This document shows, piece by piece, positions 1 through 43,478 of a DNA stretch of 43,478 bases. The translations under genes and the position numbers were made by a program. The DNA is from Nitrospinota bacterium (GTDB lineage Bacteria; UBA8248): the NCBI GenBank assembly GCA_026706735.1, contig JAPOYD010000119.1:1-43478 (forward strand), given 5' to 3'. Numbering within the stretch: the stretch's first letter is position 1; each line of letters starts with the position of its first letter. Under the pieces are notes generated by a model. The model worked only from the letters and a program-made list of their open reading frames with translations. It was not told the DNA's origin and made no database searches.

Positions 1-666
1 GGCATAACGAATTTGGGGGATACGTGCGGAGACCACGCCCACCGGCCCTTCGAAGTCAACCGTGTCGGCGTAGGTATTCTCATCCCCCAAGATCGACCAA
101 GTCTGGCCGGCGAGCATCGGACCCAACGAGGCATAGGCGTGGCGCATACGAAGCCTATTGCTGCCGTAGTAAAAATCGGTTTCGATTCGGGTCTTGAGCC
201 CGCCCATCTTCGTCGGCGTCAGGCTGTCGAAACGCAGGCGCGTTTGCCTGGCGTGCAAGGAGGATTTTTGCTGAGTTTTTTCTCCGTCAAGGGGGATGCC
301 GCTCGCCCCACCTCCGTAATCGTAGCCGAAAAAAGAATCGCCAAAATCCTTGTCAAAATCGTAGATCGCGTCGAGCTTTACGTAGCCGCTGAACGAGACC
401 GACGTGTTGGTCCCCGGCATCTTCCAGGAACCAGGAAAGTCGCCGGTAGCCACGGCCTTTTTCTGGGCGGCTTCCTGGGCGGCCATCATATCGGCCTTCA
501 TCTTCTTCTCCCGGGCTTCCAGGGCTTCGAGCCGCTTCATCAGCGCCTTGATCTGCGCCTTGAGATCATCGATTTCACCCCCGGCGGCCGGTGCGGCGAA
601 CAACGCCAAGGCTGTTACACATCCAAGAAGCGCTAAACCGAAACGATTTGCCCGCTTTCTCTTCAT
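1..666 (-). CDS. DcaP-like outer-membrane porin, C-terminus cut by window edge
   Basis: The frame is open from an ATG at 666 to the window edge (222 codons, no stop). The N-terminus is basic and then hydrophobic (LALLGCVTALALFAAPAAG), a likely signal peptide. A Lys/Glu-rich heptad-like stretch follows at about residues 28-65 (DDLKAQIKALMKRLEALEAR). Then comes the segment FSGYVKLDAIYDFD, and later RLRFDSLTPTKMGGLKTRIETDF and AGQTWSILGDENTYADT. This order of signal peptide, short coiled coil and alternating beta-strand segments is typical of DcaP-type trimeric porins that take up anionic or aromatic small molecules. A purine-rich ribosome site (GGGGGAAGGGAT) directly precedes the ATG. It lies 224 bp downstream of the molybdenum hydroxylase genes on the same strand, so it may import a substrate for that enzyme (inference). 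The beta-barrel C-terminus is outside the window. Confidence 0.8.
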   Translation of the reverse strand, partial: MKRKRANRFGLALLGCVTALALFAAPAAGGEIDDLKAQIKALMKRLEALEAREKKMKADMMAAQEAAQKKAVATGDFPGSWKMPGTNTSVSFSGYVKLDAIYDFDKDFGDSFFGYDYGGGASGIPLDGEKTQQKSSLHARQTRLRFDSLTPTKMGGLKTRIETDFYYGSNRLRMRHAYASLGPMLAGQTWSILGDENTYADTVDFEGPVGVVSARIPQIRYA

Positions 667-890
667 ATCCCTTCCCCCTCGTGAGAAGTTCGACTACCAG
701 CATTCGCACATGAAGAGACGATTGTATGAACAACCACCTCTTCGGGTTTTATGTCTCTCTTGTGAGGCGAAGAATCGGGTGGATGCCTCGCCCATCCAAA
801 CCCGCGGACGTGGACAACTATATCTACATCGGGTCGTGATTTGCTCCACCAACCTTCAAAAATTCGATAAACAAGGCCGAAGCCGTCAGG
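667..890. other. Intergenic region between porin and hydroxylase genes
   Basis: 224 bp without a supported gene. Composition is more balanced than in the flanking genes. I see a short GAGGC/GCCTC inverted repeat near 757-787, but no convincing promoter, terminator or RNA gene. Confidence 0.4.
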
Positions 891-1757
891 TCAGGACGCG
901 CCCAGCGCCTTCAGGATGGTTCGCCGGACCAGGACGGGCGTCACCTGACGTCTATAGTCGCCGCTCGCGCGGATGTCGGTCAGAGGCTCCAGGTCATCGA
1001 GCGCGCCCGCGAGCACGGCGTCGATGTTCTCCTGGTTGAGTTCCTTGCCCTGAAGACCTTCTTCCGCCGCCGTGAGGCGTCTGAACACGGCCTCTACGCC
1101 GCCCAGGCCGATTCTCACCTCCTTGGCCGTTTTGCCGTCTTCTTCGGTGAGCACCGCGGTGGATACGGAGACGCAGGGCTTATCCTCTTTCGAGCGCGTG
1201 GTAAAGCGCGTGCACGCCGTCCGGAATCCCTCGGGCAGCGGGTCGACCTCGATCGAGCAGAGCAACTCATCTTCTTCCAGAGCGCACTCGTAATATCCCG
1301 TCCAGAACTCCGTCGCAGGAATCACGCGCTCGGAGCCGTCCGCCTTTTTGGTGTTCATCCTAGCCTCAAGGGCCAGAAATGCGCCCGGGGGATCGGAGGC
1401 CGGTTCCGCAAAGCACAGATTGCCGCCCACCGTTCCCTGGTTGCGTATGCGAATGGTCGCCACGTTATGAAAAATTTCCCCGAGCAGCGGGAAGCGCTCC
1501 TGCACGAGGGGGGAAGTCTCGATCTTGCGGTGCACCGTCTTCGCTCCGATGCGAACGCCGCCGTTCTCGGTTCCCTCGATGAAATCCAGGTCACCCGCTC
1601 CGGCGATGTCTATCAGCACCTCGGGTTCGTACACCCGCGATTTCATGAGAATCGAGAGGGCCACGCCGCCGGCGAACACTTTCCCGTCTTCGCCATGCTC
1701 CTTCATGGCGGCGAGCGTTTCATCCACGCTGTTCGCGGATAGATGCCTGAAAGCCAT
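891..1757 (-). CDS. Molybdenum hydroxylase FAD-binding (medium) subunit, CoxM/CutM family
   Basis: A 288-aa protein, the usual length for the FAD subunit of xanthine dehydrogenase/CO dehydrogenase-type enzymes. It passes electrons from the [2Fe-2S] subunit to the final acceptor through FAD. Both FAD-binding motifs are visible: AGGVALSILMK at residues 29-39 (family AGGxSLxPxM) and TIRIRNQGTVGGNLCFAEP at about 101-119 (family TIRNxGTxGGN). The C-terminal CO-dehydrogenase flavoprotein domain is present, with an IGLGGV segment near residue 217. The gene follows the large-subunit gene with a 20-bp gap and is surely co-transcribed with it. The substrate cannot be read from this subunit. Confidence 0.92.
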   Translation of the reverse strand: MAFRHLSANSVDETLAAMKEHGEDGKVFAGGVALSILMKSRVYEPEVLIDIAGAGDLDFIEGTENGGVRIGAKTVHRKIETSPLVQERFPLLGEIFHNVATIRIRNQGTVGGNLCFAEPASDPPGAFLALEARMNTKKADGSERVIPATEFWTGYYECALEEDELLCSIEVDPLPEGFRTACTRFTTRSKEDKPCVSVSTAVLTEEDGKTAKEVRIGLGGVEAVFRRLTAAEEGLQGKELNQENIDAVLAGALDDLEPLTDIRASGDYRRQVTPVLVRRTILKALGAS

Positions 1758-1777
1758 TTTTTTCTCCCCTCTCCTCG

Positions 1778-4063
1778 TTATTCGCCGTTTTTCTCGTTCA
1801 GGGCAGCCAGCACCTTCTCGGGCGTTATGGGCAGCGACGTAATCCGCACGCCCACGGCGTCATAGATCGCGTTGCCTATCGCCGCCGAGGTTCCCAGTTG
1901 CGCCATCTCGCCCAACCCCTTCGCGCCAAATGGCCCCGAGGGATTTTCCGTCTCGATAAGCACGGCCTCGAGCTCGGGTAAATCCTGTGTGGTGGGCAGC
2001 TTGTAGTCGAGCCAGTTCGCGTTCACCGGCTGTCCGTCTTCGCACTCGAAATCCTCCATCATGGCGTAGCCCACGCCCATGACCGCGCCGCCGTCCAACT
2101 GGCCCTGCGCGCCTGCCGGGTTCACGATGGTCCCGCAGTCGTTCGTGCTGATGACGCGCAACACCTCGAACGCGCCGGTTTCGGTGTCCACTTCCACCTC
2201 CGCCACCTTGGCGCCGTAGGCATACGCTGCGGACCAGTTTCCATAGCCCGTCACGGGGTCGGGCGTCTCGCTCGGCGAGTCATAAGAGGACGCCGTGTAG
2301 ACGGCCTCGCTGCCCTCTTTTTCATACAGCTTCATGTAGGCATCGCTGTGGGTCACCTGCCGTTCGGGGGAGCTGGTGACGAAAATTTTGCCATCGCGCG
2401 CGTCGAGGTCCTTGGGGTCGCACTCGAGCAGTTCCGCCGCGCCCCTGAACAGCATGTTCTTCGCCTGGACCGACGCCAGGCGCGTCGCCTCTCCGTCGAT
2501 GGTCGTCGTGCGGCTTCCGCGCACGCCCCAACCGTAGGGATTCACCGCGGTGTCCCCGTTGATGATCCGCACGTCCTCCACGCGAACCCCTATCGCCTCG
2601 GCGCAAATCTGAGCGAGCGTGGTGTCCGAGCCGTTGCCCATCTCGATGGTGCCCGAGAGCAACTGCACAGTGCCGTCCTTGTTCATCTTGATGAACGCGC
2701 CCGCCGTCTCCGGCCCCATTGCGCGCGCGCCGGTGAAGTGAACCGCAGCGGCCAGCCCGTAGCCGCGCCTTTTCCCGTTGCTGCTCGGCTGTTTCTGACC
2801 CCAGGGCACGCGCTTGACCGCCTCTTCCACGCATTCGGAAACGCCGCAACTGGTAATCTTGGCCCCGATGATGGTGGTGTCGCCCTTCCTCACGAAATTC
2901 TTGATGCGAAACTCCGCCGGGTCCATGCCGATTTCCTCGGCGTGTTTCTCCATGGCGAGTTCCGAGCCGAACGCATAGCCGGCGTTGCCGATTCCGCGCA
3001 TCGCGCCGCCGGGCGGCACGTTCGTGCAGACGACGTCGGCGTGATGGCGATAGGCCTTGTAGTTGTAGATGCTCCCGCCCATGTGCGCCGTGATGCCGCC
3101 GACCGCCGGGCTGTAATCCGAATACCCGCCGTTTTCCACCACCATCTGGGTGTCGCGGGCGAGCAGCATGCCGTCCTTGTCGGTGGCGATGCGCCAGACG
3201 TGGAACTGCTTCGTCCGGTGCGTCCCGAGGAGAAACTCCTCTTCTCGCGTGTAGTAGAATTTTACGGGGAGGTCCAGCTTTTTCGCCGCGATGATGGAGA
3301 GGAAATCGATATTGAACTTGCTCGTCGCCTTTCCGCCGAAACCCCCGCCCACGTAGTTGGTGATCACGCGAATCTGGGCCTCGGGAATCTTGAGGAGTTT
3401 GGAGAAATACTGGCTCGAAAGACTCGGGCACTGCGAGGAATTGTAGACCGTCACGTCGCCTTTCTGCGACCACTCGGCGATGGAGACGTGCGCCTCCAAA
3501 GAGCCGTGCATCTGGCGCGAGGAGGAGGTGGCCAGTTCACTCACGTGATGGGCCTCGTCGAACATGCGGTCCACGTCGCCGAATTCCATGTGCTTGGTAA
3601 AGGCGATGTTGTCCGGGTACCTGTCATGAATGACGGGAGCGCCCTCCTGCATCGCTTCTCTCGGGTCGAAGACGGCGGGAAGCTCCTCGTAGTCCACGTC
3701 GATCAGATCGAGCGCTTCCACCGCGATGTCTTCAGAAGTCGCTATAACAGCCGCCACCGAGTCGCCCACGTGCCGCACCTTGTCCGAGGCGAGAGGATGC
3801 TGATCGTAGCAAACGGGCACGACGCCCCACTCCACCCCCTCGGGGATGTCCTTGGACGTCATCACGAGCTTGACGCCGGGAAGCCTCTCGGCGCGGCTGG
3901 TATCGATGTTCTTGATCCGCGCGTGCGGCAGGGGACTCCCGAGCAGCCTCCCGTGGAGCATTTTGGGCAACTGAAGATCCAGGGTGAACATGGCCCGGCC
4001 CGTCACCTTCTCCGGACCGTCGACGCGAGGTATGCTTTTTCCGATGTATGAGAGTTCAGCCAT
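1778..4063 (-). CDS. Molybdenum hydroxylase large (molybdopterin) subunit, CoxL/XdhA superfamily
   Basis: A 761-aa catalytic subunit with the N-terminal a/b hammerhead domain (GKSIPRVDGPEKVTGRAMF) and the molybdopterin-cytosine-dinucleotide-binding domain (NYVGGGFGGKATSK). The active-site loop is PPGGAMRGIGNAGYAFGSE. It carries neither the AYxCSFR of true CO dehydrogenase nor the AYRGAGR of form II CoxL, so calling it CO dehydrogenase would be wrong. The catalytic glutamate is in GAKGLGE (about residue 719). I start at the ATG at 4063 because a perfect GGAGG (4069-4073) lies five bases upstream. An in-frame GTG at 4075 overlaps that site. The medium subunit follows, but no small [2Fe-2S] subunit gene adjoins. 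The substrate is probably a carbonyl, N-heterocycle or aromatic compound; it is unknown. Confidence 0.9.
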   Translation of the reverse strand: MAELSYIGKSIPRVDGPEKVTGRAMFTLDLQLPKMLHGRLLGSPLPHARIKNIDTSRAERLPGVKLVMTSKDIPEGVEWGVVPVCYDQHPLASDKVRHVGDSVAAVIATSEDIAVEALDLIDVDYEELPAVFDPREAMQEGAPVIHDRYPDNIAFTKHMEFGDVDRMFDEAHHVSELATSSSRQMHGSLEAHVSIAEWSQKGDVTVYNSSQCPSLSSQYFSKLLKIPEAQIRVITNYVGGGFGGKATSKFNIDFLSIIAAKKLDLPVKFYYTREEEFLLGTHRTKQFHVWRIATDKDGMLLARDTQMVVENGGYSDYSPAVGGITAHMGGSIYNYKAYRHHADVVCTNVPPGGAMRGIGNAGYAFGSELAMEKHAEEIGMDPAEFRIKNFVRKGDTTIIGAKITSCGVSECVEEAVKRVPWGQKQPSSNGKRRGYGLAAAVHFTGARAMGPETAGAFIKMNKDGTVQLLSGTIEMGNGSDTTLAQICAEAIGVRVEDVRIINGDTAVNPYGWGVRGSRTTTIDGEATRLASVQAKNMLFRGAAELLECDPKDLDARDGKIFVTSSPERQVTHSDAYMKLYEKEGSEAVYTASSYDSPSETPDPVTGYGNWSAAYAYGAKVAEVEVDTETGAFEVLRVISTNDCGTIVNPAGAQGQLDGGAVMGVGYAMMEDFECEDGQPVNANWLDYKLPTTQDLPELEAVLIETENPSGPFGAKGLGEMAQLGTSAAIGNAIYDAVGVRITSLPITPEKVLAALNEKNGE

Positions 4064-4409
4064 CACAACCTCCACTCGTTTGCGGCACGAGAGTTCATGC
4101 CACAGGGCGTTTTATGGTCTTGTCCTTTGTCTGATTTTCGGGTGGATACGCTCTTTCCCCTCCATCGCAATCCCACCGGGACCCGACAGAACGCGATGGC
4201 GCTTCGCTTGCATTCGATGCGCGCATTATAACAACTCGAAAAACAAAACAAAACCCAAAAAAATCGCGGCCTCAAGGCTCCTCACGCCATTTCAGGGAAC
4301 TATCCCATCCCGCTTTGTCCTCTTCGTTTTGTGGTGTATCATCCGCCGTATTGAAACCCGGAATATGAACTTTCGGATCATCCCATGGACATAAATCTGG
4401 AGTGACGCA
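4064..4409. other. Divergent intergenic region, hydroxylase operon versus SDR
   Basis: 346 bp between divergent genes. An A-rich tract (about 4230-4262) stands out from the GC-rich genes. It presumably carries promoters for both directions. Short open frames across it lack ribosome sites and recognisable products, so I annotate no gene. Confidence 0.5.
4225..4251 (-). promoter_or_regulatory. Candidate promoter for the molybdenum hydroxylase operon
   Basis: On the minus strand a perfect TATAAT -10 box (4225-4230) is preceded by a T-rich stretch with a poor -35 (TTTTGT at about 17 bp). It would start transcription roughly 155 bp before the large-subunit ATG. The call rests on the -10 match in an otherwise GC-rich window. 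Confidence 0.35.
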
Positions 4410-5156
4410 ATGCCCATTCGTTTTGATTTTCACGACCGGAAGGTCATCCTCACGGGCGCGGCGGGAGCGATGGGAAGCCGCATCCTGCAGGGATATCTCG
4501 AAGCCGGCGCCAAGGTTTTCGCCACCGACAGGGAAGGCCCGGCCTTCGACGCGATCAGCGGCCCGTCCGATCAACTCTTCAAGCTCCCCTGCGACCTCGC
4601 CGACGTGGACGCCATCCGCACGACCATGCGAACGGCCCTCGAGTGGCTCGGCGGCTGCGACGTTTTGGCGAACGTGGCCGGCTATATGCCGATTCGCCCG
4701 CCGATGGAACTTGAGGAAGAGGACTGGAACGTCGTCCTGAACGTGAACCTGCTGGCGCCCTATTTCTGCATCCAGGAGACCATCGAGGCGCTCAAGGCCT
4801 CGGGCACGGGGCGCATCCTCAGTTTCGCGTCCATCGCGGGAAAGATGGGGGGCATCGGCCCCAATCTCACCTACTCCGCCGCCAAGGCGGGCCTGCTCGC
4901 CATGACGTTTAACCTCGCGCGGGAACTCGCCAGGACGGGCGTGACGATCAACACCATACAGCCGGGCCCGGCCGATACGGGCCTGCACTTCCAGTCCCCG
5001 CCCGATATGCTCGTGAACGCGGAGAAGGCGCACCCGATGGGCCGTCTCACGACGCCCGAGGACGTGTGGCACACCGTCTTATTCCTAACCAGCGAGGAAG
5101 CCGCGCACATCAACGGAGAGGCGGTGGACGTGAACGGCGGCTTCTGGACGGACTAG
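4410..5156 (+). CDS. Short-chain dehydrogenase/reductase (SDR)
   Basis: A 248-aa classical SDR that oxidises or reduces an alcohol/ketone with NAD(P). Visible motifs are the Rossmann glycine motif TGAAGAMG (residues 15-22), an acidic CDLAD segment near 61-65, NVAG at 88-91, catalytic Ser141 and the Y155-x3-K159 pair (YSAAK). The C-terminal DVNGGFWTD ending is common in the FabG-like group. The start ATG follows GGAG with normal spacing. The rhodanese gene begins 15 bp after its stop, so the two form an operon. The exact substrate is unknown. Confidence 0.92.
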   Translation: MPIRFDFHDRKVILTGAAGAMGSRILQGYLEAGAKVFATDREGPAFDAISGPSDQLFKLPCDLADVDAIRTTMRTALEWLGGCDVLANVAGYMPIRPPMELEEEDWNVVLNVNLLAPYFCIQETIEALKASGTGRILSFASIAGKMGGIGPNLTYSAAKAGLLAMTFNLARELARTGVTINTIQPGPADTGLHFQSPPDMLVNAEKAHPMGRLTTPEDVWHTVLFLTSEEAAHINGEAVDVNGGFWTD

Positions 5157-5171
5157 CCGGAGGAAAACACC

Positions 5172-6008
5172 ATGTCGAGCGACAACCCGAAAGGATATGC
5201 GAACCCCGACCTGCTCTGGTCGGCCGAACAACTCAAAGCGCGCATGGGCGACCCGAACCTTAGAATCATCGACGCGCGTCCCGGCGAGCGCTACACGATG
5301 GGGCACATCCCCGGTGCGCGGCACTTCGACGTCTACGGCGTGAACAGCGACGATTCGGACGAGGCGCCGCTCAAGAATTTCTTCTCCATGTGGGCGTTCC
5401 TGCTCGGAAACCGCGGGGTGTCGTTCGAGAACACCATCGTCTTCTATGACGATTTCGTCGGCAACACGAGCGTGCGCGGCTTCTGGATGCTCGAGCTTTT
5501 CGGCCACAAGGACGTCCACGTGCTCGACGGCGGCTATAGAGCCTGGGAGCGGGCGGGCTACGAGACGACGCGCGACGCCGAAGTACCCAGGGCTGCTCCG
5601 TTTCAAATGGCGTTCGAGCCGCACCGCCTCGCCACGCGCGAGGACGTGATGGCGGCCATCGAGGACGACAACCACATGCTGCTCGACACCCGCTCGATAG
5701 AAGAATGGCAGGCAACGAGCGTGCGCGCCAAACGCGGCGGCATCATCCCCGGCGCCGTCTGGCAGGAGTGGCTCCAGCACCTGACGCCCGAGGGCGAAAT
5801 GAAGCCCGCAGACGAGCTTCGCGCCCAGTTCGAGGCCATCGGGATCACGCCCGAGAAAGAAGTGACCGCCTACTGACAGACGGGCTACCGTGCGGCGCAC
5901 GGTTACTTCGCCCTGAGGCTCCTGGATTACCCCAAGGTGAAAAACTACATGAGTTCCTGGAAGGAATGGGGCAACCGGGACGATACGCCCATCGTGCATG
6001 CGCAGTAG
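5172..6008 (+). CDS. Two-domain rhodanese (SseA-like sulfurtransferase) with in-frame UGA at the catalytic Cys: candidate selenoprotein
   Basis: The frame opens at an ATG after GGAGGAAAACACC and runs 234 codons to TGA at 5874-5876. It continues in the same frame to TAG at 6006-6008, giving 278 residues, which matches the usual 3-mercaptopyruvate/thiosulfate sulfurtransferase length. The N-terminal rhodanese domain is the normal inactive kind ([13 protein letters not shown], Asp in place of Cys). The C-terminal domain reads VTAY-(UGA)[18 protein letters not shown] and then [13 protein letters not shown], the conserved family sequence in which the UGA codon sits exactly at the catalytic cysteine. 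A hairpin that fits a bacterial SECIS follows at 5882-5913. I therefore read residue 235 as selenocysteine; a Cys-to-stop pseudogene is the alternative. The enzyme would move sulfur or selenium to an acceptor such as cyanide or a thiol. It is coupled to the upstream SDR. Confidence 0.75.
5882..5913 (+). promoter_or_regulatory. Candidate bacterial SECIS element
   Basis: Directly after the in-frame UGA (5874-5876), positions 5887-5893 (ACCGTGC) pair perfectly with 5897-5903 (GCACGGT) around the loop GGC (5894-5896). An outer stem forms between GGGC (5882-5885) and GCCC (5910-5913). The loop begins 17 nt after the UGA and its first base is G. Distance, stem and loop G fit what is known of SelB-recognised bacterial SECIS hairpins. 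A chance GC-rich hairpin cannot be excluded. Confidence 0.6.
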
Positions 6009-6122
6009 GGCAGCATGCGCGGCGTCAAGGGCTCCACGGCCGAACTCGTCTCCGTCACGCCCTCCGGCCTGCGGGCGCTCTCGCAGTACTACTGGATCGA
6101 GAAGATTGATCTGAAGAGGTGA
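6009..6122 (+). other. Coding-like in-frame extension after the rhodanese TAG
   Basis: After the TAG the rhodanese frame stays open for 37 codons to TGA at 6120-6122. Almost every codon ends in G or C, like the real genes here. The translation (GSMRGVKGSTAELVSVTPSG, then LRALSQYYWIEKIDLKR) matches nothing I recognise. It could be a remnant of a longer C-terminus, a readthrough extension, or a tiny separate gene from the ATG at 6015, which has only a weak ribosome site. Confidence 0.35.
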
Positions 6123-6179
6123 CGAGAGAGCAAGACGCGCTCGTCACACGCATCAAACTCTTACCACGTTTGCGTTGGC

Positions 6180-6605
6180 TTACACCTGCCTCGGATGCAA
6201 CTCTTCATATTTCCCGTGGTCGGTGTCGATATCTGACATGTGGCGGAAGATTTCCTCGTATCCCGGCGGCCCGAAGATCCACAACAGTTTCAGGGGAACG
6301 TCGCCGGTGTTTCTCAAGCCATGCTCCACGCCCACGGGCAGAAAGGCGGTCATGCCCGCCTTGACCTGGTAGACCTTGCCGTCGACTTGCACGTCGGCTT
6401 CGCCCTCGTGGAAAAAGAGGATTTCTTCTTCTTTTTCATGAAGATGGACGGGGATGCCGCCGCCGACGGGAATGTCCTGATTCCCCATGCTGAGCATTCG
6501 GGAGTTCGTGTTCCGGGGGTCGATGAGGATGCGCCAGCCCCGGGGCAGTTCTATGTCCACCATCTCTATCTTTTCGCCGTCGTCCCAATCGAACACGTAT
6601 GACAT
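6180..6605 (-). CDS. Single-domain cupin protein
   Basis: A 141-aa protein with one cupin barrel. Motif 1 is GGGIPVHLHEKEEE with metal ligands H54, H56 and E60/E61, ending in the glycine of FFHEG. Motif 2 is FLPVGVEHGLRNTG with H95 and N99. The start MSYVFDWDD is chosen because GGGAGGGATTCGAC directly precedes its ATG; longer in-frame starts lack a ribosome site. Cupins of this size bind a metal and act as isomerases, dioxygenases or small-molecule sensors. The gene lies 58 bp downstream of the LLM oxidoreductase on the same strand and converges on the rhodanese gene. No specific function can be assigned. Confidence 0.85.
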   Translation of the reverse strand: MSYVFDWDDGEKIEMVDIELPRGWRILIDPRNTNSRMLSMGNQDIPVGGGIPVHLHEKEEEILFFHEGEADVQVDGKVYQVKAGMTAFLPVGVEHGLRNTGDVPLKLLWIFGPPGYEEIFRHMSDIDTDHGKYEELHPRQV

Positions 6606-6663
6606 GTCGAATCCCTCCCCGGCCTGCGCTCGCGAGGGGTGGGCGCACCGCATGAGCGGCGCG

Positions 6664-7701
6664 TCAGGCCATCGCGGGCGCGACCTCAGTGGCGAATCTT
6701 TCCAGAAGTCTGAGAGAATCCTCGTGCTTCATCCCGTCGCCGTAGACGCCGAGAATCACGTGGTTCAGCCCGAAATCATCCCTCAAACGATAAAGCTCCT
6801 GAATGTTCTCCTCCACGGAGCCGATGACGCCGCCGCCGTTCAGGAATTCACGCACGTCGAGCTTGTAGCTCCAGTTGCGCTGGAGGTGCCTGCCCTCCTC
6901 GTCCGTGAACTCCACCTCGTTCACCCTGGCGCGGTATTCGAGGTAGGAGGAAAGCCCTCTTTCGAAATTTTTCAGATAATCGGCCTGCTCGCCCTCTTCA
7001 CAGACGTAGAAGCGGTGCGTCATGGTGTAGTCAATATCGGACAGGTCGCCCCCCGCCGCCGCCACAGCCTCCTCGTATAGCTTCATCTTGTCGCGGTAGA
7101 CCTGGGGGCCCTTGAAGCCGGCCGAGGCCATGATCTTGAAGCCGTTCTCACCCGCGTAGGTATAGGTCTCGGGGCTCGTGCCGGCCAGCCAGATGGGCGG
7201 TCTCGGTTTTTGGATAGGCTTGGGGAAGATTTCAACGTCCTTGCACCGATAATACTCGCCTTCGAAGGTCACCTGCTCACCTTCCAGGAGCCTCGAGATA
7301 ATCTCCATTCCCTCGACGAGCCGCATTCTGCTCTCGGAAGGCTTTGCGCCGAACGTCTTGAACTCCTTGGGCTGGGAGCCACGCCCCACGCCGAGTTCGA
7401 GCCGCCCGTTGCTCAGCAGATCGACCACCGCCGCCTGCTCGGCCAGGCGCACCGGGTTGTGGAAGGGCATGATGGAGATCGCCGTCCCGAGGCGCAAATT
7501 CTTCGTCTTCTGCGCCAGCGCCGCGCACCAGAGCAAGGGATCGGGGCACATACCCACCTTTGAGAAATGGTGCTCCGCGAACCAGGCGCAATGGAAGCCC
7601 AGTTCATCCGCCGCCTGGCACTGTTCCATCACCTTCTGGTAGGCGTCGGCTTCGGTTTCATCCCCCTCGGGGCAAATCACGTAAAAAATCGAGAATTTCA
7701 T
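6664..7701 (-). CDS. LLM-class flavin-dependent oxidoreductase (luciferase-like)
   Basis: A 345-aa bacterial-luciferase-like (beta/alpha)8 flavoenzyme. Hallmarks are FAEHHF (residues 41-46), LRLGTAISIMPFHNPVRLAEQ, and the flavin-site segment LELGVGRGSQPKEF near 100-115, then RPPIWLAGTSPETY. Such enzymes use FMNH2 or F420 to oxygenate or reduce organic substrates. The start ATG follows an AAGGTG-like site. The cupin gene is downstream on the same strand. Family membership is certain; cofactor and substrate are not. Confidence 0.92.
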   Translation of the reverse strand: MKFSIFYVICPEGDETEADAYQKVMEQCQAADELGFHCAWFAEHHFSKVGMCPDPLLWCAALAQKTKNLRLGTAISIMPFHNPVRLAEQAAVVDLLSNGRLELGVGRGSQPKEFKTFGAKPSESRMRLVEGMEIISRLLEGEQVTFEGEYYRCKDVEIFPKPIQKPRPPIWLAGTSPETYTYAGENGFKIMASAGFKGPQVYRDKMKLYEEAVAAAGGDLSDIDYTMTHRFYVCEEGEQADYLKNFERGLSSYLEYRARVNEVEFTDEEGRHLQRNWSYKLDVREFLNGGGVIGSVEENIQELYRLRDDFGLNHVILGVYGDGMKHEDSLRLLERFATEVAPAMA

Positions 7702-7892
7702 TTCACCTTACCCTTCATCTTCTTCCTTCATTCGTCGAATCGACATCGTCTCCCCCCTTATCGGGTGAATTCGTCAATTGAGCGGAAACAGCAAAATACC
7801 ACCTTACTCACAACCTGAGAAGCGCGCCGGGACTTGCGCGACAATTTTCCTAACCTGGGCTAGGATGCGGCATCATCCAAGGGAGGAAAGGC

Positions 7893-8642
7893 ATGCGTTT
7901 CGAGAACAAGACCATCATCATCACGGGCGCGGGCGGGGGTATCGGACGGGCGAGCGCGCTCAGGCTCGCGCGCGAGGGCGCGCGCGTCGTCTGCATGGAC
8001 ATCGCCGAATCACGCGAAGAAACCGTCAAACTTATCAAGGATGGAGGCGTCGGCGACGCAAGCGCGGTGGCCTATGACGCCCTGAATTCAGAAGACGTGA
8101 AGAAAGTCTTTCAAGAGAGTATTTCAACAAACGGCCCCATCGACGGCCTCGTCAACTGCGTCGGCGCCGGCCTTCCGCTATCGGCGCTTGAAATCGACGA
8201 GGAGGCCTTCGAGAAGATGTTCGACATGAACGTGAAAACGACGTATCGCGCCTGCTGGTCGGTGCTCCCCCACATGCAGGAACGCAGCGGCGGCAAGATC
8301 GTCAATTTCTCCTCCGTCGCGGGCCGTTCGGCCAGCGTGCTCCAGGGGCCGCACTATTCGAGCGCCAAGGCCGCCGTCATCGGCCTGACGCGCCATCTGG
8401 CGCGCGAGTTCGGCCCGCACAACATCAACGTGAACGCGGTCGCGCCAGGCGTCATCGGCACCGAGCGCATCCTCGAGCAAATGAGCGACGCGCAAAGGCA
8501 AAGAACCGAAGGGGCCACGCCTCTGGGGCGCATCGGCAGTCCCGAAGACATCGCGGGCGTCGTCGCCTTTCTCGCCTCCGAAGACGCGCGCCACGTCACC
8601 GGCGTCACCATCGACGTGAACGGCGGATTCTTCCTGGCTTAG
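7893..8642 (+). CDS. Short-chain dehydrogenase/reductase (FabG-like)
   Basis: A 249-aa classical SDR. It shows TGAGGGIG (residues 11-18), an acidic residue after beta-2 (CMDIAES, suggesting NAD preference), NCVGAG at about 88-93, Ser141 and Y155-x3-K159 (YSSAK), and ends DVNGGFFLA. A strong GGGAGGAAAGGC ribosome site precedes the ATG. It is divergent from the LLM gene across 191 bp and differs clearly in sequence from the SDR at 4410. A 3-ketoacyl or hydroxyacid dehydrogenase role is possible but unproven. Confidence 0.92.
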   Translation: MRFENKTIIITGAGGGIGRASALRLAREGARVVCMDIAESREETVKLIKDGGVGDASAVAYDALNSEDVKKVFQESISTNGPIDGLVNCVGAGLPLSALEIDEEAFEKMFDMNVKTTYRACWSVLPHMQERSGGKIVNFSSVAGRSASVLQGPHYSSAKAAVIGLTRHLAREFGPHNINVNAVAPGVIGTERILEQMSDAQRQRTEGATPLGRIGSPEDIAGVVAFLASEDARHVTGVTIDVNGGFFLA

Positions 8643-9143
8643 TAGTAGGGGCGGTTCGCGAACCGCCCCTACGAGAACACCCCCTTGAGAGATCACGATA
8701 CTCGTCATTCCGGCGTATGCCGGAATCCAGGAAATTTGGTTTTGGCTTTATCGTTTTTGGTTTGTCGTTTTCATGGTCGTCCGGCGCTGTTGCCTTCCTC
8801 GTCGGTTCTGGATTCCGGCATACGCCGGAATGACGATCAAAGGCCGCCTCTGCGAACGAAGGATTTTAGTGTAGGGGTCGCATACATGCGACCCTCCCGG
8901 TTCGTGGCATCCGGGCCGCATAATATGCGGTCCCTACACACCCTCTCGAATAACGACCGTAGGGGCCGTTTGCGAACGGCCCTCCTTGGAGGAGAAACGG
9001 GCGCTTCACGAAGCGCCCCTACGGGAACACCCTCTTGAGAGATCGCGATGCCCGTCATTCCGGCTTTCGCCGGCATGACGTTGAACACTCTCGATTGAGG
9101 CTGCAACAACCCTTTCAGGAAGCTTTTCCAACAACCTCAAGTC
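8643..9143. repeat. Intergenic cluster of hairpin repeats
   Basis: 501 bp without a gene, packed with inverted repeats. There is a perfect 28-bp palindrome at 8645-8672. Hairpins lie at 8707-8726, 8812-8831, 8875-8894, 8913-8934, 8963-8982 and 8999-9018, with a weaker one at about 9057-9076. The arms around 8703-8730 and 8808-8835 are exact reverse complements of one another. The stretch 8671-8714 recurs with a few changes at 9021-9064 as a direct repeat about 350 bp away. Several hairpins are bordered by GTAGGG or CCCTAC. At the right end is GCTTTTCCAACAACC (9122-9136), a variant of the GGTTGTTGAAAAAG terminus seen elsewhere in the window. Confidence 0.85.
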
Positions 9144-11267
9144 CTACCCCTCGGGAGATTCCGCCTCCACAGGCGTCCGGGTTACGAAATCCTTGGGCCG
9201 CATCAACTGCATGACGATCGATGCGATCATCAAAGCCAGCCCCGTCGTCTTGTACCACATGCCGTTCCAGAACAGGGCCGCTCCCGCCACACCCATGAGG
9301 ACGCGGTCGAACGTCGTCAGGATGCGCAGGAAATAGCCCTCCAGGGCCGCAGAGGTGCATATGAAGCCCAGGGCCGCACTCACCCAGACCAGGATAACCT
9401 GATCCCAGGGGCCGTTGATCAGGATCGGCGTGTAGGCCATCAGGAGCGGCACGACGTAGAGCGGTTTCGCCAGCTTGAGCGATATGAAGCCCGTGCGCAT
9501 GGGGTCGCACTGCGCGACGCCTGCGGCCACGAACGCGCCGAGCGCAAAGGGCGGCGTGAGGGCCGCGTCCTGGCTCAGCCAGAGGATGATCATGTGCGCG
9601 GTGAACATCGAGAGGCCGAAATCCATGAGTGCGGGCCCGGCCAGGATAGCGATGAGGATGTAGCTCGCCGTAATCGTCATCCCCATGCCCAGGATGTAGC
9701 TGGCGAGCGCCACCAGGGCCACCGCCAGCCAGAGCATGTTGTTCGAATAGGAGAGGATGATGGCCGTCATCTTCTGGGCCAGATCGGGATGCGTGACCCC
9801 GGTGAGCACCAGGCCCATGACGCCCGCCGTCGCGCCGATGACGAGCGAGTTGACGGAGCCCGTAACGAACGCGTCGCCGATTTCGGACATGATGCGCCGC
9901 GCCTCCTGATGCCGCCACGCCAGGAAGCAGCCGAAAAGCACGTAGAGATACACCGCGTCGCCGCCGTAGAGGATGCTGGCGACGAAAACGACCGCCTGTA
10001 CACCCAGCAGATACCAGCACTTCTGCTTTATCGTGCTCACCACGATGGAGGCGACGATGGCCCAGAAACCCGCGAAAAACGGCGAGAACTGGAGGATGAG
10101 CAACATGATGAGCAATGCGATGGGGAGGAGCAGTATCCCGTCTTTTCTCAGCACGCCCCAGAAATCGGGCAATTCTTCTTTCGTGAGACCCTGGAGGTTG
10201 TTCTTGCTCGCGTAGTAGTGGACCGACATGAAGACGGAAAGATAATACAGAAGCGCTGGCACGAGGCTCACGAGCGCGACCTTGTAGTAGGGCGTCTCGG
10301 TCATCGCGGCGAGGATGAAGGCGGCCGACGCCATGATGGGCGGCATCAGGTGGCCGCCGATGCTGGCCACCGCCTCGGTCGCCGCGGCGTAGGTGGCCCG
10401 GAAGCCCCCGCGCTTCATGAGGGGAATCGTAAATGTGCCGGTGATGACGATGTTCGCCGCCCCGCTGCCGACGATGGAACCGACAAGGCCACTCGACACC
10501 ACGGCCGCCTTCGCCGCCCCGCCCTTGAAGCGGCCCACGAGCGCGAAGGCGAGATCGACGAACACATCCCCCACCCGTGTGGCCTGGAGCAGCGCGCCGA
10601 ATATCAGAAAGATGAAAACCACCTGCGCGTAAACGCGGGTGATGACCCCGTAAATGCCCGACTGGCTGTAGAGATAGCCCATCACGTAGCCGAACTCCGC
10701 GCCCTTGTGCGAGAGCAGACCCGGAAATATCGGCCCGGCCCAGTCGTAGAACAGGAATACGATGGCGACGATGGGCAATACGAGACCGAGCACGCGTCGG
10801 CACGTCTCCCAGACGAGGCATGCGGCGGCGAAGCCGAACACCACGTCGTTCCATTCCACGATGCCCGCCCGGTTGCCGCGGTCGTCGTAGTAATACATGA
10901 ACTCACACATTATGACGAAGCTCAGTACGCACCAGATCAGGTCGAAACCCGAGGGCCTGTCCTTAGGCGAAGTCTCTCGGCAGGGGTAGAGCAGAAAAGT
11001 GAGAACGGACGTAAGGCAGATGAATATGGGCAGGGAGAACTGTTCCCCGTAGTACGGGATGTAGGGAAATTCGAGAAGTGCTAACTTCAGGCTCCTTGGG
11101 CCAAAGATCGTGAAGCTCCCGTTCACTGCGCCGAAAAGAAAATATGCGGCGAATATGAAGCCCACTACGCGCAGCGCCCAGAGGGAATGGCCGCTCAGCG
11201 TCCTCGTGGTGGCGAGGCCCGCGCCGAGGAAACTGCCGATTTTTTCCAAGACGCTGCGAAAACTCAA
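9144..11267 (-). CDS. TRAP transporter permease, fused small and large (4TM/12TM) subunits
   Basis: A 707-aa polytopic membrane protein. The N-terminal part (about residues 25-200) corresponds to the small DctQ-like subunit. The rest is the large DctM-like subunit with the typical ANIVITGTFTIPLMKRGGF segment and GGHLMPPIMASAAFILAAMTE. The fusion is the form found with TAXI-type binding proteins, and the TAXI gene lies directly upstream. TRAP systems import organic acids using a sodium or proton gradient. The start is TTG at 11267, preceded by GGGGGATC; no ATG lies nearby. A stable hairpin between the two transporter genes may lower permease expression relative to the binding protein. Confidence 0.93.
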   Translation of the reverse strand: MSFRSVLEKIGSFLGAGLATTRTLSGHSLWALRVVGFIFAAYFLFGAVNGSFTIFGPRSLKLALLEFPYIPYYGEQFSLPIFICLTSVLTFLLYPCRETSPKDRPSGFDLIWCVLSFVIMCEFMYYYDDRGNRAGIVEWNDVVFGFAAACLVWETCRRVLGLVLPIVAIVFLFYDWAGPIFPGLLSHKGAEFGYVMGYLYSQSGIYGVITRVYAQVVFIFLIFGALLQATRVGDVFVDLAFALVGRFKGGAAKAAVVSSGLVGSIVGSGAANIVITGTFTIPLMKRGGFRATYAAATEAVASIGGHLMPPIMASAAFILAAMTETPYYKVALVSLVPALLYYLSVFMSVHYYASKNNLQGLTKEELPDFWGVLRKDGILLLPIALLIMLLILQFSPFFAGFWAIVASIVVSTIKQKCWYLLGVQAVVFVASILYGGDAVYLYVLFGCFLAWRHQEARRIMSEIGDAFVTGSVNSLVIGATAGVMGLVLTGVTHPDLAQKMTAIILSYSNNMLWLAVALVALASYILGMGMTITASYILIAILAGPALMDFGLSMFTAHMIILWLSQDAALTPPFALGAFVAAGVAQCDPMRTGFISLKLAKPLYVVPLLMAYTPILINGPWDQVILVWVSAALGFICTSAALEGYFLRILTTFDRVLMGVAGAALFWNGMWYKTTGLALMIASIVMQLMRPKDFVTRTPVEAESPEG

Positions 11268-11341
11268 TGCGTGATCCCCCGAGAGCGTGGCCGGGTTTCC
11301 GGTGAGACCTCTCGACTAAAACGTGTGCTTCACTTCAAAAT

Positions 11342-11375
11342 ACCGGCCGGGAGGAGAGAAGGCCTCCCGGCCGGT
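11342..11375 (-). terminator. Strong hairpin between TAXI and TRAP permease genes
   Basis: A perfect 13-bp GC-rich stem (11342-11354 with 11363-11375) closes an 8-nt loop. On the minus strand it is followed by ATTTTGAAG, a short T-run. It lies between the TAXI stop (11398) and the permease start (11267). It may be a partial terminator or an mRNA-stabilising 3' structure that keeps the binding protein more abundant than the permease. Confidence 0.65.
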
Positions 11376-11397
11376 TTGGATACGTGCGCCCTTCTTA

Positions 11398-12375
11398 TTA
11401 GTTGGGCAGTTTGTAGCCGACTTCCTTCCAGTAACGCGCAGCACCCGGGTGTATTTTCAAGCCAGCGGCTTTCATTCGATCCAGATCCGGAGCCGTCACG
11501 AAACCAGTGGCCCAGCCCTTGTGCACTTTCAGCAGGAATTCGCGGCCCTTCTTCGAGAAGTTGATGCGCGCGACTTCATACACGACGTCGGCGGGCACGT
11601 TGCAGCCCACGATGGTCCACGCGGCATAGCCGATGGTGGGCACCGGCTTGTCGACACCGTTATAAGATCCTTTCAGTATATCAGTTTTGAAGTATGATTT
11701 GCTTATCTTAAGAAGGCCGTCGCCCACTTTCCCGTCCACCGGAAGGAGAGTGATGGGCAGCGAGGTCGCCAGCTTCAGGACGGCCGGCGAGGGCACGGGG
11801 TTCGGAATGGTGAAGGCGTCCAGACGGCCGTCCTTGATGGCGTCCGCGGCCACGTTCCAGTTCAGGTTCTCCTCGCGTACCTTGATGCTGGCGAGCTTTA
11901 CCACGGTATCCGTCATAAAGTGCGTGCTGCTGCCCCGGCGGGCGAAACTGACGCGCTTGCCGTTCAGATCGGCGACCGTCTTGATGCCTGAGTCCTTCCG
12001 CACGGCGATGTGGAACTGCGAGACCGTGCCGGGTCCCAGGCCGCACTGGTTCTTGTAGGGCTTTTTGAACATCTTCTTGCCCTGGATCGCCAGCCGCACC
12101 AATGGGGCTACACCAAGAGCGAACTCGGCCCTGCCGTTTTCGACCAGCCGGATGTCTTCCACCGCGCCGCGCGTGGTGAGGTTGTTCATCTCGACGGTCT
12201 TCGATTCCTTGGACACCAAAGCCGCGAGACCGCCCCAGATCACGTAGGCGGCGGCGCCGGGCCCGGCGCTGGCGACCGAGGTCTTGATGCGGGCGGCTTC
12301 GGCGCTCGAGAACGACAGGCCGACCGCCAGCGTGAACGCGACTGCTGCAACCGCAGCGTTTTTCAGGTACTTCAT
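11398..12375 (-). CDS. TAXI-family TRAP transporter solute-binding protein
   Basis: A 325-aa exported protein. Its N-terminus is a signal peptide with probable cleavage after SSAEA (residue 27). The mature part begins ARIKTSVASAGPGAAAYVIW, and conserved binding-protein features follow: VEDIRLVENGRAEFALGVAP, DLNGKRVSFARRGSSTHFMTD and VVKLASIKVREENLNW. It should capture an organic ligand in the periplasm and deliver it to the fused permease encoded next. A GGAGGAGAAACA ribosome site precedes the ATG. The ligand is unknown; the upstream amidase and FdrA genes hint at an amide or organic acid (inference). Confidence 0.9.
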   Translation of the reverse strand: MKYLKNAAVAAVAFTLAVGLSFSSAEAARIKTSVASAGPGAAAYVIWGGLAALVSKESKTVEMNNLTTRGAVEDIRLVENGRAEFALGVAPLVRLAIQGKKMFKKPYKNQCGLGPGTVSQFHIAVRKDSGIKTVADLNGKRVSFARRGSSTHFMTDTVVKLASIKVREENLNWNVAADAIKDGRLDAFTIPNPVPSPAVLKLATSLPITLLPVDGKVGDGLLKISKSYFKTDILKGSYNGVDKPVPTIGYAAWTIVGCNVPADVVYEVARINFSKKGREFLLKVHKGWATGFVTAPDLDRMKAAGLKIHPGAARYWKEVGYKLPN

Positions 12376-12449
12376 TGTTTCTCCTCCTTGGTGAATAGTG
12401 ATGCCACGAAATAAAAACGATTCCCGGAATGCTTGCCCAAAAACGAGAA

Positions 12450-12938
12450 TCAGGAACGCTCCTCTTCTTCACGAAACGTGTCGATATCGCAATAGAGCTC
12501 GATGTAGTTTCCATCCGGGTCGCAGAAATAAAAGGCGCGGTTCCCGCTCCCCTGCTCGAAGCCGTCACCTTCGGGGCCGTGGACCAAAGGGCCGTATTCG
12601 ATCCTGACGCCGCACTCTTTCATGTGCCGAAGCGCCTTGAGCCACTCTCCCCGGTTCGGCACTTCGAAAGCCAGGTGCTGAAATCCCGGCTTGGCTTCCG
12701 CCATGGAATTGCCTGATTCGGGATACAGCCCCGAGGCATCCTCCGGGGCCTGGAAGAAAACGACCTCATGATGGGTGACATCGCATCGCAAAAATACGGA
12801 AGCCCCGCCGGGCACTTTCGCGCCCGGGCCGCTTCTGCTCGTTACCTTGAAGCCCAGCACGCGGGTGTAGAAATCCTCCATCCGGTCCAGGTCTCTGGTC
12901 CAGAATCCAACGTGCCCTATTTTCGTCGTCTTGAACAT
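12450..12938 (-). CDS. VOC-superfamily (glyoxalase/extradiol dioxygenase-like) protein
   Basis: A 162-aa vicinal-oxygen-chelate protein with two beta-alpha-beta-beta-beta modules. Likely metal ligands are His in IGHVGFWTRDL, His in FQHLAFEV and Glu in DGNYIELY, matching type I extradiol dioxygenase or glyoxalase geometry. The start MFKTTKIGHVGF is chosen because homologous folds begin here; its ribosome site is weak, and a longer frame upstream is possible but has no domain. It lies between the amidase (202 bp upstream) and the TAXI gene (74 bp downstream) on the same strand. Ring cleavage or thiol-adduct metabolism is possible; I cannot choose. Confidence 0.85.
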   Translation of the reverse strand: MFKTTKIGHVGFWTRDLDRMEDFYTRVLGFKVTSRSGPGAKVPGGASVFLRCDVTHHEVVFFQAPEDASGLYPESGNSMAEAKPGFQHLAFEVPNRGEWLKALRHMKECGVRIEYGPLVHGPEGDGFEQGSGNRAFYFCDPDGNYIELYCDIDTFREEEERS

Positions 12939-13140
12939 AAAACCCGGTTCACTATCGGAAGAGGCGTTGGAGGGAAAATAAATGAAATAGTCCCGCCTTC
13001 CCGGCCTCGCAACCGCCCCTTGAACTAAAATACCCGTAAGACAAAATCTTAAACCATACCGCTGGGCAAAAAGCAAGAAACCTCAAAGCTTCGCAGCGAA
13101 AATCGGGGCCTACCGGGCAATCGTGTCGACAGTGGTTCAA

Positions 13141-14502
13141 CTACTCCCCTTCGACATCGGGAAATTCCGCTACCCAGCCCAGTTCCGCCTCGCACCAGCG
13201 GGCGGCGGAGAGAAGCGCAGCCTCGCCGAAGCGGCGTCCGCCCAGCTGAATGCCGATGGGCAGATTCTCATCCCCCCGGCCCACCGGAAGACTGACGGCC
13301 GGAAATCCGATTTGCGTGAAGGGTTCGTTGAACAGAGCGTTTCCCGTGGATTCCTCGGCGATGGGAGGACGCTCCACGTGGGAGGGCAGGATGACGAGGT
13401 CGAAATTCCGGAAATAATCCTCCATCCGCTGAATGAAGCGCGCGCGGAAACGCAGGGCGTTCACGTAGTGAACCGCCGGCGTCATCAGGCCCGTGGAGAT
13501 GTTTTTCCGGATATGGGAAGCATAGGCGTCCTGATTCTCCAGGAACATTTTATCGTGATAGGCGGCAGCCTCCACGCGCATGATGATGCGGTGTGCCGCG
13601 TGCATCTCCTCCACGTCCACGGGCAGCGTCGCCTCCTGGACGTCCACGCCCTTGGCCTTCATGCCCGCGGCGCACTCCTCGATGCGCCCGGCCACCTCCT
13701 CGCTCGCATGCGGAAGGAGGTCCTCTTTCCAGAAGCACGCCCGCTCCGGTTTCATCGGGGCGGAGGCCTCGGCGTAATCGGGCACGGCGACGTCGGGCGC
13801 CTGGGCGTCGAGCCCGTCCGCTCCCGAGATGACCGTGAGCACGCGCGCCGCATCCTCGGTATTCCTGGTGATGACGCCCACGTGGTCCAGGTTCCAGGAC
13901 ACCGAGATCAGCCCGCTTCTGGGGATCCGCCCATAGGTGGGTTTTAAGCCCACCACGCCGCAAAAAGCAGCAGGCCTGAGAGTCGAGCCGCCCGTCTGGC
14001 TGCCCAGGGCCGCCGGCACCATCCCGACGGCCACGGCGGCTGCGGAGCCGCTGCTGGAGCCGCCGGGGCTATGCTTCAGGTTCCACGGATTCCGCGTTTG
14101 CGAGGGATCGGAGGTGGCGAACTGCGTGGTGACCGTCTTGCCGAGGCAGATCGCGCCCGCATTTTTCAGGCGCGTCGTGACGGTAGCGTCCTCATCCGGC
14201 ATGTCGCCTTTCAGCAGGGGAGAGTTCGCCTCGCGCGGCAGGCCGGCGACGTCCACGATGTCCTTGTAGCCGATGGCGGCGCCCCCGAGCGGCCCGTTCC
14301 CCTCACCGCTTGCGAGGCGTTCGTCGACAGCTCCCGCACTCTCAAGCGCGCCATCTCTGTCCACGTGCGCCCACGCCAGGAGTTTTCCTTCCAGCGCGTC
14401 GATCCGCTCCAGCAAGGAGCGCGTCCACTCGGCAGCGGACAAGCCGCCTTCCTCGATTCTTCTCAGCCCATCAGAAAGGCTCAAACGCCAAGGCTCACTC
14501 AT
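13141..14502 (-). CDS. Amidase-signature family amidohydrolase
   Basis: A 453-aa amidase-signature enzyme (GatA/AtzE/AtzF group) that hydrolyses a C-N amide bond. The Ser-cisSer-Lys triad is visible: Lys80 in AAIGYKDIVD, the cis-Ser (about 150) in GGSSSGSAAAVA, and the nucleophile near Ser173 in SQTGGSTLRPAA. RBS GGGAGTG precedes the ATG. It lies 36 bp downstream of the 57-aa FdrA-type small gene and in the same run as FdrA and the AtzG/GatC-like small protein, which may be its partner. The substrate could be a linear amide, urea derivative or carbamoyl compound. It is not a plain GatA, because no gatB or standard gatC adjoins. Confidence 0.93.
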   Translation of the reverse strand: MSEPWRLSLSDGLRRIEEGGLSAAEWTRSLLERIDALEGKLLAWAHVDRDGALESAGAVDERLASGEGNGPLGGAAIGYKDIVDVAGLPREANSPLLKGDMPDEDATVTTRLKNAGAICLGKTVTTQFATSDPSQTRNPWNLKHSPGGSSSGSAAAVAVGMVPAALGSQTGGSTLRPAAFCGVVGLKPTYGRIPRSGLISVSWNLDHVGVITRNTEDAARVLTVISGADGLDAQAPDVAVPDYAEASAPMKPERACFWKEDLLPHASEEVAGRIEECAAGMKAKGVDVQEATLPVDVEEMHAAHRIIMRVEAAAYHDKMFLENQDAYASHIRKNISTGLMTPAVHYVNALRFRARFIQRMEDYFRNFDLVILPSHVERPPIAEESTGNALFNEPFTQIGFPAVSLPVGRGDENLPIGIQLGGRRFGEAALLSAARWCEAELGWVAEFPDVEGE

Positions 14503-14538
14503 TTTTCACTCCCATGTTGATGTATTGCCCGCCATGAT

Positions 14539-14712
14539 TCATCCATCGAGTTCTTCGAGTTTCTCCAGTATTTCGAGCAAACGGGGCTTTCCCCCCGCCG
14601 GCGGCCGCCAGCGCACGTGCGTTACGGGCACGTTCTGGTTTTTGAGTTCATCCGCGAATACCTCGAGACCCAGATTCACGACTCTAAGCTGTTTGCTCCT
14701 AAAATCCTTCAT
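14539..14712 (-). CDS. 57-aa FdrA/DUF1116-type small module
   Basis: A short gene that is easily missed, 57 aa. It contains LRVVNLGLEVFADELKNQNV and THVRWRPPAGG, followed by a short acidic helix. I recognise the VNxGLExFAxxLxxQxVxVxxVxWRPPAGG pattern as a conserved segment associated with FdrA and DUF1116 proteins in the oxamate/allantoin-type loci. My recollection of whether it is usually fused or free is uncertain. It starts two bases after the FdrA stop (TGA-ac-ATG), so translation is coupled. With FdrA (499 aa) the combined length of 556 is close to that of full-length single-chain FdrA, suggesting a split protein (inference). High GC3 supports it being coding. Confidence 0.8.
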   Translation of the reverse strand: MKDFRSKQLRVVNLGLEVFADELKNQNVPVTHVRWRPPAGGKPRLLEILEKLEELDG

Positions 14713-14714
14713 GT

Positions 14715-16214
14715 TCACGCGTTCTCGATCAGTTCCGGCTTCACCAGCGCTGCGGCGAAACGCGCCGCCTGGGCGTTGGATGGCAACACCACCACACCGG
14801 CGTCCTCGAGAATCCGCACCTGCTCGTCCATATCCTGCGGATCGTCCGCCGTGCCCACTACCGAGGCGACGAAGGCTGGACTCTTCCCCTTCTCTTTCGC
14901 CTCCGTTATGGCCCGCGCCAAAGGGCCCGCCGGGTCCGGGGAACTTCCCCTGCCCAATATCACGTCGAACAAAACGACGCCCAAGTCCCCATCCATCGCC
15001 GCCTGCGAGACCATCTCCGCGCGGGACTCGGGGTCGATCATCGGGTGCGGCTTGCCGACCGTGTATCGATCATCACCCAGGTCGAGAATCCGGTGGCGGC
15101 CGGCCTCCTCGTTCCAGGACGCATCGCCAAGCAAGTCTTCCAGAATGAGACGACTCTCATGGGCGAGCGTGCCGCCGGAAAACAACCCGAGAACGCCCCC
15201 GCCATCGAGCGCGCCGCCCGGTTTCAGGGAGGCGATTTTCTCTTTCAGCCACGCCTGGGCGAAGAAATTTTCAGGTCTGTAGCTTTCCCCTTTCAAAATC
15301 GCCGCCACGGCGTGGCCCGCATCCTCCAGAGTCTCCGCCCAATCGGGATTTTCCGCACCCAGAAAACACACGACATGCGGCTTGCTGAAGTTTTCGAGCG
15401 CCTCTTCGATTTCAGGCAGTACCTCCGCATCCGGCGGCTTGGATATCAGCGCCACGATTTCCGTTTCCGGATCACTCGACAGGAAATCGAGCGCGTGGAG
15501 CGTCATCAGCCCGCCCACTTCTGCCGACAAATCACGTCCGCCCACGCCGATGCCGTGGGAAACCCCCTCGCCCAGGGCGTCGAGTTGAGAGGCCACCGCC
15601 TGGAGGCCCGTGCCCGATGCGGCGATGCAGCCCACGCGCCCCGGCCTCACGGCGTTGGTGAAACCGAGACCGGCGCCCGCGATGTATGCCGTTCCGCAAT
15701 CGGGCCCCATCAGGAGCAAGTCCCGGCGGGTGGCTTCCCGCTTGAGCGCCACCTCGTCATCCACCGACACGTTGTCGCTGAACAAGAACACGTGGAGGCC
15801 ACTCCGCAGGGCATCCATGGCTTCTTTCGCGGCATAGGCGCCGGGTACGGAGATCATCGCCAGGTTGGATTCGGGCGCCCCAGCGAGCGCTCCCGCGAGG
15901 CTCGATGGCGAAAAATCGCTGGAATCGCCGCCAGTAACCCTCGCTTGCGTGAGAAAGGCTTTCGCCTCCTCGATCGCTTCGCATGCAGTTTCTTGCGTCT
16001 CCGCCTCCACGGCCAGCACCAGATCGTTCGGCCCGGCGTCGACCTCGCCATCTCCCGCCAGTCCCGCATGAAGCAGGATCTCGCGGTTCGCGGGGGTACC
16101 CATGAGCGCCGCAACTTCTGAGACGCCCTTCTTCTTGCCGATCTCGCGCGCGAGGCGCATGAGTTTCACGGAATCCTGATAGAACAAAGGCAGTACGAGC
16201 CTTGCGAGCGGCAA
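14715..16214 (-). CDS. fdrA: FdrA family acyl-CoA synthetase-like protein
   Basis: A 499-aa protein related to succinyl-CoA synthetase alpha (SucD). It includes the N-terminal YQDSVKLMRLAREIGKKKGV segment, the LLLMGPDCGTAYIAGAGLGF loop, the CoA-ligase-like IAASGTGLQAVASQLDALGEG, and GIGVGGRDLSAEVGG. In E. coli FdrA is part of the oxamate carbamoyltransferase system of allantoin breakdown. Here the usual DUF1116, DUF2877 and carbamate kinase partners are absent from the window, so only an acyl or carbamoyl transfer role can be suggested. The start is TTG at 16214, one base after the stop of the small gene upstream. The 57-aa gene follows at once. Confidence 0.9.
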   Translation of the reverse strand: MPLARLVLPLFYQDSVKLMRLAREIGKKKGVSEVAALMGTPANREILLHAGLAGDGEVDAGPNDLVLAVEAETQETACEAIEEAKAFLTQARVTGGDSSDFSPSSLAGALAGAPESNLAMISVPGAYAAKEAMDALRSGLHVFLFSDNVSVDDEVALKREATRRDLLLMGPDCGTAYIAGAGLGFTNAVRPGRVGCIAASGTGLQAVASQLDALGEGVSHGIGVGGRDLSAEVGGLMTLHALDFLSSDPETEIVALISKPPDAEVLPEIEEALENFSKPHVVCFLGAENPDWAETLEDAGHAVAAILKGESYRPENFFAQAWLKEKIASLKPGGALDGGGVLGLFSGGTLAHESRLILEDLLGDASWNEEAGRHRILDLGDDRYTVGKPHPMIDPESRAEMVSQAAMDGDLGVVLFDVILGRGSSPDPAGPLARAITEAKEKGKSPAFVASVVGTADDPQDMDEQVRILEDAGVVVLPSNAQAARFAAALVKPELIENA

Positions 16215-16215
16215 T

Positions 16216-16410
16216 TTATTTTTCTTCTCGGGAAGCGTCGAAGAGAGGGGGGAAAGGTTCCTGCGTTTTCTCGATCGAGGCGGAAGACAGCATCTGCATC
16301 ATCTCCGCCACTTCATCGGCAAACCCGGCGATGCGATCCTCATCTTCCAAACCGAAGACATCCCGCCCCATCCGCACCAGTTGCGCGGCGACCTCTGCTT
16401 GCTCGTTCAT
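16216..16410 (-). CDS. Small AtzG/GatC-like helical protein
   Basis: A 64-aa protein starting MNEQAEVAAQLVRMGRDVFG. Its ATG overlaps the UbiX stop (ATGA) and it ends one base before the FdrA TTG. It is predicted to be two helices followed by a tail with EP and PLF (TQEPFPPLFDASREEK). This resembles the small amidase partners AtzG (DUF4089) and GatC, in which two helices and a Pro-rich tail wrap around the amidase. An amidase gene lies two genes downstream, which supports the idea. The similarity is weak and pattern-based; an unrelated small operon protein remains possible. Confidence 0.65.
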   Translation of the reverse strand: MNEQAEVAAQLVRMGRDVFGLEDEDRIAGFADEVAEMMQMLSSASIEKTQEPFPPLFDASREEK

Positions 16411-17021
16411 TCGCTCGTCTCCCCATCCTGGCGCGCCGCGAGGCTCTTGCGCTCCGGGTGCTGGCCCCGCCAGCGCTCGAAGAGGTTTTGCTCCAGCCCC
16501 AGGCACGTGAGCGTCTTGCCCACCACGTGATCGATGAGATCCTCCATCGTCTGCGGCCTGAAATAGAACCCGGGTGACGCGGGCAGGATGAAAACGCCCA
16601 TCAGGGCGAGTTTGTGCATATTTTCCAGGTGAATCGCCGAAAGCGGCATCTCGCGCGGCAGGAGGACGAGTTTTTTCTGCTCCTTGAGCATCACGTCCGC
16701 CGCGCGGCAGATGAGGTTGTCTCCCGTGCCGGTGGCGATCAGCCCCAGCGTCTTGAGCGAGCAAGGCGCTATCACCATCGCGTCGAAGCCTGCGCTCCCG
16801 CTCGCGGGCCGCGCCCCGATGTCGCTTTCGGGATGAACGACGCTCGCCCACGAAGAGAGCTTTGCGATGTCCACGTCCGTCTCATAAGTCAGGACGCGGA
16901 TGCCCGCCCTGGAAACCACGAGGTGGGTCTCCACTTCGGGGTACGCGTCGTGCAACACCTCCATGAGTCGCACGCCGTATATCGAGCCGGAAGCGCCCGT
17001 TACGCCCACCACCAGTTTCAT
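16407..17021 (-). CDS. ubiX: UbiX-family flavin prenyltransferase
   Basis: A 204-aa flavoprotein. Members attach a dimethylallyl group to FMN to make prenyl-FMN, the cofactor of UbiD decarboxylases. Conserved parts are GVTGASGSIYG (residues 6-16), APCSLKTLGLIATGTGDNL and its RAADVMLKE continuation, VLLPREMPLSAIHLENM, and ILPASPGFYFRPQT. The start MKLVVGVTG is preceded by AGGAG with good spacing; the longer frame upstream has no ribosome site. No ubiD is in the window, so prenyl-FMN may serve a UbiD elsewhere, or the protein may act as another HFCD-type flavin enzyme. It overlaps the next gene by 4 bp. Confidence 0.93.
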   Translation of the reverse strand: MKLVVGVTGASGSIYGVRLMEVLHDAYPEVETHLVVSRAGIRVLTYETDVDIAKLSSWASVVHPESDIGARPASGSAGFDAMVIAPCSLKTLGLIATGTGDNLICRAADVMLKEQKKLVLLPREMPLSAIHLENMHKLALMGVFILPASPGFYFRPQTMEDLIDHVVGKTLTCLGLEQNLFERWRGQHPERKSLAARQDGETSE

Positions 17022-17046
17022 CGGAAAACTCCTGTTGCAACCAAAC

Positions 17047-17937
17047 CTACAAGCGCGTCCTCGAAACCTTCTCGTAGTCACGATACAACAAGGTGAAATC
17101 TTTTTCGATCATCCCGCGCTTGACGGCTTTCTCGAGAAACTCGAGCGTGGCTTCTCCGTGCACCGTCTGCGCCCTGTGTTTCTTGCCCATCTGCACGGCC
17201 ATGCCGACGTCTTTTATCATGTTGTAGACGCGCGATTTGCCGTCCCATTTTTCAGACAAGATGTGGTTCGGGAAGCGGAACTGGCTCGCGTAGCTCCTTG
17301 CGTTCGAGACGTTGAACACGTCGATCATGTCTTCCACCCGGAGACCCACCCGCTCGGCGAGTTTCCCCCCTTCGCAGGTCGCCATGAAGATGGAGTGGCA
17401 GACCATGTTGTGGATCAGCTTCATGGCGTGGCCCGCGCCGCTCTCGCCCAGGTGGAAGAGGTTGTCGGCGATGGGAGTCAGGAAGCGCTTCGTGCGGCGG
17501 TATGCCCGCTCGTCCCCGCCTATCATGAGCGTCAGCGTGCCTGCCGCGGCGCCCGTGGCGCCTCCGCTCATACCGGCGTCGAGAAACGCCACGCCCTTCG
17601 CCTTCGCGCGGCGGGCGATTCTGCGGCTCACAGCGGGGTCCGAACTCGTGAAGTCATAGATCACCAGATTCTTTCGCGCGTTCGCCAGAACCCCGTTCTT
17701 TCCCTTGAGGGATTCCTCGATTTCAGGCGACCCCGGAACCACGAAGAAGATGATGCCCGCCTGTCCCGCCATCTCGCCCGGCTCCAGAATCTCCACGCCC
17801 CGTTTTCTCTCCCAGGGCTTACGTGCCTCGGGCGCCACGTCCCAGACCATCAGGGGGATCTTCGCCTTGTGCAGATTGCCTGCGACGCCGCGCCCCATGT
17901 TCCCCAGTCCCACCACGCCTACTTTCACTTGCGCCAT
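17047..17937 (-). CDS. Beta-hydroxyacid dehydrogenase (3-hydroxyisobutyrate dehydrogenase-like)
   Basis: A 296-aa NAD(P)-dependent enzyme of the 3-hydroxyisobutyrate/tartronate-semialdehyde reductase family. It has the Rossmann motif GVVGLGNMGRGVAGNL (residues 7-22), the substrate-binding segment FLDAGMSGGATGAAAGTL (about 118-135), and catalytic Lys173 in GAGHAMKLIHNM. The usual D-A-P-V-S-G-G is D-A-G-M-S-G-G here, a modest substrate-site change. AGGAGAGGAA precedes the ATG. It lies 27 bp downstream of the FAD oxidoreductase and 25 bp upstream of UbiX, inside one operon. Likely substrates are small 3-hydroxyacids or 2-hydroxy-3-oxo acids. Confidence 0.93.
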   Translation of the reverse strand: MAQVKVGVVGLGNMGRGVAGNLHKAKIPLMVWDVAPEARKPWERKRGVEILEPGEMAGQAGIIFFVVPGSPEIEESLKGKNGVLANARKNLVIYDFTSSDPAVSRRIARRAKAKGVAFLDAGMSGGATGAAAGTLTLMIGGDERAYRRTKRFLTPIADNLFHLGESGAGHAMKLIHNMVCHSIFMATCEGGKLAERVGLRVEDMIDVFNVSNARSYASQFRFPNHILSEKWDGKSRVYNMIKDVGMAVQMGKKHRAQTVHGEATLEFLEKAVKRGMIEKDFTLLYRDYEKVSRTRL

Positions 17938-17964
17938 ATCCTGGTTCCTCTCCTCTACCCGCGC

Positions 17965-19689
17965 CTATTCCCGGGCCGCTGCGGGCGTATATGTCTTGAG
18001 CGGGTCTTCATCGAACGCAATCCCGCCGTCTGCTCCGAGCGTGAGGCGCGTCACGAAACTGCAATCCGCCTCGTCTGTCTCGGGATAGTCCAGCCGGAAG
18101 TGCGCGCCCCGGCTCTCTTTCCTGTTCAGGGCGGCGGTGGCGAGGAGTTTCCCCAGAAGCGCCAGATTCCGGACCGAGAGCGCGCTTTCGAGTTCCTGGC
18201 CTTTCGTTTTCTCCGAGGTGCGCGCGCCGTCATCCAGCCGCATGCGGGGAATGTCCTCGTTCTCGATGCGCGCATATTCATCCAGTGCGTGCCGGCAGCC
18301 CTCGGCGTCCCGGATGGGGCCGAGCTTCTCGTGCGCGAGCATCCGGCAGCGCATGCGCACGTCCTTCTGCAGGGGGCCCTCTTCGCGATTGATGAGCGCT
18401 TCCAGCCAGGCGCGCTCCGCTTCGGGAATGCCGCCGAAAACCGCAGGCGCGTCGCGCCCGCTTTCTCGCACCTGCGCGGATACCGCCCTGCCCGCACGCC
18501 TGCCGTAGACGAGAGAGGCCGAAAGCGCTGAGCCGCCGATGCGGTTTCCGCCATGAATGCCGCCCCCCGTCTCGCCCGCGGCCCAAAGGCCCGGCACGCG
18601 CGTTTTTCCATTAACGTCAATTTCCAGCCCGCCGAGCCAGGTATGGCTGCCCGGGGCCACCTCGAGCGGCGTCTTGGTGATGTCGATGCCGCGCGAGAGG
18701 CACGTTTTATGCACGTGGGGAATCTGTTTCTGGATCGTCTCCATCGGGACCTTGGTGGCGTCCATGTAGATGCCGCCCGTTAGGCCCGCTCTTCCTGCGT
18801 GAATCTCCTTCGCCATGGCGAGGATGACCTCGCTGCGCGTGCTCTTCTCCGCCGTGTCGGGGAAATAGCGCTTCAGGAACGCCTCGCCCTCCTGGTTCAG
18901 GAAAATGGCGCCCGCGTTGATGAAGCCGGTGGGATGGGGCGCGAAGCCGAACAACTCCTCGGGCGCGCAGCACATGGCCTGAAAGTCGATCATCTCGACC
19001 CCCAGCAGAGAGGCGCCCGCCCGGAAACCCAGCACGTAGCCGTCGCCCGTCACCTGCGGCGGGTTGTCGTTCACGTAGAAAAGGCCGCTTCCGCCTCCCG
19101 TGGCCAGAATCACCTCGCGCGCGGCGTACACCATCAGGCACCCTCGCGAGTAGTCCACCCCCCACGCGCCGATAACGCGGCCCTCCTCCGTAATGAGGTC
19201 CACGATGGCCACATGGGGATGCTGGCCGATGCGGGCATCGCCCCTGAGCCTCTTCGAGAGCACCTTGGTGACCATGTTGCCCGTGGTGTCGTGGTGGTGC
19301 AGGGCGCGGGGATAGGTGTGGCTCGGGAACATCTTGAGGTCGAGGTCCCCCTTATCGTCCGTGATGAACTCCGCCCCCCACTCGCGCATGTCGCGCACGA
19401 CGTCGATGATGTCGTACACCCAGGTTCTCGCGAGTTCGGGGTCGATGAGTTCACCGCCGTATTTCAAAATTTCCTGCAGATGGAGCTCGGGGCTGTCGCC
19501 CGGCGCCATCGCCGCGGCGAACCCGCCCCGCGCCACGGTCGTCGTGCCGCTCGTGGCGCGGCCCTTGGTGGCCTGGATGACGCTCACGCCCGCCTGCGCA
19601 CACTCGAAGGCGGCCATCGTGCCCGCCGCACCCCCGCCCACGATCAACACGTCGGTCTCGTGGCGTTCCTCCGCGATGTTTCCCGCCAT
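17965..19689 (-). CDS. FAD-dependent fumarate reductase/succinate dehydrogenase-type flavoprotein
   Basis: A 574-aa flavoprotein of the SdhA/FrdA/aspartate-oxidase superfamily. It shows DVLIVGGGAAGTMAAFECAQ at the N-terminus, ATSGTTTVARGGFAAAM, HHHDTTGNM, APHPTGFINAGAIFLNQEG, GSHTWLGGLEID and LWAAGETGGGIHGGNRIGGS, followed by the C-terminal helical domain. No iron-sulfur or membrane-anchor subunit is encoded nearby, so it is probably a stand-alone soluble oxidoreductase rather than respiratory complex II. I start at the ATG at 19689 (AGGACGATTCAG upstream) rather than the TTG at 19710, which overlaps that site. It heads the operon running to the amidase. Confidence 0.92.
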   Translation of the reverse strand: MAGNIAEERHETDVLIVGGGAAGTMAAFECAQAGVSVIQATKGRATSGTTTVARGGFAAAMAPGDSPELHLQEILKYGGELIDPELARTWVYDIIDVVRDMREWGAEFITDDKGDLDLKMFPSHTYPRALHHHDTTGNMVTKVLSKRLRGDARIGQHPHVAIVDLITEEGRVIGAWGVDYSRGCLMVYAAREVILATGGGSGLFYVNDNPPQVTGDGYVLGFRAGASLLGVEMIDFQAMCCAPEELFGFAPHPTGFINAGAIFLNQEGEAFLKRYFPDTAEKSTRSEVILAMAKEIHAGRAGLTGGIYMDATKVPMETIQKQIPHVHKTCLSRGIDITKTPLEVAPGSHTWLGGLEIDVNGKTRVPGLWAAGETGGGIHGGNRIGGSALSASLVYGRRAGRAVSAQVRESGRDAPAVFGGIPEAERAWLEALINREEGPLQKDVRMRCRMLAHEKLGPIRDAEGCRHALDEYARIENEDIPRMRLDDGARTSEKTKGQELESALSVRNLALLGKLLATAALNRKESRGAHFRLDYPETDEADCSFVTRLTLGADGGIAFDEDPLKTYTPAAARE

Positions 19690-20038
19690 CTGAATCGTCC
19701 TTTCGCGCAAACGGATTGAGAAGAATCAAGATTTACGGGCGCATCTTAAAACATTTGAGGGCAAAAGACTCCCCGCGTTGGGGTTGTTGAAAAAGTCCCT
19801 CTGAGGAGAGGGATTAGGGGGGTGTAGGGGACGCATATATGCGTCCCGGCCTTTTTTCGCCGCCCGTTATGGGCCGCATGTATGCGGCCCCTACACTCCG
19901 CCCTCGTTCTTTCGGGCCGTTCGGCGCACACATCGGTCCGCACCTACAAAATGTCGCGTTCGATGCGAGGTGTTTGCCTCCGCCGTCATTTCGAGCGAGG
20001 AAGACTTTTTCAACGAACCCGCCAGGGAGCGCCCCGAC
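19690..20038. repeat. Intergenic region with MITE-like element (about 19781-20020)
   Basis: 349 bp without a gene. The sequence GGGTTGTTGAAAAAGTC (19781-19797) reappears inverted, with one inserted base, at the other end (GACTTTTTCAACGAACCC, 20003-20020), so about 240 bp are bounded by imperfect terminal inverted repeats. Inside are two hairpins: the perfect 20-bp palindrome at 19828-19847 and GGGCCGCAT/ATGCGGCCC at 19871-19890, flanked by GTAGGG and CCCTAC. There is no transposase. Its right end abuts the stop of the UPF0261 gene. Confidence 0.75.
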
Positions 20039-21286
20039 TTATCCGCCCCGCGCGAGCATCCCGATCATCTTGTCCGCGCAGGCATCGGCGAAAGCCGGGT
20101 CGTTGATGTGCATATCGAGCGCGATGATCTCCCCCGTCTTGAGATTCTCCGCGAGCGAGGATGCAAAGGCGGCGTCCACCTCGGGCTGGCGCCAATCGGC
20201 TACCTCGCGTCCTTCCAAATCGTGTGCTCTCCGCTTCGTGTGTTCGCTGTAGCCTCTCGTGGGTATCAGAACCGAGAGAGGCCCCCTGGCGCGGTTGAGC
20301 TTTTCCGCCATCAGGACGCCCAGGGCCTCGAACTCCTCCCTGTTCGTACGCATGAGAAGGTTCTGGGCGTTGTACTGGAAGAACGCTCTCCCCCGATATT
20401 TCCCGGGCACCTGCCCTGTCCAGAAATTCGCGTGATCGAGCGCGCCGGGCGCCACGACCTGGGGAATGCCGGCGGCGCCCGCCGCCTCGAGCCTGCCCGC
20501 GCCCGCGCTGTAGACGCCGTCCACGAGCAGGTCCGTAAGTTCATGCGTGGTGACGTCCACTACGCCGGCCAGCTCGCCCAGCCCGGCCAGGGATTCGAGC
20601 GCGCGGCCGCCGGGACCCGAAGCGTGAAAGAATATGACCTCATAGCCCGCCTCCGTGAGCCGCCGCTCCACCTGCTCGACGCACGCCGCCGTGCCTCCGA
20701 AAGAAGACACCCCGATGAGGGGCGGAGAGTCGCCGCCCTCATCTTTCGACATGCCCTCTCGCTTCACCATACCCGCAAGGGCGAGGGCGGCGTTCGTCAG
20801 CACGCCGCGCGTGATGCGGTTCAGGGAGAAGTCGCCGATGGCGGGGAACATCATGATGTCGCTCTCGGCCACGTACCACTGCACGGCCGCGGTGGCGGCG
20901 ACGACGCTCACCATCACCTTGGGCGCGAGGGGCGGCAGCGCGCGCATGATGGCGCAGGCCATCGAGGTGCCGTTCGCCCCGCCGAGGCCGACCGCGCCGT
21001 GTATCTCACTTTCCTGAAATTTTTCGACCACAACCCGCCTGCCGCCTTCCATCATGATCTCCGAGGCGGCGTTTCTCTCCATCCCGGCCAGCTCTTCCCA
21101 ACTCCGTCCCGCAGCGGCGGCTACTTCCTCGCCACTGATGTCCGAGCCGCCCGCTTCATGCGGCTTGCAGGACAAATCCACCAGAAGGGGACGCACGCCC
21201 GCTTCTGAGAGCGCATCCGCCAGAAAGCGCGCCTCCGCGCCCTTGCTGTCCATCGTCACCAGTATGGCTGCACCCGGATTCGACAT
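20039..21286 (-). CDS. UPF0261 / Tm-1-like ATP-binding domain protein
   Basis: A 415-aa protein of the UPF0261 family, related to the ATP-binding N-terminal part of plant Tm-1. Conserved segments are AAILVTMDSKGAEARFLADA, GAVGLGGANGTSMACAIMRALP, KVMVSVVAATAAVQWYVAES and FPAIGDFSLNRITRGVL. The reaction of bacterial members is unknown. The start MSNPGAAILVTMDSKG is placed after TAAGGGAAAA; an in-frame extension of 37 codons upstream is unrelated to the family and overlaps the preceding gene's end. It follows the TIM-barrel gene with 58 bp between; this pair is a known conserved neighbourhood, matching the two-domain fusion in plant Tm-1. Confidence 0.9.
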   Translation of the reverse strand: MSNPGAAILVTMDSKGAEARFLADALSEAGVRPLLVDLSCKPHEAGGSDISGEEVAAAAGRSWEELAGMERNAASEIMMEGGRRVVVEKFQESEIHGAVGLGGANGTSMACAIMRALPPLAPKVMVSVVAATAAVQWYVAESDIMMFPAIGDFSLNRITRGVLTNAALALAGMVKREGMSKDEGGDSPPLIGVSSFGGTAACVEQVERRLTEAGYEVIFFHASGPGGRALESLAGLGELAGVVDVTTHELTDLLVDGVYSAGAGRLEAAGAAGIPQVVAPGALDHANFWTGQVPGKYRGRAFFQYNAQNLLMRTNREEFEALGVLMAEKLNRARGPLSVLIPTRGYSEHTKRRAHDLEGREVADWRQPEVDAAFASSLAENLKTGEIIALDMHINDPAFADACADKMIGMLARGG

Positions 21287-21344
21287 TTTTCCCTTACCCG
21301 ATAAGTTGCTTATCCAAAGATTAGGCGAAAAGACGGCCTCGCAT

Positions 21345-22181
21345 CTATTTCCGCAAGCGCACAGATTTGAAACCCTGCGCCGCCCTGGGCACGGCATCCT
21401 CCACCGGAAAGCGCTCGGCGGAGGAACCGCCCACGTAACCGTCGAAGCGGCTCTCCAAGTCGAGAAGCCTCTCGAAGTCGGCGGGCGTCTCTATCGCGCC
21501 CCCATGACAGGTGAAGATTCTCTCTTCGTATTCCGGCAGAAGAGCGTCGAAGAGGGCCGCCGCCCTCTGGGCCGCCTCATCGAGCGGCATCACCGTCTTG
21601 GAACCAATGGAGCCGCCCGAGCTGTTCCCGAAGTGGATGATGATGTTGTCCACGCCCGCTTCCGCCATGGCGAGGGCCTCATCCGGCGTAGTCGTGAACG
21701 CTTTGGTGAACATCCCCTTGCCGCTCGCGTATCCCAGAACGTCGACTTCTTTCGAAAAACCCATGCCGGTTTCTTCCAGGTCTTTTCTGAAATTCCCGTC
21801 AATAAGAGCGACGGTGGGGCAGTTCATCACCCCGTGGAAGCCGGCGGCCTGGATTTTGTCGACGAACCTGAACATGTCCCTTGTGGGGTCCGCGCCCAGC
21901 AGGCCCGCGATGACGGGGCATTCCCTCACCACGTTCAGGATGGAGCGCTCGCCCAGCTCGAGCGTGATGGCGTTCGCGTCCCCGATGGGCAGATAGCCCG
22001 CCATTGAACTCAGGCCCTGCATCCGGTAGTAGGCGAGATTGAAGGTGGTGATGAGGTCCGCTCCGCCTCGCGCGGCGAATTTCGCTGTGATACCGCTTCC
22101 GCACAGCGCGTCGTAGACGGCGCGTCCCGCGTCTCTCTCGGCCCGCAGGCGGGCGACGATCTCATCCCGGGATATTCCCAT
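21345..22181 (-). CDS. TIM-barrel phosphoenolpyruvate-hydrolase-like protein (Tm-1 C-terminal-type)
   Basis: A 278-aa TIM-barrel protein of the family that forms the second domain of Tm-1-like proteins. It begins MGISRDEIVARLRAERDAGR and contains CGSGITAKFAARGGADLITTF, LGADPTRDMFRFVDKIQAAG and GVMNCPTVALIDGNFRKDLE, and ends in GGSSAERFPVEDAVPRAAQG. I use the ATG at 22181, preceded by GGAGG, rather than an upstream TTG at 22199 that overlaps this site. It is co-transcribed with the UPF0261 gene. The family is annotated as phosphoenolpyruvate hydrolase-like, but the reaction is not firmly established. Confidence 0.9.
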   Translation of the reverse strand: MGISRDEIVARLRAERDAGRAVYDALCGSGITAKFAARGGADLITTFNLAYYRMQGLSSMAGYLPIGDANAITLELGERSILNVVRECPVIAGLLGADPTRDMFRFVDKIQAAGFHGVMNCPTVALIDGNFRKDLEETGMGFSKEVDVLGYASGKGMFTKAFTTTPDEALAMAEAGVDNIIIHFGNSSGGSIGSKTVMPLDEAAQRAAALFDALLPEYEERIFTCHGGAIETPADFERLLDLESRFDGYVGGSSAERFPVEDAVPRAAQGFKSVRLRK

Positions 22182-22240
22182 AACAATATTAGCCTCCAAA
22201 TATCAATAGTTTGCCTGTTATTTTCGAGAGGTTACTCAAC

Positions 22241-22268
22241 ATTTTACCACATAAGCGCTTATGAAAAA
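22241..22268 (-). promoter_or_regulatory. Candidate promoter and operator for the TIM-barrel/UPF0261 operon
   Basis: On the minus strand TTTTTC (22263-22268) and TAAAAT (22241-22246) are 16 bp apart, a plausible sigma-70 promoter. A perfect 14-bp palindrome CATAAGCGCTTATG (22250-22263) fills the spacer and touches the -35, where a repressor could bind. The TIM-barrel start lies about 60 bp downstream. Confidence 0.4.
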
Positions 22269-22400
22269 GCGGCTATCTCGCGCCTGAGACATTTTAGGCT
22301 TGATATCATGTCCGCTTTTGTGTGAAAATGTCGAACAGAAAGGGCAGGCGGCTTGCGGCTTATCGCCTTCAAAATCATATTGTTCCAAGGGAAAGTTCCA

Positions 22401-22458
22401 GTGGTCCCGTCCGCCCGAGCCGCTCCGCCCCGATTGGGGTGGAGCGGCACGGGACCAC
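22401..22458. terminator. Long imperfect hairpin behind the Bat-like locus
   Basis: GTGGTCCCGT (22401-22410) pairs with ACGGGACCAC (22449-22458), GCCGCTCC (22419-22426) with GGAGCGGC (22441-22448), and CCCC with GGGG near the tip. It lies about 65 bp downstream of the last Bat-like gene, but no T-run follows on either strand. It could be a transcript 3'-end structure or a REP-like element. Confidence 0.5.
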
Positions 22459-22523
22459 GCAAGTCAATCAAGAGTCATGATTCGAGTCGGGGAAGCGAAA
22501 TCACGGAAAATCCCCGGCACCCT

Positions 22524-24656
22524 TCAGGTCCTGTCCGCCAGGAACGCCTCGGCGACGAATATCCCTCCCAGTGCGAGAAACAAAAGCGCGCCCAGGTCGA
22601 TGAGACTTAGGATAGAGCGCAACGGGTCCGAGTCGTCCGCGGGCAAATCGCGCACGTCGACTTTCTCGAGTTTCTCCCTGAGCGTGCTCATCTCCACGGG
22701 AGAAATGTTCGCTTCCGATGCGGGCGCGTTCACGGCCACGAAATGTTTTTCATCGGGCGTGAGCACGCGATAGAAACCCGCGCGGTAGGCATCCCGGTAG
22801 TAGGCGACGGCTCCGGCGCTTCCCGCTTTGCCCAGCCTGAGCCCATCGGCGGGCGCGGCTTCCGGGCCGGGCGTTTTCTCCATGAATTGAAGCGCACGTT
22901 CTTCCTGTGCCGGTCCGCTTATCTGTATCGCCTCCCCGACCCGCCGGATGGGCGCTCTGATTTCGAATGCGTCGCCTGCGTCCGCGGATGAGGAAACGCC
23001 CTTTCTGGTGCCTCCCAGAAAATCGGAAATCCCCCTGATGAGCGGAACGAAAACGGGCCGCACGGCGAGGTCCGTCCAGTCCCGATCACACGTGGAGCCC
23101 CATACCATTACCTGCCCCGAGCCGACCGAGCCGACCACCAGGAGGGGCGTGCCGTCGGGAAGTTCCAGCAAGGCCCGTCCGCCTCTCGCCGGCTGGAGCG
23201 GCGTAACCCGCGCCAGGCGCAAGGCGGAGAAAAAGCGCCCCCCGTACGCCCCCAGCAAAGAGAACGCCGGGTGCGCCTCCTCGCCCTGCGCGATCTTGAG
23301 GCTCTGGGAGGGGCGCAGCGTCACGGGCTCTCCCGGCGTGGCCGGAAGCCAGCCGAGCCCTGCAGCCTCCTCGCTCGACAATTCGCCCGTGGCCCAGAGA
23401 AGTCCGCCGCCCTTTTCGACGAAACTCCTCAAGCCCTGCTCCCCCCGTTCGGGCCAGCGGCCCACGTTGCAGGCGATGACGTAGTCATACTCATCCCACA
23501 GCACGCTGCCCAGTTCATAAGACGCCACGACGTGCGTCAACACCGGGGATTCACCGCCCAGAGGGGCCGCACTCAGGGCGTTGACCATGAAAAAGGTTTC
23601 ACTGTCCTGGAGCCCGCGCTTCGGGTCCCCGTCGATCACCAGCGCGCGCAAGCGCTTCCCGATGCCCGCCGCGAAGTAGAACCGGTTCGTCGCCGAAAGG
23701 TTGTCCTTCGGCAACTCGATGCGTCCGTTGAGCACGCCCTTTTCCGGGGCATTCACCCGAAAACTCACAGGACTCGCTCCGTTCGGCTCCACGTCCACTT
23801 CGATCGTTTCCCGCAGTTCTTCGCCCACGAACAACTGCACGGACACTTTGGATTTTTTTTCCTCTCCCCGGTTGAAAACGCGCGCGCCGATGGTGAAGGA
23901 AAACCCCGCCTTCGGTGGCCAGGGCTTCATCTTCACATCCCGGAGGCTCAGATCCTCCACTCCCGCCTCGGGGGCCACGCGCACGAATTGCAGATGAACA
24001 TGCGGGTTCCATTGCTTGAGATTGCGAATCTGAAACGACTCCCAATCCCCCTTGGCGAAATCGCTGAAAACGACGATGTTTCTCCGCCCCGCCTGGGGCG
24101 ACGCGTTCTCGAGCGCATGCTGTACGACGCGGGCGGGCGCACCCCCGGCGTCTGTCTGGCGGACCCTCTCAAGGGCGGCGAGAGCCTCCTTGCGCTGCAA
24201 ATCTTTCAGGGCCGCGGCGGCCGGTTCTCCGGCGGTCACCGTGATGCTCATGCGATCCGCATCGGACATGTCCTCGATCATCCGCCTCGCGGCGCGTTTG
24301 GCCACGTCGAAACGGCTCCCCTTTTCCGTCTCAAACGCCATGCTCGCCGAGTTGTCGATCACGGCGACCGTGTGGACGGGAAACCATCCACCGGCCGACA
24401 TGCCGCCCTCGGTCTCGAGGAGAGGGCGCGACGCCAGGAAGATGATGATCCCGACGGCGCACACGCGGAGAAAAAGGAGTATCCAGTTTCTGAGCCTGCT
24501 GCGGTTCGTGATGCGGCGCTGCGTTCTGAGCAGGAACTCGAAGGTGGGGAGACGATATCTGCGGACGAGGCGCCTGCGCAGCAGGTGAATCAGGATGGGG
24601 AGAAAAACGAGTCCCATCCCCCAGAGAAGCGCTGCGTGCAAGAATTGAAAACTCAA
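22524..24656 (-). CDS. BatA-type membrane protein with von Willebrand factor A domain
   Basis: A 710-aa inner-membrane protein. It has an N-terminal BatA domain with two membrane segments (about residues 8-25 and 58-78) around the basic LLRRRLVRRYRLPTFEFLLR. A VWA domain follows with the MIDAS start AVIDNSASM (near residue 100). The middle is a large extracytoplasmic region that includes a glutamine-amidotransferase-like segment (YVIACNVGRWPERGEQGLRS). A C-terminal membrane helix (ILSLIDLGALLFLALGGIFV) ends it. The start is TTG at 24656 after GGGGAGACTGG. It is the last gene of the MoxR-DUF58-BatA set. Bat proteins are linked to aerotolerance and envelope stress; the exact role here is unknown. 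Confidence 0.88.
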   Translation of the reverse strand: MSFQFLHAALLWGMGLVFLPILIHLLRRRLVRRYRLPTFEFLLRTQRRITNRSRLRNWILLFLRVCAVGIIIFLASRPLLETEGGMSAGGWFPVHTVAVIDNSASMAFETEKGSRFDVAKRAARRMIEDMSDADRMSITVTAGEPAAAALKDLQRKEALAALERVRQTDAGGAPARVVQHALENASPQAGRRNIVVFSDFAKGDWESFQIRNLKQWNPHVHLQFVRVAPEAGVEDLSLRDVKMKPWPPKAGFSFTIGARVFNRGEEKKSKVSVQLFVGEELRETIEVDVEPNGASPVSFRVNAPEKGVLNGRIELPKDNLSATNRFYFAAGIGKRLRALVIDGDPKRGLQDSETFFMVNALSAAPLGGESPVLTHVVASYELGSVLWDEYDYVIACNVGRWPERGEQGLRSFVEKGGGLLWATGELSSEEAAGLGWLPATPGEPVTLRPSQSLKIAQGEEAHPAFSLLGAYGGRFFSALRLARVTPLQPARGGRALLELPDGTPLLVVGSVGSGQVMVWGSTCDRDWTDLAVRPVFVPLIRGISDFLGGTRKGVSSSADAGDAFEIRAPIRRVGEAIQISGPAQEERALQFMEKTPGPEAAPADGLRLGKAGSAGAVAYYRDAYRAGFYRVLTPDEKHFVAVNAPASEANISPVEMSTLREKLEKVDVRDLPADDSDPLRSILSLIDLGALLFLALGGIFVAEAFLADRT

Positions 24657-24680
24657 GTTCCAGTCTCCCCGGGCGCCCCG

Positions 24681-25574
24681 CTATACCCTCGAGCGGCTGC
24701 GCCACGCCAGAAAGCGGATAAGGCCCCTGTCCAGCGGCTCGGCCGTCGAGACGAGATGATAATCGACCCCTAAGTCCGCACACCGCTCCCGCGTTTCCTC
24801 GAGAAATTCTTCCAGGAGCCCGAGATAGGGTCTCTTCACCACCTCGCACTCCACGGTGATATTCCTCTCCGTCTCGACGTCATCCATCCTGGCGAGACCC
24901 TCGAAGGGAAACTCGAGCTCCACGCTGTCGAGGATGTGAAATACGATGACGTCGTTTCCCTTGAGACACAGGAGTTTGAGCGCTTTTTCCACGGCCTCGG
25001 GGTCATCGAGCAAATCAGAAACAATGACGACGAGCCCCCTTCGCTTCAGGCGCTCCGCCAGGGCAAGCATCGAACGGGCGATTCCGGTTCCCCCGCCAGG
25101 CGATGCCGCCTGGAGGCCCGCCAACAGGGTCAGCAAGTGTTTTCTGATGGATTTGGAAGGAACCTGCGTGTCTTCGGTCTCATGCGAAACCACCAGGCCC
25201 ACCGAATCGGACTGGCCCAGCAGCAAATGCGCCATCGCCGAGGAGAGCGTGGCCGCATATCCCCACTTGCTCAGGGGGCCGTCGCCGAAATCCATCGAGG
25301 CGCTGGCGTCGACGACGAGATGCGCGTAGAGGTTCGTCTCGTCTTCATACTGCTTCACGAGGTAGCGGTCGAATTTCCCGTACGCCTTCCAGTCGATGTG
25401 CCGGAGTTCGTCGCCCGGGCTGTACGCCCTGTGTTCTTCGAAATCGACGCTGAACCCACGCGAGCGGCTCCGGTGCACGCCGCTCATCAGGCCCTCGACC
25501 ACGTGGCGGGCGCGCAACTGGAGGTTGGACAATCGTGAGATGACGAGGGGGTCGAAATACTGATCCGAATTCAA
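24681..25574 (-). CDS. DUF58 family protein
   Basis: A 297-aa cytoplasmic protein with the DUF58 signature: LMSGVHRSRSRGFSVDFEEH, YSPGDELRHIDWKAYGKFDR and KQYEDETNLYAHLVVDASAS, the last resembling a VWA MIDAS. DUF58 proteins pair with MoxR ATPases. I place the start at the TTG at 25574 (AGAGGAC upstream), just after the MoxR stop. The open frame extends further upstream, but that part only overlaps MoxR out of frame and looks non-coding. It is followed by the BatA-like gene after 24 bp. Confidence 0.9.
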   Translation of the reverse strand: MNSDQYFDPLVISRLSNLQLRARHVVEGLMSGVHRSRSRGFSVDFEEHRAYSPGDELRHIDWKAYGKFDRYLVKQYEDETNLYAHLVVDASASMDFGDGPLSKWGYAATLSSAMAHLLLGQSDSVGLVVSHETEDTQVPSKSIRKHLLTLLAGLQAASPGGGTGIARSMLALAERLKRRGLVVIVSDLLDDPEAVEKALKLLCLKGNDVIVFHILDSVELEFPFEGLARMDDVETERNITVECEVVKRPYLGLLEEFLEETRERCADLGVDYHLVSTAEPLDRGLIRFLAWRSRSRV

Positions 25575-25597
25575 GGCGGTCCTCTTTGAGCAGGCGT

Positions 25598-26650
25598 CTA
25601 CGCGGCTTCGGTGGCCTCCGCCGGGGGCGTGATGGCTTCGAGAAGCTGCCGTATCAGCGAGACGGAGTCGTGGCCTTCCGCCTGCCCGCGGAAGTTCACC
25701 AGAATCCGGTGCCGCAGCACAGGCTCGGCCAGCGCCCGCACGTCCTCGATGGTGGCGGCGTAGCGTCCCCGAAGCAGCGCCCGCGCCCGCGCCCCCAGGA
25801 TCAGATACTGGCTCGCCCTCGGCCCCGCGCCCCACTCCACGTACTGGCGGACGAAATCAGGAGCGCTCTCATCGTCGGGGCGGGATGCGCGCGCGAGCGA
25901 CACCGCGTATTCCACCACGTAGGGGGCCGCAGGCACGCGGCGCACCAGTCCCTGAAAGGCCAGAATCTGCTCGTTGTCCATGATCTCTTCGAGCTTGGGA
26001 TCGTAGTTCGAAGTCGTCTGCGCGACGATTTCCTTCTCCTCCGCGAGGCTGGGATACGACACCCCGATCTCGAACATGAACCTGTCGAGCTGTGCTTCGG
26101 GCAGCGGATACGTACCCTCCTGCTCCACGGGGTTCTGGGTCGCGAGAACGAAAAACGGCGGGTTCAGGTAGTGCGCCTGCCCGCCGGCCGTCACGTGCAA
26201 CTCCTGCATGGCCTGCAGAAGCGCCGCCTGTGTCTTGGGCGACGTGCGGTTAATCTCGTCCGCCAGCAGTATCTGGGTGAAGATGGGCCCGCGAATGAAG
26301 CGGAAAGAGCGCCTTCCCTCCGTGGTGTCATCCAGGATGTCCGTGCCCGTGATGTCCGAAGGCATCAGATCGGGCGTGAACTGGATGCGGTTGAAATCGA
26401 GCTGCAGCACGCGGGCCAGGGTGCGTATCAGCAAGGTTTTCGCCAGGCCCGGCACGCCGACCAGAAGGGAGTGGCCTTTCGAGAGCAGGGCTATCAGGAC
26501 CAAGTCGATCACCTCCGCCTGCCCGACGATGATCTTGTGCACCTGATCGAGAATGGCGTCGCGCTTCAGGCCGATCTCGCGCGCTATCTCCACATCCACT
26601 TCGCTCATGTTCGATTCTTCGTTACTCACATCATCCGTCACTTCGTTCAT
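25598..26650 (-). CDS. MoxR-family AAA+ ATPase
   Basis: A 350-aa AAA+ ATPase of the MoxR/RavA clade. It has Walker A GVPGLAKT (residues 65-72), Walker [10 protein letters not shown] (D131/E132), sensor-1 region [20 protein letters not shown] and arginine-finger region LDRFMF, then the lid domain. MoxR proteins act as chaperones that insert cofactors or assemble complexes, usually with a VWA partner. Here two VWA proteins and a DUF58 protein are in the same run. The ATG is preceded by GAGAGGCG. It lies 18 bp downstream of the TPR peptidase. Confidence 0.95.
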
Positions 26651-26668
26651 TGCGTATCGCCTCTCGAT

Positions 26669-28390
26669 TTAGCGGGACGACATGGAGAGAAGCACTTCGC
26701 GCTCTCGCTTCGCCTTTTCCGTCTGCCCCGTTCTTTCGTAATGCGCCAGCAGGCGCTCATGAACCACTCGAATGAAGGGATTGATCTCCACCACCTCCTC
26801 CCACGCCCTGAGGGCGCTCTCCGCCTTTCCGCCCATCTCGCTCGCCAGCGCCCGATGCACGTGCGTCATCGCGTAATCCGGGTCCACCTCCAGCGCCTTC
26901 TGGATGTGCCGCTCGGCCTGGGGAATCATGCCCAGGTGTATCTCGACCTGCGCCGCGCGGTTGAGCAGGGGCTGGGAGTACGGCTCATCGCGCAGGGCGC
27001 GGCGGTATTCGATCAGCGCCGCCCTCATCCTGCCCCGGAACGAAAGCCTGTCGCCCAGCCGCATGCGCCTTCTGGCCACGGCGCTCTTGAGCGCCGCCAA
27101 ATCGATCGAGCGCTCGTTCATCGGCCCCTTGGGCTTGAGCTTGGGCAGCATGACTTGCGAGCCCGCATGCGCGCGAAGGGGGAGTTTTTTGAGGTCCTCT
27201 ATCCAGAGTTTCTCAAACCCGCCCAGGTCGACTCCGGCGACCAACCGAAGCCCGGGCTCCGCGCTCTGGGGCGGACCGGTGGATTCGAGTTCAACGAGAC
27301 TCGCCCGCCTTTGGCGCCGCATTCCGGGGTTTTCCTCTCCAAGCGCCGGCGCGCCCTGCATTCTTGGCGCGGGCGAGGCCTCCCGGATGCCCGCCAGCAG
27401 GCGGACGAGCGCGCCCTCACCCATTGTACGGCGGATGAAATCCACGGCCGAAGCCGCTTCCGCGTAAGCCAGATGCACTTCCTGCGGCGTATCGAGATAG
27501 ATGAGGCTCGGCTCCATCTTCTTGAACGGAACGTAGTTGTTCGTCTCCCTCGCCTTGTACAGCAAGGCCTCCTCGCCCGGGTGGAGATAGCCTTCCCGCT
27601 CCCCGCCCTTCCATCTTTTCTCCAGGTATTTGGCGATTCCCTCGTGCAGCCAGATCGGGGCGCGGTTCTTCGTCGCCAGCACGATGAGGTAGTGGACGTA
27701 CTCGTGCGCCGCGGTGTCGAGCCAGCGATAGCCCCGAAGGAGCGCGCCGGGGGATAGAAACATCACCTTGTTGAACTTGCAGACCCCGACCGCGCCTTTC
27801 TCCTCGATGTCCCGCCGCGAGAGCGTGGATGAGCGGTGGAAGCGGACCGAGTCCGAAAAAAGCTCCACGCGAATCCGCTGCGCCGGCCGTACGCCCAATA
27901 TCTCCCCATAGCGCGCATAGGCCTTCTCCAGCGCATCGCCCAGGTAAGGCAGCAAAACGGCGTCTTCGCCCGGTTCGTACCAGATGTCGAAATGAGCCGT
28001 CTTGTGCGCCTTGAATCCCTGCACCGCGGTTTGCGTCTGGCGCACGTGGAGCCTGAGTTCGAGCCATTCGCCGTCTCCGGGTTTTTTCTTGAGCGCGGCG
28101 TTGAGGTTGGCGACCGACTCGGAGAATCGTCCTTCCAGGTAATCCGCGGCTCCCGAGAGCGCCCGCCATTCCGCCCGGCCGGGTGATCCGGCTTCGAGCG
28201 ATTCGATTTTCTTCCTCGCGGCCGCCAGATTCCACGCCCGAAGATCATCCACCACCGCGCGATAACCATCCGGCCGCTTCACGGCCTGGGAGAGAGGCAC
28301 CGCGCGATTGACGGTATGCGTCCACGCGGAAGGAGCAAAAGCCGCGATCAGGGAAGCGCAAATGAGAGCTGCGAGAAATTTTTTGCGCAT
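26669..28390 (-). CDS. Exported zinc peptidase (MA-clan gluzincin) with TPR repeats
   Basis: A 573-aa protein with a signal peptide (cleavage near SAWTH, residue 22-25). A gluzincin domain of the DUF1570/peptidase-MA kind carries the zinc motif H229-E230-Y-V-H233 in DTAAHEYVHYL and the third ligand E250 in WLHEGIAKYLE. The C-terminal half holds TPR-like helices (ALIEYRRALRDEPYSQPLLN; AERHIQKALEVDPDYAMTHV). It should act in the periplasm as a protease tied to protein interactions. Its ATG overlaps the DUF4175 stop by one base (TAATG), so the two are translationally coupled. All zinc ligands are intact. Confidence 0.88.
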   Translation of the reverse strand: MRKKFLAALICASLIAAFAPSAWTHTVNRAVPLSQAVKRPDGYRAVVDDLRAWNLAAARKKIESLEAGSPGRAEWRALSGAADYLEGRFSESVANLNAALKKKPGDGEWLELRLHVRQTQTAVQGFKAHKTAHFDIWYEPGEDAVLLPYLGDALEKAYARYGEILGVRPAQRIRVELFSDSVRFHRSSTLSRRDIEEKGAVGVCKFNKVMFLSPGALLRGYRWLDTAAHEYVHYLIVLATKNRAPIWLHEGIAKYLEKRWKGGEREGYLHPGEEALLYKARETNNYVPFKKMEPSLIYLDTPQEVHLAYAEAASAVDFIRRTMGEGALVRLLAGIREASPAPRMQGAPALGEENPGMRRQRRASLVELESTGPPQSAEPGLRLVAGVDLGGFEKLWIEDLKKLPLRAHAGSQVMLPKLKPKGPMNERSIDLAALKSAVARRRMRLGDRLSFRGRMRAALIEYRRALRDEPYSQPLLNRAAQVEIHLGMIPQAERHIQKALEVDPDYAMTHVHRALASEMGGKAESALRAWEEVVEINPFIRVVHERLLAHYERTGQTEKAKREREVLLSMSSR

Positions 28391-31300
28391 TATTTTGTCA
28401 GCCTGTCGAAATAGTCCTCGATTTCACCGCGCATTCCGCTCGGCAGGCCGTCCTTCATCGCCTCCATGATCTCTTCACGGTACTTGGCGGGCACCTTGTA
28501 TTGTTCCCGATCCGGAATGAGAACCTCGCTGAACTGGGTGCCGAGATTCCCGTCCTCCTCCCGTCCCCGCTGGTTCGAGCCTTGCGGCTGGGGAAAATTC
28601 GGGTTCCTCGACCACCACGGCCTGTTCCCTCCCCTGCCCGGCCCCAATGCGCCGAAGCCCCGGGGGGTGCCCATGCCCAGACTGCCCCGCTGGGCCATCT
28701 GCTGCATGGCCTGCTGCATGGAGTTCTGCCCCTGGGCGAGCTTGCGTATCGCCTCCTCCTCGGGGGGCACGGCGCGTGAGGAACTGCGCTCTCCCAAATG
28801 AGCGGTGGCCCGTTTCATCGCTTCTCCCGCCTCGGTGATTCTCCGCACGATGCTCGGATTGATGAACGGATACACCTGCATCATCTGACGCAAGTGCCGC
28901 TCGAAAACCTCCAGGCGCTTGCGCAAGGCGTCCTGCCTGTGGCGCAGGCCGTCGAGTTTCGCGATTTCCGTGCCGCCCGCGTCTTTTTCTGATTTGTCCA
29001 AAAGCCGCCCCGCGCTCTTCGCCAATTCTTCCGGGGACACGGGCTCGGGGGGCGCAAGCCCAAACCCCATCCCGCCAAGCGCAAGCGACGCCATGCTCCC
29101 CGGAATTTCAAACGAAGGCCCCTGCGGCGAAGGAACCGGGCCTATCAACCCAGGCGCAGGCCCAAGCGCCCTCCTCGGCAGTTCTCCCGCCAGGGGCGCG
29201 GCGCCGCGTTCTTCCAGACCTTTCGCCACCTCCGGCGCAGGCTTCACGTCCGGGTCCATTTGCCAGGCCCAGGGCTCAGGCCTGATTCCCTCTCGCGCAT
29301 CCCTCGGCGTCGCAGGCTCCAGCCCTTTTTCGAGCTTCGCCGCCTCCGGCGCATCTTTTTCCTTCTCCGCCATCTGCCCGGGACGGGCGCAAGGCGACTT
29401 CTCGAACTTGGCCGCCCACTCCGGCAGCCTCTGGAAGATGATCCCCCATTCCCCTTTCTTGAGCATGGTGTCGAACTCGGAGAGCGCACGCATCTTCTCG
29501 CGCTGGATTTTCTCCGCCTGTTCCCGGGGGGAGAGTTTCTTCTTCGTTTCAGGCCGGCCGAGCATCGAAATCTCAGGCTCCGTCGGTTCGGCTTGCTTCA
29601 CCGGTTCGGCCTCCGGGAAACAATCCGGCGGGAGCGGCTTTGCGGCCGACTCGCTCGTTTTCATCCAATACGCCCGGGCGTTGCGCGACGCGGCGGCGAC
29701 CTCTTCGGGCCATTTCTTCTTCAGACGATCCACCACGTTTTCCAGCACGCCGACCGTCTCGCCCAGGATGGCCTGCTGCTCTTCCACGATGGCCGCCAGT
29801 TCGCTTTGCTGGCGCCTGATGGGCCTGCCCCCGCGCTGGCTCATCATCTGCTGGCGCTGCATGCCGCGCAGCGCCATGCGCATTCTCTGCAACTGGCTCA
29901 TGAGGCGCCTGAGCTGCTCCAGCGCGCCCTGAAAATTGTTCTGGCGCATCATCTCGCGAATCCGCTCGAAGGCGCGCATCATGTCCTGCATGGGCATCTC
30001 GCGCATGCTGCGCTGGTTCATGAATTCCGCCGGCATGCGCTGGGCCAGAGAAGCCATCTGCTGCATCAGCTTGCCCAACTCCGTCCTGAGTTTTTCAAGC
30101 TCCTTCTCCACCCGGTTGATCGCCTCCTGGTCCCCGCCCATTCTGCGCATTTTCTCGAGCGCCTGCTCGATGGCCCTTTGTCGCTGGATCATCGATTCCG
30201 TCGTACGGCCCGCCCTGTCCACCCGGACGTTGCGCTGTATCTCCTCGCTCATCGTGGCGAGACGCTCCAGCGTTTCCGTCGCCTCTTCCTGCCGGGCGGC
30301 TATCTCGCGATTCAGCCTTTTCCTTTCCGATTCGGCGTTCTTCCCCAATTTCGACAGTTGCGAGAGCGGTTTCAGGTATTGTGAAATCGCATCCCGCAGT
30401 TGTCGCTGCAGCGTGGAGAGATCCATGTCGGAGAGCGTCTCGCGCGGATTCTTGGGCCTGAGCATCGCTCTCGCGCGCTTGATGCGTTCCAAGATTCTGG
30501 TGGCCTTCGCCTCGATGGAGCCGCTCTTCCGGGCGAGCCTGCCGGTTTCCTTCGCCCCTTTCGCCTTTTCTTCCGGCAGCAGGTCCTTTTCCAGGTAATC
30601 GCCCAGCAGGTCGAGGAGTTCGTCCGAAATCTCTCCCAGATTCCTGTCCAGCCCGGCTATCACGGCTTCCCTGTCGCGGATTTTGATCCGGTAGATTTTG
30701 CTCGTCCCGAACTTGGGGCCGCTCACCGTATCCACGTCAGGGGCGATGAAGCGATAGGAGAGGATTCCCCCCGGTTTGATTCCCATGGACCTGAGGTCGA
30801 ATTCATAGCGTCCGAGCACATCCTTTTGGGGAGCCTCGCCGCCCCACACCTTGATTCTCCTCGGTCGACCGCTCCCGAGCCTGATTTCGAGGTACACGCT
30901 CTTGAGCCCGAAATCATCGGACGCCCGGTACTTCACGGTCACCTGCTCGTCGGCCTCCACCGTGAGGTCTTTTTCCGGATGCGTCACCATCACGACGGGA
31001 AAGGCGTCGGGGATGATGTCGATCTGGTAGCGCCGGGGCGCGAGATTCGAAAAACCGTGTGCATCCTTCAAGCGAACCTGGTAAGAACCCGCGCCGCCCA
31101 GGATCATCTTCCCCCTCAGCGAATCGCCCTCTTCCGAGGGGTTGAGCGGCAATCGCCAGCCGTCGGCCAGCGCGATGAGCGCCTCCTGAACCGGCTTGTT
31201 CGTCTTCACGGCCAGTTGCACCTCCGAACCCATATAGGCGCGGATGTGGCCGCCGTTTTTCCCCTTCCCGGGCTTGAGCTTCGTATACTCGGGCGGATAC

Positions 31301-32178
31301 TGAACGACTTCGATGGATTCCACCCCCGGCGGGGCGACCACGCGAACCTCGATCGTCCGCGAGCGAAACCTCCCCGTTCGCGCCGTGACGCGCGCATCGG
31401 CTCCGGCGGCCAGCCAGCGAGAGCGGAAATGGCGAGGAGCCACCTTCTCCATGGCGATGCTCGCCCCGGACTCGGCGCCTTGCCGGACTTCCAGCTCGAC
31501 GGCGTCCGTCTCTCGACCCGTGGTCTTCACCTCGAACGTCATGGGCATCCCGGGGAGAACCGTGGTGCGCTCCGCCCAAATCTCCAGGTTCGTGATGCGC
31601 GAGGGCATGAGGTCCGCCGCGTTCGCCAGGAGATAACCCGCGCGTGGATACAGCCCCGGCCAGATGAACGCCATGAGAAGCACCGCGATGGTCAGAACGC
31701 CGGCGAGCCGCCCGAGCCTTTGAAAGCCGGCGTGGGAGACATAAGCCTCCGGGTCGAGCGGCTCCACTTCCCGGCGGGTGTCGTTCACCAGCGCGTCGAT
31801 GAGCGCGGGCGAGGTGGGGTCGTCATCGCCGAGCTCTCCTTTGCGCGGAAAAAGCTGCAGCGAACTGATGAGGTTGCTGCCCAGGTCCGGATGGGTCTCC
31901 TCGATGTCGAGGGCGATGCTCTCGCGCCTGGGACGGCGGGTCGCCAGCCACCAGCAGCGGATGAGCGTCACGCCCAGCAGAAGAATCGTCAGCCCGGCGT
32001 AGGTGATGGCGGAATAGCCATAGATGGACTGCGCGACCACCGCCGCCGGGGCCAGCAGCAAAACGGCCAGAACGCCCAGCAGCAGCACCATTCCCGCCTC
32101 GAGACGCCTGACCTTGAGGCGCGCGCGAATTACGGAATCGAGAAACTCGTTTATCTTCTTGAATGATTGCTCGGCCAT
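28390..32178 (-). CDS. Very long DUF4175-family membrane protein with coiled coils
   Basis: A 1262-aa protein. Two or three membrane helices lie at the N-terminus (about residues 28-50, 55-75 and 160-175). A large extracytoplasmic beta-rich part follows (about 190-500: RITNLEIWAERTTVLPGMPM). Then comes a long charged coiled-coil stretch (about 540-870) rich in Met, Gln and Arg (MREMPMQDMMRAFERIREMM; ALRGMQRQQMMSQRGGRPIR). A Pro-rich linker runs from about 880 to 1080, with a second helical region at the C-terminus. This is the DUF4175 architecture, but it appears longer than the usual 800-900 residues. It probably scaffolds the envelope machine encoded around it. The function is unknown. Confidence 0.85.
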   Translation of the reverse strand: MAEQSFKKINEFLDSVIRARLKVRRLEAGMVLLLGVLAVLLLAPAAVVAQSIYGYSAITYAGLTILLLGVTLIRCWWLATRRPRRESIALDIEETHPDLGSNLISSLQLFPRKGELGDDDPTSPALIDALVNDTRREVEPLDPEAYVSHAGFQRLGRLAGVLTIAVLLMAFIWPGLYPRAGYLLANAADLMPSRITNLEIWAERTTVLPGMPMTFEVKTTGRETDAVELEVRQGAESGASIAMEKVAPRHFRSRWLAAGADARVTARTGRFRSRTIEVRVVAPPGVESIEVVQYPPEYTKLKPGKGKNGGHIRAYMGSEVQLAVKTNKPVQEALIALADGWRLPLNPSEEGDSLRGKMILGGAGSYQVRLKDAHGFSNLAPRRYQIDIIPDAFPVVMVTHPEKDLTVEADEQVTVKYRASDDFGLKSVYLEIRLGSGRPRRIKVWGGEAPQKDVLGRYEFDLRSMGIKPGGILSYRFIAPDVDTVSGPKFGTSKIYRIKIRDREAVIAGLDRNLGEISDELLDLLGDYLEKDLLPEEKAKGAKETGRLARKSGSIEAKATRILERIKRARAMLRPKNPRETLSDMDLSTLQRQLRDAISQYLKPLSQLSKLGKNAESERKRLNREIAARQEEATETLERLATMSEEIQRNVRVDRAGRTTESMIQRQRAIEQALEKMRRMGGDQEAINRVEKELEKLRTELGKLMQQMASLAQRMPAEFMNQRSMREMPMQDMMRAFERIREMMRQNNFQGALEQLRRLMSQLQRMRMALRGMQRQQMMSQRGGRPIRRQQSELAAIVEEQQAILGETVGVLENVVDRLKKKWPEEVAAASRNARAYWMKTSESAAKPLPPDCFPEAEPVKQAEPTEPEISMLGRPETKKKLSPREQAEKIQREKMRALSEFDTMLKKGEWGIIFQRLPEWAAKFEKSPCARPGQMAEKEKDAPEAAKLEKGLEPATPRDAREGIRPEPWAWQMDPDVKPAPEVAKGLEERGAAPLAGELPRRALGPAPGLIGPVPSPQGPSFEIPGSMASLALGGMGFGLAPPEPVSPEELAKSAGRLLDKSEKDAGGTEIAKLDGLRHRQDALRKRLEVFERHLRQMMQVYPFINPSIVRRITEAGEAMKRATAHLGERSSSRAVPPEEEAIRKLAQGQNSMQQAMQQMAQRGSLGMGTPRGFGALGPGRGGNRPWWSRNPNFPQPQGSNQRGREEDGNLGTQFSEVLIPDREQYKVPAKYREEIMEAMKDGLPSGMRGEIEDYFDRLTK

Positions 32179-32204
32179 CTCTCGTTTCCTTCATATGAGT
32201 AAAC

Positions 32205-32255
32205 GGCGACAGCGTATAATTTCATTTATATTACACAAAATACATGAACGGGCGG
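32205..32255 (-). promoter_or_regulatory. AT-rich gap, possible promoter for the downstream half of the Bat-like locus
   Basis: The 109-bp gap before the DUF4175 gene contains the most AT-rich stretch of the locus (32214-32245). Promoter-like TTGTGT and TATACG/TATAAA hexamers occur on the minus strand, but with poor spacing. It is the only sizeable gap inside the run from DUF4159 to BatA, so a secondary promoter is reasonable. Low confidence. Confidence 0.3.
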
Positions 32256-32287
32256 TAACAGCCAAAAAGCGCGCGCCGGCCCGGCGC

Positions 32288-34630
32288 CTAAGCCAGGCCC
32301 CACAAGCGCCGTATGGTCCACTCCAGGCCCGGCAACAGGATGAGCGCCATCGCGATCCAGGGAATGCTCCAGAGGCGCACGTCGCGCACTTCCATCACCC
32401 TGTGCGGCACCTTGCCCTTCAAGGCCTCCAGAACGCGGGCGGTCAAATCCTCATTCCCCACCGCGTCGGCCCGAAAAAAGAGTCCCCCCGTGTTTTTCGC
32501 CAGCGTTTGCAGGTTCTCCCAGCGCGGGCTGACGTCGGCCCACTCCGCCTTGCCCGCCTCTCTGCCGATGCCGATAGTCCGCACCGCCTCGCCGATGACT
32601 TGGCCCTCCTGGACGGCCGTCATCCTCGCCCGGTAACTCCCGTTGCCACGGGGGCGAAAGCGAATCTCGAATTCCCGGGAATCCGGACGATAGGCCGCGC
32701 GGTAATGGTTGGTGACGCCATAGGGATCCCGAAGCTGCACCCTCACCTGCGCCTCCTGAGCCGGCTGATAGGATTCGTCCCTCACCTGCATCCGGAGGAC
32801 GTAGGTCCTGTCCTTGCCCTGCTCCGCCTCGGGAAGAATTTGGACCTGAGAACTTCCGGGGTCGCCCGAAAGCCAGCGGATCATCTGCGCGACCAGGCGG
32901 ATGTAGAGACGATTCGTCTTCTCCGCGGCCACCATCCCGAAATTCCACCGCCAGATATCATCCGAAAAAACACTCACGACCCTTCCCTCGCCGATCCGCT
33001 TCGTGGCGAGGAGAGGCGTTTTCCCTTCTTTCGTGGAAACGAGAATCTGCCCTTTTCCGAACGGCGTCGTTGCGTTGACGCGCCTCAAGGGAGGAAAGGA
33101 AGTCCAGAACTTCTTGTTTTCCTCAAGATCCGAGGAGAGCTGTGTGATGGGATGTCTTCCGCCGACAGGCGTCAGTTGAGCGAGCAGGCGCCTTTGGTCC
33201 TGATAATCGCTTTCCTGCCGCAGGCGCACGGGCAGGAGGTCCTCGATGGGGCTCCGGTAGTATCCGCCGGCGCTGAAGGATTGCCTGCCGCCGAACATGA
33301 GCAGCGCCCCGCCTTTTCGGACGTAATCCTCCACGCGCCTGAGGTAGTAGTTGCTGAAGTACTCCTGGGCGGAGAAATTGTCGAAAACCACAATCTCGAA
33401 ATTCTTGAGTTCCTCCAGAAACAGCTTGTCCACCGGGAACGGCACGAGGCTCAGGTGCCGGGTCGGGACCCCCGGGTCATCTTCCGAGGTTCTCAGGAAG
33501 ACGAACGACACGAGGTCGATGGCGGGGTCCCGCTTGAGCGCCATGCGCAGGAAGCGATAGTTCCACGTGGGAGAGCCCGTAATCGTCAACACCCGAATCT
33601 TGTCCCGCCTCACTTCCAGTGGAATCTCGACGCGGTTGTTCGACTCTACGATCTCGCCGCGCTGAACGGGCGTGACCACGCTCAACACCTGACTTCCCAC
33701 CTCACTCGGCGTAAAGCGGAATTTCACGAGACGGCGCAACGGACTGCGCCTGACGTCAATCGACCGGGTCCTGATGATGCGGCCCTCGCGCGTCAGGGCG
33801 ACCGGCAGCTTGCGGCCGGAAAAGCCCTTTACCGAGAGCGAGACCTCCAGGCTCATCTCCTTTCCCTGAAAGGCGATGCGTGGGGCCTGGATATCCTGAA
33901 TGGCGATGTCGCGGAAGGAATCCGGCGCCCCGAAACCCACTCCGATGAGGGGCGGAAAGGATTTCACGTCCCCGGGCGGAAGCGCCGCCTCGGTGGTGTC
34001 CCCTCCGTCCGAGAGCATCAGGATGCCGAGAGGGCCGTCCTGGTTTTTCTGTTTCCCCTCTCCCGCCGGAGCGCGCGTTTCCCGGGCGCTGCGCAGAGCG
34101 CCCCGGATGGCGCCCAGCGGGTCGCTGCCAACGCCCCGGGCCTTTAGGTCTTCAAGATCCTTCATTCCGATGGGGGTCCTGCCGGCATCGTAGCGGGCGA
34201 GTTGCACGTCGTAGAGCTCTCTGAGATCCGTGAGCAGGCTCGTGGGCGGATCTCCTTCCTCCTCTCCTTCGGAGGCCTGTGATTGTCCGGGCTTTTTCGG
34301 GACCAACAGGAAATCTTTCGCCAAGTCGATGCGCGTTTTCTTGCTGTTCGCGTCCTGAACGCTCATGCTCGCCGAACTGTCGAGAAGAACGAGCAGTTTG
34401 GGCGGCAGGGAGCGCTCGCGCTTGTCGATCAGCGTGGGGCCTGAGAGAAAAAATACGATCGCGGCATACAGAAGGGCCCTCAGTCCCTGAAGAAGCCAGA
34501 CGCGTCTCGGCGGAAGTTTTTCGGTCAAGTCGCGATGCCTGCGAACGAGCGCCCAGCCCAGTCCGACCGCAACGATGACGATCACCCACCAGGGCGCGCC
34601 GCCGGGCCAATGGAGTGTGGACCAGTCCAT
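32288..34630 (-). CDS. Membrane protein with VWA and glutamine-amidotransferase-like domains
   Basis: A 780-aa inner-membrane protein. Two N-terminal helices (WWVIVIVAVGLGWALV; LLQGLRALLYAAIVFFLSG) lead to a VWA domain with MIDAS DSSASMS (near residue 88) and an inserted low-complexity loop. A beta-sandwich region follows. A class-I-glutamine-amidotransferase-like fold comes next (EIVVFDNFSAQEYFSNYYLR; VRKGGALLMFGGRQSFSAGG), then a Bat-like C-terminal beta domain and a final helix (IPWIAMALILLPGLEWTI). I start at the ATG at 34630, right after the DUF4159 stop; a GTG lies one codon upstream. It is the second VWA protein of the locus. Confidence 0.85.
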   Translation of the reverse strand: MDWSTLHWPGGAPWWVIVIVAVGLGWALVRRHRDLTEKLPPRRVWLLQGLRALLYAAIVFFLSGPTLIDKRERSLPPKLLVLLDSSASMSVQDANSKKTRIDLAKDFLLVPKKPGQSQASEGEEEGDPPTSLLTDLRELYDVQLARYDAGRTPIGMKDLEDLKARGVGSDPLGAIRGALRSARETRAPAGEGKQKNQDGPLGILMLSDGGDTTEAALPPGDVKSFPPLIGVGFGAPDSFRDIAIQDIQAPRIAFQGKEMSLEVSLSVKGFSGRKLPVALTREGRIIRTRSIDVRRSPLRRLVKFRFTPSEVGSQVLSVVTPVQRGEIVESNNRVEIPLEVRRDKIRVLTITGSPTWNYRFLRMALKRDPAIDLVSFVFLRTSEDDPGVPTRHLSLVPFPVDKLFLEELKNFEIVVFDNFSAQEYFSNYYLRRVEDYVRKGGALLMFGGRQSFSAGGYYRSPIEDLLPVRLRQESDYQDQRRLLAQLTPVGGRHPITQLSSDLEENKKFWTSFPPLRRVNATTPFGKGQILVSTKEGKTPLLATKRIGEGRVVSVFSDDIWRWNFGMVAAEKTNRLYIRLVAQMIRWLSGDPGSSQVQILPEAEQGKDRTYVLRMQVRDESYQPAQEAQVRVQLRDPYGVTNHYRAAYRPDSREFEIRFRPRGNGSYRARMTAVQEGQVIGEAVRTIGIGREAGKAEWADVSPRWENLQTLAKNTGGLFFRADAVGNEDLTARVLEALKGKVPHRVMEVRDVRLWSIPWIAMALILLPGLEWTIRRLWGLA

Positions 34631-34633
34631 CAC

Positions 34634-35482
34634 CTAGCCCTGGTTCAGTCTGCGCTGGATGAAGGGGTGGTGAATGAGGTCTTGCTTGTAGTTGCCCGTC
34701 ATCGCATACAGAGCAATGTTCACCGCGAGTTGAAAGGCCGCGAGGCGCTGTGTTTCGCCGCCGGGGGTGCATTCCTCGAGCCATCCGCCGCCGGGACCCC
34801 TCGCCCAGGCGCCCCCCAAGTCGTTCCGGCAGAAGATGACGGGCGTGAACATTCCGATGTTGATGCCCATCAAATCCTGGCTCACGGCCTGACGCCCACC
34901 GATGGATCGAATCAGATAATAACTCTTGAAAGCGGCGTGCTCGCGCTGGAGCGCCTCGAAGGCGTTTCTGGGAAAGACGAGGCGCATGAGTTTCCGGACC
35001 GCGCCGCCGAAGGCCTCCCCCTCGAGCCCGAGGCCGTCGTCGATGAGCAAAAACCCCCCGTAGGTGAGGTGTCGCCTCAGGTTGTCTATCGCCCTTGCGC
35101 CGGGCATCTCGAATTCGTAGCGCCCCGACATGTAGAGAAAAGGATATTCGAAAATTTCGGGTGAGGAGATGTCCACCGCCTGCGCATCCTGCGCGGTTTC
35201 GATGCTCGTGCGCTTTCCCACTTCATCGAGAAAAGAAGCCATCGCCGTGGGATATTCCTGCCAGCGCCCGCCGGAATAGCGCAGTTGCGCCGGCGTGAAA
35301 TCGGGGAGAAACGTCTTTTCCTCCTCGGAGGAGCGCGGCCAAAGATTCTTTTGCCACTCACTCACGGAGGGAGACGACTGCGCTTCCGCCCACCCGGGCA
35401 AGCCGAGCAGCGCGGCGGCCGCCATCGCAGCGCGGGCGATGAAGGCGCGCCGGCTCAAGAAAGAATTACGGGACGTTGACAT
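34634..35482 (-). CDS. Tat-exported DUF4159-family protein
   Basis: A 282-aa protein. Its N-terminus is a twin-arginine signal: SRRAFIARAAMAAAALLGLP, with cleavage near AEA (about residue 35). The mature domain is the DUF4159 fold (a Rossmann-like, amidotransferase-like family): LRYSGGRWQEYPTAMASFLD, RYEFEMPGARAIDNLRRHLT and YGGFLLIDDGLG. I use the ATG at 35482. The gene starts 17 bp inside the MBL gene and ends three bases before the VWA gene start, so all three are coupled. DUF4159 proteins commonly accompany MoxR/BatA-type genes. The function is unknown. Confidence 0.85.
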   Translation of the reverse strand: MSTSRNSFLSRRAFIARAAMAAAALLGLPGWAEAQSSPSVSEWQKNLWPRSSEEEKTFLPDFTPAQLRYSGGRWQEYPTAMASFLDEVGKRTSIETAQDAQAVDISSPEIFEYPFLYMSGRYEFEMPGARAIDNLRRHLTYGGFLLIDDGLGLEGEAFGGAVRKLMRLVFPRNAFEALQREHAAFKSYYLIRSIGGRQAVSQDLMGINIGMFTPVIFCRNDLGGAWARGPGGGWLEECTPGGETQRLAAFQLAVNIALYAMTGNYKQDLIHHPFIQRRLNQG

Positions 35483-36362
35483 CGGGCAACACCACATAGG
35501 TCGTGGGCGGCGGCAGTCTTTTGCGCGTGAGCACGAGCTCGGTCTCCTTCGGGCGCATGACTCTCGTGATTCCCTCCGCCTTCAGGGCCTTTTCGAACTC
35601 ACCGGTCAATTCGGGACCAAAATAGTGCATCGGTATCACGATGTTGGGCCCGATGCGCTTGGTAATCTTGGCCGCCACGTCGTGGGGCACCGTGAACGAG
35701 CCGTCGATCGGGAGCAGAAGCACGTGTATTTTGCCCAGTGCGCGTATCTGCCCGGGCGAGGGCCCGAAGCGCGCGTTCCCGAAATGGGCGACGCAAAGCC
35801 CGCCCGCCTGAAAGACATGGATGGTGTTCAGGACGAAAGGATGGTTCTCGTCCCCGTCCACCTGGGGGAAAGACGCGATTCTCAGGTTCCCGAACTTCTC
35901 GTCGATCGCGTTGGGCTTTCCCTCTTTCGTCACGCCGAAGAATATCTCCGACTTGCCCACGTAGGGCCCCGTCATGGAGTGGGTTTCATGGAAATTGCTG
36001 ACGGTGACGGCATCCGGCGGCGGATCCAGGATGGGGATGACGTAGGGGTCCATGACAGCCCGCCCGCCGCCTGGCGCCTCGATCAGGAAACTCGAGTGGC
36101 CCAGGAATTTCAGCCGAACCTCGCGGGCCTGCCGAACCCTCGCCCATCCGCCTCTCATCGAAACGGGAACGAAGCTTCCGTCGCGGCGAACGATTCCCGG
36201 CTTGCAGATGCCATCGACCGCCCACGCGAGCGTGGACGAGAAGATGAGCGCCGACAAGACGAGAAAACCCGCGAAAGTGGCTCTCCGTAGCGGAAAGCGG
36301 CTTTTCCGGCGCAGGAAAGACTGGCGCTCGTCACTGGCGGGGTTCAATATGAAGCCCCCCAT
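35466..36362 (-). CDS. Exported MBL-fold protein with degenerate metal-binding motif
   Basis: A 298-aa protein of the metallo-beta-lactamase superfamily (UlaG-like). A hydrophobic N-terminal segment (FAGFLVLSALIFSSTLAWA) is a signal peptide or membrane anchor. Fold markers are KFLGHSSFLIEAPGG, VMDPYVIP, GGLCVAHFGNARFG and PNIVIPMHYFGPE. The first metal motif, normally THxHxDH, reads SNFHETH here, so the first His and the Asp are replaced; the later His residues remain. It may bind one metal or none. It overlaps the DUF4159 start by 17 bp, which ties it to the Bat-like locus. Confidence 0.83.
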   Translation of the reverse strand: MGGFILNPASDERQSFLRRKSRFPLRRATFAGFLVLSALIFSSTLAWAVDGICKPGIVRRDGSFVPVSMRGGWARVRQAREVRLKFLGHSSFLIEAPGGGRAVMDPYVIPILDPPPDAVTVSNFHETHSMTGPYVGKSEIFFGVTKEGKPNAIDEKFGNLRIASFPQVDGDENHPFVLNTIHVFQAGGLCVAHFGNARFGPSPGQIRALGKIHVLLLPIDGSFTVPHDVAAKITKRIGPNIVIPMHYFGPELTGEFEKALKAEGITRVMRPKETELVLTRKRLPPPTTYVVLPDVNVP

Positions 36363-36494
36363 ATTGGCGTCGCTACGACATTACTGCGACCTGATAGCGA
36401 CAGCGCGGCGGCGTAAATGCGTCATTCTATACCATCCTGCCAGCCGATGGGTAGTCCCGCACAGTGAAGGAGAGAAACGAGTGCAGCGAAACCT

Positions 36495-37034
36495 TCACCC
36501 GCGCGGCGCTTCGCTCCCGAAAACTTTTCGCCACGGAGAAATCCATATCGCCGCGGCCAGGATGCACGCCTTTATTATATCCGTGATGACATACGCGCCG
36601 TGGTAGCTTCCGAATTCACTCTGCAGGGCCGGTGTATTCCCCGAAGCCTCCGCGCTCGTGAGGATTCTTCCCAGCGCTTCTATTTTCGGCGTGAACCAAA
36701 AGACGTGAACACCCACGATGAGAAGGAGACACCCGGCCAGCGCGAGCGGCAGGCCGTTCATCCGTCCGGCCCACCAGAGAAAGCAGAACAACAAGAGACA
36801 GAACATGAACTGCAGGCGGTTCCAGGCGCGGAAAATGCGGGTGTTGACTTCTCTCGCGGCCATGCGGCCCTTGGTTTTTGCTTCCGGGGCGGGTTCGAAC
36901 AGCTTCGAAGCCACCGGGTTCTTCTCCGCGTCGAACGCCTCGAATGAATTCGTCGCCACCCACCACACGCCCAGTGTGAGGGCGAGCCACGACACCAGAA
37001 GGGCGAAATGAAAAGAGCGAACCAAAGCGGTCAA
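36495..37034 (-). CDS. DUF4149-family integral membrane protein
   Basis: A 179-aa protein with four predicted membrane helices (SFHFALLVSWLALTLGVWWV; FMFCLLLFCFLWWAG; LPLALAGCLLLIVGVHVFWF; VITDIIKACILAAAIWI). The pattern of a conserved first helix, an internal NRLQF segment and a G-Y-H motif before the last helix fits DUF4149 (TMEM205-like). The start is TTG at 37034, preceded by GAGGAG at good spacing. It lies 132 bp upstream of the MBL gene on the same strand and may or may not share its transcript. The function is unknown. Confidence 0.8.
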   Translation of the reverse strand: MTALVRSFHFALLVSWLALTLGVWWVATNSFEAFDAEKNPVASKLFEPAPEAKTKGRMAAREVNTRIFRAWNRLQFMFCLLLFCFLWWAGRMNGLPLALAGCLLLIVGVHVFWFTPKIEALGRILTSAEASGNTPALQSEFGSYHGAYVITDIIKACILAAAIWISPWRKVFGSEAPRG

Positions 37035-37498
37035 AGCGAACTCCTCGATCCGGCAAGAGACATCCCGGCGTGAAGGCCCTCAATGTACTCGACAAGCACG
37101 ACGGCTCACAAGCCTCAGGCGCTAGTAGCGGTTGTTGAAAAAGCCGGCCCGAGGAGAGAGGGAATCCCGATCATCGAATTGTTCACCGTAGGGACAGGCC
37201 TCCGTGCCTGTCCTTACGAAGGACGACCACGGAAGGCAGGACAACCCCGAGGAGGGGTTGTCCGGCTACAAAACCATTGCGCCCGCCCACACCGCGTGAA
37301 CCTCCATGCCGCCCGCTTCCGAAACGGGCTTTTTCAACAACCCCACTGACAAGGGAGGATTCACGCCAAGGAGAAACGGGAGGGTTGTTTTCCGCCGCCC
37401 TGAGCAGGCGGCATATCGCCACGAAGCATTGCTGGACACGGCGTTGCGCGAACACTTAGAATGATTTGCGAGGCATCGCGGCTCACGGGGGGATTGCC
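37035..37498. other. Divergent intergenic region with MITE-like element
   Basis: 464 bp between the divergent DUF4149 and formate dehydrogenase genes. Nearly half is the repeat element at 37130-37342. The remaining 156 bp before the formate dehydrogenase ATG should hold its promoter, but I cannot pick one with confidence. Small frames here lack ribosome sites. Confidence 0.5.
37130..37342. mobile_element. MITE-like element with 16-bp terminal inverted repeats
   Basis: GGTTGTTGAAAAAGCC (37130-37145) is repeated exactly inverted at 37327-37342, bounding 213 bp without coding capacity. An internal hairpin (GGACAGGC 37192-37199 with GCCTGTCC 37206-37213) is flanked by GTAGGG and CTTACG, like the hairpins elsewhere in the window. 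No transposase is present, so it would be a non-autonomous element. Obvious target-site duplications were not identified. Confidence 0.7.
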
Positions 37499-39148
37499 AT
37501 GACGGAAAACGCTTCCACAGTCTACAAGGCTCCCGCCAAAATCGAGGCTCTGCTCTCCCGCCAACAAGACGAAGGCTATCTCTCCAAGGAAGCGATCGCC
37601 GAGATCTCCAAAAACCTGGGCGTGCCCATCTACGATTCATACGGCATCGCCAGCTTTTTCCCGCACTTCCATCTGGAAAAACCGCAAAAGCCGAAAGTCC
37701 AGGTCTGCCGGGACATGAGTTGTCTGCTCGCAGGCGGCGACGCGCTGCTGGGCAACGCGAAAAACCTCGCCCGCCGCGCCGGCATCCGGAACCTGCGCCC
37801 CGAAAGCTGCGCCTGCCTGGGCCGGTGCGACAAGGGACCCGCCGCCGAGATAGAAGGCCGCATCTATTCCTCTCTCTCGGATGAGAAATTTCAAGACATC
37901 CTCGCGTCCTGGAAAAACGGGACGCGGAGGCCCGCTTCGAGGGCGCAGAAACTCAAGCACGCAACGCGAATCAACCCCTACCGCAAGAACGGGGCCTTCG
38001 GCGTGCTGCGAGCGTTGATGAAAAATGACAAGCCGGAAAGCGTCATCGACGTCTTGAAGAAGAGCGGTCTGCGCGGCATGGGCGGGGCCGGCTTTCCTGC
38101 AGGACTCAAGTGGAGTTTCGTCCTGAGCGCGCCGGGGACGGAGAAATTCGTCGTCTGCAACGCCGATGAGAGCGAGCCGGGCACGTTCAAGGATCGCGCC
38201 ATCATGGACTCACACCCCGAACTGATGATCGAAGGAATACTCATCGCCTGCCGGGCCGTGGGGGCCGAGCGCGCCATCATCTACATACGCCACGAATACG
38301 GCGCGCAGGCGAGAAAGCTTGGAAAAGTCATCGAGCGAGCGCGCAAGGCCCGGCTCATCGGCACGAAGAACACGCCCACTCTCGAAATCTTCACGAGTCC
38401 CGGCGGATACATCTGCGGGGAGGAGACGGCGCTCTTAGAAGTTTTGGAGGACAAGCGCGCCCAACCCCGCGACAAGCCCCCCTTCCCCGGCACGGCGGGG
38501 CTTTTCGGCAAGCCCACCCTCATCAACAACGTCGAGACCTTCGCGCTCATCCCGGCGGTGCTCAAAAATGGAGCCGGGTGGTTCACCTCCTTCGGGCGAA
38601 ACGGCGCCAGGGGCTTCAAGGTGGTGGGCGTGAGCGGCGCCGTCAGGAAACCGGGCATCTACGAGGTGGAGTTCGGTACGCCCATCCGGGAGATCATCGA
38701 GGGTCCCGCGGGCGGGCTGCCTGCGGGCGCGCGCCTTAAGGCATTCTCGCCCGGCGGGGCCAGCAGCGGGTTTCTGCCGGCCAGTCTCGTGGACATCCCT
38801 TATGATTTCGACTCCCTCCAGGAGGCCGGCAGCATGCTGGGCAGCGGGGCGCTCGTCGTCATCCCCGAGGGGGTGGACATGGTGGCGCTCGCCCACAACG
38901 TGGTGCGCTTTTTCAGGGACGAATCCTGCGGCAAGTGCGTTCCCTGCCGCCTGGGGACGGAAAAGCTCACCGCCTTTCTGGAGCGGACCTTAAGCGGCGT
39001 GGGGCGGGCTTCAGAGCTTCCCGCCATGCGCGATATATGCGAGGCCATGAAGGACACCTCCATCTGCGGCCTCGGTCAGGCCGCGCCGATTCCGTATCTC
39101 TCGCTTTTCGAATACTTCGAGTCGGATATCGTAACGAGACTCAAATGA
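37499..39148 (+). CDS. Formate dehydrogenase diaphorase subunit, fused NuoE-NuoF type
   Basis: A 549-aa fusion. The N-terminal NuoE-like thioredoxin-fold domain has [2Fe-2S] ligands C70-x4-C75 and C106-x3-C110. It is followed by a NuoF-like domain with FMN/NADH motifs GLRGMGGAGFPAGLKW (about 190-205) and CNADESEPGTFKDR, then YICGEETALLE, an SLBB domain and the [4Fe-4S] motif SCGKCVPCRLGTEK. It transfers electrons between the formate-oxidising subunit and NAD. The start is the ATG at 37499 after CACGGGGGGATT; an upstream in-frame TTG lacks support. The molybdopterin subunit begins 15 bp after the stop. The fused layout resembles HoxF-type hydrogenase diaphorase. Confidence 0.92.
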   Translation: MTENASTVYKAPAKIEALLSRQQDEGYLSKEAIAEISKNLGVPIYDSYGIASFFPHFHLEKPQKPKVQVCRDMSCLLAGGDALLGNAKNLARRAGIRNLRPESCACLGRCDKGPAAEIEGRIYSSLSDEKFQDILASWKNGTRRPASRAQKLKHATRINPYRKNGAFGVLRALMKNDKPESVIDVLKKSGLRGMGGAGFPAGLKWSFVLSAPGTEKFVVCNADESEPGTFKDRAIMDSHPELMIEGILIACRAVGAERAIIYIRHEYGAQARKLGKVIERARKARLIGTKNTPTLEIFTSPGGYICGEETALLEVLEDKRAQPRDKPPFPGTAGLFGKPTLINNVETFALIPAVLKNGAGWFTSFGRNGARGFKVVGVSGAVRKPGIYEVEFGTPIREIIEGPAGGLPAGARLKAFSPGGASSGFLPASLVDIPYDFDSLQEAGSMLGSGALVVIPEGVDMVALAHNVVRFFRDESCGKCVPCRLGTEKLTAFLERTLSGVGRASELPAMRDICEAMKDTSICGLGQAAPIPYLSLFEYFESDIVTRLK

Positions 39149-39163
39149 CGGCGGGGCTGAATC

Positions 39164-41905
39164 ATGCCTGACGAGAAGACGATCGCCATTCGCATCGACG
39201 GCCGGGAGATCAAATCCCGGGCCGGCGCGACCATCTGGGAGGCCGCGCAGTCGATGGGCGTCGAGATCCCCAGGCTCTGCCATCAGCCCGGCATGGAGCC
39301 CGTGGGCGTGTGCCGCGTATGCGCCGTCGAGGTCGAGGGCGCCAGAACGCTGGTTCCCGCCTGTCACCGGAAGATCGAGCCCGGCATGGTGATCCAGACG
39401 GGAAGCGAGCGCGTCGTGCGCGCCCAGAAAACCCTGGTGGCCATGCTGATGGCGGACCACGGCGTTCAGTCCGAGCCTGAGAACTGCGAGCTCACCGCCC
39501 TCGCCGAGCAGATGGAAGCCAAAAACGGCGTGAGCGCCTTACCATCCAAGGAGACGGGGCGCTCGCAGGATTTCTCATCCGCCGTCATCGCCGTGGATCA
39601 CAGCGCGTGCATCCTGTGCGACCGCTGCATCCGCGCCTGTACGGACGTGCAGGGCAACAACGTCATCGGACGCGGCGGCAAGGGCGCGGACGCGAAAATC
39701 GTGTTCGACGCCGACCTGCCCATGGGGGAATCCACCTGCGTCTCCTGCGGGGAGTGCATGGCCGCCTGCCCCACGGACGCGCTCACCAACAAATCCCTCA
39801 CGCTGCAGATCGTCCCCGGCAAGACGAAGGAGGTGGATTCCGTCTGCCCCTACTGCGGCGTGGGCTGCTCCATCTCCTACCAGGTGGCCGGCAACACCCT
39901 CCTGAGCGTCCGGGGGGACGAGACGAGTCCCGTGAACCAGGGGAGGCTCTGCGTGAAGGGGCGCTACGGGTTCGACTACGCCCATCACCCCGACCGCCTC
40001 ACGACCCCCCTCATCCGAAAGGAAGGCGCGCCCAAGACGAAGGAACTGCCCGGAAATCCCCTCTCCCTGTTCCGCGAGGCGAGTTGGGAGGAGGCACTGG
40101 ACCTGACGGCGGCCTCGCTGGGGAAAATCTTTGATGCGCACGGCCCCTCGGCTCTGGCGGGCTTCGGCTCGGCCAAATGCTCGAACGAGGACAACTACCT
40201 CTTCCAGAAGCTCATCCGCGCCGTATTCGGCACGAACAACGTGGATCACTGCACGCGGCTTTGCCACGCGAGCTCGGTGGCCGCCCTGCTCCAGACCATC
40301 GGCTCGGGCGCGGTGAGCAACCCCTTCTCGGACGCGCTCAAGGCGGATTTCATCCTCGTGGCGGGTGCGAACGCCACGGAGAACCACCCGGTGGCGGCCA
40401 CCTTCATCAAGCAGGCCGCGAGCGCGGGCGCGACGCTGGCCGTCATCGACCCCAGGAGAATCGACCTGGTCGACCACGCGGACATGTTCGTCCAGTTCCG
40501 CCCCGGAACGGACGTGGCCCTGTTCAACGGGCTTTTGAACGTGGTGATCGCAGAAAAACTCTACGACGCGGATTTCGTCGCCGCGCGCACGGAAGGTTTC
40601 GAGGAACTCGCGGAAAACGTAAAGCCCTATACGCCGGAAAACGTCTCGAAACTCACCGGCATCCCGGCGGAGGCACTCCGGGAGCTGGCGAGGCGCTATG
40701 CGACTTCCGCGCGCAGCATCATCTTCTGGGGCATGGGCCTCTCCCAGCACACCCACGGCACGGACAACTGCCGCGCGCTCATCGCGCTCTGCCTGATTTG
40801 CGGGCAGATAGGCCGCGAGGGAACGGGGCTCCACCCCCTGCGGGGCCAGAACAACGTGCAGGGCGCGTCGGACGTGGGCCTCATTCCCATGGTCTATACG
40901 GGCTATCAGGACGTCGCCTCGCCCCGGATCCGCAGGAAATTCGAAAAGGCCTGGGGGCGGAAGCTCGACCCCGAACCCGGCCTCACCGTTATGGAGATCG
41001 CCGACGCCGCCCTCAGGGGCGAGGTCAAGGGCATGTACATCATGGGCGAGAACCCGGCCATGAGCGACCCGAACCTGAACCATTCGCGCGGCGCGCTGGC
41101 GAATCTCGAATTCCTCGTCGTACAGGACATTTTTTTGACCGAAACCGCCTATTTCGCCGACGTCGTCCTGCCCTCCACGGCGTTTCCCGAAAAAACGGGC
41201 ACCTATACGAACACGGACAGGAGAGTCCAGATCGGCAGGCGCGCCATCGACCCGCCAGGCCTAGCGAGGGAGGACTGGCGGATCGTGGCCGAACTCTCGG
41301 AGCGGCTGGGCTACCCGATGGACTATGAATCAGAAGCCGAGATTTTCGATGAAATCGCATCGCTCACGCCGTTCATGGCGGGAATGTCCTACGACCGCCT
41401 GGGGGGTCACGGACTCCTCTGGCCGTGCGCCCGGCCCAATCACAAGGGCACGGAAATTCTGTTTGGCAAATCGTTCCCCTCCGGCCGGGGAAAACTCATT
41501 CCCGTCCAGTACGCGCCCGCCAGGGAGCTGCCGGATGAGGACTACCCCTTCGTCCTCAACACGGGGCGCAACATCTACCACTGGCACACCGGGGCCATCA
41601 CCCGAAGGGCGCAGGCTTTGGAGGCCGCGGAACCGGGCCCCTACGTGGAAATGTCGCCCGACGACATGAAGCGCATGAGGATCAGGAACGATTCAAACGT
41701 CCTGGTGGAATCGAGACGGGGCGAAATCACCCTCCCCGTCCGGGCGTCGACGCGCGTGCGCCCCGGGCAGGTGTTCATTCCCTTCCACTACGTGGAGGCC
41801 GCCGCGAACCTGCTCACGGTGGACGATCTCGACCCCTACGGGAAAATCCCGGAGTTCAAGTTCTGCGCCGTGCGGGTGAGAAAAACGAGGAAGCAGCGGA
41901 GGTAA
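39164..41905 (+). CDS. NAD-dependent formate dehydrogenase, molybdopterin catalytic subunit
   Basis: A 913-aa FdsA/FdhA-type subunit. It has an N-terminal [2Fe-2S] domain (C39, C50, C53, C67), two [4Fe-4S] clusters (C149, C152, C155, C159 and C192, C195, C198, C202), and the cluster of the molybdopterin domain (C228, C231, C235, C263). Catalytic Cys367-His368 is in HCTRLCHASSV, and the conserved Arg is in HPLRGQNNVQGASDVG. The C-terminal dinucleotide-binding domain ends with FIPFHYVEAAANLLT. These identify a cysteine-type formate dehydrogenase. The His-Cys3 cluster of NuoG/FdsA is reduced to DHGVQSEPENCEL (H99, C108), so that cluster is apparently lost. No fdhD/fdsC chaperone or FdsD subunit adjoins. 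Confidence 0.93.
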   Translation: MPDEKTIAIRIDGREIKSRAGATIWEAAQSMGVEIPRLCHQPGMEPVGVCRVCAVEVEGARTLVPACHRKIEPGMVIQTGSERVVRAQKTLVAMLMADHGVQSEPENCELTALAEQMEAKNGVSALPSKETGRSQDFSSAVIAVDHSACILCDRCIRACTDVQGNNVIGRGGKGADAKIVFDADLPMGESTCVSCGECMAACPTDALTNKSLTLQIVPGKTKEVDSVCPYCGVGCSISYQVAGNTLLSVRGDETSPVNQGRLCVKGRYGFDYAHHPDRLTTPLIRKEGAPKTKELPGNPLSLFREASWEEALDLTAASLGKIFDAHGPSALAGFGSAKCSNEDNYLFQKLIRAVFGTNNVDHCTRLCHASSVAALLQTIGSGAVSNPFSDALKADFILVAGANATENHPVAATFIKQAASAGATLAVIDPRRIDLVDHADMFVQFRPGTDVALFNGLLNVVIAEKLYDADFVAARTEGFEELAENVKPYTPENVSKLTGIPAEALRELARRYATSARSIIFWGMGLSQHTHGTDNCRALIALCLICGQIGREGTGLHPLRGQNNVQGASDVGLIPMVYTGYQDVASPRIRRKFEKAWGRKLDPEPGLTVMEIADAALRGEVKGMYIMGENPAMSDPNLNHSRGALANLEFLVVQDIFLTETAYFADVVLPSTAFPEKTGTYTNTDRRVQIGRRAIDPPGLAREDWRIVAELSERLGYPMDYESEAEIFDEIASLTPFMAGMSYDRLGGHGLLWPCARPNHKGTEILFGKSFPSGRGKLIPVQYAPARELPDEDYPFVLNTGRNIYHWHTGAITRRAQALEAAEPGPYVEMSPDDMKRMRIRNDSNVLVESRRGEITLPVRASTRVRPGQVFIPFHYVEAAANLLTVDDLDPYGKIPEFKFCAVRVRKTRKQRR

Positions 41906-42120
41906 ACTCTTGCCCTGCCAGGCGTTTAAGTGCCCTATTCCATAAAGTATAACTTCATATATTCCTTTCATGTAATTGTTATTTCACTTATTATCAAAAA
42001 TTAAATACATAACACAACCTGTCTCGCTCACATAGACAATTCTCTGAAAATAACAACGGGGCAGCTCGCGCGCCGCCCCTACGCCATTCTGTGATATTCA
42101 ATTCTATTTTCTAAATTCCC
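41906..42120. other. AT-rich intergenic region between convergent genes
   Basis: 215 bp between convergent formate dehydrogenase and EamA genes. Positions 41938-42020 are strikingly AT-rich for this genome. Near 42060-42083 lies one GTAGGGGC-type imperfect palindrome (GGGGCAGCTCGCGCGCCGCC, then CCTACG). No clear rho-independent terminator for either gene is seen. Confidence 0.5.
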
Positions 42121-43026
42121 TCACCGAAAACTCGTGATCAGGAATCCACCCAGGACGACGAGTCCCGCTGCGCCGAACAGGCGTGCGTTCACGCGCTCCA
42201 TGTCGCCCATGAAGACGAGGCTCAGGAGCACCACCCATATCGGGGCCGTGCGGCTAAGCGGGAGGACGACGGTCACGTCCGAGAACGTGAGGGTATACCA
42301 CAAAAGCCCCGTGGCGGTGGAGGAGAACACCGAGCCCAGAAGTATCCAGCAGACATCGCGCTTGCCCACGTAGATTCTGCCGCTCGCGCCCAGAAACGGT
42401 TTCGCGCAAAGAAGAAAGAGAAAACCCGCCAAGAAGGCGAAGCCCACCGCCGCGAAGGGCGTTCGCTGCTCGGCGTAGCCGATTTTCGCGATGACCGGCA
42501 TGGCGGCGTACATGAACGAGGCGAAGACGGGAAAAACGAGCGCGCGGCGGAATTCCGGCCCCATGCCGCCCTCCTCGACGTTTTTGCCCTCACCCATCGA
42601 GATGAGCGCCACCCCGCCGACGATGGAGAAGGTCCCCAGCACGACCGCCACGCCCGGCTCTTCCCCCAGAAAGAAGGCGGCGAAAAATACCGCCCATATC
42701 GGGGCCGAAGCCTGGACGGGACTGGTGCGGCTGGCGCCTATGCGCTGTATCGCGGTGTAGGAAGCCAGGTGCCCCATCCCCTGCCCCAGGCACCCCGCCA
42801 GCATGAACCACAAGACGGGCCTCAGCGATGAGGTCTGCAGCGTGCCCAGGAAAAAGGCGATGCTCAAGAGCAGCGCGCTCGCCACGGCGTTCGTGATGAG
42901 CACCCCGGTGATGGGGGATGCGCTCCTCAATCCCCGGCGAAAGGAGATGAGCGCCGCCGAGTAGATGAACGAAGATGCGAGAGCGAGGATTTCGCCCGAC
43001 ATGAAAAAAGGGGCTTGCGCGTTCAT
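42121..43026 (-). CDS. EamA/DMT-superfamily transporter
   Basis: An inner-membrane protein of about 301 aa with ten predicted helices in two EamA repeats. The first begins FFMSGEILALASSFIYSAAL and contains LGQGMGHLASYTAIQRIGAS; the repeat ends are SPVQASAPIWAVFFAAFFLG and TVVLPLSRTAPIWVVLLSLV. These are the conserved ends of the drug/metabolite transporter fold. I start at MNAQAPFF (43026); MSGEIL eight codons later is equally possible, since neither has a good ribosome site. The substrate is unknown. It is convergent with the formate dehydrogenase operon and has no evident operon partner. Confidence 0.87.
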   Translation of the reverse strand: MNAQAPFFMSGEILALASSFIYSAALISFRRGLRSASPITGVLITNAVASALLLSIAFFLGTLQTSSLRPVLWFMLAGCLGQGMGHLASYTAIQRIGASRTSPVQASAPIWAVFFAAFFLGEEPGVAVVLGTFSIVGGVALISMGEGKNVEEGGMGPEFRRALVFPVFASFMYAAMPVIAKIGYAEQRTPFAAVGFAFLAGFLFLLCAKPFLGASGRIYVGKRDVCWILLGSVFSSTATGLLWYTLTFSDVTVVLPLSRTAPIWVVLLSLVFMGDMERVNARLFGAAGLVVLGGFLITSFR

Positions 43027-43478
43027 GGGCGCGACTATACACGCACCGGGATATTTAGGCGAGAAGAGCGGGTGCCCTGGTGAAAGAAAAACAATCACGA
43101 ACCCCCCGGAGAACCTCGCGAATTTCCAGCCGTTTCCGCCCGGAAAACAATTTTTCGAGGGTCGTTTTTCACCTGTAAAACCCGCGGCCCGGCCCGTAAG
43201 TGATGCCGCGCCGGGCGTGGTTTCCGGCGGGCCTGGGGTTGTTGAAAAAGTCCTGGAAAGAAATTTTGAGTTTCACGCACGCTTTTGAAGTTCACTCCCC
43301 CTTGAGGGGGTTGTTCCCCACCGAGGAGCATACCAGAATCACTCCCCCCTTGAGGGGGAGTCAACGCGGCAAGGACGAAGTCCGCAGCCGCGTTGGTGGG
43401 GGGAGATTTATTCTGTGGCATGTCCCCCCACCAGTTCGCTTTCGGGCTTACGCCCTCAGCTCACTGACTCCCCCTCAA
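43027..43478. repeat. Repeat-rich non-coding right end
   Basis: 452 bp without a supported gene. GGTTGTTGAAAAAGTCC (43237-43253) is one copy of the dispersed terminal sequence. CTCCCCCTTGAGGGGG (43295-43310) recurs, with one extra C in the arm, near 43342-43360, and ACTCCCCCTCAA closes the window (43467-43478), suggesting a repeat that continues beyond it. GGGGGGA and TCCCCCC arms near 43400 and 43424 form another inverted pair around TTTATTCTGTGGCATG. Confidence 0.6.

Follow-up and report, generated by a model that had tools for sequence, protein, structure and literature searches.

The window analysed here, a stretch of 43,478 nucleotides that makes up one contig (JAPOYD010000119.1) of a Nitrospinota genome, carries at 5172..6008 on the forward strand a gene that, judging from sequence comparison, very probably encodes a selenocysteine (Sec)-containing rhodanese-related sulfurtransferase, with an in-frame UGA at the catalytic position read as Sec. 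The source genome is a draft of 3.79 Mb in 191 contigs and is 93.7% complete. The named close relatives are Nitrospinota (UBA8248, RHO1_bin_79) and Candidatus Tectomicrobia.

Structure of the gene and its product

The frame from the ATG at 5172 to the true stop, a TAG at 6006..6008 (forward strand), contains only one in-frame TGA, codon 235 at 5874..5876, which is followed by a C. A first-pass annotation of this DNA had proposed that the frame continues past the TGA with intact family sequence, and this is indeed the case: the product is a complete two-domain rhodanese of 278 residues including U235, of the tandem-domain thiosulfate/3-mercaptopyruvate sulfurtransferase type. Pfam Rhodanese (PF00581) matched two stretches of the protein (E 9.4e-35), and its N-terminal domain is without a catalytic residue. 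The closest solved structure was RhdA from Azotobacter vinelandii (PDB 1e0c; E 1.9e-44, residues 13-274), in which residue 230 aligned with U235 (loop CQTHHR against UQTGYR). Taking Cys230 of 1e0c to be the catalytic residue of RhdA, we find the UGA at the position of the nucleophile, where the first-pass annotation had also placed it. The NCBIfam 3-mercaptopyruvate sulfurtransferase (3-MST) model NF008557 gave 140.4 bits, under its curated cut-off of 250 bits, and the product is therefore regarded as a related sulfurtransferase that is not assignable as 3-MST.

In the proposed decoding, SelB carrying Sec-tRNA would bind an mRNA hairpin just 3' of the UGA, Sec would be inserted at codon 235, and the ribosome would go on to the TAG. 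By analogy with the family, the selenol of Sec235 in U-Q-T-G-Y-R may accept a sulfur atom, forming a selenenyl-sulfide that corresponds to a Cys persulfide, and pass the sulfur from its donor on to an acceptor thiol. Ordinary gene calling ends the protein one residue before the active site, so that annotations throughout an uncultured, partly sponge-derived lineage probably describe the enzyme as a rhodanese that is truncated or inactive.

Conservation of the UGA and selection past it

Orthologues were searched for in 61 genomes, including 18 of the same family and 7 of the same genus. In 16 of the 18 family genomes, among them all 7 of the genus, the best match contained a single TGA. Of the remaining two, G007 harbours an orthologue with no stop and a Cys codon at the UGA column, while G009 gave distant matches only, with no close orthologue. 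All 16 TGA codons and the Cys codon of G007 share one alignment column, and G056, from another family, also has a TGA there and belongs to a distant Sec clade described below. Among the best 80 of 571 named matches, the catalytic column held TGA in 22 and Cys in 58, with nothing else at this position and no further stop in any of them; five of the 22 TGA loci duplicate contigs already counted among the genomes searched.

The UGA might still be a genuine stop, leaving a pseudogene or a truncated protein of 234 residues, and it does terminate other reading frames of the window in the ordinary way: the 25 long open reading frames, Sec rhodanese included, end in TGA (6), TAA (8) and TAG (11). UGA has therefore not been reassigned throughout, and a change of the whole code is ruled out. 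A genuine stop at codon 235, on the other hand, is very unlikely from the selection data. Over 120 pairs of the 16 orthologues, pN/pS was 0.233 before the TGA (230 codons) and 0.255 after it (39 codons), and within the genus (21 pairs) the values were 0.156 and 0.083, respectively. No insertion or deletion was found downstream of the TGA in the 16 orthologues, and none of them has a frameshift or an extra stop. The codons past the TGA are still under purifying selection, unlike a decaying tail, and truncation would remove the catalytic residue in all 16. Decay of the gene in close relatives, which the first-pass annotation had named as a sign of a pseudogene, was not seen in these intact orthologues.

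The hairpin following the UGA

A SECIS-like hairpin is present at 5882..5913 (forward strand), built as the first-pass annotation had described it. The upper stem comprises 7 bp (ACCGTGC at 5887-5893 with GCACGGT at 5897-5903) and closes a G-led loop, GGC at 5894-5896, 17 nt past the UGA; the outer stem has 4 bp (GGGC at 5882-5885 with GCCC at 5910-5913). The published rules for bacterial SECIS elements call for a loop of 3-9 nt, a stem of 4-16 bp, a G in the first two loop positions, a distance of 16-37 nt from the UGA and an energy of -7.5 or lower (PMC13188914). Coded by us in a contiguous-stem version, these rules accept the hairpin, with its stem of 7, loop GGC, spacing of 17 and -9.7 kcal/mol for the stem-loop. 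A hairpin of this kind was found in 16/16 Sec orthologues vs 0/60 Cys relatives. The same rule is also triggered by 956 of the window's 11132 control codons, so a lone hairpin is weak evidence, and it is the conservation among relatives that carries the case. The folding energy is ordinary for a sequence encoding this peptide, with 964 of 5000 random synonymous recodings folding at least as strongly; a perfect stem of at least 7 bp, found in 12 of the 5000, is unusual.

Conservation centres on the upper stem-loop (5887-5903), where 15 of the 16 Sec orthologues retain all seven pairs and G012 retains six. The outer stem is less conserved, with all four pairs kept in 14, two in G012 and three in G017. 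In four orthologues (G002, G003, G006 and G010) the best single fold of 45 nt is another structure. Covariation was not found in the stem, which hardly varies; the sole change across the 16 rows, in G012, disrupts the outermost pair of the upper stem. Synonymous differences were scarce over this region, with a pS of 0.051 over codons +1 to +9 vs 0.536 over codons +10 to +39. Invariant residues other than Met, Trp and Sec occupied 134 columns. Of these, 18 used a single codon in all 16 rows, and they made up 9 of the 10 such columns from -2 to +8 vs 9 of the 124 elsewhere (Fisher p 1.6e-8, for a region picked after the data were seen). The two codons 5' of the UGA are frozen as well, which a downstream SECIS does not account for. 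An Rfam scan of the window gave no match at the gathering cut-off.

Selenocysteine machinery

The four parts of the Sec machinery, whose presence the first-pass annotation had suggested checking, were all found in the genome of origin. selA (C22:3152-4537, 578 bits) and selB (C22:5472-7358, 383 bits) lie on the same contig, selD is at C112:1964-2926 (334 bits), and a tRNA-Sec on C114 scored 75.8 bits, above the Rfam cut-off. The selD gene has one in-frame TGA, which suggests that its product is probably a selenoprotein itself. Altogether, 17 genomes carry a UGA rhodanese of this type (the 16 and G056). All four parts were found in 10 of them, three in four (G010, G011, G013 and G016) and one in three (G004, G014 and G015, whose genomes are 79, 70 and 67% complete). 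G007, with its Cys copy, and G009 also have all four parts, and the machinery therefore serves other genes too; with these two as counterexamples, no tie between the presence of the machinery and the UGA rhodanese was found. A formate dehydrogenase-like protein encoded at 39164-41905 in the window bears Cys (RLCHASS), presumably at the site that holds Sec in many formate dehydrogenases.

Reading of the UGA by a tRNA for Trp or Cys or by a suppressor tRNA, rather than by SelB and tRNA-Sec, might be favoured by the C that follows it, a context that may be weak for termination. We consider this very improbable, as Cys was the sole substitute at the UGA column (58/58 non-UGA rows among the best 80 of the 571 matches), the Sec machinery is present, and the SECIS-type hairpin is conserved. 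An error in sequencing or assembly that turned a Cys codon into TGA, conceivable for one contig of a draft genome, is refuted by the identical TGA in 16 separately assembled family genomes and 18 distant-clade loci, and its probability is negligible.

An upstream short-chain dehydrogenase gene

A short-chain dehydrogenase (SDR) gene at 4410..5156 (forward strand) ends 15 nt before the ATG of the Sec rhodanese, and the two are likely to be on one two-gene transcript. The SDR gene adjoins the rhodanese gene in all 16 family Sec orthologues (partial in G016, at a contig end) and next to the Cys orthologue of G007. Outside the lineage, an adjacent upstream SDR was seen at none of 75 named loci, 64 of which had at least 800 nt of upstream sequence.

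A second Sec rhodanese in the genus

In 6 of the 7 genomes of the genus there is another rhodanese whose catalytic codon is UGA (LYURLSHRAS), a paralogue about 32% identical to the window gene; in the seventh, G004, there was no match at E 1e-50. In the genome of origin the gene is split over two contig ends (G000:C42:2-511, L004, and G000:C65:20540-20911, L005, both on the reverse strand), and it is intact at the other five loci (L240-L244). All six copies have a hairpin of 9 bp with the loop GUC, 19 nt past the UGA. In other genera of the family, the corresponding residue was Cys at all seven loci inspected, and three more matches, two of them in G009 and the third in G010, had no stop. From this distribution, the second rhodanese looks like a recent change from Cys to Sec.

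A distant Sec clade

Apart from the 16 orthologues, 18 Sec rows were obtained from Poribacteria, Latescibacterota, Gemmatimonadota, one Nitrospinota and G056 (L186, L198, L211, L214, L215, L220, L221, L224, L225, L228, L230, L232, L234, L235, L237, L238, L239 and L024). All 18 have UAC at +4, and all have Ser-Ser at +6/+7, vs 2 of 60 Cys rows. A hairpin fitting the SECIS rules as coded was found in none of the 18, and alifold gave their consensus only -4.3. The clade is therein a test case for SECIS diversity.

A single clade of all 34 Sec rows was rejected (AU p 3.6e-43) on a tree of 90 rows, four long rows (L174, L216, L218 and L023) having been dropped from 94 with the number of changes remaining the same. 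The tree contains four changes between Sec and Cys, at least three of them forced by starred branches, with gain and loss indistinguishable; loss in the intervening Cys rows would fit the rejection of an all-Sec clade as well as separate gains would. We tentatively raise the possibility, which we hold to be somewhat less than probable, that Sec replaced the catalytic Cys of rhodaneses in at least three independent events (in this lineage, in the Poribacteria-Latescibacterota-Gemmatimonadota clade and in the second paralogue of the genus), and that decoding in the distant clade depends on a bacterial SECIS of an undescribed class, recognisable by an invariant UAC-CGY-UCY-UCN after the UGA and not by the standard hairpin.

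Comparison with known systems

Sec-containing rhodaneses have been listed before. The Sargasso Sea catalogue of 2005 includes three sequences of a Sec rhodanese-related sulfurtransferase, COG2897, with predicted SECIS elements (PMC1088965), and the GOS catalogue of 2008 lists eight Sec rhodanese sequences under cd01449 (PMC2398784), so that such proteins are indeed reported from marine metagenomes, as the first-pass annotation had stated. A review of 2022 includes the Sec form of COG2897 (PMC9312934), a review of 2026 distinguishes five forms of rhodanese selenoprotein, form 4 being UxxG (PMC13188914), and a Sec rhodanese-like domain is among the entries of a paper on marine deltaproteobacteria (PMC8318568). 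Among the papers listed, no title claimed a purified Sec rhodanese, and among the best 12 of 3409 matches there was no title on selenoproteins in Tectomicrobia and Poribacteria. Where the catalogues describe the role of Sec in sulfur transfer, it is given only as predicted. In vitro, the binding of selenium by a Cys rhodanese, in the form of a perselenide, has been described (PMC9369223), and a role as a selenium carrier is therefore conceivable. The idea of a Sec rhodanese had at first been rated plausible but rare; plausible it is, and its support was understated.

The window gene is a well-supported new example of an enzyme family predicted since 2005, and not a new kind of system. As described in the sources above, the COG2897/SseA Sec rhodanese (form 4) shares with it the Pfam family, the tandem domains, the UGA at the catalytic Cys, the hairpin just 3' of it and widespread Cys homologues; the catalytic loop U-Q-T-G of our PF00581 protein likewise corresponds to UxxG. 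This likeness is one of description, and the window gene differs in being known from whole genomes of one lineage, together with the machinery and a conserved SDR gene. A. vinelandii RhdA has an alignable loop, but with Cys where the window protein has Sec. The second Sec rhodanese of the genus (URLS) fits the motif of rhodanese-like selenoprotein form 1 (UxxS), a comparison of motif and Pfam name only. Our analysis adds to these known forms the conservation across a lineage, the second Sec rhodanese and a separate Sec clade whose hairpins do not fit the rules. The value of the window gene lies in the depth of its support and in the natural comparisons of Sec with Cys: the pair formed in one family by G000 (the genome of origin) and G007, and the one found in a single paralogue of one genus, provide a clean system for asking what selenium contributes to sulfur transfer.
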